Part shown: positions 1-57,166 of the stretch, one piece after another
How the letters are laid out: the number at the start of each line of letters is the position of its first letter
Numbering within the stretch: position 1 is the stretch's first letter
Virus record (IMG/VR): IMGVR_UViG_3300026183_000005
Location: 1-57,166 of that record
From: a virus
Direction: 5' to 3' (one strand)
DNA length: 57,166 bases
Made by a program: the position numbers and the translations under genes
Notes under the pieces: model-generated
What the model saw: only the letters and a program-made list of their open reading frames with translations
What the model was told of the DNA's origin: nothing
Databases searched by the model: none

Positions 1-2
1 TA

Positions 3-3000
3 ACTGCTGATGAGATAAATAGACTTATTGATGCAGGTGTATTGGGAGCTTTGGGTGGCGCGCAATTCAGTGCCTTGGGTTCAATACAGAGGGGTAAAAA
101 GACTGAAGGTGCAGACCTTGACACAGGTGATGAAATTTCAGGAGGACCTGAAGAAACCACACAAGACATAGATGAGCGACTCTCCACACTTAAGGACAGA
201 CTTGCGGTGGAAACATCTGACTTCGCAGTTGGAGATGAGGTGGAGCAGTTCTTGGGCGTAAAGGGCAAGATTAGTGCTATTCGTGGGGACGGACAGGTCG
301 AGATATTACCGGAAGGCTCGGATGAGCCAATAACTATTAGCCAAGATACACTATCCCCTGTGCTTCGCCCAATCGAAGATTTAAATCGTCGACTGGATGA
401 AGTAAAAGAAAGGGCTGACCAAGGCGATAAGTCTGCACAGATGGAGGAGCAGAAAGCACTTGAGGAAATAGATAAGCAAACAGAAGTAGAACAACCGCCC
501 GAAGAACAAAATAACAAACCTGCCACATTTACATTTGCAGAAGATGGATATGAGGTTGGTGGTATTACGCAGAAAGAAAAAGCTGATATAGAGGAGGTCT
601 ACAAGGAGCTTAAAAAGCAAGCCGAGGCGGGCAGTTTCCGTAAATCCAACTCCAACCATGAGGTTATTCTCAAAGCAGGAGGTATGTCAGGTGCCACCTA
701 TAAAAAATTTAAGAACAAGAAGATTAGACAATACCTATATCAAGCAGGTGTTACTAATGAGAATGGTGTTTGGCAGGGTGAGACAAAGCAGGATATAGAA
801 ATCGAAGATTCTCGCAGACAGAAGATACTTGATGACCGCGCGGACATTATAAAGAACAGATTGAAGGGAGCCACCATTGGTGACACGGTTGCCATAGGGG
901 ATGATGAGGCGATAATCTACGGATTTACAGCTGATAATAAAGTTCTGTTTGAGGAGAATGGGGTTGGCGTTGAGCCAAAGAAACTCAGGGTACCAAGAGC
1001 AAAAAAGAAAGTTCAAACTGTACCAAAAAATAACACCCCGAAAGCACCGACAGAAGAAGACCTTCGACAAGCAAGGGACGAAGTAATCACAGAAAGAAAG
1101 TATGAAGAGCCGGAGAGAGAAGAATTAAATTTAAATGAATCTCAGAAAGCTGGTGCTAATTTATACAGAAAGATTCAATCGGTTAATGAAACTGCAGATG
1201 CTCCTGAATTAGGTTTTGATTTTATCGATGCAGAAAAGCTTGAAAAACTAAATATCGAGAAAGAGCTAGAAGTCTTAAGAAATGTGGCAATTAGTAATCT
1301 TCACCAGGGGATTGACACTGAATTGGCACCATTCTTGGAGGGTCTAGGATTTGATGTCATAGAAGAAAATGGTGAACTAAGGGTCAACAGAAACAAATCT
1401 GATAATACGCCAGTAATTAACCCTGTGACTCCGCCACGTGCAGAGAAGTTAATAAAAGCACTTAGTTGGGCAGAAAAACTTCAACCATCATTAGATGATA
1501 TTAATGAAAGCATGGGCGCTGCTGCAGATTTTGAAGCAGAGACTGAAAGACTTATTCAGGAGCGTGCGTCCAAAATCGCAAATGACAGAGCAAAGGAGCA
1601 ACAATTACAACAGCAAGAAAAGCTAGACGAAGAAAAGTCGAATGAAGAGTTACTAGATGAAATAAGTAACACAGAGGAAGCTCCTAAAAAAATAAACTTA
1701 CCAAAGGGAGAAATGCCTCCCCGATTTGTTGGAGAGTTTGATATTACTGAAGGCATGCAAGATGCCCTAGAAAATGATGGTTCATTAGTCGGGGGAAACT
1801 GGGAAGGTTTGTCTGACAGAGAGAAGAGCTCAACAAAAACAACGGGCAAAGGAAAGAAAAAGGCGGAAGTAAAAACACCTGGGAATCGTGTCCTTGTCGT
1901 TGTTGAGAAAGTCAACAATGACCACGACGACGTGCAGTCAGGTCAAGTCCGAGTACTGACGGCAAAAAAAGCCAAGATGGATGGAAGGGATGTCCTGAAG
2001 GTTTACGATAGCTTGCGAGTCGGAGCGAAAGGCAAAAGTCCTGGGTGGAGACCACTTTATGGTAAGGGGAAATCAGGCAAGATTGACGCCACCCCGCTAG
2101 AGGGTTACCGATTACTTGGAAAAATAACTACTCAGCGAGATGCGGTGGATTACGAAGCTAGCAAGCTCGATGCTTTATTTGATGATATAAAAGAACTGGA
2201 GAGCCATCCTGCCTTTCAGACTAGCATGCAGTTATCATCTAGTAAGAAATGGTACGGGCTCTTCAAGGACTCAGAAAAGGCACAAGCGTATCTTGAAGGA
2301 GAGGGTAAAGAAAAATTAGACAAATACCTTAAGGAGGTTGAGCCACTCCTTGGGTCTGATTATTTAACTGAAGATGGTAGAGCAATAGACCCATCTTTAC
2401 AAAACGCCCCTATGTTTGTTTCCAACAAGGAAAGGCTGGACTATTTAGTTTCACAGGCAGGGGGTAACACGGATGCCATAGATGCATATACCCAAGCATT
2501 TATTGCGTTTGCGAATAATGATATGGAGGATGTTGTTCGCTCGTTTGAAACAAAAGAAAAAGTTTATGACAAGGAGTTCACCTTTGATGACAAAAAGCAC
2601 AGCATATATGATATTCTGCAACGTGCGGCAGGTGCCCAAGGATACGAACCACTTGAGTGGGGACCCGGAACACCACACACCACTCCGTTTGATTTACCAA
2701 TTGTAAAGGCTGCATTAAAAGCAGCTCAAAGTATTGAGGTTCCCACATTTCAATCGGGAGGAGAATTTGTAGATTTAGGCAGACAAGATGCACAGGGTGA
2801 ACTTGAGAAGCAAGCAGACGAGGACACAACTGAATCCATGGGACTGCAGGAAACTGAGAGAGATGTGGGTTCAGCAAAAGACTACCTCAGCTCTTCATCA
2901 GAACAGGAATTAACTGGAGGCACAGTTCAGTTCCACAAGTTGTTCGCAAACCCGAGAGACTTAACTCTTACTTTAGCACAGATTCCTGACTATCTAAGAG

Positions 3001-6000
3001 ATGATATTCGTTCGTTTGCTGAGATAGATTTAAATAATATTGAAGACGCAGCACAGCGACTATTCATAAGTCAGGATACTCCTAATGCAGTAAAGACGGC
3101 ATACGAGAATCAGCTTACGACAATACTGAAGGATTTATATCGAGAGCTAGCTAGCCAAGAGTTGATATCTCGATACTACACAAGACCTCAAACAACAATT
3201 GCTGATAAAGCCGAGGAGACCGAATCAGAACTGGCGGGCGAAAAGCCTAAGGCTAAAACAAAAGCAATATTCGAAGACACCCTACTTACTCCTCGATTAA
3301 ATAACAAAAACTACAACATCAGGGATAACTTTCTTAATAATTTAGAAAAGATTCGTGATACACTTACTGCAAAAACTCGGCCAATAAAAAAGAACCCTGT
3401 GCCTGAGGTTCGCAAGAAGATTAGAAACAGACTAGAAGTAGATAATGTTAACCGGTCTAGAGATAGTGACTTAGGTGCAGTTAATTATTTACACAGGGAA
3501 TTTGGGTTAGACCTTCGTGACGCATTGTATTCTGCAGACTTTACAGAGGAAGATGTAGATAGCATCATTGAGAAGATAGAGTACTCCGAGATACTACAGG
3601 AGCCACTCAATAAGGGCAGGAAGTACCCTGTAAATGAAGAGGTTTTAAAAGATAAATCTAATGGAGCGAGGGTTAAGAATGACGGCACTCCATTTGAGGG
3701 TGGGTTCATGGCGACATCAGACGCAAAGGCGTTAGTCGGATTTATAGATGATACACTCCGAGAGATTGGTGAGAAAGTAATATCGGAGGACGATTTAGCT
3801 AAGTGGGATATTGCTAGCAATTTCTTAAAAGAAGCATGGATACCTGAGTCTTATGTGGTCGAGCTTGAGGACACTAATGTAATTGAAAAAGAGGTAGAGT
3901 TTGATGAAACCACGAAGGAGACACAAAGGCAGAAGCTTATTGATGAGATAAACAGGGAGACGAAGATTATAAAGAGGCTCCGCACGGGTGTGGAAAATCT
4001 CAGAAAAACTGGCAAAAGAAGTAAGTACCAAAAAGAATCTTTCTCAGACACTCCACGGAAGGTGTATCTAGCGAAAGGAAGCAGAAGAGAAGAGACAGGA
4101 GATACCCGCCCGTCAAAACGTGCTACTGAGATAGAGATTGACCAAAAGAAAATACAAGAGCTTCAAACAAAGATAGAGAAACTTGCTGACAGGCTAAATA
4201 GTATTAAGTCAGTCAAGGCAAAGCCTGAAGTAAAGATGCAGGACACCGTGGTAGAGGACGGGATGTTACTATCTGAATTTGCTCAGACATTATCTGAGTT
4301 CGTAGGGTTTCATGATGGTATGAGTTTCCTAGACGACCCATACTATAATGCACTTGCTGACCAGGTATCTATTGCAGTCAGAACGCAGGAGAGCGTAACC
4401 ACACTAGACCAAAGGATTCGACATGTTGGCATGATGAGTCCTGCCACAGGACAGGTTGAGGAATCTGCACCATTAGTATTTGATGAAAAATCAGCACAGG
4501 ATGCCGACCGAATAGCAAGAGAGCGAAGAAGTATTGCTGTTAGAAAGTCAGGAAATCCTCTCACTGAAATGGGGATGGATGAACAACTTGCTGACAATCA
4601 GTTGGCAATTAGTAACTTTCTTGATGGTGGACAGATAGATGTACCATTCTCAGCTATTGTAGGATTTGAAAGAATACTGGAAATTATTGAGTCAGGAACA
4701 AGCTTCCGTGAGGAGAAAGCGATTGGATACATAGTTCGAAAACTCAAAGCAAACAAGGCACTAAAGAATACAAAGATACGATTTGTGCCATGGGAGAAGT
4801 ATAGTCGTGTGGCATCCACCAATGAGTATGGCTACTCAGCTGCTCAGTATATGTTTGGTCGTGATGAGATATGGGTGTCTGATGTATTCGGGGATGGTTC
4901 CGGAACATCAATGGAGAACCTTGTGACCTCTATTGTTCATGAGGCAATCCATGTGCCAACCAAGATATTCCTTGATGTTGGTTATGCCTTTAGTACGAAC
5001 AACACGCAGGCGATTTCCGAACTGAAAGATAAATCTTTCGGCGAAGAGTATGGCAAGATGTATAGTCATATTCAGGATGTATTGCTTCCTATGCTCCGCA
5101 AGAGTGGTGGGGCGGACATGATATATGGATTATCATCACCTGATGAATTTCTTTCCGAGGTAGGTAGTGACTACCGATTACGCTCATTTCTTCGTGAGTA
5201 TAAACTGACAAACGAAGAAAGAAAAGCACTTGGCATACGACCAAAGTCCAAGATTCGTACAGCATGGGATTGGGTTGTTAATTTATTGGCAAAACTCCTA
5301 GGGGTGAGTGAGCGTGCAAGCCAAGAACCTGAGATGCTTGCTTATGCAGAGAAGACGCTCAACCAAGTTATCTCTAGGGCTGACAGATTAGGCGCTATGG
5401 GTAATGCCATTAATGCAGTAAATGTGCGTGGCATATCTACATTGGATATATTTGCAGGACCTAACAGGCAGATTGAGCCTGGGCAAAAAGTACGAGAGAA
5501 CTTATTAGAGTTTAAATGGCTAGATGGCACTAGACGTAAGCATATTTACGACAGGGATGCCAAGCTAGTAACCAAAGCCACCGCTCGGATTATTAACTCG
5601 AATCCACTTGTAAAAGAAGCTTTTGATAGAGGGTTAATAAAAGAGGGCGACGAGGTGAAGTTGCCAATGAAGGATTCTATTAATGGGTTTGTAGTTCCCG
5701 AAGACGCATATTTAGGCGACATCCTTGAGCATCCCGAATTATTCAAGGCTTACCCACAGCTTAAAAGAGTTAGGATAAGAAAGTCTCCTGGTAGTAGTCC
5801 TTATGTAGGAGCATGGAATGGAACCTGGGACCCAAGTATTCCTGGTTGGAGGAGTGAGCCGACGATAGAGTTGGCAGAAAATGCCTCAAATGTACGCGGG
5901 ACTTTAATACATGAGATACAGCATGCGGTAGATGAGATTGAAGGATTTCCTCGCGGTTCAAACAGTGAAATTGCTGAAGGAATCATGATGGCCCTGTTTA

Positions 6001-9000
6001 TATTTACAGGTGGTGGTGAAACATTTACGATTAGTGATTTAACAGACAAGATTATTCCTGCAGTCGCAAAGACAAGAGATATAGTCCTTGCGAGACAGTA
6101 TAGCGATGAACTGCGTGATACATACGACAAGCATCAGTACTTCTATCTACATAGTGTTTTAAGCACATTGCATGATGCCTTATCTAGTATCGACCTTGAC
6201 CCAATCTCGATGGATAGTCTCACGCCTCAAGAGTTCCTTGCGGAAGCAAGTATAACCACTGAGTCGGACCACACTTATTGGTTAAAAGATATTTTATATT
6301 TTTGGAACTTTGGAGAAATCACTTCGAGGACTCAAGAGAGGTTGTTGCAAGATGACATCGAGGCAACAGGCGACCAATTTGGAGAGGTTGTGCTTGGTGC
6401 AAAGGATGATGCTAAGCTAGATGATGCCAAGTTGAGCAAGCTGCAGGACCAAATGGATGACAAATTTAAGCCCGGTGCGGCATGGTCAATGCCTCCAGGA
6501 TGGTGGCTCTCACGGGAGATGCCTAATTTAGTCAATAAGCAAGACGAAGTCTTTGATGTGCTAACTGCAATCAAGCAAGCTTCGGATACCTATACAGGTG
6601 CGTTCTCAGCCTCATCAAACCCGTCCCCAGCAAACAAGGAATCTATTCCTCGCCCTGACGATAGTGCTAGAGTATACCATGAGGCCACCGCAGGAGGCAT
6701 AAATGAATTAGTAACAGCACTCACTCAAGCATTCAAGGCAAGCGTAGATAAACTACCTGGCGCAGATATTAATAGCTTTATAGATAAGTATGGCAAAATG
6801 GCACTTGGGTTCGGTACTCATAGTGTAAGCTCAGCAATGAAGGCAGTTGGTAAAAACCTTCAGCCTTTTGAAATAGATGTAAAAACGGTAAAGATTACAG
6901 ATGCCGGTCGTAACCGAGTGGCAAAGCTTTATGGTATTCGTAACGCAATTGCATACATTGAGAGAACAAGGGAGCATGCAAGAAATACTATAGCCGACCT
7001 AGTAACAAGTCTCGAGGCAAACCAAATAGAGGTAGCTAGTCACAAGAAACTACTTAAGGCACTAGAAACAAGACAACTAGAATCCATTGAGGGTCTGTCT
7101 AGTGCGATACGCGATAAGATTGTAGGGCAAGCGGACTCAGCTTCTAGCCAATCATCCAAGGCATTTGAGCGTTTAGAAAAGTACTTACAGTACCTGCCTA
7201 ACTCAGAATTAACACAGGCAGACCTCAAGGAAATGCAGGGCGTCACAAATAAAGAGATTGGTGATGCTATGGTAGCGATAATTAATCAGCCTGGCGTTTT
7301 GGAGGAGTCATCACTAGATGAAATAAATGGGTTTGTGGAGACAGCAATTGTGCCCGGTCTTGCTGGGTTCCAAGGCAACGACAAGCAGACAGCACTTCGC
7401 AGGACTGCTCTTGTTTATGCGATTAAGAATAGCGGTGACATTATGTCATTGCTTCGTCTTGCTAGAAACAAATTGGGCGTTGAGCAAAAAGAATTTCTTG
7501 AAGCAGGATACAGTATACTGAAAGCCAAATCCAAAAAGGAAGTAGAGGCGGTAGCTAATAAATTTCAGGACAGACTTAAAACAAAGATTAAGCATATCAA
7601 GCATGCCAAGATGCGCGTGATTGAGCTAGAGGAGTCAGTCAAGGGTATCGAGAACGAGGTAAATATAAATAAAATTATAGACGAAACACTTAAGGCTCGG
7701 TCAGATAAGTATAGGTTCACATTAGGGGAACTTGAAGATTTTGATATTCGTGACGGAAGTAAGATTCGCGTCATGAGAAAGAATGCTAAGGGAGAGTACG
7801 ATAGGAAATCATTCCAAGTGTTCGAAGTGAAGTTTCAAAACGGCGACCTCGTGAACAGAAAAGAGTTCATTAAGGCAAACAGAGAGACCCTTGAGTGGGT
7901 CAGGAATCATGGCTCAGATTATAGGAATGAACCATGGTTCGACATTATGCGCGAGCAAGCAGAGATTGCTCTCACCCTTCCAGTAACGCAACAATGGACT
8001 GCTGCTCGTAGAAGTGCATGGATGGCAGGCTTGGAAAGTTTGAATCAAAGATTCTCTCGCTTGGGTTACGAAGGAAAAAGATTGGCTCAGATGACAAGTA
8101 GAACAGTTGCTCTTTACAGAGACCTGATTTCTAAGTCCATGAGATACTCTAAAGAATTTAATCGTGCCTACCAAAACGCAACAAAGGCAGTTGGTGAAAC
8201 AGGAACATCGTTCTACACGGGACTATATCAAGATATTTTTTGGTGGTTTGATAATCATCCTGAGTATGCAGAAAACGAGACCGAAGCGTTTACTGCAATG
8301 TGGAAAGATATGCGCAAGAGTGGAAGGGTTAAAGATAAGACAAAGCTTAATGATGAGTCACGCAGGGCTGTCAAAACTCTTGTTGAGAAAACAATACAAT
8401 CAAGAGATTGGGAGGCTAAGGTAAATCGTGACCTTGGCAATCGTATCCGTGATGACAAGGTAAAGGTGCAGTCATATTTAGACGGAGAGAAAAGCGTGGA
8501 CTTTTATCGTATGCCACTAGACATGGGTTATGCGACCCTGCCTAGAGCAATCAATGACTCCAAGGTAAACTCTTTGGTTGAGTACATGGAAGGTAAAGGC
8601 TGGGCAGAAAACATCAATAACATGGCAGGGTTTGAAATGATTACCATGCTCCACAGAAACGGAGAGATTGATGAGATGGTCGGAGAGATAGAAGACTACT
8701 TTGACGAACAGGTTGTTCAACGCTTTGTCAATCCACACATGGACTCAATGAATAGAAAGAGTCTATTCTTCGGTCCTCAAGACAAAGACGGATGGGGACA
8801 AGAGCTATCGAATACATATGTGGGCGAGAAGTGGAGAAGTTCGGACGGCAATGTGATTAAGTTTATGGATGCCATCTATGCCGACTATGCATCCATGTCA
8901 TCTGATTTAAATAACCCACAAGCAAGAGCTGATTGGTATCTAAGTATGTTTAAGCAACTGCATAAAAGATATCGAGAACTTGCTAATGTGTCTAATGATA

Positions 9001-11390
9001 TCAAAAGTAGGGCAGAGACAGAAACGAGAGAGACAGAAGCACTCAAACATGTGCCACGCTCACTTGATGCAAGGCAGGTAGAAAGCAGACTACCAAAGGA
9101 GTTTTTTCTATACGATATGTATGATGAGGTGAGCACGCCAATCCGTATGGCAATGTTCTCGGCAGCCTCGGTGTTTGGGAGAGATGGCAGTAAAGCTACA
9201 GAAGCATTTAGTGGTGGTCGTGGAGAGCTCAAGAAGTCATATGATTTATTTAGAACTGTAATCGCAGAAGCTACCGGAGAAGCACCCGATAAGCCAAACG
9301 CTCGCTACTCAAAAGCAGTTAGAAAAGAAGCACATCGAGTCCTGAAGGATATGGGATATGATAAACCAAGAGAAAAGTTCGATAAGATTTACAATGACTC
9401 TGTTGCTTATGGAGAGATGCTCACAACCTTTAGGCATTTAAAAGCATACTATGGTGCAAATAATGATGCCGGTCCATTTAAGGATGCCAGGTTCCTGCTC
9501 GAATTGCTAGGGACGCAATCCTTAACTGTACTTAATAACCCGAAGTCATCCTTTTGGCAGGGCATGTCCTTGTTTGAGTTTCCTTTAGCGTTCAGGGGTG
9601 CTAATAAGATGGCAGCCAAAGGAACTGCAAAAGCACTCGCAAACTTTGCAAATCAAACATTTGGCGGAGTTGCGGAAGCATTAGGTATGCAGTTGGATAG
9701 AGTTGGCAGATATGCATCAAGCCTGAATAACACGCACTTCAGGATGGAAGAGATGGAGCTTTCGTTGAGAGATTACCTTACTCAGGTAGGCAGGGGTGGC
9801 GACTTGATGGACCCATCAAACATGAAGCGTTACCTAAGAATCATCAAAGGTATCTCCACTCACCACAAGAAGCGTGGTACTCGTGCTCCCGTGGACTTAA
9901 TGACTGCCGTTACTGGAATTTTCCCATATGTAAATAATGTGGTCAACCACTCCGTGGGCGTGGGTGCTGCATATGCATATCAGGATTTGGTGTTAAAAGT
10001 AGCTAGGCACATAAAGAACAATGGTCTGCGTGACTTTCAAGAAATTAGTGCTGATGACTTGGGTATGGGGCAAAGTAGTTTTGAGTGGATAGTTGGGGAG
10101 AAAGACGGGTATGTAAATGCTAACAACATGTTAGTTGACGCAGGCGCACCTACAGTATCCCGAATGGCATTTGATTACCTAGACAGATTGCGTAGCGACC
10201 CTAATGCACCTGTGATGTCTCACGAGCAGATACTCATGGTCAATCAAGTTGCTATGAATAATATGTCAGGGGAAGGATTTAATTCTAAGCCGGCATGGTT
10301 ATACACTAATCCGATGATGAAGTATTTTGCATTCTTCCTAGGGTGGCCCCTTGGTAAGATGGCACGGGATAATAAGTTTATCTTCCGTGGAGATACTGAC
10401 TCAGTAAATAGCTATGCAGCTTTCCTAAAGTACCTTGGATTAATGTCAGCGATTTATTTACCTGTCGGACTATCTTTCGCATTCTTGATTGATTGGTATG
10501 ACGAAGAGGTGCTAGGTAAGCCAAACTCTTTACCACCACTTACACCATGGGCTATGCTTCCTGTTGTTGGTCCTGGAATTGCGATGTCAGATGAGCAGTC
10601 ATCATTCTTTGGACTAACCTCACGCATGGCAAAAGCGGGCACTCCTTACGGCATGGGTTTTGATTTAATGAACTCCATGATGGCAAAGGGTGACACTTAT
10701 GGAGGCGTGCAGGAGTTTAGTTTGGACAGTAGGATTTTCGCGTTTTCTATTATAAAAAACATATACGACTCTATGGGAAACTGGATGCACCAAGGAGAGT
10801 TCGATTGGGGCAATGTAGGGCGACCTTTAACTTATGCGTTTGGCGGTAACTCTGCTCTGCAGGCATTTGACGCAACTAATAACTTGTTTGATTTAGATAA
10901 CTTTGAGTCACGGGTTGCTGATTACATAGGAGTTAGGGCGAGCGTAAAGAAGACTGCATTTCTGATGGGGATGAATCTTAGAGGACCAAGTCAAGGGTTT
11001 GGTAGACCTAGTAAGTTGTCAGTAAATGTGAAGCAAATGGAAAGGGCAGCTTATGCAGGAGATGAGGAAGACTTTAACAAGCAGTATGAGGAGGCACTAG
11101 AAGCCGCCCGTGAGTACCTTGAGGATAATCCGCAGATGCGAGGGACTCCTGAAAACATAGTTTTAAAAAGATTTAAAGATAGAGGACTACGCTCAGGTAT
11201 AACCCGTCATAAAATCCCGGATGCCGAATGGGAGGCCTTGCTAGAATTAATGCCTTCAGACCAGCGCGCAAAAGTAAAAAGGTATGAAGGAAATCATCAA
11301 TACTTCATACAGGAGATGGGGTTGAAGGAGCCTGAGGCAGGTCCTACCAGTATGGATGAGTTAAGAAGGAAGGCTTTGCTAGGTTTCTAA
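3..11390 (+). CDS. Giant phage polyvalent / internal virion protein, 5' end missing
   Basis: The reading frame is open from base 3, so the first start-like codon (TTG at 42) is not the true start; at least 3,795 residues are present. Numbering from base 42, two zincin motifs are visible: HEAIH at about 1633-1637 and HEIQH at about 1957-1961. The second is followed by an EIEGFPRG stretch that I recall from phage large polyvalent proteins. A PDEFLSE and a LTPQEFLAE segment follow the respective motifs, as in that group. The N-terminal third is charged, with SH3/tudor-like VGDEV and IGDTV segments; about 2310-2400 is helical coiled coil. Hydrophobic stretches lie near 3425-3440 and 3463-3484. 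With no tape measure in the window, I infer a virion protein injected into the host, with peptidase activity on host or virion proteins. Motif calls are direct; the role is inference. Confidence 0.75.
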   Translation, partial: TADEINRLIDAGVLGALGGAQFSALGSIQRGKKTEGADLDTGDEISGGPEETTQDIDERLSTLKDRLAVETSDFAVGDEVEQFLGVKGKISAIRGDGQVEILPEGSDEPITISQDTLSPVLRPIEDLNRRLDEVKERADQGDKSAQMEEQKALEEIDKQTEVEQPPEEQNNKPATFTFAEDGYEVGGITQKEKADIEEVYKELKKQAEAGSFRKSNSNHEVILKAGGMSGATYKKFKNKKIRQYLYQAGVTNENGVWQGETKQDIEIEDSRRQKILDDRADIIKNRLKGATIGDTVAIGDDEAIIYGFTADNKVLFEENGVGVEPKKLRVPRAKKKVQTVPKNNTPKAPTEEDLRQARDEVITERKYEEPEREELNLNESQKAGANLYRKIQSVNETADAPELGFDFIDAEKLEKLNIEKELEVLRNVAISNLHQGIDTELAPFLEGLGFDVIEENGELRVNRNKSDNTPVINPVTPPRAEKLIKALSWAEKLQPSLDDINESMGAAADFEAETERLIQERASKIANDRAKEQQLQQQEKLDEEKSNEELLDEISNTEEAPKKINLPKGEMPPRFVGEFDITEGMQDALENDGSLVGGNWEGLSDREKSSTKTTGKGKKKAEVKTPGNRVLVVVEKVNNDHDDVQSGQVRVLTAKKAKMDGRDVLKVYDSLRVGAKGKSPGWRPLYGKGKSGKIDATPLEGYRLLGKITTQRDAVDYEASKLDALFDDIKELESHPAFQTSMQLSSSKKWYGLFKDSEKAQAYLEGEGKEKLDKYLKEVEPLLGSDYLTEDGRAIDPSLQNAPMFVSNKERLDYLVSQAGGNTDAIDAYTQAFIAFANNDMEDVVRSFETKEKVYDKEFTFDDKKHSIYDILQRAAGAQGYEPLEWGPGTPHTTPFDLPIVKAALKAAQSIEVPTFQSGGEFVDLGRQDAQGELEKQADEDTTESMGLQETERDVGSAKDYLSSSSEQELTGGTVQFHKLFANPRDLTLTLAQIPDYLRDDIRSFAEIDLNNIEDAAQRLFISQDTPNAVKTAYENQLTTILKDLYRELASQELISRYYTRPQTTIADKAEETESELAGEKPKAKTKAIFEDTLLTPRLNNKNYNIRDNFLNNLEKIRDTLTAKTRPIKKNPVPEVRKKIRNRLEVDNVNRSRDSDLGAVNYLHREFGLDLRDALYSADFTEEDVDSIIEKIEYSEILQEPLNKGRKYPVNEEVLKDKSNGARVKNDGTPFEGGFMATSDAKALVGFIDDTLREIGEKVISEDDLAKWDIASNFLKEAWIPESYVVELEDTNVIEKEVEFDETTKETQRQKLIDEINRETKIIKRLRTGVENLRKTGKRSKYQKESFSDTPRKVYLAKGSRREETGDTRPSKRATEIEIDQKKIQELQTKIEKLADRLNSIKSVKAKPEVKMQDTVVEDGMLLSEFAQTLSEFVGFHDGMSFLDDPYYNALADQVSIAVRTQESVTTLDQRIRHVGMMSPATGQVEESAPLVFDEKSAQDADRIARERRSIAVRKSGNPLTEMGMDEQLADNQLAISNFLDGGQIDVPFSAIVGFERILEIIESGTSFREEKAIGYIVRKLKANKALKNTKIRFVPWEKYSRVASTNEYGYSAAQYMFGRDEIWVSDVFGDGSGTSMENLVTSIVHEAIHVPTKIFLDVGYAFSTNNTQAISELKDKSFGEEYGKMYSHIQDVLLPMLRKSGGADMIYGLSSPDEFLSEVGSDYRLRSFLREYKLTNEERKALGIRPKSKIRTAWDWVVNLLAKLLGVSERASQEPEMLAYAEKTLNQVISRADRLGAMGNAINAVNVRGISTLDIFAGPNRQIEPGQKVRENLLEFKWLDGTRRKHIYDRDAKLVTKATARIINSNPLVKEAFDRGLIKEGDEVKLPMKDSINGFVVPEDAYLGDILEHPELFKAYPQLKRVRIRKSPGSSPYVGAWNGTWDPSIPGWRSEPTIELAENASNVRGTLIHEIQHAVDEIEGFPRGSNSEIAEGIMMALFIFTGGGETFTISDLTDKIIPAVAKTRDIVLARQYSDELRDTYDKHQYFYLHSVLSTLHDALSSIDLDPISMDSLTPQEFLAEASITTESDHTYWLKDILYFWNFGEITSRTQERLLQDDIEATGDQFGEVVLGAKDDAKLDDAKLSKLQDQMDDKFKPGAAWSMPPGWWLSREMPNLVNKQDEVFDVLTAIKQASDTYTGAFSASSNPSPANKESIPRPDDSARVYHEATAGGINELVTALTQAFKASVDKLPGADINSFIDKYGKMALGFGTHSVSSAMKAVGKNLQPFEIDVKTVKITDAGRNRVAKLYGIRNAIAYIERTREHARNTIADLVTSLEANQIEVASHKKLLKALETRQLESIEGLSSAIRDKIVGQADSASSQSSKAFERLEKYLQYLPNSELTQADLKEMQGVTNKEIGDAMVAIINQPGVLEESSLDEINGFVETAIVPGLAGFQGNDKQTALRRTALVYAIKNSGDIMSLLRLARNKLGVEQKEFLEAGYSILKAKSKKEVEAVANKFQDRLKTKIKHIKHAKMRVIELEESVKGIENEVNINKIIDETLKARSDKYRFTLGELEDFDIRDGSKIRVMRKNAKGEYDRKSFQVFEVKFQNGDLVNRKEFIKANRETLEWVRNHGSDYRNEPWFDIMREQAEIALTLPVTQQWTAARRSAWMAGLESLNQRFSRLGYEGKRLAQMTSRTVALYRDLISKSMRYSKEFNRAYQNATKAVGETGTSFYTGLYQDIFWWFDNHPEYAENETEAFTAMWKDMRKSGRVKDKTKLNDESRRAVKTLVEKTIQSRDWEAKVNRDLGNRIRDDKVKVQSYLDGEKSVDFYRMPLDMGYATLPRAINDSKVNSLVEYMEGKGWAENINNMAGFEMITMLHRNGEIDEMVGEIEDYFDEQVVQRFVNPHMDSMNRKSLFFGPQDKDGWGQELSNTYVGEKWRSSDGNVIKFMDAIYADYASMSSDLNNPQARADWYLSMFKQLHKRYRELANVSNDIKSRAETETRETEALKHVPRSLDARQVESRLPKEFFLYDMYDEVSTPIRMAMFSAASVFGRDGSKATEAFSGGRGELKKSYDLFRTVIAEATGEAPDKPNARYSKAVRKEAHRVLKDMGYDKPREKFDKIYNDSVAYGEMLTTFRHLKAYYGANNDAGPFKDARFLLELLGTQSLTVLNNPKSSFWQGMSLFEFPLAFRGANKMAAKGTAKALANFANQTFGGVAEALGMQLDRVGRYASSLNNTHFRMEEMELSLRDYLTQVGRGGDLMDPSNMKRYLRIIKGISTHHKKRGTRAPVDLMTAVTGIFPYVNNVVNHSVGVGAAYAYQDLVLKVARHIKNNGLRDFQEISADDLGMGQSSFEWIVGEKDGYVNANNMLVDAGAPTVSRMAFDYLDRLRSDPNAPVMSHEQILMVNQVAMNNMSGEGFNSKPAWLYTNPMMKYFAFFLGWPLGKMARDNKFIFRGDTDSVNSYAAFLKYLGLMSAIYLPVGLSFAFLIDWYDEEVLGKPNSLPPLTPWAMLPVVGPGIAMSDEQSSFFGLTSRMAKAGTPYGMGFDLMNSMMAKGDTYGGVQEFSLDSRIFAFSIIKNIYDSMGNWMHQGEFDWGNVGRPLTYAFGGNSALQAFDATNNLFDLDNFESRVADYIGVRASVKKTAFLMGMNLRGPSQGFGRPSKLSVNVKQMERAAYAGDEEDFNKQYEEALEAAREYLEDNPQMRGTPENIVLKRFKDRGLRSGITRHKIPDAEWEALLELMPSDQRAKVKRYEGNHQYFIQEMGLKEPEAGPTSMDELRRKALLGF

Positions 11391-11803
11391 TGAGCCACAA
11401 CAAAAGAGCAGGGACACTTTACGAGGTTATGTTTACGCAGGAGGCGTTATCAAGAGGCCTGGATGTCTGCCAAACAGAAGGAGATTACCTTCCTTACGAC
11501 TGCATAGTGGATAACGGAAATAAACTATGGAGAATCCAGGTAAAAGGCACTGCCCGCAAAAACTCACCAAAGGGATACAATATCACCACAGCGATGGGTG
11601 CAAAAACATCTCGAAAGAATCACTACAAAGAAGACGCCTATGATATACTTGCTGCCCTAGTAATTGGGGACATGGACAAGTATTGGTACATTATTCCGAA
11701 GCAGGCAATCGGAAGAAATCTTACAATAAAACTATTCCCAAACCCTAGTAGTCAAGCCAAGTTTGAGAAATATAGGCACGGGTGGGATTTATTAATTTGC
11801 TAG
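11390..11803 (+). CDS. PD-(D/E)XK-like nuclease-fold protein
   Basis: A 137-residue protein overlapping the giant gene by one base (TAATG). The pattern E-x-V-x3-A-x3-G, then LPYDCIVD, then WRIQVKGT fits the core of small PD-(D/E)XK proteins, with D near residue 38 and Q-V-K near residues 51-53; Q replaces the usual acid. Such proteins occur as phage and intron-associated endonucleases. It may cut or bind DNA, but the Q substitution leaves catalysis uncertain. It sits between the virion gene and the small basic proteins. Confidence 0.5.
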   Translation: MSHNKRAGTLYEVMFTQEALSRGLDVCQTEGDYLPYDCIVDNGNKLWRIQVKGTARKNSPKGYNITTAMGAKTSRKNHYKEDAYDILAALVIGDMDKYWYIIPKQAIGRNLTIKLFPNPSSQAKFEKYRHGWDLLIC

Positions 11804-11805
11804 TT

Positions 11806-11827
11806 GTTACTAGAGAAAATAAATTAC
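11806..11827 (+). promoter_or_regulatory. Degenerate copy of the GTTACTA 22-bp element
   Basis: GTTACTA is followed after 8 bp by a decayed right arm ending in TTAC. It lies right after the nuclease-like stop codon and 3 bp before the next start. It is the weakest member of the family described at 51119 and 30386. Confidence 0.35.
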
Positions 11828-11830
11828 TAT

Positions 11831-11950
11831 ATGCATATTCACATACTCAAAACCGAAGAATTTAATTTCACTGTAATATCAACTTCAGAGTATGTGGATT
11901 GGGAGGAAATTATAGACAATTTCATAGAGGGAGTATTAGTCCATGGGTAA
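11831..11950 (+). CDS. Small acidic protein, 39 aa
   Basis: A 39-codon frame starting ATG CAT ATT CAC and ending TAA inside the start of the next gene (8-base overlap). It is acidic, with a WEEIIDNFIEG helix near the C terminus. Tight packing with both neighbours and a GAGGG ribosome-binding-like run for the next gene inside its 3' end support it as a real coupled gene. The function is unknown. Confidence 0.5.
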   Translation: MHIHILKTEEFNFTVISTSEYVDWEEIIDNFIEGVLVHG

Positions 11951-12191
11951 GAAGGGTGTATACAGTAAAAGCGCAAAACCTCGCAGTAAATATCAGCGCA
12001 AATACAATTCTACATCAGAGCAGAACGAGCGCAGGTCGTCTAGGAATAAGGCTAGAAGAAAACTCAAGTGTGGTCCTGGTAAAGATGTGCACCACAAGGA
12101 TGGCAACCCAATGAATAATAGTCGCAAGAATTTATCATGCGTAAGCAAAAAAAGTAACCGCAGTAAGAATAAGAAAAATGGACGAAAGTAA
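11943..12191 (+). CDS. Small HNH-like basic protein
   Basis: An 82-residue, strongly basic protein. The segment DVHHKDGNPMNN followed by NLSCVSKKSNR matches the core of small phage HNH proteins (HH pair, D-x-NP-x-NN, NL, NR). The zinc-binding Cys pairs of classical HNH enzymes are missing. It may nick DNA or simply bind it. It opens a run of tiny Lys-rich genes that ends at 13081. Confidence 0.55.
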   Translation: MGKKGVYSKSAKPRSKYQRKYNSTSEQNERRSSRNKARRKLKCGPGKDVHHKDGNPMNNSRKNLSCVSKKSNRSKNKKNGRK

Positions 12192-12258
12192 TGAAGGCGA
12201 AGAGGTAGACGGAAACCTCGAATACGACATAATACCGGACTTTGACAGAAATGCCTAA
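12178..12258 (+). CDS. Small acidic protein, 26 aa
   Basis: A 26-codon frame overlapping the HNH-like gene by 14 bases and the next gene by 8 bases. The peptide is acidic (MDESNEGEEVDG start), in contrast to its very basic neighbours. Support is only its position as a bridge between two coupled genes; it could be a translational coupler. Confidence 0.35.
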   Translation: MDESNEGEEVDGNLEYDIIPDFDRNA

Positions 12259-12589
12259 GGACGCTTGTTATAAAAAAGTAAAAGCACAGTATAAGGTTTT
12301 TCCTTCTGCTCGTGCTAGTCAGGCTATTGCAAAGTGCAGGAAGAAAAAAGGCACTGTCAAGAAGTCTGCCAAGGGCGCAGCAATCAAACGCTGGGGTAAA
12401 GAAAAGTGGACTGACCAACATGGTCGTGCATGTGGTAGTAAAAAGTCAAAAGGTACGGTCAAGTGTCGACCAAAGAAAAGAGTTTCTAAATCAACACCTA
12501 AAACTTGGAAACAAGTGGGCAAACGAAAGCGTTCCCTTGTAGCAGAAAAAAAACGAGTAGGCATGGGGCGCAGGACAAAAAAGGCATAA
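12251..12589 (+). CDS. Lys-rich phage protein with PSARASQAIAKCRK repeat-like motif
   Basis: A 112-residue, very basic protein. I chose ATG 12251 (MPKDACYKKVK) over an in-frame alternative start three codons upstream. The N-terminal KVKAQYKVFPSARASQA and AKCRK blocks, followed by WGKEKWTDQHGRACG, are a combination I recall from small aquatic-phage proteins of unknown function. With about one third Lys/Arg it probably binds nucleic acid; a packaged or DNA-condensing role is inference. Confidence 0.6.
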   Translation: MPKDACYKKVKAQYKVFPSARASQAIAKCRKKKGTVKKSAKGAAIKRWGKEKWTDQHGRACGSKKSKGTVKCRPKKRVSKSTPKTWKQVGKRKRSLVAEKKRVGMGRRTKKA

Positions 12590-12591
12590 TC

Positions 12592-12720
12592 ATGGCATAT
12601 GGTAAAAAAAGTAAAGCAAAGAGTAGTAACGCGGGCAAAAAGCCTTTTAAACCATGCAGGGGGTGTCCATCTCCCGCAGCTTGTAAAAAAGCTAAGAAAT
12701 GTAAAGGGAAGAAGAAATGA
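12592..12720 (+). CDS. Tiny Lys/Cys-rich protein, 42 aa
   Basis: Starts MAYGKKSK and ends in a KGKKK tail. It carries CRGC, then C further on, in a Lys/Pro/Ala background, so it could bind one zinc or form disulfides. Its stop overlaps the next start (ATGA). No family recognised. Confidence 0.5.
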   Translation: MAYGKKSKAKSSNAGKKPFKPCRGCPSPAACKKAKKCKGKKK

Positions 12721-12830
12721 AGAAAGGAGGAGCATGCTGTATGCATTGTGCAGGTAAAAAGAAAAAGAGTACCAAGAAAAGAGCGGTGAAGAGAAAACCG
12801 GTTAAAAAATCTACAAAGAGGAAATACTGA
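12717..12830 (+). CDS. Tiny Lys/Cys-rich protein, 37 aa
   Basis: The N-terminal half holds C-C-x2-C-type spacing (GGACCMHCAG); the rest is almost only Lys, Arg, Ser and Thr. It is coupled to both neighbours (ATGA overlap before, one-base TGATG overlap after). It resembles its two neighbours in composition rather than in alignable sequence. The function is unknown; nucleic-acid binding is likely from charge. Confidence 0.5.
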   Translation: MKKGGACCMHCAGKKKKSTKKRAVKRKPVKKSTKRKY

Positions 12831-13081
12831 TGCCAGCTAGAAAGAAAGCGTGTAAGCCCACGAAGGGTAAAAGGTTTGCTAAACGAGTAAATGGCAAGTG
12901 CCGAAGCTTTGGACAGAAAGGTAAGGCAAAAAGTGGCGGGGACAGGATTCGTCCTGGCACCAAGAAAGGTGATGCGTATTGTGCAAGAAGTGCGGGGATT
13001 AAAAAATGCAAGAAGCCACCCTGCGCCAATGCTCTATCCCGCAAGAAGTGGAAGTGTCGTGGTAAGAAGTCCATGCGATGA
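12830..13081 (+). CDS. Basic Cys-rich small protein, 83 aa
   Basis: MPARKKACKP start, a NGKCRSFGQKGKAKSGGDRI block, DAYCARSAGIKKC and a C-terminal ANALSRKKWKCRGK block. The last block is typical of small phage proteins that look like zinc-ribbon or DNA-binding peptides. Five Cys residues are spread along the chain. It is the last of the Lys/Cys-rich run and overlaps the following membrane protein gene (ATGA). Confidence 0.55.
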   Translation: MPARKKACKPTKGKRFAKRVNGKCRSFGQKGKAKSGGDRIRPGTKKGDAYCARSAGIKKCKKPPCANALSRKKWKCRGKKSMR

Positions 13082-13407
13082 CTGACTTGAATGAGCATGC
13101 AACGGCCAAAGTCCAACTCGCTTTCGCTGCGAAAGTAATTGGTTTAGTTGGTACCTTGGTATGGGGGTATAGTGCGATTGTAAATCGGTTGAATACAATA
13201 GAAAACGACATCATAAGGATGTACCATGAACTAGAACTCAATTCGGAATTTCGCATAAAATGGCCTCGTGGCGAGATTGGTGCATTGCCTGCAGACGCGA
13301 CTCAAGACATGAATATTGAGCACCTTAAGAGTCGGGTTAATAAACTAGACGAGCATGTTGATAAACTTAGGCATGGCACAAATGGCACAAATGGAGTTCA
13401 GCATTAA
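13078..13407 (+). CDS. Single-TM coiled-coil phage protein
   Basis: A 109-residue protein. A hydrophobic helix (residues about 14-34, AFAAKVIGLVGTLVWGYSA) is followed by a coiled coil and the segment ELNSEFRIKWPRGEIGALPAD, which I recall from small podovirus proteins in lysis or tail modules. A second helical stretch closes the chain. It may be a holin/spanin-like membrane protein or a virion protein; the context, after the virion genes and before recombinase 1, allows either. Confidence 0.5.
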   Translation: MTDLNEHATAKVQLAFAAKVIGLVGTLVWGYSAIVNRLNTIENDIIRMYHELELNSEFRIKWPRGEIGALPADATQDMNIEHLKSRVNKLDEHVDKLRHGTNGTNGVQH

Positions 13408-13918
13408 GGTGTCGCCTGAGGGCTTAAACAACAATCGCGTGATAGTTGCATATGATGCAGATGATGCTTTTGCCGGTAGGTATATTAAAGATAAGTACCC
13501 ATCCGATGTTCATAAATTTTATTTAAAAAATTATGAGAATTATGACCGAGTATTTCTTGGGGTGGACGGAATGAAAGGTGTGAGAAAGTTGTACTTGGAG
13601 GCAGATGCGCATGGCATGATAGCAATGGAGTCCAAGGGCGATAAGCGTAGTTACAAAAAATACACGGAGGAGAAATTGCCTATTCACACTTACCATTGCT
13701 ACGAGACAGATTCACAATTTAAAAAAAATGACAAGAAGCATATCTGCTTTGGAGTATTCCGCCCAATGAAAGCATATGCTGGTGTTCTGCTTGGTCTATG
13801 CAAGCAGTATGCCGATGACCTTTATACAGATTTTGAGGAATGGATATCCCTAGAGAAGCGGAAGCTTACATGGATAGGGGTATCTGAAAATTCATTTACC
13901 GTGTATTACACAACATGA
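13373..13918 (+). CDS. Unknown protein, about 181 aa
   Basis: Not recognised. Three in-frame ATGs (13373, 13382, 13391) sit in a short direct repeat of GGCACAAAT, so the start is uncertain; all overlap the previous gene. The chain is mixed alpha/beta with DADDAFAGRYIKDKY, a long middle rich in Lys and Tyr, and a conserved-looking HICFGVFRPMKAYAG block near residue 125. Soluble, no membrane segment. Confidence 0.5.
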   Translation: MAQMAQMEFSIKVSPEGLNNNRVIVAYDADDAFAGRYIKDKYPSDVHKFYLKNYENYDRVFLGVDGMKGVRKLYLEADAHGMIAMESKGDKRSYKKYTEEKLPIHTYHCYETDSQFKKNDKKHICFGVFRPMKAYAGVLLGLCKQYADDLYTDFEEWISLEKRKLTWIGVSENSFTVYYTT

Positions 13919-14115
13919 CAGAAGAAGAAAAAGGGGACGGGGAAAAGTTTGCCGAAGAGATTGTTTCAGTCTGCTTAAGGTGGTGGGAGGAGTCAGACCT
14001 TGACGAGCAGGATATGTGGGCGTTTGGGAAAACTGCGCTAGAAGCATTCTGTAAAGAGCAAGTAGTGTTTGAAGCAGACTTTTCCTTGGAAGAGGATGAA
14101 GAAGACGAGGACTAA
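13915..14115 (+). CDS. Small acidic protein, 66 aa
   Basis: Very acidic, ending in a run of Glu/Asp (DEEDED). It contains EIVSVCLRWWEES and WAFGKTALEAF helices. It overlaps the preceding stop by four bases. Function unknown; its charge is the opposite of the Lys-rich proteins upstream, so a partner role is possible but unproven. Confidence 0.5.
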   Translation: MTEEEKGDGEKFAEEIVSVCLRWWEESDLDEQDMWAFGKTALEAFCKEQVVFEADFSLEEDEEDED

Positions 14116-14269
14116 GCGTTCGGTCATCCAAGAAGAAAAAGCCCTAAAAAAAATGGTGGCTGAAGGATATGATGATTTTTGGAAACGACGTGGCGTTCCA
14201 TCTCCTCCTGCATCCTATAACTACCAACACCCCCGAAAGAAGTCAAAGCCTGGAGCCCGTATCATATAG
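14096..14269 (+). CDS. Small basic protein, 57 aa
   Basis: Starts at ATG 14096, which has a GAAGAGG ribosome-binding site just upstream, so I prefer it to a longer in-frame start at 14069. The chain is basic with a FWKRRGVPSPPASYNY middle and a KKSKPGARII end. Its 3' end overlaps the opposing recombinase gene by 27 bases. No family recognised. Confidence 0.45.
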   Translation: MKKTRTKRSVIQEEKALKKMVAEGYDDFWKRRGVPSPPASYNYQHPRKKSKPGARII

Positions 14270-15304
14270 TTGTGTGGTGCTTTCATTGGCGTGCCCCACC
14301 ATTACTGCAATATCGCTAAGCTCCTTACCTTCGCGTGCGCATCTAGTAACAAATGAACGCCTGAAAGAATGGAAGCGCTTACCTTCTTCATATGCTTTCG
14401 GATGCTTTCGTTCTAATTCTCTACCGAAGTATACAGCAAGCGTGGCTCGCGAGGATACATTGTCATAGATTTTTTTCCATATAGGAAAGCAATACTTCTT
14501 ATCCTCCGGCTCAATCCTAGCGATAGTATCATGAAGAATCCCTCCGCCTATTAGCTCGTCATCTATTGGAAGTGATACTCTAGCATCTGTTTTCTGTGTA
14601 TGCACAGTCAGATACTTATCATTAAACATATCCCATTCTAAGCTTGCGATATCACCTATGCGTAACCCTGTCCACCAGGCAAAGTCAGCGGCAATGCTCC
14701 AGAAGTATGAGCAGTGCTTACGGATTCTTTCGTAGTCTGACTTAGTGAAAGCTATGGATTTCTTTTTCTCCTTCTGCTTGTGGGACAACAATGATTTATC
14801 CACAGACACCCCATAGGAAGGGTCCTTGAGGATGTAAGCATTGGCAATTGCATAGGTCAGTAAACCTTTGACTGCTGTTAGTTTTTTGCACTTATGATTA
14901 TACGAAGTCTTATCACTTACATTTACAAACTCATAGATATGCTTGGTTGTAATGCTGGATATCTTTGAATTTTGTAGCTTTGAGAATTTAAGGAATGAAT
15001 TAATAACAGTCCCTTCAGTATAGATTGTATGCTTCGAGTGGGACTTCATCTTCCTAAACTCCTCATATTCACCAACCACCTCCTGAATCTTTATATTCTT
15101 CCCTGCAACAATGGCAGTAATTGTGTCACGGGTAAGTGCTTTTATCCTGGCAGCAGCTTCTATCTCTGCCAACTTAGCCTCCTTAGCTAACATCTTGGCT
15201 TCATCTTTGTTCCTTGTTCCAAGTGAACGCTTAATGATTTTACCATTTGCTGTCTTAATCACGGCAGAATAAATGCCGGTTTTCTTATTCTTTTCGTATC
15301 TCAT
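14243..15304 (-). CDS. Tyrosine recombinase (integrase 1)
   Basis: A 353-residue protein. An arm-type DNA-binding beta region (residues 1-30), a SAM-like core-binding domain (about 70-160) and a catalytic domain follow each other. The catalytic set is complete: R215 (TGLRIGD), K238 (TQKTD), H312-x-x-R315 (HSFRRSF), H338 (VGHAN) and Y347 (LYDT). It would cut and rejoin DNA at an att or resolution site. It is the last gene of the minus-strand early block and ends against the plus-strand block. A second, unrelated-looking recombinase lies at 42893; the two may divide integration and dimer resolution, which is inference. Confidence 0.9.
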   Translation of the reverse strand: MRYEKNKKTGIYSAVIKTANGKIIKRSLGTRNKDEAKMLAKEAKLAEIEAAARIKALTRDTITAIVAGKNIKIQEVVGEYEEFRKMKSHSKHTIYTEGTVINSFLKFSKLQNSKISSITTKHIYEFVNVSDKTSYNHKCKKLTAVKGLLTYAIANAYILKDPSYGVSVDKSLLSHKQKEKKKSIAFTKSDYERIRKHCSYFWSIAADFAWWTGLRIGDIASLEWDMFNDKYLTVHTQKTDARVSLPIDDELIGGGILHDTIARIEPEDKKYCFPIWKKIYDNVSSRATLAVYFGRELERKHPKAYEEGKRFHSFRRSFVTRCAREGKELSDIAVMVGHANESTTQLYDTGSRL

Positions 15305-15305
15305 T

Positions 15306-15327
15306 GTTACTTATTGTTATTAGTTAC
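15306..15327 (-). promoter_or_regulatory. 22-bp GTTACT-type element before recombinase 1
   Basis: A 22-bp imperfect palindrome with arms GTTACT and AGTTAC, directly before the recombinase 1 ATG at 15304. It has the same length as the copies at 30386, 33526, 46798, 51119 and 56571. Confidence 0.45.
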
Positions 15328-15333
15328 TTAAAA

Positions 15334-17802
15334 TCAAGCAACCAAAGGGTCAAGCAATCCCTCTCTCATTTTTAGCCAAGTCTCCTCTGTGGCAAACTCA
15401 GCAGGCTCACCCCGGTCATACTCCTTCCATCCATCAATATGCTCGGCAAGAATTTCGGATGTATCAACGGAGATGACATCATTATCAACACGCTCGCCTC
15501 GTAGGCAGATGGTAGCAGCATCTTCCTTGTTGGCTAGCTTGTCGAACATAAGCTCCTCGATGGAATCATTGTGGAGTATGACATATATCTTAACGGGCTT
15601 GGGACTATTGAGTCTCCATACACGACCCTTCGCTTGCGAGAATGTGCCGTACGACCACTCAAGGCTACCAATGATAAGATTGGAGCATTGCTGAAAGCTG
15701 TACGACTGAGCACACTTGATGCCCATAAGCATCACCTGAGTCTTGCCTGCTTTGAATGCTGAAGCTTCTGCCGCATGGTCGGTGACTGTACCATCAATAC
15801 GACTGTATGTGATACCGCAGGACTCCAAGCGTGTGGCAATCTCATTGCTCATATTGATGCGAGCAGAAACATGAACCACCTGCTCACCATTGGACACGCA
15901 CTTGAATATGGTATCCATAATGGTAATAAGCTTGGGATTGCAGTTGGATGACACAACTGGACGATTCTCATCGTCATACTCAACACCCGCAGGGTCAGCA
16001 CATATACCACGAAGGTAAGACAACTGAACACCATAACGGAATCGTGGGTCAGCACATGGAATCTTAGCAACATCAAGGTAGTATGAATAGAGTGCACGTT
16101 GCTCGGCGCCCATAGGGACGCGAACATCAATGACCTCGCATGGTTGCAGGTCAGGGTTGCATTGCTCTTTACTAATGTAGGCAACGGTTGGTCGCAGTAA
16201 CTTGAGAAGAGCAGCAGGCTCAGATATGAGCGGTGACTTGCGTGGGGCAGGTGGGTTGCGACCCGCTTGTCTATTAAGCAACTCTTGTGTAAGGTCACGC
16301 TCGACAGAGGAAAACCTCTGCTTGAATCTGCTAATCTCCTCGCGAGTGAATGGCCAGCGAGGATTACTGCGCTCGCCCTGATACCAATCAGGCACACACA
16401 ACCAACCCATGAGTGAGAAGATATTCCATACCATATTGGGTATCGGTGTGGCAGACAGAGCGAACTTGTACCGTGGCTGTAGTCGAATCAAGTTGTTAGT
16501 AACTTGACTGTTGAGATTGCAGATAAGGTGTGCCTCATCAAGAATAACCATATCCCACACCTCACCGATAATGGTAGACAAGCATGGCTCCATGACACAC
16601 TTGATACCATTACTCACACAACCAATACCCTGTGAGAGGTATTGCGAGAATGAGTTTCTGTCTGTATTAAATCCAGAAGCGGATAACTCCTTAGAGAATC
16701 GCTTGCGGAACTTCTTCTCAATCTTCTCATCATTATTAGTCCAAGCTTCCGGTATCTGCTCGAAAGCACCTGTGCGGAACATGGCATGGTCGTATGTTAC
16801 ATATACGCCATTTGGTAGCTCACCATGATTTGCCTCAAGTATTTCATAGTAGTCACTCTTACTGAACAGCTTGTGGACAGGCATTTCGGGAGCAAACGTC
16901 TTGAACTCCTTAATCCACTGAGCAGGGTCATGGTTTGTCTCAACGCCATGCTCATCCTTGACTGTGCCCTTGGGGGCAACAACCAGTGTCTTGCCTGCAT
17001 TCTTTGCGGTAATCAAAGATATAGCGATGAGGGTCTTACCGCACCCGGTATCAGCAGAGACAAGAGCAGAGTCAACGCAACCAACTGAGGAAATGTAGTC
17101 GAGTTGCCCAGGATAGAAGTTGAAGTCATTAACGAACTCGTGCATCTCAAGCCGAGAGCGAATGTCATCAAACTTCTCGCGATACTTAGTACGAACATTG
17201 GGAATGGCAGGCTTGTCAAAGAACTCCCACACTTGCTCGCCCTTGATTTGCCTGTCGCCCACCGCATGGTCGCGAAACATAATCATGCGTCCTGCATCAT
17301 CAGTGAAGCGGAACGCATCATCCTTGCCGACAAGCATCATCTCATGAGTCATGGCATACGATGACCGAGTCTCCTCATTGAAGTGCATCTTCTTGCGACG
17401 AAACGGTACATTGTACTTTGGCGCAGACCTGCTGAACGCGTATGTCCTGCCTTCAGTGATGAACATGTGAGGGCCATTGACCGACTTGCGAGCAGTCAGT
17501 TCTTTGACTTCATCAATGTATGCAATCAACTCATAATCAGTTGGCTGCATGAGGGGTGGAGCAATAGTCTTGGACTCATTGAGTGCCTTGAGAATTACCC
17601 TGCGTGCCTCCGGCTGAATCAATACACGATTGTTATTAACAAGCTGTATCAATCTATCTCTGTCATCAACACTCGTAGTGAGTGCCATCGGTGTGCTACC
17701 GCGAACTAGGTCAAGAGCAAGCTCAACCTTGTCGCCTAGCCACCCTGAGGTATCAACCCCTAGCGTACCGCTGGAGTTGACCCATAGGTCATATGCGTGC
17801 AT
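15334..17802 (-). CDS. SNF2-type DEAH-box helicase/ATPase
   Basis: 822 residues. The ATPase motifs are DTGCGKT (251-257), ILDEAH (420-425) and LSATPIPN (449-456). A C-terminal helicase lobe has HVSARINMSNEIA, YSRIDG, a CAQSYSFQQ block and a SQAKGRVWR motif VI. This order is that of SNF2/RapA-like superfamily 2 DNA translocases, which move on double-stranded DNA and displace bound proteins. The N-terminal 240 residues are not recognised. The gene follows the PRTRC E1 gene and a 66-residue gene with one-base and seven-base overlaps, so it is probably co-expressed with the ubiquitin-like cassette. Confidence 0.85.
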   Translation of the reverse strand: MHAYDLWVNSSGTLGVDTSGWLGDKVELALDLVRGSTPMALTTSVDDRDRLIQLVNNNRVLIQPEARRVILKALNESKTIAPPLMQPTDYELIAYIDEVKELTARKSVNGPHMFITEGRTYAFSRSAPKYNVPFRRKKMHFNEETRSSYAMTHEMMLVGKDDAFRFTDDAGRMIMFRDHAVGDRQIKGEQVWEFFDKPAIPNVRTKYREKFDDIRSRLEMHEFVNDFNFYPGQLDYISSVGCVDSALVSADTGCGKTLIAISLITAKNAGKTLVVAPKGTVKDEHGVETNHDPAQWIKEFKTFAPEMPVHKLFSKSDYYEILEANHGELPNGVYVTYDHAMFRTGAFEQIPEAWTNNDEKIEKKFRKRFSKELSASGFNTDRNSFSQYLSQGIGCVSNGIKCVMEPCLSTIIGEVWDMVILDEAHLICNLNSQVTNNLIRLQPRYKFALSATPIPNMVWNIFSLMGWLCVPDWYQGERSNPRWPFTREEISRFKQRFSSVERDLTQELLNRQAGRNPPAPRKSPLISEPAALLKLLRPTVAYISKEQCNPDLQPCEVIDVRVPMGAEQRALYSYYLDVAKIPCADPRFRYGVQLSYLRGICADPAGVEYDDENRPVVSSNCNPKLITIMDTIFKCVSNGEQVVHVSARINMSNEIATRLESCGITYSRIDGTVTDHAAEASAFKAGKTQVMLMGIKCAQSYSFQQCSNLIIGSLEWSYGTFSQAKGRVWRLNSPKPVKIYVILHNDSIEELMFDKLANKEDAATICLRGERVDNDVISVDTSEILAEHIDGWKEYDRGEPAEFATEETWLKMREGLLDPLVA

Positions 17803-18002
17803 TAATCTTTAGTAACAAATGGGATAACTTGTAGGTTTGTCCCCATGGTTCTTGTTACGCTCTTTACTTCTTTGTACTCTTCATGGAGAAAGTCTCTGAC
17901 CTTCTCCGCATCTTCTTTACTCTCGAATATTGCAGTAGTTCCGTCTTCTTCGTATTCGACAAAACTATACTCATCGAGGACAACATATCTTGTTGTTAGC
18001 AT
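17802..18002 (-). CDS. Small unknown protein between PRTRC ThiF and the helicase, 66 aa
   Basis: Begins MLTTRYVVLDEYSF and ends FVTKD. Predicted beta-alpha-beta: YVVLDEYSFVEYE, then a helix EDAEKVRDFLHEEY, then a strand. Its stop overlaps the helicase ATG by one base (TAATG read on the minus strand), and its start overlaps the ThiF stop. A small beta-rich partner of the cassette is possible, but no family is recognised and it lacks a terminal glycine. Confidence 0.5.
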   Translation of the reverse strand: MLTTRYVVLDEYSFVEYEEDGTTAIFESKEDAEKVRDFLHEEYKEVKSVTRTMGTNLQVIPFVTKD

Positions 18003-18664
18003 TTTATTGGGTTTGTAATACCACTTTCCAAATTGAGGAACACGCCTCTAATGTCAAGTGATGTTCGTCTGAACAATGTCCAAACAAAGTGTAGTGCATG
18101 GTTTGCAATCATGGAATTTATGAACAGGTCTTGACGATAATACTGGTCGATGCAGTTGGGTTCCTGAGGCTCATCGCCCTCGGTTAGTTCCTTGTCATAC
18201 GGGAATGGTAGGTCACCCTTACTTTGCCCAAGGATAACTTGACCGGAAGCCCGTGAGTTACCGCAATCAATTATGTATGCATTGTCATTGTACTTAGCTT
18301 CACTGATTTCTTTGCGAGATGCTTTTGTGTCTACACAAGCAATACAGATGTGAGCTTTGGTATAGTTAGGTGCCTTACGCTTAACTGCTCGCCAATTCTG
18401 TCGATAGTAAAGGTTTACGCGCTCAATTAATACAGAGGATTTGTACTCGCCAACATCTGCTTCGTAGAATGCTTGCCTACCCACATTAGCATGGGTGACA
18501 ATATCAGGGTCGTATGCGGTGACATGTATGCCAGGATGATTGAGTTCGCTAAGTGCTTTTGCAATCCTAGCTAAACCATTAATCACATGGCTACCTGTAC
18601 CGCCACATCCGTAAACATCAATAAGTATTTTGTCTTCGGATAGATTTTCAATTTTATGTGACAT
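17996..18664 (-). CDS. PRTRC system ThiF-family protein (E1-like activating enzyme)
   Basis: 222 residues. The E1/ThiF nucleotide fold is clear: GCGGTG loop at 19-24, acidic strand end AYDPD (50-54), NVGRQ with R63, K75, and CVDTKASR (110-117). IDCGNSRASGQVILGQ (132-147) and EPNCIDQYYRQDLFINS (168-184) match my recollection of the PRTRC ThiF subfamily; C171 is the candidate thioester cysteine. E1-like enzymes adenylate the C-terminal glycine of a ubiquitin-like protein and take it onto a cysteine. Here the likely client is the product of 20333-20566. The gene stands 180 bp after PRTRC-B, and the gap holds a structured RNA. Subfamily from recalled sequence patterns, not a search. Confidence 0.85.
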   Translation of the reverse strand: MSHKIENLSEDKILIDVYGCGGTGSHVINGLARIAKALSELNHPGIHVTAYDPDIVTHANVGRQAFYEADVGEYKSSVLIERVNLYYRQNWRAVKRKAPNYTKAHICIACVDTKASRKEISEAKYNDNAYIIDCGNSRASGQVILGQSKGDLPFPYDKELTEGDEPQEPNCIDQYYRQDLFINSMIANHALHFVWTLFRRTSLDIRGVFLNLESGITNPIKC

Positions 18665-18677
18665 TTTAAAAATAGAT

Positions 18678-18788
18678 GGTGATGGGGCAGGTTACTGGTC
18701 ATCATGCAGATTTGCTGCCTGCACTCTCATTGTCCCTTCATATCCTTCATTAACTAAGGAAAAAGACATGCCTATGGACCCCATCACC
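18678..18788 (-). ncRNA. Multi-branch RNA structure in the leader of the ThiF gene
   Basis: A perfect 10-bp inverted repeat (GGTGATGGGG at 18678-18687, CCCCATCACC at 18779-18788) encloses 91 nt. Inside, on the minus strand, are two further hairpins, TCCTT/AAGGA and TGCAG/CTGCA, and a possible GTCC/GGAC helix, giving a multi-helix junction. The closing strand is followed by a short T-rich run and then the ThiF ATG. It could be an attenuator, riboswitch-like leader or processing site. A 30-codon frame inside (18692-18784) has little support as a gene. Confidence 0.5.
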
Positions 18789-18846
18789 TGATTATGAATA
18801 TAATTACACTAATCGAATATACATATGTCTATGTTACACGAAATAA

Positions 18847-19434
18847 TTAATAACAAAATATAAACTCGCTAATCGTTTTATTCAAAGCTCGATTGTTATA
18901 TTTTGGTTCTTGGTTAAAAGCGGACATGAAGAACGCATCCTCCCATTGGTCTCTGTCCTTCATCTTTTGAGTTTTAGGTAGTCGCACATTGCATGAACCC
19001 ATGGCTTCGCCATGAACATCAATACCCCTAAATGGCGCGGCGAAAAGTGGCGTGTCATCGGTTGGCTCACCCTTGAATGCTGCAACGAATAACTTGTGTG
19101 ACTGCACCTTGAATAATAGTCTTGGCATTCGGTATTGCTTGCGTGGCTTATCTACAACATCTAGGTATCGCATCCCTCCTTTCACCCACCACACCATTTT
19201 GTCTGCACTATAGTATAGTGTGTTAGGTTGGTAGCATAAGTCTTGTTTCTCTTCATCCGGCAGGAGTGAATATAGTTGCTCCTTACTGAATGGCTCAGGC
19301 GAATGAAACCTGCCTTTGTCATGCTTGAACATAACAGCAAGGTTTTGTTTAGTTTGCTCGTTTTTATAAAAAATCAATCCCTTGATGATTTCGAAATCAA
19401 AAGGAATAGTGGTAAGAGATTTCCTTAGAGTCAT
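18847..19434 (-). CDS. PRTRC system protein B (E2-like candidate)
   Basis: 195 residues. The central and C-terminal blocks KMVWWVKGGMRYLD, PRLLFKVQSHKLFVAAF, DDTPLFAAPF and QWEDAFFMSAFNQEP agree in order and spacing with my recollection of PRTRC protein B. Comparative-genomic work has proposed that B has an E2-like fold. C148, in MGSCNVRLP just before the RLP turn, is the best candidate for a catalytic cysteine, but its offset from the cysteine I recall in relatives makes this uncertain; C67 is the other possibility. The gene overlaps PRTRC-F by 38 bases. Confidence 0.75.
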   Translation of the reverse strand: MTLRKSLTTIPFDFEIIKGLIFYKNEQTKQNLAVMFKHDKGRFHSPEPFSKEQLYSLLPDEEKQDLCYQPNTLYYSADKMVWWVKGGMRYLDVVDKPRKQYRMPRLLFKVQSHKLFVAAFKGEPTDDTPLFAAPFRGIDVHGEAMGSCNVRLPKTQKMKDRDQWEDAFFMSAFNQEPKYNNRALNKTISEFIFCY

Positions 19435-20320
19435 GTGATAAGTATTTGAATAATTTTATAAACGGAGCGGAAAGCTCCATGATTTCTTGTAGTCTGTCGA
19501 TTGAGTGTATTAGTTCGGTGCATGTGCTATGCACTCCTGTCTCCATGTGGTACATACCAAGGTCATCAAGTGCTAACCATGACAGGTCATTGCCACGCTC
19601 AATACCAAAGTCTCTCTGACGCTTGGTTCGCTTGTTCTGCCAAGGCACAGTGTCGTGCCATACTGCTAGTCCAATAGGAAACAACTGAACATCATCATAC
19701 TCTCTGTAGTTATCTTCCCACTTTTTGTGGGCTTCCAAGCACTCGTTGACGATTCTTGTTAAGTTTGGAGGTAACTCAGGCACACCATTCCAATCACCGA
19801 CAGGCAAATCCCATACATCTAACTGATGCTGTTCATTCCACTCATATCCGCCGTACGGCTTGCAAGAGAACTCTTGCACAGTGTTAGGATTCCACACATG
19901 TAGCGGACACTTCTCAATTAACCATAACAGAAATGCACCCGCACGCTTGTAGTGCCGGTCAATGAGACCCACTCGACCGCCAACTGCAAAGGTAGTAACA
20001 CCTGAACAGTGTGGGTCGATGAAAGCATATATGCCCCCGTCTTGTGTATGTGCAACACGAACAGTGAGGTCAAAGAATGGCTCTGAATCTCCATGCGCAA
20101 TACTGTGTGCAATCTGTGTCAATTCATCATCTTCGTCAGGCTCCTTCTTGAATTGATAACTAGCAAGCCGAGAGTGATGATTAATATCGAGCGATACTCG
20201 TACATTGGTCGGGTAGATTGTGGGAACTCTCAGAAAAGGGGCGGCAGGGCAAGGGACGGTAGCGTCCCCTGTCCCTGTTTCGGTAACCCCGTCTGGATAC
20301 TCGTAGATAATGTTAACCAT
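19397..20320 (-). CDS. PRTRC system protein F candidate
   Basis: 307 residues, assigned by position (between C and B, as in plasmid cassettes) and by the stretch GGIYAFIDP, VGGRVGLIDRHYKRAGAFLLWLIE and VWNPNTVQEF, which resembles the middle of PRTRC-F proteins as I recall them. No JAB metallopeptidase motif (E with H-x-H and a distal D) is present, so it is not PRTRC-A. The C-terminal half contains a helical region starting near DNYREYDD. The role of F is unknown in the literature I know. Confidence 0.55.
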   Translation of the reverse strand: MVNIIYEYPDGVTETGTGDATVPCPAAPFLRVPTIYPTNVRVSLDINHHSRLASYQFKKEPDEDDELTQIAHSIAHGDSEPFFDLTVRVAHTQDGGIYAFIDPHCSGVTTFAVGGRVGLIDRHYKRAGAFLLWLIEKCPLHVWNPNTVQEFSCKPYGGYEWNEQHQLDVWDLPVGDWNGVPELPPNLTRIVNECLEAHKKWEDNYREYDDVQLFPIGLAVWHDTVPWQNKRTKRQRDFGIERGNDLSWLALDDLGMYHMETGVHSTCTELIHSIDRLQEIMELSAPFIKLFKYLSHDSKEISYHYSF

Positions 20321-20332
20321 TGGTCGAACTCA

Positions 20333-20566
20333 TCATCCTTTAGTTCCGTAGTTTCCTGACATTGCGTACCCTGTTTTCCCTTCGAGCTTCCAGTTTTGCT
20401 GGTCGCCGTCGTAGAATGGTCCTGCGATTTCTCCATTTGTTAATGATGTGTATTGTCTAGCATATAACTCCATAACTTCGCGTGGGGTCATGGTAGGGTC
20501 AGGGTCAGGCAACTCCTTACCATTAAACTTGAACACACGCGTCAATTTATCTTCTTCGATACTCAT
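20333..20566 (-). CDS. PRTRC system protein C (ubiquitin-like)
   Basis: 77 residues. The N-terminal RVFKFNGKELPDPDP, the helix MTPREVMELYARQYTSL and the IAGPF strand are typical of PRTRC protein C, a beta-grasp ubiquitin-like family. The chain ends in YGTKG, so a C-terminal glycine is exposed without processing, which fits activation by the ThiF protein and the lack of a JAB peptidase here. It overlaps the upstream gene by ATGA and lies 12 bp from PRTRC-F. The terminal sequence is seen directly; conjugation is inference. Confidence 0.85.
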   Translation of the reverse strand: MSIEEDKLTRVFKFNGKELPDPDPTMTPREVMELYARQYTSLTNGEIAGPFYDGDQQNWKLEGKTGYAMSGNYGTKG

Positions 20567-21225
20567 TTCTTCCTTCCATTTGTAGATGACAATGCAAACC
20601 TAATAGGCTGTAGCTCCTGTAGCTTCTGCATCGCATCCTTTTGTATGGTGAACTGATTTGTGTAGAAGGAATCCGTCCTTGCTTTATGAACACGTTCAAC
20701 AACTACAAGACTTGGTTGCTTACTGGATGCCTTCCATTCCTTTCCATACACAAGATAGTTGAGTTCCATCATGATTTCCACCGCCCGCGCCCGTTTGTCT
20801 TCAGGGATAGAACCCCATTTTGTTGATACTGATGTTTCCCTTGTCAGATGTTTCGAAATACTCGCATCTATTTTTGCAAGGTCATCTACCATTCCCTTTG
20901 TGAATTTGCCATATCCATTGGGTCTAGTATTAATCCATGCAGTATATGTCTTAGAGACAAAGCCGAACTTCTTGGGGATAGTCCCTTCCTTTCCATTATG
21001 TTCAGCCAATATCTTCCGCGCATGATTGGATAACACTTGCTTGGCAGTTTTCTCTAGTCTCTCACCCTCCTCCTTCTGTGCTAGTCCTTGCTCCAACTCA
21101 AACACTGCTTCGGATAAGTCTTGGTCATGGTCGACTTGAATTCGAATAACATCATCCCCGTCATCCATACTTGCTCCTGATTGCTCTTGTGCTTCAACCA
21201 GGGTATCTAGTTCATCTTCCATCAT
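20563..21225 (-). CDS. Unknown protein inside the PRTRC cassette, 220 aa
   Basis: Not recognised. Acidic N-terminal 50 residues (DDGDDVIRIQVDHDQD), then helical segments, then TYTAWINTRPNGYGKF and a Lys-rich C terminus. It sits between PRTRC-E and PRTRC-C with four-base overlaps on both sides, so it is made together with them. It takes a place where ParB-like or other cassette genes occur in plasmids, but I see no ParB box. It might be a substrate or an adaptor. Confidence 0.6.
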   Translation of the reverse strand: MMEDELDTLVEAQEQSGASMDDGDDVIRIQVDHDQDLSEAVFELEQGLAQKEEGERLEKTAKQVLSNHARKILAEHNGKEGTIPKKFGFVSKTYTAWINTRPNGYGKFTKGMVDDLAKIDASISKHLTRETSVSTKWGSIPEDKRARAVEIMMELNYLVYGKEWKASSKQPSLVVVERVHKARTDSFYTNQFTIQKDAMQKLQELQPIRFALSSTNGRKK

Positions 21226-21710
21226 ATTCCTAACTCGGCAATCTCATCTGCCATTGCATCTTTATTGTCATCAAGCCTGCTTGTATTATCAGAGAACAAG
21301 TCTCCCTGTTCAGCTGCCTGTGCTTTGCGTGCTTCCTCTTTCTTTTCTGCCGCTGTCTTTTTCTTAACAGCAGGCTTCTTGGCAGGTGTTGCTTTCTTGG
21401 CAGAAGCTTTCTTAGCTTTGGCAGCCTTGTCCAACTCTGCCTGTATTTGCTCCAGGTTGTCCTTGCCTTCCTTGAGCTTGGATGTCCACTCTTTAATCTT
21501 GGCAGGAGACTCTTTATCTAGCTCTTCAGCAGTACCTTTGAGGATGAATGGGTTTTGCAATACAGACTTGTCTGCATCACCCAGTTTCAGTTTATCACCT
21601 GTTATTTTGGGTAGATATATTACTCGTATTCTGCCGTCATCCATTTTGGATGCGACAATCTCTACTTGATAGCCTTCCTCAAGCAGATGTTGTATGTCTG
21701 TTATTTTCAA
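21222..21710 (-). CDS. PRTRC system protein E
   Basis: 162 residues. An N-terminal beta-rich domain (residues 1-70: [36 protein letters not shown]) is followed by a coiled coil (75-100) and a long Ala/Lys/Pro-rich tail, the layout of PRTRC-E. Near the C terminus QGDLF (135-139) matches the Q-x-(S/D)-L-F pattern of bacterial sliding-clamp-binding peptides. Relatives also end with an SLF-type motif, as I recall. It overlaps genes on both sides by ATGA. The biochemical role is unknown. Confidence 0.75.
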
Positions 21711-21976
21711 TCTTCTTTAATCTTTTTTATTCTACTTGGATGCCTAAGTTTCCTTAGGGCAATCGCTTCTATTTGCCTTACTCTTTCTCTTGTGATGCCC
21801 ACGCTCTTGCCAATCTCATCAAGAGTTAATGCGTATCCTTCAGGCAAGTGGTCGCGAGCCCACGCCACAAGCTTTTTAAGCCTGTGACCTGAGTCGCCGC
21901 CTGACATACGAGGTATGCTAATTCGCATTCCCGTACGACTGTTTGTTCCTGTTATGCACCCTGCTGTGCCTCTCAT
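21707..21976 (-). CDS. Stand-alone sigma-70 region 4-like protein
   Basis: 89 residues. The segment [33 protein letters not shown] (about 51-82) is a canonical sigma-70 region 4.2 helix-turn-helix with the VTRERxRQIE and ALRKLRHP signatures. Regions 1 to 3 are absent. Such a protein could bind the beta flap of host RNA polymerase and redirect or block -35 recognition, as known small phage sigma-appropriating proteins do. The stretch after the helix is very basic. It is translationally coupled to the PRTRC-E gene, so it would be made early. Confidence 0.8.
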
Positions 21977-22767
21977 AAATCACGCATTGCGTTGAAGAGA
22001 GAAGCTACCTTCTTCTCCAACTTGTCGAGACGGGCATTAACCTCAGTAAGGTCAACCTCAGGTGCAGGAGTATCCTCCGGAGGTGAATCATTCGCCACCG
22101 CAGTACGAGTGACAAAGTCAGAGAGTGCATCAAGCAGACGCATCTCCGAATGAGCGTGGCTCTCAACCTTGGCAATGCCGCCTTCTTCAAGGCGTTGCTC
22201 ATGCTTCATTGCCTCCTCATGGGTCTCATCGAAGTCCCCATTGTCATCCTCATGAGGCTCACACTCCTTGCCATTGGGGCAAGGCTCACCATTGCAAGTC
22301 TCCATGCAATCTTCTTCCTCTTCCTTCGGCTCATTAACGATTGAAACAGGAGCCTGCTCGGCCGCCGCAATCTTCTGAGCTTTCTCCTTTTCAGCACGTG
22401 CAAGAGCGACCATGTCGACCTCTTCCTCTTCTCTAGGAGCATCCTCACCAATGTGCATATCCGGACGCTTCTTATCGAACTCACCCTTATTCACACGCTC
22501 AAGCCACTGCTTGTAGTATCGGTCTTTTGTTTGAGCAATGAATGAATCTTCATCACTCGCACCCTTGTCAGGAGCATCGTCGGGCTTAGGTAAGAATGAC
22601 CACTCGTTGTCATTGGCGACATTCATAATGGTCATAATCTTGGGGTTAACACGCTTTAAGCAATTTCTGACGAAGTTGACTTTGACTTCATCGCCGTGCT
22701 TTGCGGCTCTCTCTTTAAGCGCTTCGTACAAATCAACGAAAGCGGCAGTTTTATATGTTTGTGACAT
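21973..22767 (-). CDS. Acidic protein with a Cys cluster, 264 aa
   Basis: Not recognised. The N-terminal 80 residues look folded ([33 protein letters not shown]). The rest is mostly Glu/Asp-rich, with [19 protein letters not shown] near the middle, a possible metal site, and a C-terminal coiled coil ([16 protein letters not shown]). It heads the ATGA-linked set that runs into the PRTRC genes and lies six bases after the AAA+ gene. A scaffold or adaptor role is only a guess. Confidence 0.55.
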
Positions 22768-22772
22768 AAATA

Positions 22773-23471
22773 TTAAGTTAGTAATTCAGCTTGGAATATT
22801 TGCAGTTCTTTGAATGCTTGTCGTAAATCACCACCTGATGCTTTGGCTGCATTCAGAGCCACATATTCAGGGCAGTTTTCTTTCACTATGCGTGATAGTC
22901 CTTCCGAAATTTCATCTACAGGAGGATAGTCGAGGTGGTATTTGGTGAGTCGCGAAAGAAACTTAGTGGATAAATACTCATCCTTGTCAGTCTTCGACAA
23001 CTTGAGGGTTGCCTGCTTGCCTTCGGTAGCAACCTTGGCGTTGGTTGTACACATAACCAAGTAACCTTCAGGCAGCTCATCCTCCAGCCAATCAAGCATT
23101 AAGTCTTGAGCAGCAGGCTGTACCTTGTCGGCTTCGTTAATAATCAACGCACGATTGCCATACATCCATGACATCCTGGTCTCATTTATTAAATCCTGTA
23201 CCCACTCTTTGGATACAGCACGACCCATCCATGATTTAATACAGATGGAACGATTACGCTCATCAGGAACCCACTTGTTACTAAGTAGTCTTGCAATGGT
23301 TGTCTTGCCACATCCGGGGGGACCTGACAGAACATACCTGCCTGAGCGAGCACGACCTGTTTGCTCAGAGAATGCATCGAGTTGCGTCTCTATGTTTCTA
23401 TATATCTGTTGAGTCTTCGACCCAATAAGCTCATCCACATTGGATGGTTGCCATGTTGACCAGTTCTTCAA
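22773..23471 (-). CDS. Clamp-loader-like AAA+ ATPase
   Basis: 232 residues. Walker A GPPGCGKTT (50-58), Walker B ALIINEAD (108-115), sensor 1 region VMCTTN (139-144) and a C-terminal GGDLRQAF (about residue 214) that is a sensor 2 motif of replication factor C/DnaX-like clamp loaders. The opening STWQPSNVDELIG also resembles RFC proteins. It could load the host clamp on phage DNA or act on another ring. It has no lid-extension domain, so it is shorter than typical RFC subunits. Adjacent to the sigma and PRTRC genes. Confidence 0.75.
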   Translation of the reverse strand: MKNWSTWQPSNVDELIGSKTQQIYRNIETQLDAFSEQTGRARSGRYVLSGPPGCGKTTIARLLSNKWVPDERNRSICIKSWMGRAVSKEWVQDLINETRMSWMYGNRALIINEADKVQPAAQDLMLDWLEDELPEGYLVMCTTNAKVATEGKQATLKLSKTDKDEYLSTKFLSRLTKYHLDYPPVDEISEGLSRIVKENCPEYVALNAAKASGGDLRQAFKELQIFQAELLT

Positions 23472-23473
23472 TG

Positions 23474-23818
23474 TTATGCGTCCCCTTGTGCGGTAATTAT
23501 TCTTCGTATTTGGGTATATCCTTCATCATCACCGACGTAGTATTGACTAGGTTTTCTGAATCCTTGGTCTTCAGACTTGTCAAGGTGCACAAGAATCTCA
23601 CGAATATCTCTTGTCTCCTGCACGGTGTTACAATTGTCACTGTAGAGTATATACTTGTATGTGTCACAAGCTAGGGAGTGACCAAGGAATGTTATCAGCT
23701 GTAAGCGTGACCTAATCTCAAAACAATTTGGGTCATCCCAAATTATAATGTAATAGCTTAGGTCTACGTCATACTCGCCCTCATGCACACAATCAGTGTG
23801 GTATGCTCCTTTGCTCAT
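23474..23818 (-). CDS. Unknown protein, 114 aa
   Basis: Not recognised. It contains YYIIIWDDPNCFEIRSRLQLI, a run with alternating hydrophobics, and YVGDDEGYTQIRRI near the end. Linked by ATGA to the 74-residue gene upstream and two bases from the AAA+ gene downstream, so part of the same operon. Confidence 0.5.
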   Translation of the reverse strand: MSKGAYHTDCVHEGEYDVDLSYYIIIWDDPNCFEIRSRLQLITFLGHSLACDTYKYILYSDNCNTVQETRDIREILVHLDKSEDQGFRKPSQYYVGDDEGYTQIRRIITAQGDA

Positions 23819-24039
23819 CTTGGATTTGATGGTAATTCAGCGGTGCCATTTATATCTTTATTGATGCTCCTAACCAATGCCAGGTCATATGCGTTCAAGG
23901 CATTGAACCAAGAAGCATTGGCATCATTGATATGGATGGTATTTTGTATATCAGGTTTACCGTCGGCTTGCAGTGGACCAATGTATCCGTCCGTCTGTAT
24001 ATACGAGCCAACGCTCGGTAGTATTATTTGGTCTGTCAT
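23815..24039 (-). CDS. Unknown protein, 74 aa
   Basis: Not recognised. It has no clear secondary motif apart from WFNALNAYDLALVRSINKD, which is helical. It overlaps both neighbours by four bases, so it is translated after the DpdA-like gene. Confidence 0.45.
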   Translation of the reverse strand: MTDQIILPSVGSYIQTDGYIGPLQADGKPDIQNTIHINDANASWFNALNAYDLALVRSINKDINGTAELPSNPR

Positions 24040-24929
24040 AATAAATTTGTTTGAACATTATTGTGAATGATTGATTGCCCGAACTTGCGGGCTGACTTAA
24101 TCCTTTTGCGAGATGTACGCTCCTTGCCTGCCATGCGGTCGGCAAAGTCATAAGCAAACGAGTCAGCAGAATGGATTCGGTCTTTGATGTTAGCTTGTGC
24201 TAGACCTGTCTTCTTGAACCCAAACAGATGCACCTTATGGTACTCGTAATTAATGCAACTGCCTAGCCTGTCTAGTATCTGCGATACAACCTCAGGATTA
24301 GTGTTGCGTTTACATGTAGAGCCAATGCCTATCCAATGACCTGTATTGAGTAGCTCTCCTGTATGCCCATGGTAATACGGTCTGTCCATGAACGGGCAGT
24401 GCCACTCCTTACCATTCCAATACCTTCTATTAGATAGCTCATTGCAGTACTTAATGTAGTGGTCGTAATAATCCTCGACCTCCCATCCTTGCAGAACAGG
24501 CATGACCGGAACTTTGAGTCCTTGTTTCACAGCCTCATCCATGATGTCGATGTACCTTTTAACTGTATTGTTCTGGTGTATTCTAACAGATGCTTTTCTG
24601 CCTTGTGACTGCAGTTCAGTAATAACGCTTGGCTCACACATATAATCCTGTGTGGCTATGCAAGCTAAGTCTCCTGCATCCTGAAAGCGTACGGCTAAGC
24701 GTACATACTCGGCAGGAGATTGTATGAAATCTCCATACTTTGTAACCTGCGTGAATGCTCCACTATCTAACATCCATCGCCCAACACTAGGGGGAGATTT
24801 TCTCCCCCGTAGTGCATAAGCGGATAACATGGCACCTGATTGGCAGTCTGAACCATCAGGCATTATTTCAGTCCTAGATAGTTTGTGTGCCTCCGAGAAT
24901 CGGTCGGTGCCTGTGAAGTATTCCTTCAT
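24036..24929 (-). CDS. DpdA-like 7-deazaguanine DNA transglycosylase
   Basis: 297 residues with the hallmarks of tRNA-guanine transglycosylase paralogues that act on DNA: LDSGAF (54-59, D55 a likely catalytic residue), QDYMCEP (94-100), VMPVLQGW (142-149), IGIGSTCKR (200-208), HLFGFK (234-239) and SADSFAYDF (254-262). Family members swap guanine in phage DNA for preQ0 or a derivative. I find no FolE, QueD, QueE or QueC gene here, so the base would have to come from the host. Its likely role is protection of phage DNA from restriction. It is coupled to neighbours by ATGA overlaps. Confidence 0.8.
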   Translation of the reverse strand: MKEYFTGTDRFSEAHKLSRTEIMPDGSDCQSGAMLSAYALRGRKSPPSVGRWMLDSGAFTQVTKYGDFIQSPAEYVRLAVRFQDAGDLACIATQDYMCEPSVITELQSQGRKASVRIHQNNTVKRYIDIMDEAVKQGLKVPVMPVLQGWEVEDYYDHYIKYCNELSNRRYWNGKEWHCPFMDRPYYHGHTGELLNTGHWIGIGSTCKRNTNPEVVSQILDRLGSCINYEYHKVHLFGFKKTGLAQANIKDRIHSADSFAYDFADRMAGKERTSRKRIKSARKFGQSIIHNNVQTNLL

Positions 24930-25153
24930 TGATTTAGTGCACGCTCAGCCTCTTCTTCTGTAGCGTAATACTTTTTCTTAGGGTCGTATAGCTCTTCGGA
25001 TGTATCATCCCAGCAGGACCAAACCACTTTCCCGTCTTCAATCGTGAAGTAGTCATCACCCTCTTCAAAAGGGTAGACAACATCATCATCCTCGTAATCG
25101 AGAAATGTGTCTCTTGGCTCAATGGTATCAAGCCTTCTGTCTCCTAGCTTCAT
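24926..25153 (-). CDS. Small acidic protein, 75 aa
   Basis: Start chosen at 25153 because it gives the operon's usual ATGA overlap with the gene before. It is rich in Asp/Glu with VVYPFEEGDDYFTIEDGKVVWSCWD, likely a small beta fold, and a final helix EEEAERALNQ. Acidic, DNA-mimic-like composition; function unknown. Confidence 0.5.
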   Translation of the reverse strand: MKLGDRRLDTIEPRDTFLDYEDDDVVYPFEEGDDYFTIEDGKVVWSCWDDTSEELYDPKKKYYATEEEAERALNQ

Positions 25154-25428
25154 TCTTTGTAGAATTTGTGCTCTCCTGTGTATAGAGCATCCAATGCCCA
25201 TCTGACTGCCTTGTAGTCTTGCTTGCCGTCATCGTCATACTCCCACAGCTCCTCTTCGCCAATGTTCACAAGGTCATCTTTTTTGCCTTCATACCACTCA
25301 GTCGCAGCCCATAGGATGGCGGTTAGTATATCTTTCGCATCTAATCTTCCGAGCAGTTCCCAAGTGGGTAGCTCGAAGTTCTTGTCAACCCACTCATAGT
25401 CAGTTGACGATAGTATTTCTTTATCCAT
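25150..25428 (-). CDS. Unknown protein, 92 aa
   Basis: Start set at ATG 25428 (MDKEILSS), which overlaps the DnaA-domain gene by 8 bases; a longer frame upstream would overlap it by 59. Helical, acidic, with [20 protein letters not shown]. No family recognised. Confidence 0.5.
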
Positions 25429-25765
25429 GTATAAAAGGAAGGAAAGGCATAGGTATGCTTCCTTCGTGTTCATGACCAAGTATTTGCTTGGTCAAATAAT
25501 CTATGCACTTATCCAAAGCTGGATAAATGTCCACCATGTCACACACTGTGCCATAGGAGTATATAACAGTTGTATGGTCACGCGCGAACTCCTTGCCAAT
25601 CTCAGGCGTAGTACCATCTGTTAGTTCCCGGGAGAGAAACATTGCTACCTGTCGAGGAAACGCAATGTTGCCTGTCCGCCTCCTTGAAAGGAGGTCGGAC
25701 ATCTTAATGTTGTAGTAATCTGCTACAACTTCCTGAATACGATTAATAGTTGAGCCACTCATCAT
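25421..25765 (-). CDS. Stand-alone DnaA domain IV (DNA-binding) protein
   Basis: 114 residues. Residues 7-75 match the C-terminal DnaA-box-binding domain: [32 protein letters not shown] (38-49) and the signature RDHTTVIYS (62-70). The AAA+ and oligomerisation domains of DnaA are missing. It could mark DnaA boxes on phage DNA, compete with host DnaA, or regulate transcription. I chose ATG 25765; ATG 25762 is an alternative. A TTATCCA-AAGC-TGGATAA inverted repeat, similar to half DnaA boxes, lies inside the gene at 25509-25526. Confidence 0.85.
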
Positions 25766-25997
25766 ATCCAATTGGTTTTTCGTTACAGTTTATCGCCATC
25801 GCGTGATAGTTTTCGTATTTTTCTCGCAACGAACCGCCAGTATGCAGACCCATGTTGTCATCATGTTGGTATGCATCCTTCGTGTCGTTGCAGTTATCCC
25901 AGTGGTCATACGCTTCTTGCATGACCTTATCGTAGTCATCGGGGATATCGATAAACTCAGGTTTACCATCCTCGTCTAGGTATTGTGTTGGTATCAT
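25743..25997 (-). CDS. Small acidic protein, 84 aa
   Basis: Start chosen at ATG 25997 ([12 protein letters not shown]) because it forms the usual ATGA overlap. It has an [20 protein letters not shown] helix region and ends GYDEWLNY. It overlaps the DnaA-domain gene by about 20 bases. Not recognised. Confidence 0.5.
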
Positions 25998-26242
25998 TGT
26001 ATGTGTGCTGAATCCCATGTATTGGTAGCTTGGTCGTATCCATCCCATATAATCCCACGGGTCTTGCCCTTGATAATCATACGGGGTTGTTGCTTCCTGT
26101 TGTGCGTATGGAAGCCTCCATCAGACTTGATACTCTTGACGAACCGGCATTCGTTTTTGTAATGCACGGTCATTATATCAATACCTGTCTTTTGGTGCAT
26201 GGGCTTATTGTAGTGTGCCCACCATGTGAGTCTGTTGGTCAT
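25994..26242 (-). CDS. Small basic protein, 82 aa
   Basis: Mixed beta-rich sequence with HYKNECRFVKSIKSDGGFH and MIIKGKTRGIIWDGY, possibly a small OB or SH3-like fold. It overlaps the flanking genes by one to four bases. Function unknown. Confidence 0.45.
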   Translation of the reverse strand: MTNRLTWWAHYNKPMHQKTGIDIMTVHYKNECRFVKSIKSDGGFHTHNRKQQPRMIIKGKTRGIIWDGYDQATNTWDSAHIQ

Positions 26243-26577
26243 CAGGCTGCTCTCTTCTGTTGCTCCTTCAGGTCATCAACAAATTCCTTCGCACGCTCTT
26301 CGTCAGTCATGACGCATAGCTTATCCAGGTACTTGTTGTAGTTCGGCATGGATGGTTTGTACCCTTTTAGTAAGGGTAACCCTGCCTTGTCTCGTGCAGT
26401 ACTGATGTTCATCATGAATGCTTCATAGCTTCCACGTGTCCTACCTTCATGCATGTTTAAGTGTACATTTCTGTACGCAGTCTTACTGTATTTCTCTTTT
26501 GCTTCTTGTAGGCTCAACATCTCGAGATAAGTATGCCATAGGCGAATCATCTCGGTCTTTGTGTATGTTTTTTTCAC
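26242..26577 (-). CDS. Unknown protein, 111 aa
   Basis: Basic and helical; the N-terminal TKTEMIRLWHTYLEMLSLQEAKEKY could be a DNA-binding helical pair. It ends in KEQQKRAA. Coupled to both neighbours. No family recognised. Confidence 0.45.
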   Translation of the reverse strand: MKKTYTKTEMIRLWHTYLEMLSLQEAKEKYSKTAYRNVHLNMHEGRTRGSYEAFMMNISTARDKAGLPLLKGYKPSMPNYNKYLDKLCVMTDEERAKEFVDDLKEQQKRAA

Positions 26578-26801
26578 TCTCTATTCAATTTGTCGACCCA
26601 GTGGTCTTGTGCTCGTATTGCTTCCCCGTAGGTGGGAAAGAATTTCCATGCGGATGCCAATGGATTAGGCAGGTATTTTATAAACAAGCAGTGCCTCTTA
26701 CCTTTCGGACAGGTACCAAGCTGCTCTTCATATAATCCGTACTCATTAAGCTCCAATGAGTACTGATTATCCTTACCTGCTAGCCTACCTACATTAGTCA
26801 T
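26574..26801 (-). CDS. Unknown protein, 75 aa
   Basis: A small mixed alpha/beta protein with KGKRHCLFIKYLPNPLASAW followed by a helix AIRAQDHWVDKLNRE. ATGA overlap with the following gene. Not recognised. Confidence 0.45.
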   Translation of the reverse strand: MTNVGRLAGKDNQYSLELNEYGLYEEQLGTCPKGKRHCLFIKYLPNPLASAWKFFPTYGEAIRAQDHWVDKLNRE

Positions 26802-26964
26802 CTTTAATGGTGGCAGTTACCACCTCCTCCTTTAGGCTGTATCCGTTATCGTTGGCATAATTGACAACCATTTCGTGAGCTTGTGAGTCAGTTGTGACAT
26901 ACATAACCTCCTTCTCCATGTGGCAAGTACCCCAATCAATAGTAACTTTAGTTAGCTCAATCAT
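26794..26964 (-). CDS. Small protein, 56 aa
   Basis: A 56-codon frame that closes the gap between two coupled genes: ATG 26964 overlaps the previous stop and its TAA overlaps the next start by 8 bases. It has a beta-beta-alpha-like pattern (LTKVTIDWGT, KEVMYVTTDSQAHEMVVNYA) and AAGGAGG before the next gene inside its 3' part. Function unknown. Confidence 0.55.
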   Translation of the reverse strand: MIELTKVTIDWGTCHMEKEVMYVTTDSQAHEMVVNYANDNGYSLKEEVVTATIKDD

Positions 26965-27293
26965 GCTGCCTTCTTCTTCGCCTCCTTCGCCTGCCTTGCA
27001 GAAATCTTGTAATGTCTATTGAACCACTTGCTTGCAGGTTCCCGTGAAGCATTCGTACGTAGTCCAATGAACTTACTCATCTCATTTTCATCAGCTAGGA
27101 ATGTGCACTCCTTGTCAGCCCATTCAGAGAACACACCATTGTACACCTTCGCACGAAAGCACCATTCCCATAGTGTCTTCTCAGTTATCTCGTTCATACC
27201 AAGAAACATGGTGAAGTAGATAACCAATTCTCTTTTGGTCTCGGATATATTATCCCACTCCTTAACCTTTTTTGCATTCCAGTCTAAACTCAT
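26961..27293 (-). CDS. Unknown protein, 110 aa
   Basis: Helical protein with a Lys/Ala-rich tail (ARQAKEAKKKAA). The central ADENEMSKFIGLRTNASREPASKWF segment could be a helix-turn-helix. ATGA overlaps on both sides. Not recognised. Confidence 0.45.
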   Translation of the reverse strand: MSLDWNAKKVKEWDNISETKRELVIYFTMFLGMNEITEKTLWEWCFRAKVYNGVFSEWADKECTFLADENEMSKFIGLRTNASREPASKWFNRHYKISARQAKEAKKKAA

Positions 27294-27868
27294 CGTTCGT
27301 TAGGTAGCATTAGTGTGTATCCGAGTGCCATGTTCGGCCAATCATCACCGAAGTCATTCGCTCCCCTAATTGGGATAGCACCCTGTTCGAGATAGAACTT
27401 CCAACGACCAGGGGGATGATTAGTGATGTTGTATGTCCTGTGATACGCAGGAGGAATGTCTGTGTCCTGCCTCATGGTGAGCATGGCAGCAGTAACATTA
27501 AGCGCATGCTCTTCCATTACTACATCCTCTACTAATTTCTTAGGGATGCCATGCCTGTCCTTGAGTATATTGTGTGTCTTAACATCAAATCGCACACGGT
27601 CTAATCTTTCATACCCTTGCTCATGTGGCACAATTAGTTCAACCACAAGGAACTGCTCTTTCTTGAGCCGATGCTCAGCATTAATGAGTATGTCGTTCAA
27701 TAACCAGTAGGATTCCGCTAGCTCCATATGCTGACGGACACCCTCGGTGTATATGTATCTCTCGCTTGTTAATGGCTCATTGTTGTAGAACCGGTCGGAG
27801 CCACCCGACATCATTGCTCTTGCTTCCTCAAGTTGTGAAGCAAGGACTGGTGTTGCTGTTGTTGTCAT
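27290..27868 (-). CDS. DUF6876-like protein
   Basis: Start set at ATG 27868 (MTTTATPVLA), which overlaps the ligase-like stop by one base; 192 residues. RFYNNEPLTSERYIYTEGVRQHMELAESYWLLNDIL resembles the YTxGVxxLAxxxxAYWLxD core of the DUF6876 family found on plasmids and phages, as I recall it. The ending PPGRWKFYLEQGAIP is less familiar. Function of the family unknown to me. Confidence 0.4.
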   Translation of the reverse strand: MTTTATPVLASQLEEARAMMSGGSDRFYNNEPLTSERYIYTEGVRQHMELAESYWLLNDILINAEHRLKKEQFLVVELIVPHEQGYERLDRVRFDVKTHNILKDRHGIPKKLVEDVVMEEHALNVTAAMLTMRQDTDIPPAYHRTYNITNHPPGRWKFYLEQGAIPIRGANDFGDDWPNMALGYTLMLPNER

Positions 27869-28575
27869 TATTTGTATCGGACTTTTATCCATTCGGATGT
27901 GTCCTTTTGATTCCATTTGTATGTATGGGTGCGCTTCTTTAGCACCACACCCTCATACGGCATATCCTCCCACTTCTCAGATAGGGATTTCATGTCTTCG
28001 TACATCGCTCCCGCAAGTGATATGTCAGGATACTCTTTAGTATTCACTCTGCCTGATACGCAGTCGCTCGATGGCAGAGCAAATATGTCGTACTTAATTT
28101 CCTCCCAATATGGCTGAGCGGGCAACCATGCCTTAATTATATCGTGACGCACATGGTATTCGGTAGCCTCCTCACTTATTGGTCTGCCGTTCCAAGTCTG
28201 AACATCTCGTCTCCCCATGCTCCGCATGTCAGGAATATCGAGTAGGGCACACTTGCCTTTGTTCGGACCGGATGCAATCATCTCAATGTCGAATACTCTG
28301 CACCCTGTGTTCGGCGTGAATATCTCACGCAACTCTTCATATATATGTTTCGTGTCACATTTGGTATACAATCCGCCGTGTCGGTTGAATGCATTGCCGT
28401 GTGATAGTATAACGCGATGCGTATGTCCGCGCCCACCATCTGTACCTAACTTTACTTGCTCAATCCATTCTCCCCGTAGGTTCTTGAATGTATGCTCCGA
28501 GCCCCTGATTGGACGCTCGGGTGTGCCTGGACATATATTACTCACTTCAATGTCCATCTCGCTCATTTTACTCAT
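27868..28575 (-). CDS. ATP-dependent DNA ligase-like nucleotidyltransferase
   Basis: 235 residues. Late motifs are convincing: VFDIEMIA (about 94-101, motif III-like), YEGVVLKKR (about 208-216, motif IV) and EWIKVRYK at the C terminus (motif V). RVILSHGNAFNRHGG resembles the motif Ia arginine region. The lysine motif I (K-x-D-G) is not standard; KLGTDGGRG near residue 42 is the only candidate, with two extra residues between K and DG. There is no OB domain. It may seal nicks or may be a diverged relative. Coupled to neighbours by short overlaps. Confidence 0.6.
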   Translation of the reverse strand: MSKMSEMDIEVSNICPGTPERPIRGSEHTFKNLRGEWIEQVKLGTDGGRGHTHRVILSHGNAFNRHGGLYTKCDTKHIYEELREIFTPNTGCRVFDIEMIASGPNKGKCALLDIPDMRSMGRRDVQTWNGRPISEEATEYHVRHDIIKAWLPAQPYWEEIKYDIFALPSSDCVSGRVNTKEYPDISLAGAMYEDMKSLSEKWEDMPYEGVVLKKRTHTYKWNQKDTSEWIKVRYK

Positions 28576-28871
28576 TTGAATCGTGATATGGGTTGCTCAT
28601 CATAGTTACTCACCTCCTTGAGAGGGTGCATTACAGGCAATGTGGCAGTACTACCTCCGTATTCATCTTTAGTGATGACTAGCTCATATGGCATGATGGT
28701 GAGGTCAGAGTGCTCGTACATCCTAGTCATACCACTCTCCATCTGTCGTACACGCTGGATACACTTCCACAATGATGACACAATGACAGGCTTGCCGTCC
28801 TCACATATCATGTGTGACCCTTCGATGTGATACTTTGGGTCAGGCGGGCATACTTCTTCCTCAATGCTCAC
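28572..28871 (-). CDS. Unknown protein, 99 aa
   Basis: No in-frame ATG near the previous stop; a GTG at 28871 gives an 11-base overlap, and ATG 28886 gives a 26-base overlap, so the start is open. It has SSLWKCIQRVRQMESGM and a beta region DLTIMPYELVITKDEYGG. Not recognised. Confidence 0.45.
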   Translation of the reverse strand: MSIEEEVCPPDPKYHIEGSHMICEDGKPVIVSSLWKCIQRVRQMESGMTRMYEHSDLTIMPYELVITKDEYGGSTATLPVMHPLKEVSNYDEQPISRFK

Positions 28872-29133
28872 CGTATAACTCCTCATCTACGAGGTCCTGC
28901 ACCATCTCTGATGCATCCGTTCCATTGTCACGAATAACCTCGTTTACATCCTCTGCAGTAACAGACTTGTAGTGTGGGTTGTACCTAAAGAGCATACCCC
29001 CAGGTTTCCTGAATCCACAGTGCAATATAAACCCACGCTCGAGGCCTTTCTCAATCAGCTGCTCCTCATTCAGGTCGAAGTTGAAGTCAGGTGCATGCCT
29101 CCTCCAGAACTCTTTACTTGTGAAGCTCCTCAT
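28861..29133 (-). CDS. Unknown protein, 90 aa
   Basis: Start chosen at ATG 29133 (MRSFTSKEF), which makes the usual ATGA overlap; a TTG at 29148 is the alternative. FILHCGFRKPGGMLFRYNP is a beta-hairpin-like block, with a helical C terminus (DVNEVIRDNG, EMVQDLVDEEL). Unknown function. Confidence 0.5.
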   Translation of the reverse strand: MRSFTSKEFWRRHAPDFNFDLNEEQLIEKGLERGFILHCGFRKPGGMLFRYNPHYKSVTAEDVNEVIRDNGTDASEMVQDLVDEELYGEH

Positions 29134-29282
29134 AGTCCGTACCACCAAGGAAGTGGTTTAGGTTTGGGTGGATACAATGCATCATTCAGCTCCCGTATCT
29201 GTTCAAGTAGCTCAGAAGACGGATGCTCAGCATACTCGCAGAACATTTGCAGTAGTACTCTCTTAGAGAAATCCCTATTCAT
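29130..29282 (-). CDS. Small protein, 50 aa
   Basis: A 50-codon frame with four-base overlaps at both ends, which is strong positional support. It has a helical start (DFSKRVLLQMFCEYAEH) and a Pro-rich end (YPPKPKPLPWWYGL). Function unknown. Confidence 0.6.
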   Translation of the reverse strand: MNRDFSKRVLLQMFCEYAEHPSSELLEQIRELNDALYPPKPKPLPWWYGL

Positions 29283-29668
29283 AGTCCTGGGTCCGCATCT
29301 GAATATTCATCAATGTACTCATCATATGAGCCATTGAGTCCACGCGTTTCATGTTCTTCTTCTTCAATGCACTTACGCAGGTAGCGTTCCCGTTCATCGG
29401 TCTCTTCGTTATAGAAGTGTATGGTAGGAGACCATATTACGGTATCGGGTTTCAGTTTAGTTAAGCCTGGTAGAAGCTTATGAATGAGTGTGGTCATGGC
29501 AGCAACTGCATCATACTTGGACATATCATTCAGATTATCCTCAAACGCACCACGTGGGTCATACTTTAGTAACTGCTCTAGCGTGTAGTCATCATCGTCC
29601 ACATCAGGCAGATAGTCCCAAAGTAACCACTGTGCTGCCTTCAGGGGTAATTTCTCTAGCAGTTCCAT
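29279..29668 (-). CDS. Unknown acidic protein, 129 aa
   Basis: Begins with MELLEKLPLKAAQWLLWDYLPD and has a very acidic end (YDEYIDEYSDADPGL). Helical in the middle (VAAMTTLIHKLLPGLTKL). It overlaps the upstream gene by 13 bases. Not recognised. Confidence 0.5.
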   Translation of the reverse strand: MELLEKLPLKAAQWLLWDYLPDVDDDDYTLEQLLKYDPRGAFEDNLNDMSKYDAVAAMTTLIHKLLPGLTKLKPDTVIWSPTIHFYNEETDERERYLRKCIEEEEHETRGLNGSYDEYIDEYSDADPGL

Positions 29669-29886
29669 TCGCCATTCTCCTCGTTAATCATAGCGTCGTC
29701 CGACGCTTTAATACTTCTCAGTAGTCCTAGTATGGTAGTCTCATCATGCTCCATATCCTCAATAATGTGAGAAATATGCTGAGGCTCATTCATATCTTGT
29801 TCAGCTTGTGAGCGATACTCATTGTAGTTCGCCTCATCCTTCTTCTCCTCTTCAACAGAGGGTTGTGGTATGTAGTTATCTTTCAT
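29656..29886 (-). CDS. Unknown acidic protein, 76 aa
   Basis: Rich in Glu, Asp, Gln and Asn, mostly predicted helix, with HIIEDMEHDETTILGLLRSI as the likely folded core. ATGA overlap with the gene before. Function unknown. Confidence 0.45.
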   Translation of the reverse strand: MKDNYIPQPSVEEEKKDEANYNEYRSQAEQDMNEPQHISHIIEDMEHDETTILGLLRSIKASDDAMINEENGEWNC

Positions 29887-30158
29887 CGTTTTGTATACAC
29901 GCGCTCAAACGGGTTGATGTGTATTTCATCTATAAGGATGAACACAACAGCCTGCTCCACAGCTACAGTGTAATTAATGTCCCTGAATGGGATTTGTTCG
30001 CCTGCGTCTAATCGTGCGGATGTCTTAGCGATAAGATTCGCACTCACAGTCTCTTTCTTTCCGGTAGACAAGCGCGTGACCACATAGCCTCCGCGCTTGC
30101 CTTCCCTAGACTCAATCAGATACTTAGCACCTGATTGGTTGCAGAATGTAGCATTCAT
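29883..30158 (-). CDS. Unknown basic protein, 91 aa
   Basis: Start set at ATG 30158 (MNATFCNQSG) for the ATGA overlap. YLIESREGKRGGYVVTRLSTGKKE looks like a small beta fold; the C terminus is FILIDEIHINPFERVYTKR. Possibly nucleic-acid binding. Not recognised. Confidence 0.45.
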   Translation of the reverse strand: MNATFCNQSGAKYLIESREGKRGGYVVTRLSTGKKETVSANLIAKTSARLDAGEQIPFRDINYTVAVEQAVVFILIDEIHINPFERVYTKR

Positions 30159-30358
30159 TGTTCTTCCGTTAACTCCCATTTACCAACAGTGCTGCCGTTG
30201 CGGTCTTTTATAGACCCGCCTGCATTAAGCGTGTCGCCCTCCTTAAACTGAGCAACTCCCTCAAGTACAGGCACCTTCAGATGTGACAGGATACGGGATA
30301 ATTCGTAGTCATCATCGAAGGCAGAGTTGTCGCAGGTGATAGTTAGATTAAACTTCAT
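30155..30358 (-). CDS. Unknown protein, 67 aa
   Basis: Begins MKFNLTITCDNSAFDDDYELSRILSHLK and ends with a beta-like stretch GSIKDRNGSTVGKWELTEEQ. The start of this family (F-x-L-x-I-x-CDNxAF) is one I have seen in other phage proteins of unknown function. It lies 27 bp after the palindromic element at 30386-30407, so it may open a transcript. Confidence 0.5.
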   Translation of the reverse strand: MKFNLTITCDNSAFDDDYELSRILSHLKVPVLEGVAQFKEGDTLNAGGSIKDRNGSTVGKWELTEEQ

Positions 30359-30385
30359 TGCATTTTAGTAATAGTGAATCTGATT

Positions 30386-30407
30386 GTTACTACTTAAAAT
30401 TAGTAAC
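30386..30407 (-). promoter_or_regulatory. 22-bp GTTACTA/TAGTAAC palindromic element
   Basis: GTTACTA, 8 bp of A/T-rich spacer, TAGTAAC. It differs by one base from the copy before the capsid gene at 51119, although it is 20 kb away and before a minus-strand gene. Candidate promoter core or operator. Confidence 0.6.
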
Positions 30408-30410
30408 ATA

Positions 30411-30779
30411 TCAAGCATAACCGACAGATGCCAGGTGATATGCAAGTGATTGAGTGTAATCGAATGGTGTTGAGTCGAGCTTACGCTGATGTGAGCGCAC
30501 AGTGACATTGTTATTGGCTAGCTTGCGTTGTGATGCTTGCAGTCGATTGAAGCGGAACTTCTGACCACGGTTGAAGAAGGATACGGCATCCTTAATCATC
30601 CAACCCTTTGGGCTGTTGATACGGTCTCGGTTCATCATGCTGCGCAACCAATCGCCTGACTTGCTGTTAGCAATCGTTACATTCCCGCTGGGGGCATTGA
30701 TAATAAACGCAGGGCGTGCAAGACGCTTTCTGCGTTGTGATGTTAGTCTTTGATTTTTCATAGTAAATAGTTTTTTCAT
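30411..30779 (-). CDS. Unknown very basic protein, 122 aa
   Basis: Arg/Lys/Asn/Gln-rich from end to end, with NAPSGNVTIANSKSGDWLRSM, then a helical KFRFNRLQASQRKLANNN. It likely binds nucleic acid. ATGA overlap with the upstream gene; its 3' end is next to the palindromic element. Not recognised. Confidence 0.5.
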   Translation of the reverse strand: MKKLFTMKNQRLTSQRRKRLARPAFIINAPSGNVTIANSKSGDWLRSMMNRDRINSPKGWMIKDAVSFFNRGQKFRFNRLQASQRKLANNNVTVRSHQRKLDSTPFDYTQSLAYHLASVGYA

Positions 30780-31015
30780 CGTTCCATCATCTCATCCCAC
30801 TTCTCAGATAGGGTGTGTCCATCATCACCTGACTGTACTTCCTCGCAGAATTGCGCCCAATCATCAGTGGAAAACACATCATCCATGACTTGTGCTTGTT
30901 CCTCATCTGTGAGAGGTGTGCCGTCAAGATGTGTCAGGTCACTCATATTAATAACAAGTGGCTCCTTCTTTGGTGCACATGCTTCGTCTAGTACTTCAGT
31001 TAATGGTATTGTCAT
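30776..31015 (-). CDS. Unknown acidic protein, 79 aa
   Basis: Acidic and helical, with TPLTDEEQAQVMDDVFSTDDWAQFCEEV. It is coupled to the basic 122-residue protein that follows, so the pair could interact. A good ribosome-binding site (AAGGAGG) lies just before its ATG. Function unknown. Confidence 0.55.
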   Translation of the reverse strand: MTIPLTEVLDEACAPKKEPLVINMSDLTHLDGTPLTDEEQAQVMDDVFSTDDWAQFCEEVQSGDDGHTLSEKWDEMMER

Positions 31016-31116
31016 TATTGTTTCCTCCTTAGTTGTTTAATTAGCCTCCGCATTCTTTCAGCGGAGATTCGTTTAGGTGTGTTGTAGAACATAAGTCAAG
31101 TTGTGGGTAGTGATAG

Positions 31117-31515
31117 TTATTTTGAAACAATATCAGCGAGTGGTGTGTAGCTGTATAGTCCGGCATCCTGCTTGGCACGGGCGTATGATGCGGCGTGTTC
31201 GTCAGGTGTGTACCCACCGAGGATGCACGCAGTGTCAGCAGTTGGTGTGTAATCTCGGTCGACTTTTGGCACACTACATCCAATTGTACCGGGCTTCTCG
31301 AACTTGAGTGGTACCGCTGGGGCATATGTAGACCCCATTAACCTATTATACATATACCCCAATACATCCTCAGGAGTACGCAGGTTGTCATGTGGCTTGG
31401 TATTGTCGATACCCGATAGATGTACGAAGCGTGGTTCTGTGCCGTACTTTACATGAGAAGGACCGGCATGTGGATGCATACCCACAAGTGGACGGATGTC
31501 TGATATTGTCTTCAT
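31117..31515 (-). CDS. Unknown protein, 132 aa
   Basis: Start chosen at ATG 31515 (MKTISDIRP) because it overlaps the preceding stop by ATGA. It is rich in His, Pro and Tyr, with DDIR-like turns, EDVLGYMYNRLMGS and a final DEHAASYARAKQDAGL. Possibly a virion or regulatory protein. Not recognised. Confidence 0.5.
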   Translation of the reverse strand: MKTISDIRPLVGMHPHAGPSHVKYGTEPRFVHLSGIDNTKPHDNLRTPEDVLGYMYNRLMGSTYAPAVPLKFEKPGTIGCSVPKVDRDYTPTADTACILGGYTPDEHAASYARAKQDAGLYSYTPLADIVSK

Positions 31516-31823
31516 GATATTGCGTTGTTGATGGCTAGCCACAAGTCGGCACGCCATTCGATTTTGTCTGATGTTAGTATGTAAATATTATCATTCGATG
31601 AGTCAGCCTCGAGCAGGTCGAATAAGTTGAAGTCCTGGATGGCAAGCGCATCCTCGGCAATGGTCAGGTCGAACACCAATGGTATGTCAAATGGTGCAAG
31701 CTCTAATCCTTTTGGTTTTTTAGGAAACCGACGACGAGTGTTACTCCTGTACGCACGGCTACCCTTGGTAGTCATCGCAATGCGACCACCCATTGGCTTG
31801 GCATATACTTTGCCATTTCTCAT
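31512..31823 (-). CDS. Unknown protein, 103 aa
   Basis: Basic first 40 residues (SRAYRSNTRRRFPKKPKG) and an acidic rest (LTIAEDALAIQDFNLFDLLEADSS). It is the first gene downstream of the hammerhead cleavage site, so its mRNA would begin with a 5' hydroxyl about 36 nt before the ATG. An AAGGA ribosome-binding site is present. Function unknown. Confidence 0.5.
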   Translation of the reverse strand: MRNGKVYAKPMGGRIAMTTKGSRAYRSNTRRRFPKKPKGLELAPFDIPLVFDLTIAEDALAIQDFNLFDLLEADSSNDNIYILTSDKIEWRADLWLAINNAIS

Positions 31824-31853
31824 GATAAATCCTTGGTTAAGGGTTGAAGTTAT

Positions 31854-31935
31854 GTAGTAGACAAATACTGATGCACCCTGCCCGTATTGACAGGGTGCGC
31901 ATAGGTTTCGGCTATTAAAGCCTCATCAGTACTAC
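31854..31935 (-). ncRNA. Hammerhead ribozyme (type I topology)
   Basis: The minus strand carries the full hammerhead core: CTGATGA, a 4-bp stem II (GGCT/AGCC with loop TTAAT), then GAAA. Stem III starts AC/GT, has a 2x2 loop, ATGC/GTAT, a 4-nt bulge and a perfect 8-bp GCACCCTG/CAGGGTGC hairpin with a 10-nt loop. The cleavage triplet GTC lies at 31862-31860. Stem I is GTAGTA/TACTAC, 6 bp, open at the ends. Cleavage is expected between 31860 and 31859. Stem I includes the stop codon of the gene before, so cutting would separate the two mRNAs in the gap. Confidence 0.8.
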
Positions 31936-32507
31936 TTTGAAGAGAGTTTACTCTTCATGTGTGCAACTATTTCACCCGGTGTTGCTGCCGATGCTTTCTT
32001 CATCTTGCGACCAAGTGTGCCGGACAACCTGAATGATGTTGTACCATTCTTGTTGTGCTTCAGCGTATTCTTAGAGAATGTCGCTGTGTTTGACTCACGA
32101 TGCTCACGAATCAAATCGAATGTTGCATCGATTGCCTCATCGTTGCAGAAGTTGTCGAGATAATCCTGCTTGGCTAACTTCTTAGCCTCGCCGTAAGACA
32201 TTGCATTTATGCCTAGGAAATCAGTTGTACCATGAAATCCTGTCTCATCATGGGAAATCTGACTTAGAACATATTCATTGTCAGGCAAACGATAGCCACT
32301 TGGTACGCTGTATGACTTGTCTTCACGAATAGCATTGAGCTTGTCGAGAATCATTTTAGTAGTCATTACCTCAGTGGTCTCCTCGTCGAGTATGGCTTTA
32401 GCATTGGCACCATCTATAGCCTGTTCACTCAGTCTAAGTATTCTCTCAGCCTCAGCACGGTCAGATTCTAGTAATGCATCGAAGTGTGTTAATGTTGTAT
32501 TATTCAC
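31932..32507 (-). CDS. Unknown protein, 191 aa, first gene of the minus-strand early block
   Basis: Helical N-terminal half (ALLESDRAEAERILRLSEQAI) and basic C terminus (SFRLSGTLGRKMKKASAATPGE). It ends in KLSSK; its TAG stop is part of stem I of the hammerhead ribozyme. It lies next to the 0.9-kb structured non-coding region and has an AAAGGA ribosome-binding site. Not recognised. Confidence 0.55.
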   Translation of the reverse strand: MNNTTLTHFDALLESDRAEAERILRLSEQAIDGANAKAILDEETTEVMTTKMILDKLNAIREDKSYSVPSGYRLPDNEYVLSQISHDETGFHGTTDFLGINAMSYGEAKKLAKQDYLDNFCNDEAIDATFDLIREHRESNTATFSKNTLKHNKNGTTSFRLSGTLGRKMKKASAATPGEIVAHMKSKLSSK

Positions 32508-33411
32508 TTTGTATCCTTTGGTTAGTTGATTGTTAATACTACACTTTGTAGTAGACCAAATCCCTTCTCATCAGTGGCTTAGAATGTGGCATGAGTTGCC
32601 TCGCTCCCTGAATCTTTTACGCTCCCTGTGTTTATGCGATATTATCGGATTGTCAGTGGAAGTTATACACGACTTGGCTCCACCCTACACTGACCACTCC
32701 CGAAGGAGGTTTTGTGCTTTGCCTTGGCAAGTTGCTTTCCGTACTAGGTAAAAGTGAACTTGTTTTATCCTCGACCTTTTAGGTTGCTCTTGACTCAATC
32801 TTAGGGATTACTGCCCCTAGGTTAGATTGACCCCGTCTTAGCATGATTGCCCCGTTAAGACAATCCCTCGCACGCTGACCCTTTAAAGACTATTTTTACC
32901 AATGTTAACCATTGGATAGCCTACCATACCCGAGCACTCGCCCTCCTCTGACTACTGACCCAACCAAGGGTGTTCGCCTCCGAGCGAGATACCGTTACCT
33001 GTCGCAGGCAGAGCGGATAAGTTAGATTATAGACCCATGACTTTTCAGGCGGCTTGGCAGTTTCACTCCTTAGCTTGCAATCGAATGCACGTCTCGAATA
33101 GTGACTCATGGCGGGTAAGGTTTCCCTCGCTTGGTGAGCGAGTTTCACCCTTGGGGTAGTCAATCCCCAATCCGTACCCCGTACGGACAATGTGTAATAT
33201 GTATGAATGTTAAGCATTGTACCCATATAAACCCCACGAAATCAGGGGTTTAGGGGATTTCTGTTACTACCTGTGCAGTTAGTAACACACCCCCCCCTTG
33301 GGGGGGACGGCAAATTTGGCTGTGCGTTGATATATACCCTCTTTCTCGGGTTTCCATGGATTTGGAAATTGCCAAAAATAAAAAAATTGGGATTTTGGGC
33401 TTTGGTACTAC
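32508..33411. ncRNA. About 0.9 kb non-coding, densely structured region
   Basis: No convincing gene. At least a dozen hairpins are seen: TACTACA/TGTAGTA (32537-32553), GTCAGTG/CACTGAC (32652-32694), TTGCC/GGCAA (32719-32730), TCAATCT/AGATTGA with inner TAGGG/CCCTA (32795-32830), GTCTTA/TAAGAC (32835-32861), CCAATG/CATTGG (32899-32915), CTCGCT/AGCGAG (33126-33142), TTGGGG/CCCCAA (33151-33170), CCGTAC/GTACGG (33172-33186), ACAATG/CATTGT (33187-33220), AAACCCC/GGGGTTT (33229-33251) and a C8/G7 hairpin (33290-33306). It lies between divergent transcripts, next to a tRNA gene. Position and size recall the large phage RNAs GOLLD and ROOL; I cannot match their consensus from memory. Strand is undetermined, and an origin is an alternative. 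Confidence 0.5.
33263..33286. promoter_or_regulatory. GTTACTA/TAGTAAC palindrome with 10-bp spacer
   Basis: Perfect 7-bp arms around a 10-bp spacer that itself holds the palindrome CTGTGCAG. It is a variant of the 22-bp element and lies in the divergent gap before the tRNA gene. Confidence 0.45.
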
Positions 33412-33487
33412 GCCATCGTAGCTCAGTTGGTAGAGCATTCCACTCGTAATGGAAAGGTCACCGGTTCGATTCCGGTCGATGGCTCCA
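33412..33487 (+). tRNA. tRNA-Thr (CGT anticodon)
   Basis: 76 nt including an encoded CCA. The acceptor (GCCATCG/CGATGGC), D arm (GCTC/GAGC), anticodon arm (TTCCA/TGGAA with loop CTCGTAA), 5-nt variable loop and T arm (ACCGG/CCGGT with TTCGATT) all pair perfectly. The anticodon CGT reads ACG. It is the only tRNA I find. It could supplement a rare host tRNA, and it neighbours the structured region. Confidence 0.95.
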
Positions 33488-33525
33488 TTGAAAAACTAAA
33501 GTTGTACTTTAGATTTGCAGGGTAT

Positions 33526-33547
33526 GTTACAAGATATAGGTAGTAAC
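33526..33547 (+). promoter_or_regulatory. 22-bp palindromic element before the Gly-rich virion block
   Basis: GTTAC at the left and TAGTAAC at the right with the standard 22-bp length; one changed base in the left arm (GTTACAA). It lies 40 bp before the GTG at 33590 and just after the tRNA. Confidence 0.45.
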
Positions 33548-33589
33548 ATCATTGACTATTGGTTTTTAAGGACTTAGAATGAAAATAGT

Positions 33590-34075
33590 GTGGCTGAGCT
33601 AGCAGAGAGACCTAGATACGCGCTTCAGGGCAGACCTGAGGTAAGGGAAGCTATGTCTAAGCTTGAGGACAAGTGGGAGCAGGGGGAGCATGTAAAGGGT
33701 GATGCCTGGGTGAATGTTGTGAACGGAGGCTTAGAGCATCAATTTATCAACGGGCTATATGTGAGAATGGTACGATTACCCGCGGGAATGTGCTTTACTA
33801 CTAAGATTCACAAGAAGGAACATCCATTTTTTTTGATGTCGGGCAAATGTCGGGTACTCACAGAAGAGGGAGTTGTGGACATGGTTGGCCCGATGATGGG
33901 AGTTACTCCACCTGGCACAAAAAGATTAATGTATATCGAGGAGGAAGTTGTGTGGTACACAGTCCACCGCACAGATATGACAAATCCACAGGATGTGGAG
34001 GAAGAAGTCATAGCTAAGGACTTTGAGGAATTTCAATTTTCAGAAGAACAAATATTAAAAATACAGGAGAAATAA
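33590..34075 (+). CDS. Cupin-like phage protein
   Basis: 161 residues. Two beta-rich repeats (GLYVRMVRLPAGMCFTTKIHKKEHPFFLMSGKCRVLTEEG and VGPMMGVTPPGTKRLMYIEEEVVWYTVHRT) look like a single cupin barrel, with H near residues 74 and 78 as possible metal ligands. Similar proteins occur in podovirus tail or head-completion regions. The start is GTG; the earlier ATG at 33579 runs into a stop after 7 codons. It opens the plus-strand block after the tRNA. Confidence 0.55.
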   Translation: MAELAERPRYALQGRPEVREAMSKLEDKWEQGEHVKGDAWVNVVNGGLEHQFINGLYVRMVRLPAGMCFTTKIHKKEHPFFLMSGKCRVLTEEGVVDMVGPMMGVTPPGTKRLMYIEEEVVWYTVHRTDMTNPQDVEEEVIAKDFEEFQFSEEQILKIQEK

Positions 34076-34076
34076 A

Positions 34077-34967
34077 ATGGCATTTGTAGCAATACTACCA
34101 ACAGCAGGAACTTTACTCACATCACTTGGGTCTATGGCATCAGCATTGCCGGTAATCGGTGGCACTCTTGGGTCTATTGGAGGTGGACTAGGTGGTACAC
34201 TTTCAGCACTTGGTGCGGGCAACCTAACGGGAGCATTAAGTTCTCTTGGAGGCATGGGTTCAGGACTATATACTGGTGCTGATAAACTGCTTGGTGGATT
34301 TCTTCCAAATATCGGTGGGGCAGGGATTGTCCCCGCAGAAGGATTTCTTGGTAGTGGTGGTCTTAATCTGCTCACAAATAACCCAACGTTTGGTGGCGGT
34401 CCATTTAGTGATGTTGGACTGTCCCTTGAGGAAGCAGCTCTAAAACAGAACGCCATGGCAAACCCTGGGAATTTCTCATTGGATGAAATGGGAGCTATGG
34501 GATTAAATCCCGCAGGACTTATGCCGGGTAATGCCGGTGGATTTTTTGGCATGGGTGGTGGCGAAGGTGGTGGACTTATGGGAATGGCAAAAGGATTAAA
34601 AAAGAAAGTCGACCCCGTCCTTGGACCAATTGCTGGATTCACAGAGGAACTAAAACCATTAATGAATGTTATAAATTCTGCACAAGCTAACCCACAAGGT
34701 ACCACTCAGACTCCTGCACAACGCGCTCAGGATGGTACGCCGAATAAATATGAGCCTGTTCAGAAAAGTTCCCCTGTTGTTCAACCCGTAAATATTGCTC
34801 CACCACAAAGCCTTCAGAGTGCTTTCGCACAACCCATATCTTATGTACCTATCGGTGTGGAGGAGACGAAAGAGCAAAACGAAAAGCAGGAAGAAGAATT
34901 TCGTGAAATGCTGGAAGAAGCTACTGATTTTCTTAAGAATGTTCAGAGCAGTTCAATGTACGCATGA
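34077..34967 (+). CDS. Gly-rich membrane-active (internal virion) protein candidate
   Basis: 296 residues. Residues 1-100 are Gly/Leu/Ala/Ser-rich with small-xxx-small repeats (GSIGGGLGGTLSALGAGN) like glycine-zipper membrane inserters; the 150-180 stretch is also Gly-rich. A Pro/Gln-rich linker and a Glu-rich coiled coil (KEQNEKQEEEFREMLEEATDFL) complete it. It may help DNA entry across the host envelope. Two bases separate it from the cupin-like gene. Role is inference from composition. Confidence 0.5.
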   Translation: MAFVAILPTAGTLLTSLGSMASALPVIGGTLGSIGGGLGGTLSALGAGNLTGALSSLGGMGSGLYTGADKLLGGFLPNIGGAGIVPAEGFLGSGGLNLLTNNPTFGGGPFSDVGLSLEEAALKQNAMANPGNFSLDEMGAMGLNPAGLMPGNAGGFFGMGGGEGGGLMGMAKGLKKKVDPVLGPIAGFTEELKPLMNVINSAQANPQGTTQTPAQRAQDGTPNKYEPVQKSSPVVQPVNIAPPQSLQSAFAQPISYVPIGVEETKEQNEKQEEEFREMLEEATDFLKNVQSSSMYA

Positions 34968-35272
34968 TTTCGAAGCGCAGGTTCTTTGACTGGATAAAGA
35001 TAGCTTTTGTTAAAAGGAGTATACCTGCATGGCCAAAAATAATTCGAGCAAGCTTACGCTTGCTCCTTAATGGACGGGTTACTCGTCCATTATGGAGGTC
35101 AAGGATTCGTTCGTGCACCTATTGCCCCGTGTACAACTTTAAGAAGAAAGTGTGCCGACCCGAAGGAACAAATATGGGATGCGGGTGCTATGTACCTTAT
35201 CTCGCCCTGGTTAAAGAAAATAACTGCTGGGGTAAGGATAAATACGGAAAGAGTTTCGGATGGAAAATATAG
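34964..35272 (+). CDS. Cys-rich small protein (zinc-binding candidate)
   Basis: 102 residues, ATGA overlap with the gene before. The C-terminal half has C-x2-C-P, then C, then CGC and a final NNCWGKDKYGKSFGW, a six-Cys pattern of small phage zinc-ribbon-like proteins. The first 45 residues are basic and less convincing; a later start is possible. A DNA-binding or virion role is inferred. Confidence 0.55.
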   Translation: MISKRRFFDWIKIAFVKRSIPAWPKIIRASLRLLLNGRVTRPLWRSRIRSCTYCPVYNFKKKVCRPEGTNMGCGCYVPYLALVKENNCWGKDKYGKSFGWKI

Positions 35273-35430
35273 AACAGAATAACCGGCTGAAAGACGCAGT
35301 TGCTACTCAGAATATTCTAAAAGCAGAATATGAGTATCTTCTTAATCGTGAAAAGAAATTAATTCACGAGAAAGAACTTATACTCACAAAGCTTTTAAAA
35401 TTGAAAGCTGTACTAGCGTCTACAGACTAG
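35260..35430 (+). CDS. Coiled-coil small protein, 56 aa
   Basis: A 56-codon frame overlapping the Cys-rich gene by 13 bases. Almost all of it (residues 8-52) is a Leu/Lys/Glu coiled coil with heptads (ILKAEYEYLLNREKKLIHEK). It resembles small phage structural adaptors and holin accessory proteins, but no family is recognised. Confidence 0.55.
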   Translation: MENIEQNNRLKDAVATQNILKAEYEYLLNREKKLIHEKELILTKLLKLKAVLASTD

Positions 35431-35435
35431 GTTGT

Positions 35436-35699
35436 GTGAACATAACACACCTTGAAGCTCGTCGCTACTTAGTGACGAGTCTGTCTAACTCTGACAATAT
35501 TCACTTAGCTGACCTCGACGAATATGATGGTTTCGGCGAGTGCAGCTGTGAATACTGGCACTTTAACCTTGGTCCGAAGCTGAAGGCTGGGGTTCGCCCG
35601 TTTCGGTCGTGTCGCCACCTTCGGGCTGCGCGGGATTTTGAGGCGCGTGCCTTGAGGCGTAGTATATCTCAAAAGCAGAAAACAGAAGCGCTCCCATAG
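35436..35699 (+). CDS. SWIM-like CxC/CxH zinc-binding protein
   Basis: 87 residues; GTG start (GTGAACATAACAC). ECSCEYWHF and 20 residues later SCRHLRAAR give the C-x-C...C-x-H pattern of SWIM-type zinc sites, a fold that binds DNA or proteins. The Arg-rich C-terminal helix fits DNA binding. Its 3' half overlaps the opposing gene 35563-35823 on the other strand, and both look genuine. Confidence 0.55.
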   Translation: MNITHLEARRYLVTSLSNSDNIHLADLDEYDGFGECSCEYWHFNLGPKLKAGVRPFRSCRHLRAARDFEARALRRSISQKQKTEALP

Positions 35700-35823
35700 C
35701 ATCGCTTAGTTTCATGCTATGATTTGCAGCTCCATGATTGAGCACAGTTTGCACGAGCTGCTCGGTCAATGGAGCTTCAGGTGTTTCGTTAGTATTTTGA
35801 TTTTGTTGATTTTCTTCTGTCAT
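35563..35823 (-). CDS. Small acidic/Asn-Gln-rich protein, 86 aa
   Basis: Low-complexity N terminus (TEENQQNQNTNETPEAPL), a helical core (EQLVQTVLNHGAANHSMKLSDAMGALLFSAFEIYYASR) and a disordered tail. The ATG overlaps the HNH stop, so it is translated with the HNH gene. 137 bp of it lie antisense to the SWIM-like gene. Function unknown. Confidence 0.5.
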   Translation of the reverse strand: MTEENQQNQNTNETPEAPLTEQLVQTVLNHGAANHSMKLSDAMGALLFSAFEIYYASRHAPQNPAQPEGGDTTETGEPQPSASDQG

Positions 35824-36101
35824 AATAAATAGTTGTTTTCTCTAGCCCATCTTGGGTTTTCGTGAATATGCATGTGGCACATCCGGCACACACTTAACCA
35901 TGTATCTACCTCTAAATAATTTTTCCCTCTTTTATCTTTATGGTGAACATCGGTTGATTTCTTCTTGGTACACACCTCACAAACTGGAAGCTTTTCAAGA
36001 AATTCCTTTCTCAGCTTCATGTACTCCTTTGCTTCCTTTGCTCTTTTTTGACTTACCCTTCGCAAGGGGGTCTTCCTTTTCAATGGTTGCCGCCTTTTCA
36101 T
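35820..36101 (-). CDS. HNH endonuclease
   Basis: 93 residues. CEVC (41-44), DVHHKDKRG (51-59), SVCRMCH (70-76) and HIH follow the layout of HNH nucleases: two zinc-binding Cys pairs and the catalytic HH pair. It cuts or nicks DNA; roles in phages include packaging, recombination and homing. Its first 36 codons overlap the end of the dNMP kinase gene in another frame. Confidence 0.8.
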   Translation of the reverse strand: MKRRQPLKRKTPLRRVSQKRAKEAKEYMKLRKEFLEKLPVCEVCTKKKSTDVHHKDKRGKNYLEVDTWLSVCRMCHMHIHENPRWARENNYLL

Positions 36102-36585
36102 TTAAACTTACCTCCTTGGTAATTAGTTCTTTGCTTATACCTGACTCGGATACATGACCGTCTTCACCACCTACGCCATCTCGGGAGAGGCTCCACACCT
36201 CACCGCCTAGGTCTAAAATCATTTTTGCCTCATTATCGAACCTCACATCATCAATAATAAATATTTTCTCAGGCGACTCTTCTATTCTGTGCCTAGCTAA
36301 ATTTACCCATATATCATCCGATATAATATTTCTTCCCCATTCCGTCCCCAAGGTCTGGAGGCAGTGCCTAGCGGACACACCAAGGTGAGGTATTATCCTT
36401 TCCTTGTCGTGCTTAATATAGTCCTCATGAACAATGCATCCGAGCATCTGCTTGAGTGGGGTGGCAAAGCTCATAACCCGCACCATTGAATCTAGTCCTT
36501 CTTGGTAATACTCAAATACCATCTGACTAGCTAAAGTCGATTTCCCCACACCCTTGGGACCCGCCAATCCTACAATTCTTTTCAT
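35995..36585 (-). CDS. Deoxynucleoside monophosphate kinase
   Basis: 196 residues. Walker A AGPKGVGKST (8-17), the family-typical MSFATPLKQML segment, LQTLGTEWGRNIISDDIWVN and FIIDDVRFDNEA are those of phage dNMP kinases, which make dNDPs for phage DNA synthesis. The C-terminal 40 residues are Lys/Ser/Glu-rich and overlap the HNH gene by 107 bases in another frame, a sign of a recent extension or of HNH insertion. ATP-dependent; cytosolic. Confidence 0.85.
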   Translation of the reverse strand: MKRIVGLAGPKGVGKSTLASQMVFEYYQEGLDSMVRVMSFATPLKQMLGCIVHEDYIKHDKERIIPHLGVSARHCLQTLGTEWGRNIISDDIWVNLARHRIEESPEKIFIIDDVRFDNEAKMILDLGGEVWSLSRDGVGGEDGHVSESGISKELITKEVSLNEKAATIEKEDPLAKGKSKKSKGSKGVHEAEKGIS

Positions 36586-37130
36586 TAGTCTATATCAAAT
36601 CTTATTATTTCCCATAGCTCTCTTTCTTCCTTAGAACTATCCCATTCTTCCTGAAACGCTTTGCGTCTCCTAATAATCTTGTAATCCTGCTCCAGGCTTA
36701 ATTCGTAATCGAACAAACGATTCTCTTGCAGGCAGTCTAGTGGAACTAATACCAAGCTTGTTCTGCCACCATCACCTGACATTGTGTGTGTCCATGCCCG
36801 ACCTTGTGAGAGAAGGTGCTTAATCATATATTTCAATCTATGCACCTCCCATATTCTAATACCTAAAGATTTTGATGTGTCTACTGGACTTACTAAGACA
36901 TTACACCACCAATGTGCATTGGTTGCCATGAATCCCGTTCTGATTATGTCATCTATCGACATATCATATCTTCCGTACTCAAAGGCTAGGTTTCCTGTCT
37001 TTGCCCACATCTTGTCTGCCTTTACCTCAACAGACCCCTCCCCCTCGAGCATTCGGCAAACTGTGGATTCCCACATTTCACCGAAGTCGAGTTCGAGGTC
37101 AAAGTTTGACTTGGGAGGAGTTGTTGGCAT
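36585..37130 (-). CDS. PD-(D/E)XK-type nuclease-like protein
   Basis: 181 residues. FGEMWESTVCRMLEG followed by SVEVKADKMWAKTGNLAFEY gives the E..., E-V-K core (EVK at 35-37, D39) of restriction-endonuclease-fold proteins. Similar phage proteins sit between helicase, SSB and dNMP-kinase genes and may process recombination intermediates. It overlaps the SSB gene by one base and the kinase by one base. Catalysis not proven. Confidence 0.6.
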   Translation of the reverse strand: MPTTPPKSNFDLELDFGEMWESTVCRMLEGEGSVEVKADKMWAKTGNLAFEYGRYDMSIDDIIRTGFMATNAHWWCNVLVSPVDTSKSLGIRIWEVHRLKYMIKHLLSQGRAWTHTMSGDGGRTSLVLVPLDCLQENRLFDYELSLEQDYKIIRRRKAFQEEWDSSKEERELWEIIRFDID

Positions 37131-37483
37131 TACCAGCGTGGGTCGTCGTTAGACTCTTGCGACTCTTCTTTTGAACCACCAACAAAACGGAACTTTTCCA
37201 TTCTTAATCGGGTGGCGGTAATTTTATCTCCGTTCTTCCCCTCGTATTGCTCATTGGACATGGAGGCGAAGATAAGCAAGGGTTCCCCCTTTTTTACCTT
37301 AGATAGTGCTGCTTGGTTCTTTTCGTTCCAAACATCTATGTTATAGAAGGACGCGTGTTCCCCGTTCTTCCGGCGTTCATTTACTGCGACACGGAGTTTC
37401 ATCACTTTACCTCCTGAGGTATCTGCTACCTCAGGGTCAGCGACTACTCGTCCGAGCATGGTTACTTCGGCTGTTCCTAGCAT
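37130..37483 (-). CDS. ssb: Single-stranded DNA-binding protein
   Basis: 117 residues from ATG 37483 (MLGTAEVTMLGRV); a longer in-frame start at 37549 would overlap the helicase by 62 bases and has no SSB similarity in the extra part. The OB-fold blocks GTAEVTMLGRVVADPEV, VAVNERR, SFYNIDVW and GEPLLIFASMS are those of bacterial SSB. The acidic tail ends SNDDPRW, shorter than the usual DDDIPF and lacking Phe at the end. It coats ssDNA during replication. Confidence 0.85.
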   Translation of the reverse strand: MLGTAEVTMLGRVVADPEVADTSGGKVMKLRVAVNERRKNGEHASFYNIDVWNEKNQAALSKVKKGEPLLIFASMSNEQYEGKNGDKITATRLRMEKFRFVGGSKEESQESNDDPRW

Positions 37484-37487
37484 ATCG

Positions 37488-38915
37488 TTATATCCTGTTT
37501 TCGGTTGACTGAATGAAGTCGGATTGCACCGCAATGGGTGGCTCATCACTCAGATGTGAATCGACCTGCTCAACAAAGCGTTGAGTCTGACGGTCAAATT
37601 TTATTTTATTCCTAGAGTGTCCTGAGCGACCAAATCTGTTCTTCGCTACAATTACTGAACACTTCTCAGGGTCTTCACTTAAAAGTTCTCTATGGAGAAG
37701 AATTACCATATCCGCATCCTGCTCAATCGCACCTGATTCACGGAGATTGTGCATTCCTGGTTCTGTCTTGGATTTCTCCGACTCACGATTTAACTGACAG
37801 ACAAGAAACACAACGCACTCCAGTTCCTTTGCGATAATCTTGCATGTCCTAGAAATATGAGCCACCTGTTGCTCCCTAGGCATATTTCTGTCATCAGGGG
37901 TCAATAGACCGCAGTAATCTACAACTACAGAATCAAGACTCCCTCTTCTCTTGAGTAGCTTACATGCTGAACGGATTCTAGCGATACTCTGAGACGAATC
38001 ATCATCCACATGGATTGGCAGGCTAGCTATGTTCTGTAAACCACTCTTAAGTAGATTCCTGTCCTTTTCTGTATCAAATCCTGATGCGAACTTGGATAAG
38101 TCCACGCCTGAGTCAATAGCCGCAATTTTTTTCCATAGTTGGTCAGCAGACATTTCCAATGAAAAGATTGCGGTAGATTTTCCTTTCCGTCCTGCATGAT
38201 ATGCGAAGTTCATTGCTAGGGTGGTTTTACCTACGGAAGGACGGGCTGCTACAATGACTAATTGTCCGGCACGGAATCCACCATCTAGCACTCCATTCAA
38301 CCAAGGGAGGTGAGTAACAATTGATGCCCCCCCTTGCTTTCTTTCTTCCTCTATCCTAAGAGCAGTGTATTCAGTGAGTTCACGCGCCGAACGCATAGTC
38401 CGCTCCTTCAAGTCCATTAGGCGATTTATTCTATCGTCTATAAATATGCAGATGTCCCTCGGGTCGGTTGCTCCATTTGCATCATTTAATTCGTCTTGAA
38501 TGCTTCTAGTCAGTTTGTTTAGTTCCCGAAATTTTTTGGCTTTTACTAATCGGTCTACAAATTCTTTTCCCATCCGTCCTGTTTCGCACGCAGAGAGTAC
38601 CGAGTCATCCCAATGGGGGTTGTCAATTAACCAAGCTTCCTTACCGCCAACAATTCTCTTAAATGCCCCAAACATTCCGAAGTCGTCGTCAGTATCCGCA
38701 TCTTTACATGCGATGTACCATTCCTTGTATGATTTATTGGTAAAATGGTCTTCATTAATTCCATTCTCCAATGCGTAATTCCAAATCTCTAAGCTTGATG
38801 AATCTATGTCTTCAGGCCATCGAATCGTAGAAAGGAATCCTCTTTCTGCGTCTAAGTCAGTTTCCACTTTTGCTCCAAATATATCTAGTGCTCGATTGTT
38901 ATCTATCCGTATCAT
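37488..38915 (-). CDS. dnaB: DnaB-like replicative helicase
   Basis: 475 residues. RPSVGKTT (225-232) is the Walker A of DnaB/RecA-like helicases, followed by FSLEMSADQL, VVVDYCGLLTPDD (Walker B) and a REQQVAHISR... motif and the RESGAIEQDADMVILLHR block (motif 4 region). The N-terminal 190 residues correspond to the N-terminal and linker domains. It unwinds DNA at the fork. No loader of clear DnaC type is seen, but the upstream RHH gene 38899-39396 has a C-terminal domain that could serve. Confidence 0.9.
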   Translation of the reverse strand: MIRIDNNRALDIFGAKVETDLDAERGFLSTIRWPEDIDSSSLEIWNYALENGINEDHFTNKSYKEWYIACKDADTDDDFGMFGAFKRIVGGKEAWLIDNPHWDDSVLSACETGRMGKEFVDRLVKAKKFRELNKLTRSIQDELNDANGATDPRDICIFIDDRINRLMDLKERTMRSARELTEYTALRIEEERKQGGASIVTHLPWLNGVLDGGFRAGQLVIVAARPSVGKTTLAMNFAYHAGRKGKSTAIFSLEMSADQLWKKIAAIDSGVDLSKFASGFDTEKDRNLLKSGLQNIASLPIHVDDDSSQSIARIRSACKLLKRRGSLDSVVVDYCGLLTPDDRNMPREQQVAHISRTCKIIAKELECVVFLVCQLNRESEKSKTEPGMHNLRESGAIEQDADMVILLHRELLSEDPEKCSVIVAKNRFGRSGHSRNKIKFDRQTQRFVEQVDSHLSDEPPIAVQSDFIQSTENRI

Positions 38916-39396
38916 ATATAGGGCCTCCAGTCCCTTGGTAGTCTTCGTTTAGCCACCCGTGATTTGAAATCCATGAGTTTGGGTGGCAGAACTCACGACC
39001 TGCAGAACCTTCTTTTCTGCAGTATTCATTATAAATATTCGCTAACTCCTCCGCATTTACTCCGAATGCTTTTATGTCTTCCCAATTTTCCTTGATTGCT
39101 CGTGCAATTCTAGGAGGAAATTTCTTGCTATCGACTGCCCCAATAAAGGCTTTTGTAAAACCTGTTCGCTCGTCATCTGACTCTAATCTGTTCTCAGTCA
39201 TCTCAATCGGTTCTTGTGCAACTTCCGGTACAGGTGGAGCGATAATAATTTGACTAAAATAGGGTGCCATCATTGACGCAATTCCCGCTCTTACGACTTC
39301 GGCAGGCTTTTGCCCTGTAAACCTACAATAGGTGTCTAGGTTGCGCTTAGCCTCAGCGGTTAACCTAATTGATAATCTAGCGTCCTTCTCGACCAT
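38899..39396 (-). CDS. Ribbon-helix-helix replication-associated protein
   Basis: 165 residues. Residues 7-40 (RLSIRLTAEAKRNLDTYCRFTGQKPAEVVRAGI) look like a ribbon-helix-helix DNA-binding domain. The C-terminal half ends CHPNSWISNHGWLNEDY, a W-rich pattern I recall from phage replication initiator or helicase-loader proteins. It overlaps the DnaB-like gene by 17 bases, so it may load it or regulate the operon. Inference. Confidence 0.5.
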   Translation of the reverse strand: MVEKDARLSIRLTAEAKRNLDTYCRFTGQKPAEVVRAGIASMMAPYFSQIIIAPPVPEVAQEPIEMTENRLESDDERTGFTKAFIGAVDSKKFPPRIARAIKENWEDIKAFGVNAEELANIYNEYCRKEGSAGREFCHPNSWISNHGWLNEDYQGTGGPIYDTDR

Positions 39397-39556
39397 TATT
39401 TATGCAATTTTCAAATGGACATGGTCCATGCTGTTCCATCGGGCAATGCCCACACTCACGCAAGCTACTGCATCCTCCTGCAAGCCACGCCCAAACCATT
39501 ACTAAAATTAAGCAGAGGAGAATAAATCCCATGTCTTTGTATATATCCCAATTCAT
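39377..39556 (-). CDS. Small membrane protein with Cys-rich tail, 59 aa
   Basis: Start at ATG 39556 (MNWDIYKDMG) from the ATGA overlap with the RusA-like gene. A TM helix (GFILLCLILVMVWAWLAG) is followed by a Cys-rich tail with five Cys (ECGHCPMEQHGPCPFENC), a possible zinc or disulfide knot. It might be a membrane anchor of the replication complex; function unknown. Confidence 0.5.
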   Translation of the reverse strand: MNWDIYKDMGFILLCLILVMVWAWLAGGCSSLRECGHCPMEQHGPCPFENCINNGREGR

Positions 39557-39891
39557 ATTACCGTTATCTCCATCCACGTTTCTTCGTCTTTGTACGAACC
39601 GACTTTTTCTTCCGCGACTTCCAACTTGAGGTTTTTGGGGTCGTCTTCTGGAATAATTTCCGCAAGCCTGAGCGAATCGAGGAAATACTTGACGCCCCCA
39701 ACGAGGTTGTCGGGGTCGCAGAGTCTGACCCTTCGGCTAATAATGCGGACTCTATGGCGAGCAAAACCGCTCGGTTTGTGTCCGATTTCTCCGCCAGCCT
39801 CTCCCAACGATTTAACCTCAGCAGAGTATTTAGTGAAGGGGTTCTCTTCTTCACTCTTAGCGTTAGTTTTTCCCCTCTTTGCATTACTCAC
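39553..39891 (-). CDS. RusA-like Holliday junction resolvase
   Basis: 112 residues. RVRLCDPDNLVGGVKYFLDSLRLAEIIPEDDPKNLKL matches the RusA core: D-x-DN, K, LD-L and an I-x-DD turn with acidic residues that bind magnesium. The first 30 residues are low-complexity. RusA-like enzymes resolve Holliday junctions before packaging. ATGA-linked to its neighbours in the recombination block. Confidence 0.75.
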   Translation of the reverse strand: MSNAKRGKTNAKSEEENPFTKYSAEVKSLGEAGGEIGHKPSGFARHRVRIISRRVRLCDPDNLVGGVKYFLDSLRLAEIIPEDDPKNLKLEVAEEKVGSYKDEETWMEITVI

Positions 39892-40271
39892 TTGATTTTC
39901 GAGATTGAAGAAGACTTAGGCTTTGACTTAGCAATGTCTGACAATCTCATCTTTAAATCTTTCCTTGCATCGGCAATTGACTGCTCGGTCTTTTCTGCCC
40001 AAACCGGAACAAGAGCTTCTATCGAAAACCTCATGGACTCTAGCAGGTCTTCCCACTTAACTATGTTTGTGTCCATGAGTTGCTTAGCAACATCTCCCGC
40101 CTCATAGATAGTCATGCTTCCGCTGTTTCTAAGCTTAAAGCCAGGAATATCCAATCCCTCTCCTAGTTTTGCTTTAACAGCCGACTTTACCGCTTTTGCG
40201 AATGATTCCATAAGTGGAACCAACTCCATTGCGTCTGAGAGTTCCTCGGGTTTATCCAGCCAATTTTCCAT
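39888..40271 (-). CDS. C-terminal half of a DUF2800-like exonuclease protein (separate gene)
   Basis: 127 residues. LDIPGFKLRNSGSMTIYEAGDVAKQLMDT resembles the short C-terminal domain (G-x-IPG-x-KL) that follows the nuclease in single-chain DUF2800 phage proteins. Here it is a separate gene that overlaps the end of the nuclease gene by 20 bases, so it may be a fission product. It likely works with the nuclease. Confidence limited because the domain is small. Confidence 0.5.
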   Translation of the reverse strand: MENWLDKPEELSDAMELVPLMESFAKAVKSAVKAKLGEGLDIPGFKLRNSGSMTIYEAGDVAKQLMDTNIVKWEDLLESMRFSIEALVPVWAEKTEQSIADARKDLKMRLSDIAKSKPKSSSISKIK

Positions 40272-40995
40272 AATGTAAAAGTTTGTCAGTTATAAGTTTT
40301 CGTAGGGCAGGGCAGAAAGGTTGTCCTGCACACCACTTGCATTGTTTGACCCCTGCATTTGGTTTGGGGTTTGGTTTGAGTGCTTCTTGCGAAGCAGTTG
40401 TAAATTCTTCACCTTTTGTAAGAAGTAGTTCCCTTGAGTACGCTACCGTGGTGTAAGTGGGGTCATTGAATGGTTCAATTAGTGCTAGAAACACTTCTTC
40501 AATTTTAGGGTAATTTTTTACCACCAAAGCACCCTGTGCCTGAAGTTGAACATTCCTATCTGCGGGCTCATGGAATCCACGGAGCATTTTGTAGTCGGCA
40601 ATAAATGCGCGATTTCCATCTAACTCCATGTAGTCCAATTGCCCGCTCCATTCATCATTCCACCACAACCGCGCCTCTCTTTCGATTTTACCATCAATCC
40701 CGAGTGTTTCCCGACACCACTCTAAAGCCTTGCGAGATTGTATTGCACACCTCCTTCTGTCCTCGTCTGCGATTTCTTCTATAGGAGTTTGCTCTTCCTC
40801 ATTAAGGTGTCTTGCAGTTCCTTCATCGGCAGCCGACCTGTCCCCATACCACTCAAACTTTTGATTAGCCTGAAGATATGCAGGACAGAGCATGACTGCT
40901 TCCACTTTGGATGCCGACATTTTCCCGTCCCGTTCATCCCCATCTAGCGGAATATCCATAGTCTGCCTTATTTTGCCCTCGGTAGTAGACATCAC
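40252..40995 (-). CDS. DUF2800-like PD-(D/E)XK (Cas4/RecB-type) exonuclease
   Basis: 247 residues. DEGTARHLNEEE, RREARLWWNDEWSGQLDYMELDGNRAFIADYKML (GxxD...D-Y-K catalytic core) and the C-terminal CKWCAGQPFCPALR (C-x2-C...C) agree with Cas4/RecB-type nucleases with an iron-sulfur or zinc Cys set. Such enzymes degrade DNA ends for single-strand annealing. ATGA overlap with the annealing-type gene supports a two-component recombination system. Confidence 0.75.
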   Translation of the reverse strand: MMSTTEGKIRQTMDIPLDGDERDGKMSASKVEAVMLCPAYLQANQKFEWYGDRSAADEGTARHLNEEEQTPIEEIADEDRRRCAIQSRKALEWCRETLGIDGKIEREARLWWNDEWSGQLDYMELDGNRAFIADYKMLRGFHEPADRNVQLQAQGALVVKNYPKIEEVFLALIEPFNDPTYTTVAYSRELLLTKGEEFTTASQEALKPNPKPNAGVKQCKWCAGQPFCPALRKLITDKLLHYGKLAG

Positions 40996-41636
40996 CCTGC
41001 TTTGTTGAAGCTTTGTTTTCCGTTGGAGTTAAGCTCTTTGGCGGCAGCATCTAGTGCCATTTTGAAATCAACTGATTTTGCCTCCATATTCTTTACCATC
41101 CACCCAAGGTAATCAGGGTCATTTTTGAAAATCTCCCCCATAAGTTTACCTTTGTGTTTGCCTACCTTGCACACTACTTCTTTCCATTTGAACTCCTTGA
41201 GCTGAATTCCGTCCTCCCCAATGTTCGTATCGACTGCAGTTTTGCTTCTGCTAGTGCTTTCTGATACTTCGTCTCGCTCGTTGGTTTGCTGGCGGTCGAT
41301 TGCCTGTGACACTTCTTCGCTTGTCGCAATTGACGTATCAACTCCAATGCCGAGGAATCCGAGACATCTGCCGACAGCCGACGTTTCACAGTTCTCAACA
41401 TAGGAAGTTGAATTAACCCCGCTAGTGCTTTGAATTTCTTCGGCATGCCCTGTTGCACGAACAAGACCGTCGCCATCGAGAATTTTAGCCACCATGACGA
41501 CACGCTTGTCAGATATGTCGACAATAGACGTTTCAATCGACATATCTGAGAAATCAGGATGAGTCCGAAACGCCCGAACCCGTTCGTTGACTTGTACATA
41601 ATCTTTTCCCTTTATTTTAGTTGTTTTTAGTTCCAT
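40992..41636 (-). CDS. Single-strand annealing-like protein with exonuclease-X-type C-terminal domain
   Basis: 214 residues. The N-terminal part YVQVNERVRAF, SIETSIVDI, GHAEEI, ENCETSAVGRCLGFLGIG has the NxxxxCETSAVGRAL signature of phage annealing proteins (Erf/Rad52-like folds). After a charged linker, GKHKGKLMGEIFKNDPDYLGWMV (about 165-190) resembles the C-terminal domain of exodeoxyribonuclease X. Together with the nuclease next to it, it would recombine phage DNA. The fold is assigned by pattern only. Confidence 0.6.
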   Translation of the reverse strand: MELKTTKIKGKDYVQVNERVRAFRTHPDFSDMSIETSIVDISDKRVVMVAKILDGDGLVRATGHAEEIQSTSGVNSTSYVENCETSAVGRCLGFLGIGVDTSIATSEEVSQAIDRQQTNERDEVSESTSRSKTAVDTNIGEDGIQLKEFKWKEVVCKVGKHKGKLMGEIFKNDPDYLGWMVKNMEAKSVDFKMALDAAAKELNSNGKQSFNKAG

Positions 41637-41881
41637 TATAATTTGCCCTCCAGTGGCGCATACACAGGCACTCCCGTGTGTTGTTTATCATCTATAAGAG
41701 ACATCACCTCTTCTTTTAAAAATCTAGGTCTTGAAATTCCCGGTAAATATTTTGGAGATATTAAATCGTTTTCGATTAGGTAATTTACGTACCTGTACCC
41801 ACTCGCCCTGCTGTAACCAAGAAGTTTAAGAACTTCACTTTTGGTCAGCAATATAGCTGATTGTTGTTCTGTCTTTGCCAT
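41636..41881 (-). CDS. MerR/excisionase-like HTH protein
   Basis: About 81 residues from ATG 41881 (an ATG at 41890 is possible). TKSEVLKLLGYSRASGYRYVNYLIENDLISPKYLPG and the wing RPRFLKEEVMSLI give the winged-HTH layout of phage excisionases and AlpA-like regulators. It is the first gene of the recombination operon and faces the RHH gene at 42019 across 137 bp. It probably controls the switch or excision. Confidence 0.6.
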   Translation of the reverse strand: MAKTEQQSAILLTKSEVLKLLGYSRASGYRYVNYLIENDLISPKYLPGISRPRFLKEEVMSLIDDKQHTGVPVYAPLEGKL

Positions 41882-41980
41882 TACAATCATGTTTTACTGA
41901 ATTGTAATTTAATTAAAAGCAAAGTTTATTAACATATGCAGAGTTCATGCAAAACGGAGAAAAACGCCTACAAAAAAACA

Positions 41981-42009
41981 TTGACATTAATTTATTATTT
42001 TTTCATATT
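41981..42009 (+). promoter_or_regulatory. Sigma-70 promoter in the divergent switch
   Basis: TTGACA at 41981 and CATATT at 42004 with a 17-bp A/T-rich spacer. The expected start point (about 42016) is only a few bases before ATG 42019, and no ribosome-binding site is seen, so the RHH mRNA may be leaderless. The gap also contains two ATGCA direct repeats near 41935-41950 that could be operators. Confidence 0.6.
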
Positions 42010-42018
42010 TAAAAAAGC

Positions 42019-42246
42019 ATGACAAAAAAAGAATACGTCGGAATATCCGCACGAATCCCTAAAGATGTGTTTGATAAGATGTGTAAATTGCGAGATGTCC
42101 TGGAGTTAACGACAAATCAAATGTGCACGCATGCAATTGAAGATTGGATGGAAATTGCATTGCAGCAAACACCCTCACTAACAAAAAGACTCAGGATAGC
42201 CCGCTTCGCATTGAGTGATGCTTCCGAAGAAGAAAGGATAGAATGA
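42019..42246 (+). CDS. Ribbon-helix-helix protein, switch regulator candidate
   Basis: 75 residues. GISARIPKDVFDKMCKLRDVLELTTNQMCTHAIEDW is an RHH-type DNA-binding block (beta strand plus two helices). The C terminus is acidic. It is divergent from the excisionase-like gene and upstream of recombinase 2, the usual position of a lysogeny regulator. Binding targets are not known. Confidence 0.65.
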   Translation: MTKKEYVGISARIPKDVFDKMCKLRDVLELTTNQMCTHAIEDWMEIALQQTPSLTKRLRIARFALSDASEEERIE

Positions 42247-42671
42247 TGCAAATACCCAGTAACCTAAAAATTTTCTGTACTGATGCAGAGGAGCATGAAA
42301 CTGAGTTTATTGGTGAAATTAAGGAGATTCACCTGAATGGAACAAAAATAAATGATGTTCATGACTTAACTGAAAAAGTTAGTGCCATGACTAGGACCAT
42401 AAAATTCCTAGCTTGGACTGCAACCGGATTAGCAGTTATTGCGGTGGTGACGGTAATTTGGCTGGCATCTTGGCTACTCAGTCACGATTCAAGCATGGAC
42501 CAGTTGCTTCTTACGGGCAATAAGCGGTACGACCAACAAGTATGGGATGCAAGTATGTGGAACTCGCATTGCCGTGAGCGAGCTTGGATTCATCTTCAGA
42601 AGTTCCAAGGTCTGCATTGGGACGAAGGAATACAGGATTGGGTAAACCATCCCTTTATAAAGGGAGAATGA
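42243..42671 (+). CDS. Single-pass membrane protein, 142 aa
   Basis: A TM helix at about residues 52-76 (IKFLAWTATGLAVIAVVTVIWLASW) divides a 50-residue cytosolic N terminus from a 65-residue Trp-rich C terminus. It overlaps the RHH gene (ATGA). It could be a superinfection exclusion or lysogenic conversion protein; that is a guess from position between regulator and integrase. Confidence 0.5.
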   Translation: MMQIPSNLKIFCTDAEEHETEFIGEIKEIHLNGTKINDVHDLTEKVSAMTRTIKFLAWTATGLAVIAVVTVIWLASWLLSHDSSMDQLLLTGNKRYDQQVWDASMWNSHCRERAWIHLQKFQGLHWDEGIQDWVNHPFIKGE

Positions 42672-42890
42672 TTGTCAGCGATTTGTCAGCAAACTGCTGT
42701 ATACCTGATATATAAAGGGTTTAATACCTCATTCGTAAAGAGGTAACCCAAAACTGAGGATGCCCCTCTAAATCAACAGAAACCCCTTGAAATATAGGGG
42801 TTTTTGCTTGATTACCATTTCCTTGTTTGTTTACATTTGTATGCGTTTATACTGATAAATGACGCTTCATTTGTCAGCAGATTTGTCAGC
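42672..42890. repeat. Four TTTGTCAGC repeats flanking recombinase 2 start, att/arm-site candidate
   Basis: The 8- to 9-base word TTGTCAGC occurs at 42672, 42683, 42871 and 42883, in two pairs with 11- and 12-base periods. They bracket a hairpin (42717-42749) and a terminator, and the last copy ends 2 bases before the recombinase 2 ATG. Arm-type binding sites in an attP are typical of this layout. Related TGTCTGACA words occur downstream of the recombinase gene at 43881 and 43951. Confidence 0.45.
42780..42803 (+). terminator. Rho-independent terminator
   Basis: AAACCCC (42780-42786), a 10-nt loop and GGGGTTT (42797-42803) followed by TTG. It ends the RHH/membrane-protein transcript. The same 7-bp stem with a different loop is seen at 33229-33251. 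Confidence 0.7.
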
Positions 42891-42892
42891 AA

Positions 42893-43879
42893 ATGAGAAT
42901 ATACAGAGATAAAAATATGGTTTCCAAGGGTCGACCTAAATGTTGGTGCGTGGAAATAAATTATAAGGGAAAACGGAAGCGGAAATACTTTGAGAGCTAT
43001 TCGGCGTCAAGAGGTTTTGATGTTAACGAATGGATACTTTCGTTTAAGGAAAAAGCTGATGGGCATGATACTCTAGTAAAGTATGGCATAGAACTTTACC
43101 TAAAGGATTACGAAGACCGCTATCCGGACGCACAGATACGAACAATTAGCCACCGACTATCTTGGTTGTTAAAGTGGGGTCTTGGGGATGTAAAAATAGA
43201 TGATATAGATGAGTCATTTCTTGCAAGAAAGGTTTCTCAGCAATCATCTTGGACCACGCAAAGCAGTAAATTCACATACAAAAATGCTTTTGTGATATTC
43301 TTAAATTGGTGTGGCGCTGTGGGCTACTGTGAAAAGAGAGAGTGGAAAATTAAAACAATTCGCGTTAAACCAAAAGATAGAGAGATTGGAATCCTGACAG
43401 TAGACCAAGCAAAGCTTTTGCTGAAAAATATTTTACCGCAACACCAGGCGGCACTAGCAATTACTTTGTTCGCAGGGTTGCGACCTCAAGGAGAAATGGA
43501 AAAGTTAAAATATGAGCATATTAAGCACGGCGAATGGATTGATGTCCCTAGCTCCAAGACCCCACAGAGGCTCATAACGGGTCTTCCGGAAAATATATGG
43601 ACATGGATTCCAAGGAACAAAAAGGGGCATGTTATGCCCTCGTGGAAAGGACTCAGCCAAAACAGGAAGCGCATTTCCCATAAGCTTGGTTTTAATTATG
43701 GTCAGGATTCAGCAAGGCACAGCTTTGGTTCTTATGGATATTGGGAGTTTGGGTTGGAATGGACAATGCATTCCATGGGGCACATGGATTATTCGACTTT
43801 CAAGAAATATTACAAGAACCCAAGAATTTCTAAAGAGGACGCAAAAAAATATTTTTCACTCGTGAATGTTAGACATTAA
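42893..43879 (+). CDS. Tyrosine recombinase (integrase 2)
   Basis: 328 residues. R197 (AGLRPQG), K222 (SSKTPQR), R275 (SARHSF), H297 (GHMDY) and tyrosine at 306/307 (KKYYKN) form the tyrosine recombinase active site. The residue at the first histidine of the H-x-x-R box is D272, an unusual change. The N-terminal 50 residues have an arm-binding beta sheet (WCVEINYKGKRKRKYF). It lies beside the TTTGTCAGC repeats and the regulatory switch, so it is the more likely integrase of the two. Confidence 0.85.
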   Translation: MRIYRDKNMVSKGRPKCWCVEINYKGKRKRKYFESYSASRGFDVNEWILSFKEKADGHDTLVKYGIELYLKDYEDRYPDAQIRTISHRLSWLLKWGLGDVKIDDIDESFLARKVSQQSSWTTQSSKFTYKNAFVIFLNWCGAVGYCEKREWKIKTIRVKPKDREIGILTVDQAKLLLKNILPQHQAALAITLFAGLRPQGEMEKLKYEHIKHGEWIDVPSSKTPQRLITGLPENIWTWIPRNKKGHVMPSWKGLSQNRKRISHKLGFNYGQDSARHSFGSYGYWEFGLEWTMHSMGHMDYSTFKKYYKNPRISKEDAKKYFSLVNVRH

Positions 43880-43954
43880 TGTCTGACATGCACAAATATA
43901 TTAGTATTTCTTTAGAAATACGTATGACACGCGCGCGTACGCGAGGCATTTGTC

Positions 43955-44010
43955 TGACACGTGTCATACATTTTGATTATTCCACCTTATTCCACCTTAC
44001 TCCACCTTAC
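43955..44010. repeat. 12-bp palindrome and three 10-bp tandem repeats
   Basis: TGACACGTGTCA (43955-43966, perfect palindrome, nearly extended to 20 bp) precedes three tandem copies of TCCACCTTAY at 43981, 43991 and 44001. The last is followed by GTGG, so TCCAC and GTGGA make a small inverted repeat. The 190-bp gap between recombinase 2 and the packaging genes contains no gene. Candidate operator, att core or iteron-like site. Confidence 0.4.
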
Positions 44011-44069
44011 GTGGAAATTCTTAATAACTCTTAGTTGATTTTAAGTATTTTGGTTTTTAATTTTAAAAA

Positions 44070-44306
44070 ATGGCAACAAGAGATGAAATAGAAGCACATG
44101 ACTTATATGAGCGATTGAGGCCCGTACTGGAGGAGTACTTCGACAACTGGTTAATCTGCGGACACAGAGCAGGAGATAAAAAACGAGTCGCACTTGGGCA
44201 CGCAAAGCCGAAGTGGGATGATATGCAGAAAGTCCGAGATGAAATTACACGATGGCAAAAGAAACCCTTGGAAGATTCTAAGGAAATTCCCACCCGTACT
44301 GGTTAG
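44070..44306 (+). CDS. Small protein before the terminase genes, 78 aa
   Basis: Starts MATRDEIEAHDLYERLRPVLEEYF, a helical N terminus that looks coiled. It ends SKEIPTRTG. The first gene of the late plus-strand block. No family recognised. Confidence 0.5.
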   Translation: MATRDEIEAHDLYERLRPVLEEYFDNWLICGHRAGDKKRVALGHAKPKWDDMQKVRDEITRWQKKPLEDSKEIPTRTG

Positions 44307-44625
44307 GCTTCTAGCTAAGAAACCAGTAGCTACAAAGCACGTTCGCGCGGTAAGCGATGAAGAGATAGCAGTCCGTGGCGGATTGCCACTAGCTAATGTT
44401 AAGCACATTAGTAAGCAAATTAGTTGGGACAAAGTTCCGGTTGGGGATGCAGAAAAGTTTTGCATTGGATGCGGTTTTGACCCGTTCAATTGTTACGATA
44501 GAAATCGAGCAATGGCATATAATAGAACCTCCCCTAGCTATACTTACCTCAAGGTAAGTCCATACTGGGATAATACATTTAAACCCCTAATTGCTATTCT
44601 CAGTGCCGCGAACACACAAAATTAA
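44239..44625 (+). CDS. Unknown protein near terminase, 128 aa
   Basis: Start chosen at ATG 44239 (MKLHDGKRN) rather than 44194. SDEEIAVRGGLPLANVKHISKQISWDKV looks like a helix-turn-helix and CIGCGFDPFN contains a Cys pair. Small genes like this often precede small terminase in podoviruses. Overlaps the previous gene by 68 bases, so the start is uncertain. Confidence 0.5.
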   Translation: MKLHDGKRNPWKILRKFPPVLVRLLAKKPVATKHVRAVSDEEIAVRGGLPLANVKHISKQISWDKVPVGDAEKFCIGCGFDPFNCYDRNRAMAYNRTSPSYTYLKVSPYWDNTFKPLIAILSAANTQN

Positions 44626-45277
44626 ATTCGACTCGTTAGCTCAGGCTTTAAAAGAGTTTAAGGGAGATTACGAAAAAACCGCAAAGCACTTTGGATGCAC
44701 GGCAAAGAATATCCGAGAGAGAGTATATAAGGAACCGCAACTGCGTGCTTTGTATGTAAAGAATGGGGTTACTGACCCATTGCCGGACGAGAAGGAGCTT
44801 ATGGTTCGCAAGCCGATTGAGCCAATAGTTCCTCAAGACAAGGATATGCTTGATGCAATAAATGAAAACTCTAGGGCTGTATTTAATAAAGACTTGGAGT
44901 CATTGTTATCTAATCCTGATAATGTAAAGAAGCTAGAAATATTTAAGGAGTTTGATGACTCAGTAGGTTTGCTCATGGCAGAAGCATTGCGGGTTACACA
45001 AAAAGTAAATATTCGGCAGAACATGAGTTTATTCGAAGTCACCGAGGCATTAAAGGAAGACCTCGAGATGGGTGGTATGGACACTGAGGAGAGAATGCTA
45101 AAAACAAGACTTATGCTGTCTGCATGTGAACAGCAGGGCAAATTCTTTGATAGAATGCTCAAGGGATTAGAGACAATGCTTAAGCTGACCGAGAAGTCTG
45201 AGAAGAAGGCAAAGAAGAAGAAACCTGGTTTTATGCCCCTTAAGGAATTAAAGAAACTTGAAGAAGCTGAATCATAA
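44603..45277 (+). CDS. terS: Small terminase subunit
   Basis: About 224 residues from GTG 44603 (the alternative TTG at 44591 adds four). The N-terminal helix-turn-helix DSLAQALKEFKGDYEKTAKHFGCTAKNIRERV would bind the packaging site; a coiled-coil and helical middle follow and a Lys-rich C terminus ends the chain, the usual layout of TerS. It is followed directly by the large subunit with a 20-base overlap. Assigned from architecture and position. Confidence 0.65.
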   Translation: MPRTHKIKFDSLAQALKEFKGDYEKTAKHFGCTAKNIRERVYKEPQLRALYVKNGVTDPLPDEKELMVRKPIEPIVPQDKDMLDAINENSRAVFNKDLESLLSNPDNVKKLEIFKEFDDSVGLLMAEALRVTQKVNIRQNMSLFEVTEALKEDLEMGGMDTEERMLKTRLMLSACEQQGKFFDRMLKGLETMLKLTEKSEKKAKKKKPGFMPLKELKKLEEAES

Positions 45278-46787
45278 AGCTCTGCTTGAGCAATTCGAGG
45301 ATGCGGTAGAAGACGCACCGAAAGAAGCTGAGCCATGGATACCTAGTCTTTCTCCAACACAAAGAAAGATATTTGATGACGGTTCCAAATATATCCTTGC
45401 ATATGGGGAGCGTGGTTCCGGAAAAACTTACTCATTAGGAGGACACAAATTAGTCCGACATTGTTATGAGAACTTTAACGCTTTAGCGCTAATCATTGTT
45501 GGTGTTCGCTCACAGGCGACTATGGGTGGTGTTTGGCATAAACTACAAGTGGAGATACTCCCTGAGTGGGCCGAGGGCATTGACCTAGAGCATACTGAAG
45601 AAAGGCAGGACACCCAAAAGAATTTATACATTGATATTAAAAACCGCTTTGGTGGTTATTCTCGGGTGGTTCTTATATCGGTACCTTATGGTTCTATAAT
45701 AAGAGATAGAATTAAAGGTTTTGAGCCTAGCCTTATATTTGTTGATGAGCTTACCAACTTAGATACAGATGACTACTTTAATGCGGTTGTTCAGCAGTTA
45801 GGTAGACGACAAGGAATCCATGGTCCCCAACAATACCTTGCCGCATGTAACCCCGACGGTCCTAGCCATTGGGTATACAAAAGATTCTTCGAAGACCCTT
45901 ACGATGAGGAAAATAACTGGAATGAAGATTATGCAGTTTACCATGTTAAAATTGAGGAGAATTTAGCAAACCTTCCGGAGGGTTATTACGACCGAATACA
46001 GGAAGCAGTAAAGACAGACCCCGTCGAAGAAGCTCGAATGGTTAGGGGCGAGTGGATAGACCGAGATAGTGCTAGCGCAATATTTGCACCTTATTTTTCG
46101 GATGTTCTACATTTAAAAGGAGATTCCGATAATGGAATAATCCCATCCACAAAATATCCGATTATTTGCGGATGGGACCCTGGCTCGGTCAATACTGCTG
46201 TTGTGTTTATGCAAAACTTACCGAATGCCCCGGGTTCTCCGTGGATTGTGTTCGATGAGTTTGTGACTACCGAAAAAGCTAAGCAGAAACTACCCTACAC
46301 AACAATCATTCCTCTAATAATGAGAAAAATGAGTTATTGGAATCGAAAGCTCGACCATGACTTTAAGTTTATACATATTTCCGATAATTCGGCATTTAAT
46401 CAATATAGAGCAAAGCAGGGCTCATACGATGTTCAGGACATTCAAGATATATCCCAAAAGAAATCAGAGACCTTCGGGCTAGAACCAATAAGAATGAAAC
46501 CCTGCCCGAAATTTAACGGGAGCGTAGAGACTAGGGTAAGAATAACAATCGCCAAACTCCAATCAGATGAATTGTTTGTTTCAGCCAAATGCAGAGAAGT
46601 TAAGAAAATGTTCAAGGGGTTAGAGTCTCAAAAGCAAGGCAAAACATATGACCCCAATCTTGCATTCAAACCAAAAAGAAGCGTTCACCTGCACGCATTT
46701 GACGCAATGAGCTATGTATTGCTTTATTACGACAGTGTGCCAGTTCAAAATGTTAGTAACTCATACATTATAAATATTGGCACTTGA
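45258..46787 (+). CDS. terL: Large terminase subunit (DNA packaging ATPase/nuclease)
   Basis: 509 residues; first codon TTG at 45258. Walker A GERGSGKT (50-57), Walker B LIFVDEL, then a C-terminal RNase H-like nuclease with ICGWDPG and a distal HAFDAMSYV containing the acidic catalytic residues. These are the marks of phage terminase large subunits, which drive DNA into the prohead and cut it. Overlaps the small subunit by 20 bases. Confidence 0.9.
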   Translation: MKKLNHKALLEQFEDAVEDAPKEAEPWIPSLSPTQRKIFDDGSKYILAYGERGSGKTYSLGGHKLVRHCYENFNALALIIVGVRSQATMGGVWHKLQVEILPEWAEGIDLEHTEERQDTQKNLYIDIKNRFGGYSRVVLISVPYGSIIRDRIKGFEPSLIFVDELTNLDTDDYFNAVVQQLGRRQGIHGPQQYLAACNPDGPSHWVYKRFFEDPYDEENNWNEDYAVYHVKIEENLANLPEGYYDRIQEAVKTDPVEEARMVRGEWIDRDSASAIFAPYFSDVLHLKGDSDNGIIPSTKYPIICGWDPGSVNTAVVFMQNLPNAPGSPWIVFDEFVTTEKAKQKLPYTTIIPLIMRKMSYWNRKLDHDFKFIHISDNSAFNQYRAKQGSYDVQDIQDISQKKSETFGLEPIRMKPCPKFNGSVETRVRITIAKLQSDELFVSAKCREVKKMFKGLESQKQGKTYDPNLAFKPKRSVHLHAFDAMSYVLLYYDSVPVQNVSNSYIINIGT

Positions 46788-46797
46788 TTTTAGGATT

Positions 46798-46819
46798 GTT
46801 ACTAATTAAAATCAGTATC
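46798..46819 (+). promoter_or_regulatory. 22-bp GTTACTA element before the post-terminase gene
   Basis: GTTACTA, 8 bp, CAGTATC, ending one base before ATG 46820. The spacer includes TTAAAAT. The right arm has two changes from the consensus. Position abutting the start codon suggests a leaderless transcript or an operator. Confidence 0.5.
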
Positions 46820-47386
46820 ATGGAAAGCATACTTAATATTGACTTAAAAAATAACCCTGAACTACTTGAGGACTTCGAGGACATATCAGCAGGAGATATA
46901 ATCGAAGTAAAAGCTTCCTACAAAGTTTCGGAGCTCAGTGAAAATAGATTATCCGCTCCACTTGATGAGGTGTATAGCATCTCACTAAAGGAGGAAGCTG
47001 ATGACGACGATGACTACGAAGACGAAGACGAGACGAAGACGAAGAGGATTCAGCACAAGAAGAGGATTAAGTCTCCTTATCAACCAACTAACACGCCAGC
47101 TTCTTTAATAATTGATGCACACTACGCAAAGCTTGGCATCAAGGAAAGATGGACAGAAGAAAGAGTAGAAAAGCTGTGCGCTTTCTTAAGAATTACTCTT
47201 GGGGAACTGGGGAGTCTAATTGGAGTTCCCCATGGTTGGTGGAAGGAACAGGTCCGTTCTACAAAAAAACTTTCGGGGCCAATATGTATTCTCCTTACAA
47301 TTATAGAGCGTCATTATATGGCAGGATATACAGATGATGTAATAACCAACCTATTTAATTTCAATGGTAAGCAAGAAGATACTTGA
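46820..47386 (+). CDS. Acidic/HTH-like protein, 188 aa
   Basis: Start set at ATG 46820 (MESILNIDLK) after the palindromic element, not at an in-frame 46784. An acidic stretch (DDDDDYEDEDET) separates a beta-rich N terminus from a C-terminal helix-turn-helix-like domain (WTEERVEKLCAFLRITLGELGSLIGVP). It sits between terminase and portal; a late regulator or head-joining role is possible. Confidence 0.5.
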   Translation: MESILNIDLKNNPELLEDFEDISAGDIIEVKASYKVSELSENRLSAPLDEVYSISLKEEADDDDDYEDEDETKTKRIQHKKRIKSPYQPTNTPASLIIDAHYAKLGIKERWTEERVEKLCAFLRITLGELGSLIGVPHGWWKEQVRSTKKLSGPICILLTIIERHYMAGYTDDVITNLFNFNGKQEDT

Positions 47387-49652
47387 GCAAAACGGATGCA
47401 CCCAGGCAAGACTCCGGGAAATATTCACAGCTAAAAAAGGCAAAGACGCAGAGATACGAGAGAAGTTTCAGGATAAAATACAATCTCGCATATTAGAGGG
47501 AATACAGTTCGGTGCTAGAAACGCTAAACTATATATGTCTGTCGATGTCGCATGGGATGACTTGCCTATAAATAAAGCAAACATCCCCCTCTTGCAGTAT
47601 GCTCAGGGCAAAATAACCATAGAGCAATGCGAGCAAAACCTGCAGGGATTAGGAAAGGCTGACGAGTTCTGCGAATATGACGAGGAGGGTAATTTAGCTA
47701 AGATAGATGCTTTGGCTCTATACCAGGTATCAGTAAACCTAATCCGCTCTTATGTGACTAGGCGGGTGGCAGCTCAGGTGAACCGGTTCTCGAACCTGTT
47801 TCCATATTTTAAATACGAGCCGAGAAGCACAAATGTTGAGGATAAGCTAAGGGCTGATGTTTTGTCTCAAAGAATAGAGATGATGACCGACCAATTTGGG
47901 TACCGTCACCAATGGGAGCAGATAATCAGGCAAATGTTTATGTATGGACATTCTGTTGCATTTCCCGCCGAAGCATGGACTAGGGTCGTGCAATGGCGTG
48001 AAGAAAAGAGTGAGCTTACTGGAGAAGACGAACTTAAGAGTTATATAGAGAAAGAGGGTGTAAAGTTTTTTACTCCCCACCCAACAAGGCTAATGTGGGA
48101 TACCTCTAAACCTTTGCATGACATCAATACGGATGTTGGTCCTGACTGGATAGGATATTGGGATATCGTCAGGTACGGCGACATGAAAGAGAATGTGGAT
48201 AGCTGGAACATAGATGAGATAAGCTATACCAATAGCCTTACAACTCTATATGATGTGCACAAGGATTTCTTTAATTATTACTTTAAGAATGAAGTAATGC
48301 GGTGGCCGGGAGAAAGGGATACATTTTCTTGGCAAAATGAGAGAACAGCAAATACCGGAATCTACAGCAGTGAAGATAATGATAAAGGTATGTTTGTTTC
48401 AAATATCTTTATGCGCTGTAACCCACAGAGAGATGGACTCGGTGATTATCCGCATGATGTTTGGGTTAAGTTTACTGTAGCAAGCGATGAAACAGTCCTG
48501 TTTGCAGAGTTCATGCCTTCAATACCTGCTATATATGGCGGCATTAATCAAAACGACGACCGCTTGGATAACATATCTATTGCGCATGAAATCATGCCAT
48601 TCCAAGACCAACTAAATAACATCATGTCTAAAATGCTTCATGATATGAAGATTAGCATGATGAAGATTTTCTGCATCGACCAAGATGCACTTGGTGATGA
48701 TGTTAAGGAGTATATTAGTCAGGGGTTAGCAGAAGATACATTTTATACAAAGCCAAAAGCGTTGTTTTACTCAGGGCAAAAGGCAGCTGACCTAGGAATA
48801 GATAACAAAAATTTTATAACTGTAGTAGATGCACAAAAAGAACTTTCCGCTGGTATTAACCAGTCGATACAAGCAATCCTCCAGTTGCTGAATCTCGTGG
48901 AGCGGCTGTTAATACTTTCCCCTCAAGAATTAGGTCAAGCCGCTCCACGAGAAATTTCTGCTACAGAGGTTGCAGAGATAGCAAACACTACAAATTCCGT
49001 TTACAGTTTTATATCTGAAGGAATTGATGACATGAGGTCTGCGGCTAAAAAGTTGCTTTATGAGCATGTAATCAGCTGTTGCGAGTCAGAGTTTATGGTT
49101 CCCATAAAAAGCAGATATACACAAAAATCTATAGAGGAAGCAGGGTTTGTTTCACAAACAGAAGAAGCGGGACCCGCAAGCAGGAATATAATTGGAAAAC
49201 CAACCACGCTCGTGCATGAGTATTTATTTAGTTCTCGTGACGGTGCGGAAAGAGCTAGGGATACGCAGTCGGCTCAAGTGCTTGGTAATCTCTTGCAGGG
49301 CATTCTACAAGTTGAGGGTATCGCTCAGTCTTTGGGTAAAGAGAGATTATTCGAGATGTTTAACGAAATATTTAGAATGAGTGGAGCACATGACCTTAAA
49401 CTAGAAACCGATGAATTTGACGGAAGTGCTGAAGAACAAAAATCCATAGAGGATGAGCAATTCTTCCAGCAACTAAAGCAACAGTTCCCACAAATGCTAC
49501 AAAGCTTACAAGAGCTTGCTCAGGTTGTACAAGGTTTAGCCGGAGGGCAAAAACAGATAGCGCAACAAGCGGCACAAGGCATTCAAGCGGCGGAACCCAA
49601 ACAACAAGTCCAACAAGCAGAAACTAACCCTGAAGTACAAACACAAGTATGA
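47364..49652 (+). CDS. Portal protein
   Basis: 762 residues, in the position between terminase and scaffold. The N-terminal KKILEQ..., the VNRFSNLFPYFKYEPRS and RIEMMTDQFGYRHQW regions and a long helical wing fit a podovirus portal; the size is like the large portals of N4-like phages. The C terminus is Gln/Glu-rich and disordered. The dodecameric portal forms the DNA entry and exit channel. Assigned from size, position and helical pattern. Confidence 0.75.
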   Translation: MVSKKILEQNGCTQARLREIFTAKKGKDAEIREKFQDKIQSRILEGIQFGARNAKLYMSVDVAWDDLPINKANIPLLQYAQGKITIEQCEQNLQGLGKADEFCEYDEEGNLAKIDALALYQVSVNLIRSYVTRRVAAQVNRFSNLFPYFKYEPRSTNVEDKLRADVLSQRIEMMTDQFGYRHQWEQIIRQMFMYGHSVAFPAEAWTRVVQWREEKSELTGEDELKSYIEKEGVKFFTPHPTRLMWDTSKPLHDINTDVGPDWIGYWDIVRYGDMKENVDSWNIDEISYTNSLTTLYDVHKDFFNYYFKNEVMRWPGERDTFSWQNERTANTGIYSSEDNDKGMFVSNIFMRCNPQRDGLGDYPHDVWVKFTVASDETVLFAEFMPSIPAIYGGINQNDDRLDNISIAHEIMPFQDQLNNIMSKMLHDMKISMMKIFCIDQDALGDDVKEYISQGLAEDTFYTKPKALFYSGQKAADLGIDNKNFITVVDAQKELSAGINQSIQAILQLLNLVERLLILSPQELGQAAPREISATEVAEIANTTNSVYSFISEGIDDMRSAAKKLLYEHVISCCESEFMVPIKSRYTQKSIEEAGFVSQTEEAGPASRNIIGKPTTLVHEYLFSSRDGAERARDTQSAQVLGNLLQGILQVEGIAQSLGKERLFEMFNEIFRMSGAHDLKLETDEFDGSAEEQKSIEDEQFFQQLKQQFPQMLQSLQELAQVVQGLAGGQKQIAQQAAQGIQAAEPKQQVQQAETNPEVQTQV

Positions 49653-51010
49653 GCGAAGAGCCTGAAGCAACAGAACAACCTACTGAGGTAGAAACCGAAA
49701 ACGAAACAGCAGAGCAAAATCCCTTATTTAATGCTTTGTTTGAAGCTGCTGAGGAACAGGAGTCAGCAGAAGAGCCACCCGAGGAGATACCCCATCCTAG
49801 CTCATTGACGGACGCCCTTTATGACATAGAGACTCAATCCGAAGAATCAATTGAAGAGGAATCGGAGGAGCAGCCGGAACAGGAAAGTGTCCAGGGGAGT
49901 GCTGCAGGAGAACCCCCTGAAGCCGCTCGCCCAAAGAAGAAGCGCAAAAAGGTTAAGCAGGTTATTGACCCGGAAGTCCCTGTAGAGCATCAACAGCAAG
50001 TAGCATTTTCTCAACCTGAAGAATCTGAAGAAGATAAGATTGTCAAAGGATTGATACCCGAAGAAAAGGAGTATTATGAGTTGGCAAAGTTCGCATCTGG
50101 TAACATGCCTGAGCATAAGGACCTTGATAAAAAGTTCTTAAACTTTTTTAAGCAATCAAAGGCATATGTTGAGAAAAGACTCAAGGATGACCCCTACACA
50201 GACTTAGCCGAAGACCAGGACTACAAGGAGTTCATGGCGAAAAATAGACCGCAGTTTTCTCAGCAAGATGCGAAGAAGGTGGAGCGGGCTATGATTACAA
50301 GGCAGGCTGAGGATGCGGCGGAAGCTAGAGTGCGACCTGAGGTTGAGAGATTGCGTAAGGAGCAGGAGTTGGCTAGAAAAAAACCTGTCCTAGACAGAGT
50401 TAAAGCAGGGTTCCGTTCACAGTTTGCTGCTATTTTGCCTGAAGAGGTTCAGGAAAAAATTAAGCAAGAAGGCGGATTAGAGGAAATACAAAAAGAAGAC
50501 CCCTTACGATTCCAGGTAATGGATAGCATTACGAAAAATCTATTTTCTTTTGCTGATTCATTTGTTGATATAACTCAAGGATTAGTACCTTATGACGAGT
50601 CCAATCAAATACACAAAGAGCTATTAGACTGGGTCCAGCAAGAGCAGGATAATTACATCAAGACAGGAGAAACTGTTCGAGAGGGCAAAACCTTCATGAG
50701 AAGAGAGCGATTCCACGCGCTTCCTGAGGACAAAAGAACACAATACTTTACATGGTCAGATGATGACCTCCTTAAACTATTGGTGATGAGAGCGAAGCAA
50801 AGGTTAGGTGCGACGCTAGATTACCAACAGAAGATGCTTGAGAGCGCAGGCTATGTAAGGTCTACAGCAAAACCAAAGCCTAAAGCACAAAAGCCAACCA
50901 TGCCACAGACTGTATCTGCGCCACAGGTTGCACCATCACCTCGAGCATCAGAATCCGCTCCGCAACCACAAAGTAAAGCTTTAAATCCTATGTCTATTTT
51001 AGGAATGTAA
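49649..51010 (+). CDS. Capsid scaffold protein
   Basis: 453 residues. Residues 1-95 are Glu/Pro-rich and acidic, then a Lys-rich patch (PKKKRKKVKQ), then helical segments and a C-terminal Pro/Ala/Ser-rich region ending in MSILGM. This is the composition and place (between portal and capsid protein) of scaffold proteins. ATGA overlap with the portal gene. Confidence 0.7.
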   Translation: MSEEPEATEQPTEVETENETAEQNPLFNALFEAAEEQESAEEPPEEIPHPSSLTDALYDIETQSEESIEEESEEQPEQESVQGSAAGEPPEAARPKKKRKKVKQVIDPEVPVEHQQQVAFSQPEESEEDKIVKGLIPEEKEYYELAKFASGNMPEHKDLDKKFLNFFKQSKAYVEKRLKDDPYTDLAEDQDYKEFMAKNRPQFSQQDAKKVERAMITRQAEDAAEARVRPEVERLRKEQELARKKPVLDRVKAGFRSQFAAILPEEVQEKIKQEGGLEEIQKEDPLRFQVMDSITKNLFSFADSFVDITQGLVPYDESNQIHKELLDWVQQEQDNYIKTGETVREGKTFMRRERFHALPEDKRTQYFTWSDDDLLKLLVMRAKQRLGATLDYQQKMLESAGYVRSTAKPKPKAQKPTMPQTVSAPQVAPSPRASESAPQPQSKALNPMSILGM

Positions 51011-51118
51011 AAAGGGTTTTTAAGTAAACGAAAACAAGACCTAAATTTTAATATTTCTAAAAAAAAGCACAAAAGTTTGTAAATTTTGAGATGAGCTGAG
51101 GAAAAATGTTATTCTATT

Positions 51119-51140
51119 GTTACTACTTAAATTTAGTAAC
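51119..51140 (+). promoter_or_regulatory. 22-bp GTTACTA/TAGTAAC palindrome before the capsid gene
   Basis: GTTACTA, 8-bp A/T-rich spacer (CTTAAATT), TAGTAAC; both arms perfect. It lies 20 bp before the capsid ATG (AAAGGA ribosome-binding site between). The best member of the family, with the near-identical copy at 30386. Confidence 0.6.
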
Positions 51141-51160
51141 TAACAAAGGAATAACATACT

Positions 51161-53029
51161 ATGGCAGCAACAAACTCATCTCTTCCTAATCCAGCAGCTA
51201 GCTCGGACAGCACACTTTATAAAGGCACAGACAATAATGTAGCACGCATTATTAAAGTCGACACTTCGACTGGATGCACTTTAACAAACGCTTCTATTAA
51301 AGGTCTTACACCTTCCGAGTTCGAGGCACTTTCTAATAAGGAAGTGGATTTGGCTCGCGTGATTGCAAGCTCTGCTGAAGCTAAGATGCTTGGAGTTCAG
51401 GAAAGAGGTCTAACGACTTTACTTAACAGTTCAGTTCAAAACATTAAACCACTTCTTAATAAAGTAAATGTTGCTGAACAGTCCATCATCCTTCCATACA
51501 TTCAGCGCAGACAGCGCCACGTTATCAACGCTAACTACTTCACCATTGAAGCAGGTGTTAAATCTACTGACACTGCCGCTAACTATTTAGCAGGAGGGCA
51601 AGCTTCTGGTTATAGCTATGATGGTTCTGACTATATAGTAACTGTAAATCTTGGTGGCTCCGACTGGACATCTCCAATTGAGCAACTTGAGCGTTACTTC
51701 CTTCCTGGTGGATATGTAGTAGTAAATTGGTGGGATACTACCTCTAAAGCTTCTATTGAAGTACAGTTCAAAATTGTTGGTGCTAAAAATGCTGATGCTA
51801 ATGATACTGGAAATTCCAAAATCATTGCTAAAGCCGCAGTAACCCTTCGTCCAACAGGTGCGCAAGTTAAGTCTTCATATGCAAACGAAACTGCATGGAA
51901 TGCTGAAACATTTGCTGGACAGTATAAGCCCACTTATGGAATGCTTCAGACTGTAGCTAACAATGTAAATGATTTCGAAGAATGGTGCCGTAACCAACCA
52001 ACAGACTTAAGCGTAAAGCTTATCGTTAACTGGTTACAAACTACTCGTGAGTCTCGTACCATTGACCAAAGCTATAAGGAAACCTTGCAAAAGATTATGT
52101 CTGGCAAAGTTAACCCTTACCTTAGCTCAATGGTTTATCAGCCACTTGCTGAGCAAAACAAAATTGCTTCTCAAGTATCACAAGACCAGTGGACACGTGC
52201 AGTATGGTTCAACCAGGCAATTAATGAAAAACAAAAGCCTGAATCATACATGGAATTGCCAGCAGTTACCGACCCTGAAAATGCAGCATGTACTCTTGAG
52301 TACAAATGTAACGCAATCGGTATCAAGCAATTACTTCGTGAGTCACTTCGTGTCTTTGATAACAAAGGTGGAAAACTTGACCTAGAGTCATTGTTCTCTC
52401 ACTTGTACTTCTTGAAACGCAATCGCGAACAAGACGGAACTTCTGTTTCTGTAATTGATGTCATGACTGACAGATTTACATACAACTTGTTCTATGAGTG
52501 CATGAACAACTACTACAAACATCGTTATGGCTGGGAAATCCATCGTAACGCAGAGTTGAATCAAACCATCACTCATGACGGTATTATTCTCTTCAACTAC
52601 TCAAAGTACGACATCCCTGAGGTTGGCGTCCAGTTAGCAGTCTTCCACGACCCATTCTTTGATGACTATGCAAATGTAGGTACTGGAAACAAGTTCTTCA
52701 TTGATGGTTCTCGCACAGGCGACAAAGTAATGGGAACTGGCACAAGAGAAACTGAGTGGCAGAATGCATCACGCATGATGTGGTTCATTGATTGGTCTGA
52801 TGTAAAAATCGGTGTCGCAGGAACCAACGCAGTAACTCGCACTTCTCCTCACCCAGAGGTTGATAAGCTTTACAAATGTCGTATGGCTCACAAAGAGACT
52901 GAGTACAGCTTACGCTCAACCACTTGGACAACAATGATGGATGTGCCTTCAAGACACCTCATTATTGAGAACTTCCAGTTGGATATTACTTCTGACGTAA
53001 AAAGTGGCGGTAGCTTGAAGTCGAGCTAA
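51161..53029 (+). CDS. Major capsid protein
   Basis: 622 residues. It follows the scaffold gene, has its own upstream element and good ribosome-binding site, and uses a more regular codon pattern (many GCT, GTT, CTT) than its neighbours, as expected for an abundant product. VNVAEQSIILPYIQRRQRHV, WNAETFAGQY and the C-terminal TTWTTMMDVPSRHLIIENF agree with large podovirus capsid proteins. An insertion with beta-rich repeats lies around residues 120-250. Assigned from position and composition. Confidence 0.75.
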   Translation: MAATNSSLPNPAASSDSTLYKGTDNNVARIIKVDTSTGCTLTNASIKGLTPSEFEALSNKEVDLARVIASSAEAKMLGVQERGLTTLLNSSVQNIKPLLNKVNVAEQSIILPYIQRRQRHVINANYFTIEAGVKSTDTAANYLAGGQASGYSYDGSDYIVTVNLGGSDWTSPIEQLERYFLPGGYVVVNWWDTTSKASIEVQFKIVGAKNADANDTGNSKIIAKAAVTLRPTGAQVKSSYANETAWNAETFAGQYKPTYGMLQTVANNVNDFEEWCRNQPTDLSVKLIVNWLQTTRESRTIDQSYKETLQKIMSGKVNPYLSSMVYQPLAEQNKIASQVSQDQWTRAVWFNQAINEKQKPESYMELPAVTDPENAACTLEYKCNAIGIKQLLRESLRVFDNKGGKLDLESLFSHLYFLKRNREQDGTSVSVIDVMTDRFTYNLFYECMNNYYKHRYGWEIHRNAELNQTITHDGIILFNYSKYDIPEVGVQLAVFHDPFFDDYANVGTGNKFFIDGSRTGDKVMGTGTRETEWQNASRMMWFIDWSDVKIGVAGTNAVTRTSPHPEVDKLYKCRMAHKETEYSLRSTTWTTMMDVPSRHLIIENFQLDITSDVKSGGSLKSS

Positions 53030-53053
53030 ATTCCATAATTAACTCCTTGGGGT

Positions 53054-53431
53054 ATGAAGTACTTACTTTTCAAAGACCCCAGCAAGGATTACGGAATTAC
53101 GATTACGAAGTCTACTGTTGGCGTTTTACAACAAGGTTTTGCAGAGGTCTCGGATGGGGTAGCCGAGGATTTGCTTCAGGATAGCTCCGTGGTGGAAATC
53201 ACCGCGGAGCAATTCCTTAATCTTAAAAAAAAACTGACCGACACACCAGTTTCGTACAGGCAGCTGTCAACTCAGCCTCAGGACCCAACCAGGGACCCTC
53301 TTGCCCATTATGCGGAGGAACCCAAGGAGGTAGACCCTGAGCCTGATGTTATTGATGTAGGGCCCGTAGAGCTAGATAGTCCGCTGGAACAAAAGTCTGC
53401 ACCCAAGAAAAAACGGGGGCGCAGAAAGTGA
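53054..53431 (+). CDS. Small head- or tail-associated protein, 125 aa
   Basis: Beta-rich N-terminal half (YGITITKSTVGVLQQGFAEVSDG) and a disordered, Pro/Glu-rich tail ending KKKRGRRK. Directly after the capsid gene, so a decoration or head-completion role is possible. ATGA overlap with the next gene. Not recognised. Confidence 0.5.
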   Translation: MKYLLFKDPSKDYGITITKSTVGVLQQGFAEVSDGVAEDLLQDSSVVEITAEQFLNLKKKLTDTPVSYRQLSTQPQDPTRDPLAHYAEEPKEVDPEPDVIDVGPVELDSPLEQKSAPKKKRGRRK

Positions 53432-53676
53432 CGCATGCTGAAATCATAGATATACTGACGGGCTCGGTTATTCTACTTGGCGGAGGTATAGTTAAATATC
53501 TATTCAGTCGCATCAAAGATAATGAGGAAAAGGTAGATGCCTTGCGTGTGGCTATGGCTACGCAGGGGCAAGAAAACAAAGAGTTATATTCGCATATCAA
53601 AAGAATAGATAATAATATTACAGAGATTTACAGGAAGCTTGACGACTTATTGGTCGCAGTGAACCGGAAAGGATAA
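53428..53676 (+). CDS. Single-TM coiled-coil protein (holin-like candidate)
   Basis: 82 residues: a TM helix at about 9-27 (ILTGSVILLGGGIVKYLFS) followed by a coiled coil to the C terminus (EEKVDALRVAM, IKRIDNNITEIYRKLDDLL). Small holins and lysis regulators have this shape, but so do other membrane proteins. One base separates it from the next gene. Confidence 0.45.
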   Translation: MTHAEIIDILTGSVILLGGGIVKYLFSRIKDNEEKVDALRVAMATQGQENKELYSHIKRIDNNITEIYRKLDDLLVAVNRKG

Positions 53677-53677
53677 A

Positions 53678-54742
53678 ATGGCAGCACCAGTACTTACTTT
53701 AAATGGAGACAGTGAAATAGTAGTTGAAAAATTTTTTCCCTATGTAGATGCAGGTGCCACATCGGACGGCGGGGAGCTTGTCAATACGACAAACCCCGTT
53801 GATACATTAATACCTTCTGTATATCAGGTGGATTACATCGCCCAGAATGATTCGAATGAGATAGGGACAGCGTCAAGAACAGTAACCGTACTTGAAGGCC
53901 CTGATGAAATCTCAAGGGGGTTTGGTACATTTGCAGTATCTACAAACGATAAATTCCATAGACTTCCGAGTCTACCTGCAAACGAGTTGAGAATATCTAA
54001 CTTCACAGGAAAACTTGTAGGTATACGAAATAGGCACACATCTTATCTGCTCGATGATTTCGAGAATGGTTTTGGCGACTGGGAGCTTCGTGATGGAGGT
54101 ACTATTGAAGATGCACAGGGCATTCATATAGACCAAAAATCTGCTAACATCAAAGGTAGGGTCTGCAAGAAAGTTCCTTACCTTGGGGACGAGTTTATAA
54201 TTGAATTATTCATTCATGCAATGCATGGAGAAGTAAAGGTCGGCTTATTTGATACACTTGCTAGAACCGATTTGATATCATCAGGAAATGCCGGAACAAC
54301 CATTTCTTTTACTTCGAGTGGAGCAATTAACACATCTGCACCATCTGTAAGTCGCGCAAAATGGAAGGAAGGTACTACATACAAATTAAGTATTGAGGTG
54401 CATCCCACAAAGGAGTTATTTACCGCAGAATTATTTAATGGGATAAACAGGCAAGTAATTGCCCAAGGCCTTGACACAACTAATGATGACGGTGGTGGAG
54501 GTGGAGTGAAAAACCCTGCATCAGGATATTATCTAGCGATAGAGGCAACAAATGCTGTAATTGACCAGGTTGTGTACTTAAGAAAAGATAACCAAACGCA
54601 TGAAATTATAGCTCCCAACTCATCAATAGTATATGATTGCGTAGACAATGTTAATGAGTATGAGATTGTCAATCTTGGTAGCGAGGAAAGAGACTTTGAG
54701 GATAATACAGAAAATGTGACTCTCACGGGATATTTTAAATGA
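53678..54742 (+). CDS. Tail appendage protein with Ig-like (DUF5011-type) domain
   Basis: 354 residues. Residues 3-73 match the bacterial Ig-like DUF5011 pattern: PVLTLNGDSEIVVEKFFPYVDAGAT, SVYQVDYIAQNDSNEIGTASRTVTV. The rest is beta-rich with a DDFENGFGDWELRDGG start, which resembles lectin-like domains, and a Gly-rich loop (DDGGGGGV). Such proteins bind sugars on the host surface. ATGA overlap with the next gene. Confidence 0.6.
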   Translation: MAAPVLTLNGDSEIVVEKFFPYVDAGATSDGGELVNTTNPVDTLIPSVYQVDYIAQNDSNEIGTASRTVTVLEGPDEISRGFGTFAVSTNDKFHRLPSLPANELRISNFTGKLVGIRNRHTSYLLDDFENGFGDWELRDGGTIEDAQGIHIDQKSANIKGRVCKKVPYLGDEFIIELFIHAMHGEVKVGLFDTLARTDLISSGNAGTTISFTSSGAINTSAPSVSRAKWKEGTTYKLSIEVHPTKELFTAELFNGINRQVIAQGLDTTNDDGGGGGVKNPASGYYLAIEATNAVIDQVVYLRKDNQTHEIIAPNSSIVYDCVDNVNEYEIVNLGSEERDFEDNTENVTLTGYFK

Positions 54743-55527
54743 GCGAAGCAGTACATCCTAGTCACTTTAGCCAAGAGAATCAGTGGCTAAGCTTTAATGC
54801 AGGGAAAGATAGTGTCGCTCCAAATGCCGGTGACTTTGCAGTCCATGTGCTTACCGGTGACACATTCATGTATGAGATTTCGGGCGGTTTTGTTGAGGCT
54901 CAACAGGAAAGCTTTGTTAGTGCTCCTGTCGTTTATCCTACTTCAGAATATTGGGAAACATTGCTTAACTCCACAAGGATTCGCCCATTTATTGACCTAA
55001 GCATATCTAAGAACAACACCCTGCGTATACCTATGTCTATGCATGAGTATGACTTGTATGCAGACACAGGTAAGTTTTATGAGGATGTTGAGATAGATGG
55101 GCAATTAAGAATAGGCCCCATGAAGCTTGGTGGAGCTACAGAAGATATAGTAATCGAAGGTAAGCTAAAATCGAATGCAGTTGAGACCGAAAGTATTACT
55201 TCTGTAAGTATTACTTCCGAAACAATCAAGGATGCAGTACTCAATACAAGGGTTGCAATTAAGGAAATTACTACAGATTACACCCTTGCGAAAGAAGATA
55301 CGGGCTCCATTTTTCATGCAAAGCCAGCAACAGGAAATATTAACATAACGCTACCCTACACGCTTCCTGTGGGCACATCATTTACCCTTACAAATTTACT
55401 AGCAGGAAAGACAACCACATTCCCTGCAGGATTAAAAGCACGGGGGAATGTTTTATCTGAAGTTTACTCGGCTGCTACAATATATTTTGATGGTACTGAT
55501 TGGTACGGATTCGGGGACCTAGTATGA
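54739..55527 (+). CDS. Tail fiber/appendage protein, 262 aa
   Basis: Beta-rich throughout, with TSVSITSETIKDAVLNTRVAIKEITTDYTLA and a C-terminal NITLPYTLPVGTSFTLTNLLAG block typical of phage tail fibre tips and beta-helical stems. It is flanked by other tail appendage genes with short overlaps. The fold is inferred from composition; receptor specificity unknown. Confidence 0.55.
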   Translation: MSEAVHPSHFSQENQWLSFNAGKDSVAPNAGDFAVHVLTGDTFMYEISGGFVEAQQESFVSAPVVYPTSEYWETLLNSTRIRPFIDLSISKNNTLRIPMSMHEYDLYADTGKFYEDVEIDGQLRIGPMKLGGATEDIVIEGKLKSNAVETESITSVSITSETIKDAVLNTRVAIKEITTDYTLAKEDTGSIFHAKPATGNINITLPYTLPVGTSFTLTNLLAGKTTTFPAGLKARGNVLSEVYSAATIYFDGTDWYGFGDLV

Positions 55528-56321
55528 TATATCATGTTGGCGCCATATCTGATAATAGTATATTTTCTAGTCGCGTACTAGAGGGCAAACTGCCTGCGGA
55601 TTTAATTAATCCTTTGTGTGCTTATTCACTTAATAGAAAACTCAGATACCAATACGACGGTCCTTTTTTTGCTTTTAGTGAGAATGGGGGTTCTGAAAAG
55701 AATTACCCGGAGCATACTCCTGACCTTACTAAAGATTGTAAACTACTTAGAATATATGACCAAAAAATAAAGCATGGGGTAGCTAAAGCAGACGCTGTTG
55801 CTGAAGTAAGCAGTGCCCCAAAGTTAGTACAAAAAAATGGTATATATTTAGGTCTTTTTTCTCATGGAGAATACCTTGAGGTTGAGGAAATTGCACAACA
55901 TGTTACCGACCAATTCTATGTGCTATTAACAGCCAAGACTGATTACCCTAGACCTGCCTTCGGTATTTGGGGTGAAGACACATCTGTGACCATCGAGCCA
56001 TCATCTGAAGCTATAGGCAAGTTTGTTGTAAATAGAAATAGAGGTGGCATGAAAAGGTACGCAGGAAGTAATTGTTATGGTTGCTTTTACGGATATGATG
56101 CGAGCCAAAATATCAATAGAGTTATGTCTGTAAACAAGGAGGGACATAATGTGGAAGATGTGCCATTTAAGCAACCCACCCATATTGCCATTGGCAGAAA
56201 GGCAGAAAGGTATTATATTGGAGAAGTGGCGGAATTGATTTTGCATAGCGAGGATTTGGACCAAAAGTATGGAGACTTTTTGCTGGATAATTTAATCAAG
56301 AACTACAAGGACTATTCATGA
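55524..56321 (+). CDS. LamG/concanavalin-like receptor-binding protein
   Basis: 265 residues from ATG 55524 (overlaps the previous stop). CAYSLNRKLRYQYDGPFFAF is a pattern of phage proteins with a lectin-like (LamG/arabinofuranosidase-B-like) domain, and KQPTHIAIGRKAERYYIGEVAELILHSEDL resembles the last strands of such domains. Likely binds carbohydrate on the host. ATGA overlap with the next gene. Assigned from pattern memory only. Confidence 0.5.
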   Translation: MIYHVGAISDNSIFSSRVLEGKLPADLINPLCAYSLNRKLRYQYDGPFFAFSENGGSEKNYPEHTPDLTKDCKLLRIYDQKIKHGVAKADAVAEVSSAPKLVQKNGIYLGLFSHGEYLEVEEIAQHVTDQFYVLLTAKTDYPRPAFGIWGEDTSVTIEPSSEAIGKFVVNRNRGGMKRYAGSNCYGCFYGYDASQNINRVMSVNKEGHNVEDVPFKQPTHIAIGRKAERYYIGEVAELILHSEDLDQKYGDFLLDNLIKNYKDYS

Positions 56322-56569
56322 GTATGGTAAATTTAAAGCTGAATGGCGATGACTACACCATCGACCCACAAGACTACAAAATAAAGCTTCGTAAATATAC
56401 TGGCGATGACCCCTTGGATTATGACGATATGGACAACAACTCCACAATCTTCACCAAGACAATCAATCAGCTTATATTTGAAATCACTTACTTACATGAG
56501 CAAAACACAATCAAAGGTGGCTTGATAAGTGCACTAACAAAAAGAGTCGAAGACTTAGAGGGTGCATAG
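56318..56569 (+). CDS. Small unknown protein, 83 aa
   Basis: N-terminal beta segments (VNLKLNGDDYTIDPQDY), acidic middle and a C-terminal coiled coil (QLIFEITYLHEQ, ISALTKRVEDLEG). It lies between the lectin-like protein and the membrane protein. A chaperone or tail accessory role is possible. Not recognised. Confidence 0.5.
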   Translation: MSMVNLKLNGDDYTIDPQDYKIKLRKYTGDDPLDYDDMDNNSTIFTKTINQLIFEITYLHEQNTIKGGLISALTKRVEDLEGA

Positions 56570-56570
56570 T

Positions 56571-56592
56571 GTTACTAATTATAATAAGTAAT
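56571..56592 (+). promoter_or_regulatory. 22-bp GTTACTA element with a TATAAT core
   Basis: GTTACTA with right arm AAGTAAT. The spacer contains TATAAT, and the right arm overlaps ATG 56591. If TATAAT acts as a -10 box, the transcript would start at or next to the ATG. Confidence 0.5.
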
Positions 56593-57055
56593 GTTTGAGC
56601 TATTAACAATGTTTCTAACTGGAGGGGGTAGTGCCGCGCTTGGCTCAATCCTCAAAGGTGTGTTCGGGACAATAGCGGACAATCGCCAGCAGAAATTTGA
56701 ACTAGAACTAGCAAGGGAGGCACGAGGAAATGAATTCGCACTTAAATTTCAGCAACAGCTTAACAATGGTCCTGGTGGTACTTTCACTAGGGCTACAAGG
56801 AGGTTGCTCGCACTCATCCTCATTGGCACCCTCTCAGCGGTCGTCATTCTTTGCACCCTTTATCCCTCAGCAGAAATCATCACCCTCAGCAACGCAAGTG
56901 GTGAAGGAAAAACAGAACTCCTCTTCGGACTCCTCTCGTTTCCTGCTAAACAGTCGCCCATTATGGTTACCACGGGACATTTAAGTGCCTACTTCGTTGT
57001 CATTCTATGCCCTATGGTTGTCGGATTTTATTACACACCTGGAGGTAGAAGATGA
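56591..57055 (+). CDS. Membrane protein (holin-like), 154 aa
   Basis: Amphipathic N terminus (MFLTGGGSAALGSILKGVFGTIADNRQQKFEL), then hydrophobic segments at about 69-90 (RRLLALILIGTLSAVVILCTLY) and at 128-147 (HLSAYFVVILCPMVVGFYY). Two TM segments and a positively charged C-terminal end are holin-like, and related proteins lie before tail genes in marine podoviruses. ATGA overlap with the last gene. Confidence 0.5.
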   Translation: MFELLTMFLTGGGSAALGSILKGVFGTIADNRQQKFELELAREARGNEFALKFQQQLNNGPGGTFTRATRRLLALILIGTLSAVVILCTLYPSAEIITLSNASGEGKTELLFGLLSFPAKQSPIMVTTGHLSAYFVVILCPMVVGFYYTPGGRR

Positions 57056-57166
57056 AGTGGTCAGAGTTTAATGAAGCAGTAAGAACTTTTCTTTTGGTAG
57101 ATAGTGACAGGAAAGGAAAAGGGGTACAGAATTATATAGATAGAATGATTGTAGCCTCTGTAATAG
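57052..57166 (+). CDS. N-terminal fragment of a tail/internal virion gene, cut by the window end
   Basis: 38 codons and one base, starting MKWSEFNEAVRTFLLVDSDRKG, with an ATGA overlap to the membrane protein gene. The start resembles N termini of small podovirus neck or tail proteins. If the window ends are joined, the frame continues without a stop into the giant gene at base 3. Whether the two are one gene is open. Confidence 0.55.
   Translation, partial: MKWSEFNEAVRTFLLVDSDRKGKGVQNYIDRMIVASVI

Follow-up and report, generated by a model that had tools for sequence, protein, structure and literature searches.

The window analysed here, a stretch of 57,166 nucleotides (positions 1 to 57,166 of the IMG/VR virus record IMGVR_UViG_3300026183_000005), carries on its minus strand two genes that flank a compact RNA motif. 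The features of this locus are given in the direction of transcription:

31932..32507, minus strand: upstream gene, 191 aa, no known relatives
31854..31935, minus strand: whole motif of the almost certain type I hammerhead ribozyme, from the sequence and from a match to covariance model R1 with identical ends (49.4 bits, E 1.5e-11)
31930..31935, minus strand: stem I 5' strand GUAGUA, holding the UAG stop codon (31934-31932) of the upstream gene
31923..31929, minus strand: catalytic core CUGAUGA (C3-A9), from the sequence
31910..31922, minus strand: stem II GGCU/AGCC with loop UUAAU
31906..31909, minus strand: core GAA and A15.1 (GAAA), from the sequence
31861..31906, minus strand: stem III with two interruptions, from a constrained fold
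31864..31873, minus strand: anti-core segment CAUCAGUAUU, with 10 bp possible to AGUACUGAUG (31933-31924), closing an alternative fold
31860, minus strand: H17 (C), with predicted cleavage at 31860/31859 from the core rule NUH^ and the sequence
31854..31859, minus strand: stem I 3' strand UACUAC, predicted new 5'-OH end of the downstream message
31830..31834, minus strand: AAGGA, Shine-Dalgarno-like, which would stay on the downstream fragment
31512..31823, minus strand: downstream gene, 103 aa, no known relatives, with its ATG 36 nt past the cut

Read from 31935 to 31854, the minus strand runs GUAGUA CUGAUGA GGCU UUAAU AGCC GAAA CC...UUUGUC UACUAC, which is the order of a type I hammerhead, with stem I open and loops closing stems II and III. 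The fixed core is complete (C3 U4 G5 A6 N7 G8 A9, G12 A13 A14 A15.1, and U16.1 with C as H17). The core elements that form the first criterion of PMC3088659 are present as CUGAUGA, GAAA, U31861 and C31860, and the core-adjacent pairs of its second criterion as G-C (10.1-11.1), U-A (1.1-2.1) and A-U (A15.1-U16.1). Stem I pairs at 6/6 positions and stem II at 4/4; loop II (UUAAU) is similar to the loops of relatives, and no base-paired contact was found for it. In the constrained fold, stem III leaves the core with an A-U and a C-G pair, passes through a 2x2 pyrimidine internal loop (CU/UU) to AUGC/GUAU, and continues distally through a 4-nt bulge (AUCA) into a 10-bp GC-rich hairpin with the loop AAUACG, so modelled with 16 pairs in total and just 2 bp unbroken beside the core. 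The initial annotation had placed a hammerhead at 31854-31935 on the minus strand, cut at 31860/31859, with all catalytic-core elements and with the upstream stop codon inside stem I; the sequence bears out each of these points, and the model ends agree with the coordinates. Its statement that three stems pair holds in full for stems I and II, whereas stem III is interrupted, and neither this interruption nor a competing fold that hides the core had been described.

A simple descriptor of the motif (stem I of at least 5 bp, stem II of at least 3 bp, A15.1 and U16.1) was matched in 4/300 dinucleotide shuffles of the whole window, and a stricter one, with the minimum lengths of stems I and II raised to 6 and 4 bp, in 1/300. 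We also built the covariance model R1 from 46 other viral hammerheads of the group described below, leaving the window sequence out. This model gave a single match in the window, at 31935-31854, with a score of 49.4 bits that is inflated, because the seeding pattern came partly from the window site and because its fixed letters help, and with an E-value of 1.5e-11 that is approximate, the calibration having been short. Stemless pattern matches score 16-24 bits with R1 and most group members about 29-68 bits, and by this score the window copy clearly groups with the real members. Thus, since core, stems and family model all agree, the minus-strand RNA 31935-31854 is almost certainly a hammerhead ribozyme that cuts itself. 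Only one distinct sequence of the exact window ribozyme was found, and the searches returned no diverged homologue of the locus.

Flanking genes and genome setting

Searches of PHROGs and Pfam gave no relative of either flanking protein, an IMG/VR search with either of them returned the same virus only, and the upstream protein has no relative in named phages. A 78-kb IMG/VR contig represents this same virus, its DNA being identical over the compared stretches, and contains one hammerhead only, the one found in the window. A DNA ligase-like protein and a DnaB-like helicase are encoded on the ribozyme's strand. Because these replication-type genes share the strand, the description of the two flanking genes as early is plausible, although both genes are themselves without known relatives.

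The leftward operon's first gene is separated from a tRNA-Thr by about 900 nt without a convincing gene (32508-33411, minus strand), which by eye have the look of a structured RNA and which have a fold z-score of only -1.7. Rfam searches of this stretch up to E 10 gave the tRNA locus and weak matches below cut-off only, and blastn and nhmmer found no relatives among loci sharing a 17-mer. On the minus strand at 32575-32546, immediately upstream of this gene, ACTGATGAG...ATTTGGTCTACTACA matches both ends of the hammerhead but lacks its middle, and may be a deleted hammerhead copy or a chance likeness. As a second, deleted ribozyme, CTGATGAG...GTCTACTAC at 32574-32547 is unproven: it was equalled in 4/500 local shuffles, but other places in the window give comparable alignment scores. 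The window further encodes a DpdA-like protein (24036-24929, minus strand; PF23859, E 3e-23), which suggests 7-deazaguanine DNA modification in the phage, a very long ORF of 3782 codons (42-11390, plus strand), and two integrase-family proteins (14243-15304, minus strand, and 42893-43879, plus strand).

A viral group sharing the motif

We searched IMG/VR with the strict pattern TACTGATGAGN{6,20}CGAAACN{12,42}GTCTA and obtained matches in at least 120 stretches, a number at odds with the earlier view that such ribozymes are uncommon in phages. In bacterial and archaeal genomes amounting to 257 Gb, the same pattern matched 15 stretches, about six of which look real by model score. Nearly all extracted viral matches have a stem I of 5-8 bp, and in most of them stem III is paired and varies in sequence. 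In 87 of the 111 distinct non-window matches listed, all four stem I pairs that the pattern leaves unfixed are formed, compared with 8 when the partners were shuffled; this test used matches unselected for pairing, while the 100% pairing of a separate covariation set, which had been pre-selected for it, holds by construction. At the level of the group, the structure is supported by related sequences. Thus, because the stem I pairs form, stem III varies in sequence and bacterial matches are rare, the pattern marks what is, on comparative grounds, a real and largely viral hammerhead group, and hammerheads of this kind are, as judged from these matches, common in viral metagenomes.

Many of these viruses carry the motif repeatedly: among the viral records listed with a match, 29/79 have two or more. 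Record IMGVR_UViG_3300030382_001968 (loci L146, 8352-14667, and L068, 2292-8607) packs 14 hammerheads into 6.3 kb, one at almost every gene boundary, with 13 ribozymes counted in the L068 locus and 14 in the contig. Most ribozymes of L068 lie a few nt past a gene stop, with an AAGGAGG-type site and an ATG 14-21 nt downstream, and several of those in L068 and L146 have CUGACGA for the core and UA in place of UC at the cut. At the start of a 16.7-kb viral contig (L147, 1-4500), 6 hammerheads and 3 pistol ribozymes lie on one strand within about 4.5 kb. A search for cultured hosts of the group gave one short match, to Pelagibacter phage HTVC115P, and none for two other loci; HTVC115P contains no hammerhead of the group kind (best score 13.7 bits, E 0.3).

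Predicted competing fold and alternative readings

The lowest-energy fold of the window copy (-34.0 kcal/mol, z -4.6) is not a hammerhead. The hammerhead fold has -30.3 kcal/mol, 3.7 kcal/mol above the minimum, and the ensemble gap is 4.4-4.9 kcal/mol from 37 to 15 C. In the minimum-energy fold the core strand UACUGAUG is paired with CAUCAGUA of stem III, forming a 10-bp helix that masks CUGAUG. The anti-core strand emerges ahead of the 3' strand of stem I, this competing fold is already the best before that last strand has been transcribed, and the predicted barrier to refolding is about 9 kcal/mol. Over the group, the energy gap has a median of 0 and a largest value of 4.6, and among the 110 distinct members compared the window has the longest anti-core helix (10 bp, followed by 8 and 7), a length with a probability of 0.005 in shuffles of the insert. 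The scan found no other clear hammerhead with CATCAG 3' of the core, and the anti-core pairing was on these grounds rejected as a conserved switch. Without tertiary contacts, the hammerhead would make up a small fraction of the modelled ensemble. Nearest-neighbour energies of multibranch folds may err by a few kcal/mol and take no account of the tertiary contacts by which hammerheads are stabilised, and because of this we describe cleavage of the window copy as possibly slow, and not as inactive. The window copy offers a naturally occurring case of a competing fold that may slow down cleavage.

These observations bear on how the motif should be read. A conditional or slow hammerhead, in which the stem III insert CAUCAGUAUU, complementary to the core AGUACUGAUG, would let a nascent three-way fold hide the core, is in our assessment unlikely. 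The cut would then await refolding, or a ribosome that terminates at the UAG of stem I and melts the helix, and the uncut message would meanwhile express the upstream gene. Consistent with this are the exceptional length of the anti-core helix within the group and its rarity in insert shuffles, its place in the minimum-energy structure of every transcript long enough to include CAUCAGUA, and the position of the stop codon beside and within it. However, the confinement of anti-core CATCAG to this one clear hammerhead argues that a switch is not conserved, the energy difference lies within the error of the model and the neglected tertiary contacts, the barrier amounts to about 9 kcal/mol only, and one such helix among 110 members is not very surprising. 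The narrower proposal of a self-gated ribozyme, in which the anti-core strand comes first and the cut is coupled to termination of upstream translation at the UAG, is quite unlikely; if it were true, the splitting of the message would hinge on translation.

The interrupted stem III and the non-hammerhead minimum would also be expected of a decayed, inactive hammerhead whose leftover stem III hairpin protects the 3' end of the message or marks an RNase site, but decay should have cost the motif some of its core residues or of the three core-adjacent pairs, all of which are intact, and stems I and II are perfect, which makes this reading very unlikely. That the site is an intrinsic terminator or another hairpin, with its likeness to a hammerhead arising by chance, is extremely improbable: a strong 10-bp hairpin does lie in the intergenic gap, with a fold z-score of -4.6, but it has no U-tract, and a chance of 1 to 4 in 300 per window for the descriptors, together with the family-model E-value of 1.5e-11, speaks against coincidence. 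An intrinsic terminator in the sense of a GC stem and a U run was rejected, since the hairpin is followed by AUCAGUAUUUG and is absent from the list of the terminator scan.

Proposed message splitting and relation to known hammerheads

Across the group, the ribozymes hold a regular position relative to genes. In 55/103 of the matches listed, a long upstream frame has its stop codon between -20 and -1 from C3, compared with 139/2220 (6%) of random positions, and this stop is commonest directly before stem I or within it. Start codons with a Shine-Dalgarno sequence were assignable for 67 of the matches and lie most commonly 20-40 nt past the cut. Ribozyme and genes share a strand in 97 cases and are opposed in 4. 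This layout fits intercistronic processing and appears hard to square with a role tied to one specific neighbouring gene. The group-wide geometry and the arrays in which one gene boundary after another has a ribozyme thus support message splitting, and the window ribozyme is probably a cis-acting type I hammerhead that serves as intercistronic punctuation in a leftward phage operon. The initial annotation had proposed that cleavage splits off the mRNA of the first gene; the layout of the group and its boundary arrays lend this support, and for the window phage itself it is carried over from them.

Hammerheads cleave 3' of H17 and leave 2',3'-cyclic phosphate and 5'-OH ends. By analogy with hammerheads in general, we infer that the emerging window transcript would fold and cut itself after C17 (31860), with the same end chemistry. 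The upstream one-gene message would then retain the ribozyme body, closing with the GC-rich hairpin of stem III and bearing a 2',3'-cyclic phosphate at its terminus. The downstream polycistronic message would have a 5'-hydroxyl end and a 36-nt leader, which opens with UACUAC and includes its own Shine-Dalgarno sequence. The two messages would thereby be decoupled, and both new ends would likely resist the usual exonuclease and 5'-end-dependent decay routes, so that we infer an effect on RNA stability, including longer-lived ends, and on expression.

A message-splitting role has been proposed for phage hammerheads (Perreault et al., 2011; PMC3088659), tandem bacterial hammerheads cleave in vitro in three arrangements and, for the Agrobacterium one, in E. 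coli (PMC3088659), and what hammerheads do in prokaryotes and in their phages was described in 2017 as an open question (PMC6155905). The regular layout of the group, with the stop codon in or beside stem I followed by the cut, the ribosome-binding site and the start codon, makes the idea directly testable, and the best test bed would be a phage in which most of the gene boundaries within an operon carry a ribozyme.

At gathering cut-offs, Rfam finds neither a hammerhead nor a pistol ribozyme in the window. The catalytic core is identical to that of Hammerhead_1 (RF00163) and Hammerhead_3 (RF00008), with scores below their cut-offs: in permissive mode RF00008 gives 17.8 bits on the window (cut-off 48.5), and RF00163 gives 27.4 bits on a well-formed relative (cut-off 34). 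RAGATH-1 (RF03152) aligns over its whole model length with 16.3 bits, below its gathering cut-off of 56.3, which other group members do not reach either. It shares uaCUGAUGAG...CGAAAC...GUCua with the window; in contrast to that family, the window copy has an ordinary helix of 4 bp as its stem II and no clear counterpart to the model's upstream hairpin. No Rfam hammerhead family reached its cut-off at 20 loci with group members. The pistol ribozyme (RF02679), which adjoins hammerheads on the same strand in the relative L147, is likewise self-cleaving but differs in fold. The closest parallel is with the type I hammerheads of phages and prophages (PMC3088659), with which the window copy has in common the core, the three-stem layout and the site at a gene boundary, and its group the occurrence in clusters. 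It differs from them in the two breaks of stem III, the 2x2 internal loop and the bulge of 4 nt, in its anti-core segment with a competing fold, and in the single copy found in the phage. Altogether, a large viral hammerhead group, the window copy included, is missed by the Rfam models at their cut-offs, and on sequence comparison this group appears to be under-annotated by Rfam and not new in kind, with the window copy as a new member.

Follow-up and report, generated by a model that had tools for sequence, protein, structure and literature searches.

Phages and prophages carry the large structured RNAs GOLLD and ROOL, often near tRNA islands; both form RNA-only cages whose function is unknown, GOLLD measuring about 0.8 kb or more and the solved ROOL nanocage 659 nt (PMC12286853). 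In ICP1, a vibriophage without tRNAs, the most abundant phage transcript is a non-coding RNA of ~800 nt that is known from RNA-seq, occupies an ORF-less space of ~1 kb and has been likened to GOLLD and ROOL (PMC7567579). Hammerhead ribozymes occur in the intergenic DNA of phages and prophages, and a gene flanked by several hammerheads has been reported (PMC3088659). The stretch of DNA analysed here (57,166 bases in all, hereafter the window) belongs to a metagenomic, probably marine phage, and its positions 32508-33411 very likely encode a conserved structured RNA, which we call type A, as indicated by the conservation of non-coding DNA, the strong covariation of its stems and its prediction by a model built without the window. 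Like GOLLD, type A is large, structured, phage-borne and near a tRNA gene (absent in the relative L003), but it has no covariance-model match, is linked to a gene, A2, and to a hammerhead ribozyme, and its relatives can lack the tRNA. The resemblance to ROOL, also a large structured phage RNA near a tRNA, likewise comes without a model match. The ICP1 RNA, compared here by description, has a similar length and a similar ORF-less setting; it differs in having been identified by RNA-seq in a phage without tRNAs. The predicted ribozyme shares the conserved core and the intergenic location of phage hammerheads (RF00008 and RF03152), but it falls below the gathering score and has a second copy of its substrate upstream of the gene. 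Type A would work at most like these systems and, by the covariance-model searches, is not a member of GOLLD or ROOL.

The gap (904 bases) lies between A2 (31932-32507, minus strand), at the end of a leftward block, and tRNA-Thr(CGT) (33412-33487, plus strand; found by ARAGORN and Rfam). Nowhere else does the window go so long without a credible gene (other gaps reach at most 314 bp), and the earlier note's remark that some 900 bp are gene-free in a compact genome was borne out, as only unconserved short ORFs of 73, 101 and 62 aa, attributable to chance, occur there. A homology search with the 73-aa ORF gave no match, and the 62-aa ORF sits in the DNA-conserved block of the promoter and tRNA, with matches in all three frames. 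Because the 101-aa ORF is only 20-29% identical, with many indels, to the ORFs that occupy its place on the minus strand of the relatives (three genomes), and because substitutions across the type-A region show no codon phase (80/72/82), a coding function of the gap was rejected; in addition, of the 19 indels that separate L003 from L005, 13 have a length not divisible by three. The tRNA-Thr(CGT) of L015 and L036 has a different anticodon arm. Beyond the tRNA, a conserved TTGACT-17-TAGAAT promoter (33552-33589) precedes a tail-fibre gene, with only ~10 bp left to the GTG start codon, suggesting that the mRNA of this gene may be leaderless or have a very short leader.

Relatives are other viral contigs (L-numbers) that were reached via neighbouring genes. 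The non-coding region of L002 is identical to that of the window, the window is 54-57% identical to L003 or L005, and L003 and L005 are 74% identical to each other. The type-A region was also found in L005/L006 and partially in L007 and L015; the sequence set comprises three full-length divergent and two partial members. Pattern hits in L017, L018, L019 and L032 resembled chance matches in other DNA and were discarded. A DNA search of named phages with the window region returned matches to the tRNA alone, and queries with L005 and L004 against the phage collection returned none.

Rfam, including GOLLD and ROOL, was searched against window positions 32400-33600 on both strands without a match up to E = 10. 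The GOLLD covariance model (RF02032) matched none of nine records, and a search of the relatives' records with ROOL (RF03087) was also empty, although its control matched nowhere either, which makes this search weak on its own. By this absence of matches, GOLLD, ROOL and any other Rfam family were rejected. The covariance-model check proposed in the earlier note thus returned nothing; its suggestion of a GOLLD- or ROOL-like place stands in that a large structured RNA lies in a tRNA-adjacent phage gap, but not as to family, and the tie to the tRNA is loose, as L003 lacks the tRNA and the RNA probably leads away from it.

The perfect hairpins pointed out in that note are indeed plentiful: the minimum free energy of the gap has z-scores of -5.0 (plus) and -3.0 (minus), with 0 of 20 dinucleotide shuffles as good on either strand, and perfect local stems include TCCGTAC/GTACGGA, CTCGCT/AGCGAG, TTGGGG/CCCCAA, CCAATG/CATTGG and a C7/G7 hairpin. 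Because only a modest excess is left once the ends are trimmed, and in the relatives (z of -0.6 to -3.2), folding energy alone would not settle the structure, and the proof lies in covariation. Across the whole type-A alignment, the RNAalifold energy was -77 (plus) and -69 (minus), compared with -25 to -27 for column-shuffled alignments. Eighteen helices written by hand show Watson-Crick pairing at 316 of 336 positions, a descriptive figure because the helices were picked for pairing; their stem sequences differ among genomes while the pairing is kept. When L003, L005 and L015 are aligned, the minus-strand structure has 98.0% of its cells paired and 10 of the 34 pairs carry two-sided changes, a degree of covariation reached by 0 of 500 shuffles, and sliding the structure lowered pairing to 32-50%. 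A covariance model built from the same three sequences, with the window excluded, found window positions 33035-33188 at 30.7 bits (E = 6.4e-8; whole window searched with filters off, as default filters miss this domain), where a sequence-only model scored ~0.4 bits. The runner-up match of the RNA model (22135-22283, minus strand; 16.1 bits, E = 0.0014) falls within a gene (21973-22767) and was taken as chance. Covariation in related phages, whose absence the earlier note would have counted against a large structured RNA, is present and supports one. As judged from these alignments, the region is non-coding and conserved in the related phage group, its stems are kept by compensatory changes, and it is the predicted shape of type A, not its letters, that is preserved.

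The predicted RNA is about 0.65-0.75 kb long and is placed at 32548-33272, with approximate ends and the minus strand favoured, by the conserved non-coding DNA, the covariation and the inverted repeat I2; 32548-32564 may pair with 33254-33270 as a closing helix. The best-supported domain (33035-33188, minus strand), recovered by the window-free covariance model, contains, as covarying helices, P1, P1a, P1b, a hairpin that bears a loop motif in relatives, H8, H9 and H10. H10 (33171-33187, TCCGTAC/GTACGGA) corresponds to CGCC/GGCG and TCGGC/GCCGA in relatives, H9 (33151-33170, TTGGGG/CCCCAA) to GGAAGGT/ACCTTCC, TGGCAG/CTGCCA and GAGGAGG/CCTCCTC, and H8 (33126-33142, CTCGCT/AGCGAG) to GGTTT/GAACC and GGTCT/AGACC, all read here as minus-strand elements. 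The two-tier hairpin H2 (32887-32922, minus strand) covaries in both its inner and its outer stems in L003 and L005, and A.C oppositions in the outer stem of two sequences become G.U if read on the minus strand. An ACCC/GGGT hairpin with the invariant CCAAGGGTGTTCG (32958-32976, minus strand) is unchanged in sequence in the window, L003 and L005. The strand is left open for the A/T-rich hairpin H11 (33187-33220), whose wobble pairs favour plus, for the hairpin AAACCCC-ACGAAATCA-GGGGTTT (33229-33251), near-invariant in all type-A members, for the palindrome TGTTACTA-N10-TAGTAACA (33262-33287), a half-site of which recurs at 33538-33548, and for the C7/G7 hairpin (33290-33307). A loop motif, CGCTACTATTATTCACT, recurs in several different hairpins (L005 2963-2982 and 3471-3493, L003 1363-1386, L015 6628-6647), twice in L005, and is absent from the RNA copy of the window; the similar ATTATTCACT overlaps the start of A2 in the window.

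A2 (191 aa) follows the RNA in the window, L003 and L005 with 37% identity; it has no match in PHROGs or Pfam, and its AlphaFold model (pLDDT 44.8) was too poor for a fold search. Directly after its stop codon lies, as sequence and covariation show, a hammerhead ribozyme of type I layout on the minus strand (31854-31935; ~80-175 in L003 and ~2209-2291 in L005, both minus), which is predicted to cleave itself. The core CTGANGA...GAAA...GTC (CUGANGA, GAAA and NUH, with three stems) is present in the window, L003 and L005, and the window copy reads GUAGUA CUGAUGA GGCU-UUAAU-AGCC GAAA ... GUC UACUAC from 31935 to 31854. Stem II is formed by GGCU/AGCC, GGGU/ACCC or GACC/GGUC within this set, and stem I by GUAGUA/UACUAC or GUAACA/UGUUAC. 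With an unusual stem III and a conserved UUAAU loop on stem II, the ribozyme scores below the Rfam gathering thresholds (17.8 bits versus 48.5 for RF00008, 16.3 versus 56.3 for RF03152). All records in which it was found also have both A2 and the type-A RNA, and none of nine records showed a second ribozyme sharing this stem II loop.

The cleavage-site strand of the ribozyme occurs once more, as GUC followed by a UACUAC-loop-GUAGUA hairpin, at the RNA/A2 junction (site U, 32537-32556, minus strand). The identity of site U with the 3' strand of the ribozyme extends over 10 nt in the window and 12 nt in L003 and L005, values reached by 9 of 2,000 shuffles for the window and by 1 of 2,000 for each of the other two. 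The window has GUCUACUACA at site U, whereas L003 and L005 have GUGUCUGUUACA; in both lineages the site has changed together with the ribozyme, and CGAAACC of the window ribozyme could pair with GGUC of site U at least as well as with its own UUUGUC. As site U duplicates its substrate strand, the ribozyme may cut at the RNA/A2 junction too. That it would process the transcript at both sites is a proposal open to testing, with the cuts predicted after GUC at 31860 (ribozyme) and 32554 (site U). Given the related palindromes nearby, the repeat may instead be a DNA-binding site.

On the other side of the RNA, a promoter-like block (33326-33373, minus strand) consists of an inverted repeat, TTTCCAAAT-N4-GGAAA, and an AT-rich -10-like element (33331-33336), and a leftward transcription start is predicted within it. 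The block is aligned in the window, L003, L005, L015, L004, L027 and L031 and is present in L036; its -10-like element is TATAAT in L004 and TATTAT in L027 and L036. Leftward of it, the C7/G7 hairpin is kept in phages with type A and in those with another region, type B. In L004, L027 and L036, which lack the type-A RNA, a small gene comes next and then this other region, which spans at least 1.5 kb (L036 1-1536, L004 1-1040, L027 2700-4275) at the same tRNA-adjacent locus and with the same promoter block. Type B is 61-86% identical among these three, lacks long ORFs and codon phase (51/46/45; both for L036 1-1536), folds as an alignment to -163 versus -100 when shuffled (minus strand), has no match in Rfam and is unrelated in sequence to type A. 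That an unrelated, larger RNA would take the place of type A at the same locus in sister phages suggests that the role matters more than the sequence. It is a speculative and rather doubtful extension that one tRNA-adjacent locus with a shared promoter would host interchangeable giant RNAs (A of ~0.7 kb, B of at least 1.5 kb), with type A freed by a hammerhead after the next gene that cuts on both sides of that gene. The giant structured RNAs known from phages are few, and to our knowledge none has an assigned function; type A would be a new class of them, and the predicted self-cleaving ribozyme nearby would give direct biochemical access to the way in which such an RNA may be produced.

Taken as a whole, it is moderately probable that the locus produces a previously undescribed structured RNA of ~0.65-0.75 kb that is transcribed leftward into A2, trimmed by the ribozyme, freed and maintained as a stable particle. 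The leftward transcript would arise from the promoter-like block, with the RNA as its first segment followed by A2; the hammerhead after A2 would trim it and may also cut site U, freeing the RNA from the A2 message. The weakest step is the accumulation of the freed RNA as a stable, GOLLD/ROOL-like particle beyond a mere leader role. A long structured 5' leader, which would control A2 and the leftward operon in cis only, at the level of transcription or translation, without ever working as a separate RNA, is a less probable alternative: the RNA lies directly upstream of A2 and downstream of the conserved promoter-like block, and A2 accompanies it in the window, L003 and L005. However, usual cis-regulators are far smaller than ~0.7 kb and this RNA has many independent helices, the copied cleavage site at the junction speaks for separation, and in sister phages that share the promoter block this position is taken by a small gene. 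That type A is an independent RNA and not a leader is a little more probable than not.

Transcription of type A leftward from the minus strand, away from the tRNA, is likely, as its structure pairs in 98.0% of cells on that strand and in 92.1% on the plus strand (a comparison somewhat tilted by the extension of three helix ends via minus-strand wobbles), its unpaired bases are 47-50% A on minus and 19-23% on plus, and the neighbouring genes and the hammerhead point leftward. Unpaired A is typical of structured RNA, and the C/U-rich loops of the plus strand would be unusual. A plus-strand RNA that runs toward tRNA-Thr, and is perhaps processed with it, seems unlikely, also because L003 keeps the type-A RNA and its flanking genes without that tRNA (L003 1674-1740); nevertheless, the better folding z-scores, the H11 wobbles and a plus-strand covariance model that finds the window domain equally well (31.8 bits, E = 1.8e-8) point to it. 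An element acting as DNA, that is, a replication origin or a cluster of protein-binding hairpins, is very improbable. The gap is divergent and TGTTACTA/TAGTAACA and TTTCC/GGAAA are operator-like palindromes, but the stems vary yet stay paired, with conserved loops between variable stems, as in RNA. The origin alternative of the earlier note found no support and was rejected: a search of the gap for DnaA boxes found none, iterons were likewise absent, and the GC skew of the window follows the gene strand, with no turning point beyond this effect. Least credible is a divergent GOLLD or ROOL missed by the models, as the size, the phage genome and the neighbouring tRNA would fit, but no match appeared up to E = 10 on either strand and the targeted searches were empty.

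Elsewhere in the window, a ThiF/E1-like gene (17996-18664) adjoins a prokaryotic E2 family D gene (18847-19434; both on the minus strand), a pair reminiscent of a PRTRC-type or ubiquitin-like cassette. A DpdA-like gene (DNA 7-deazaguanine modification) lies at 24036-24929 (minus strand), and the same phage record carries two integrase genes, at 14243-15304 (minus strand) and 42893-43879 (plus strand).
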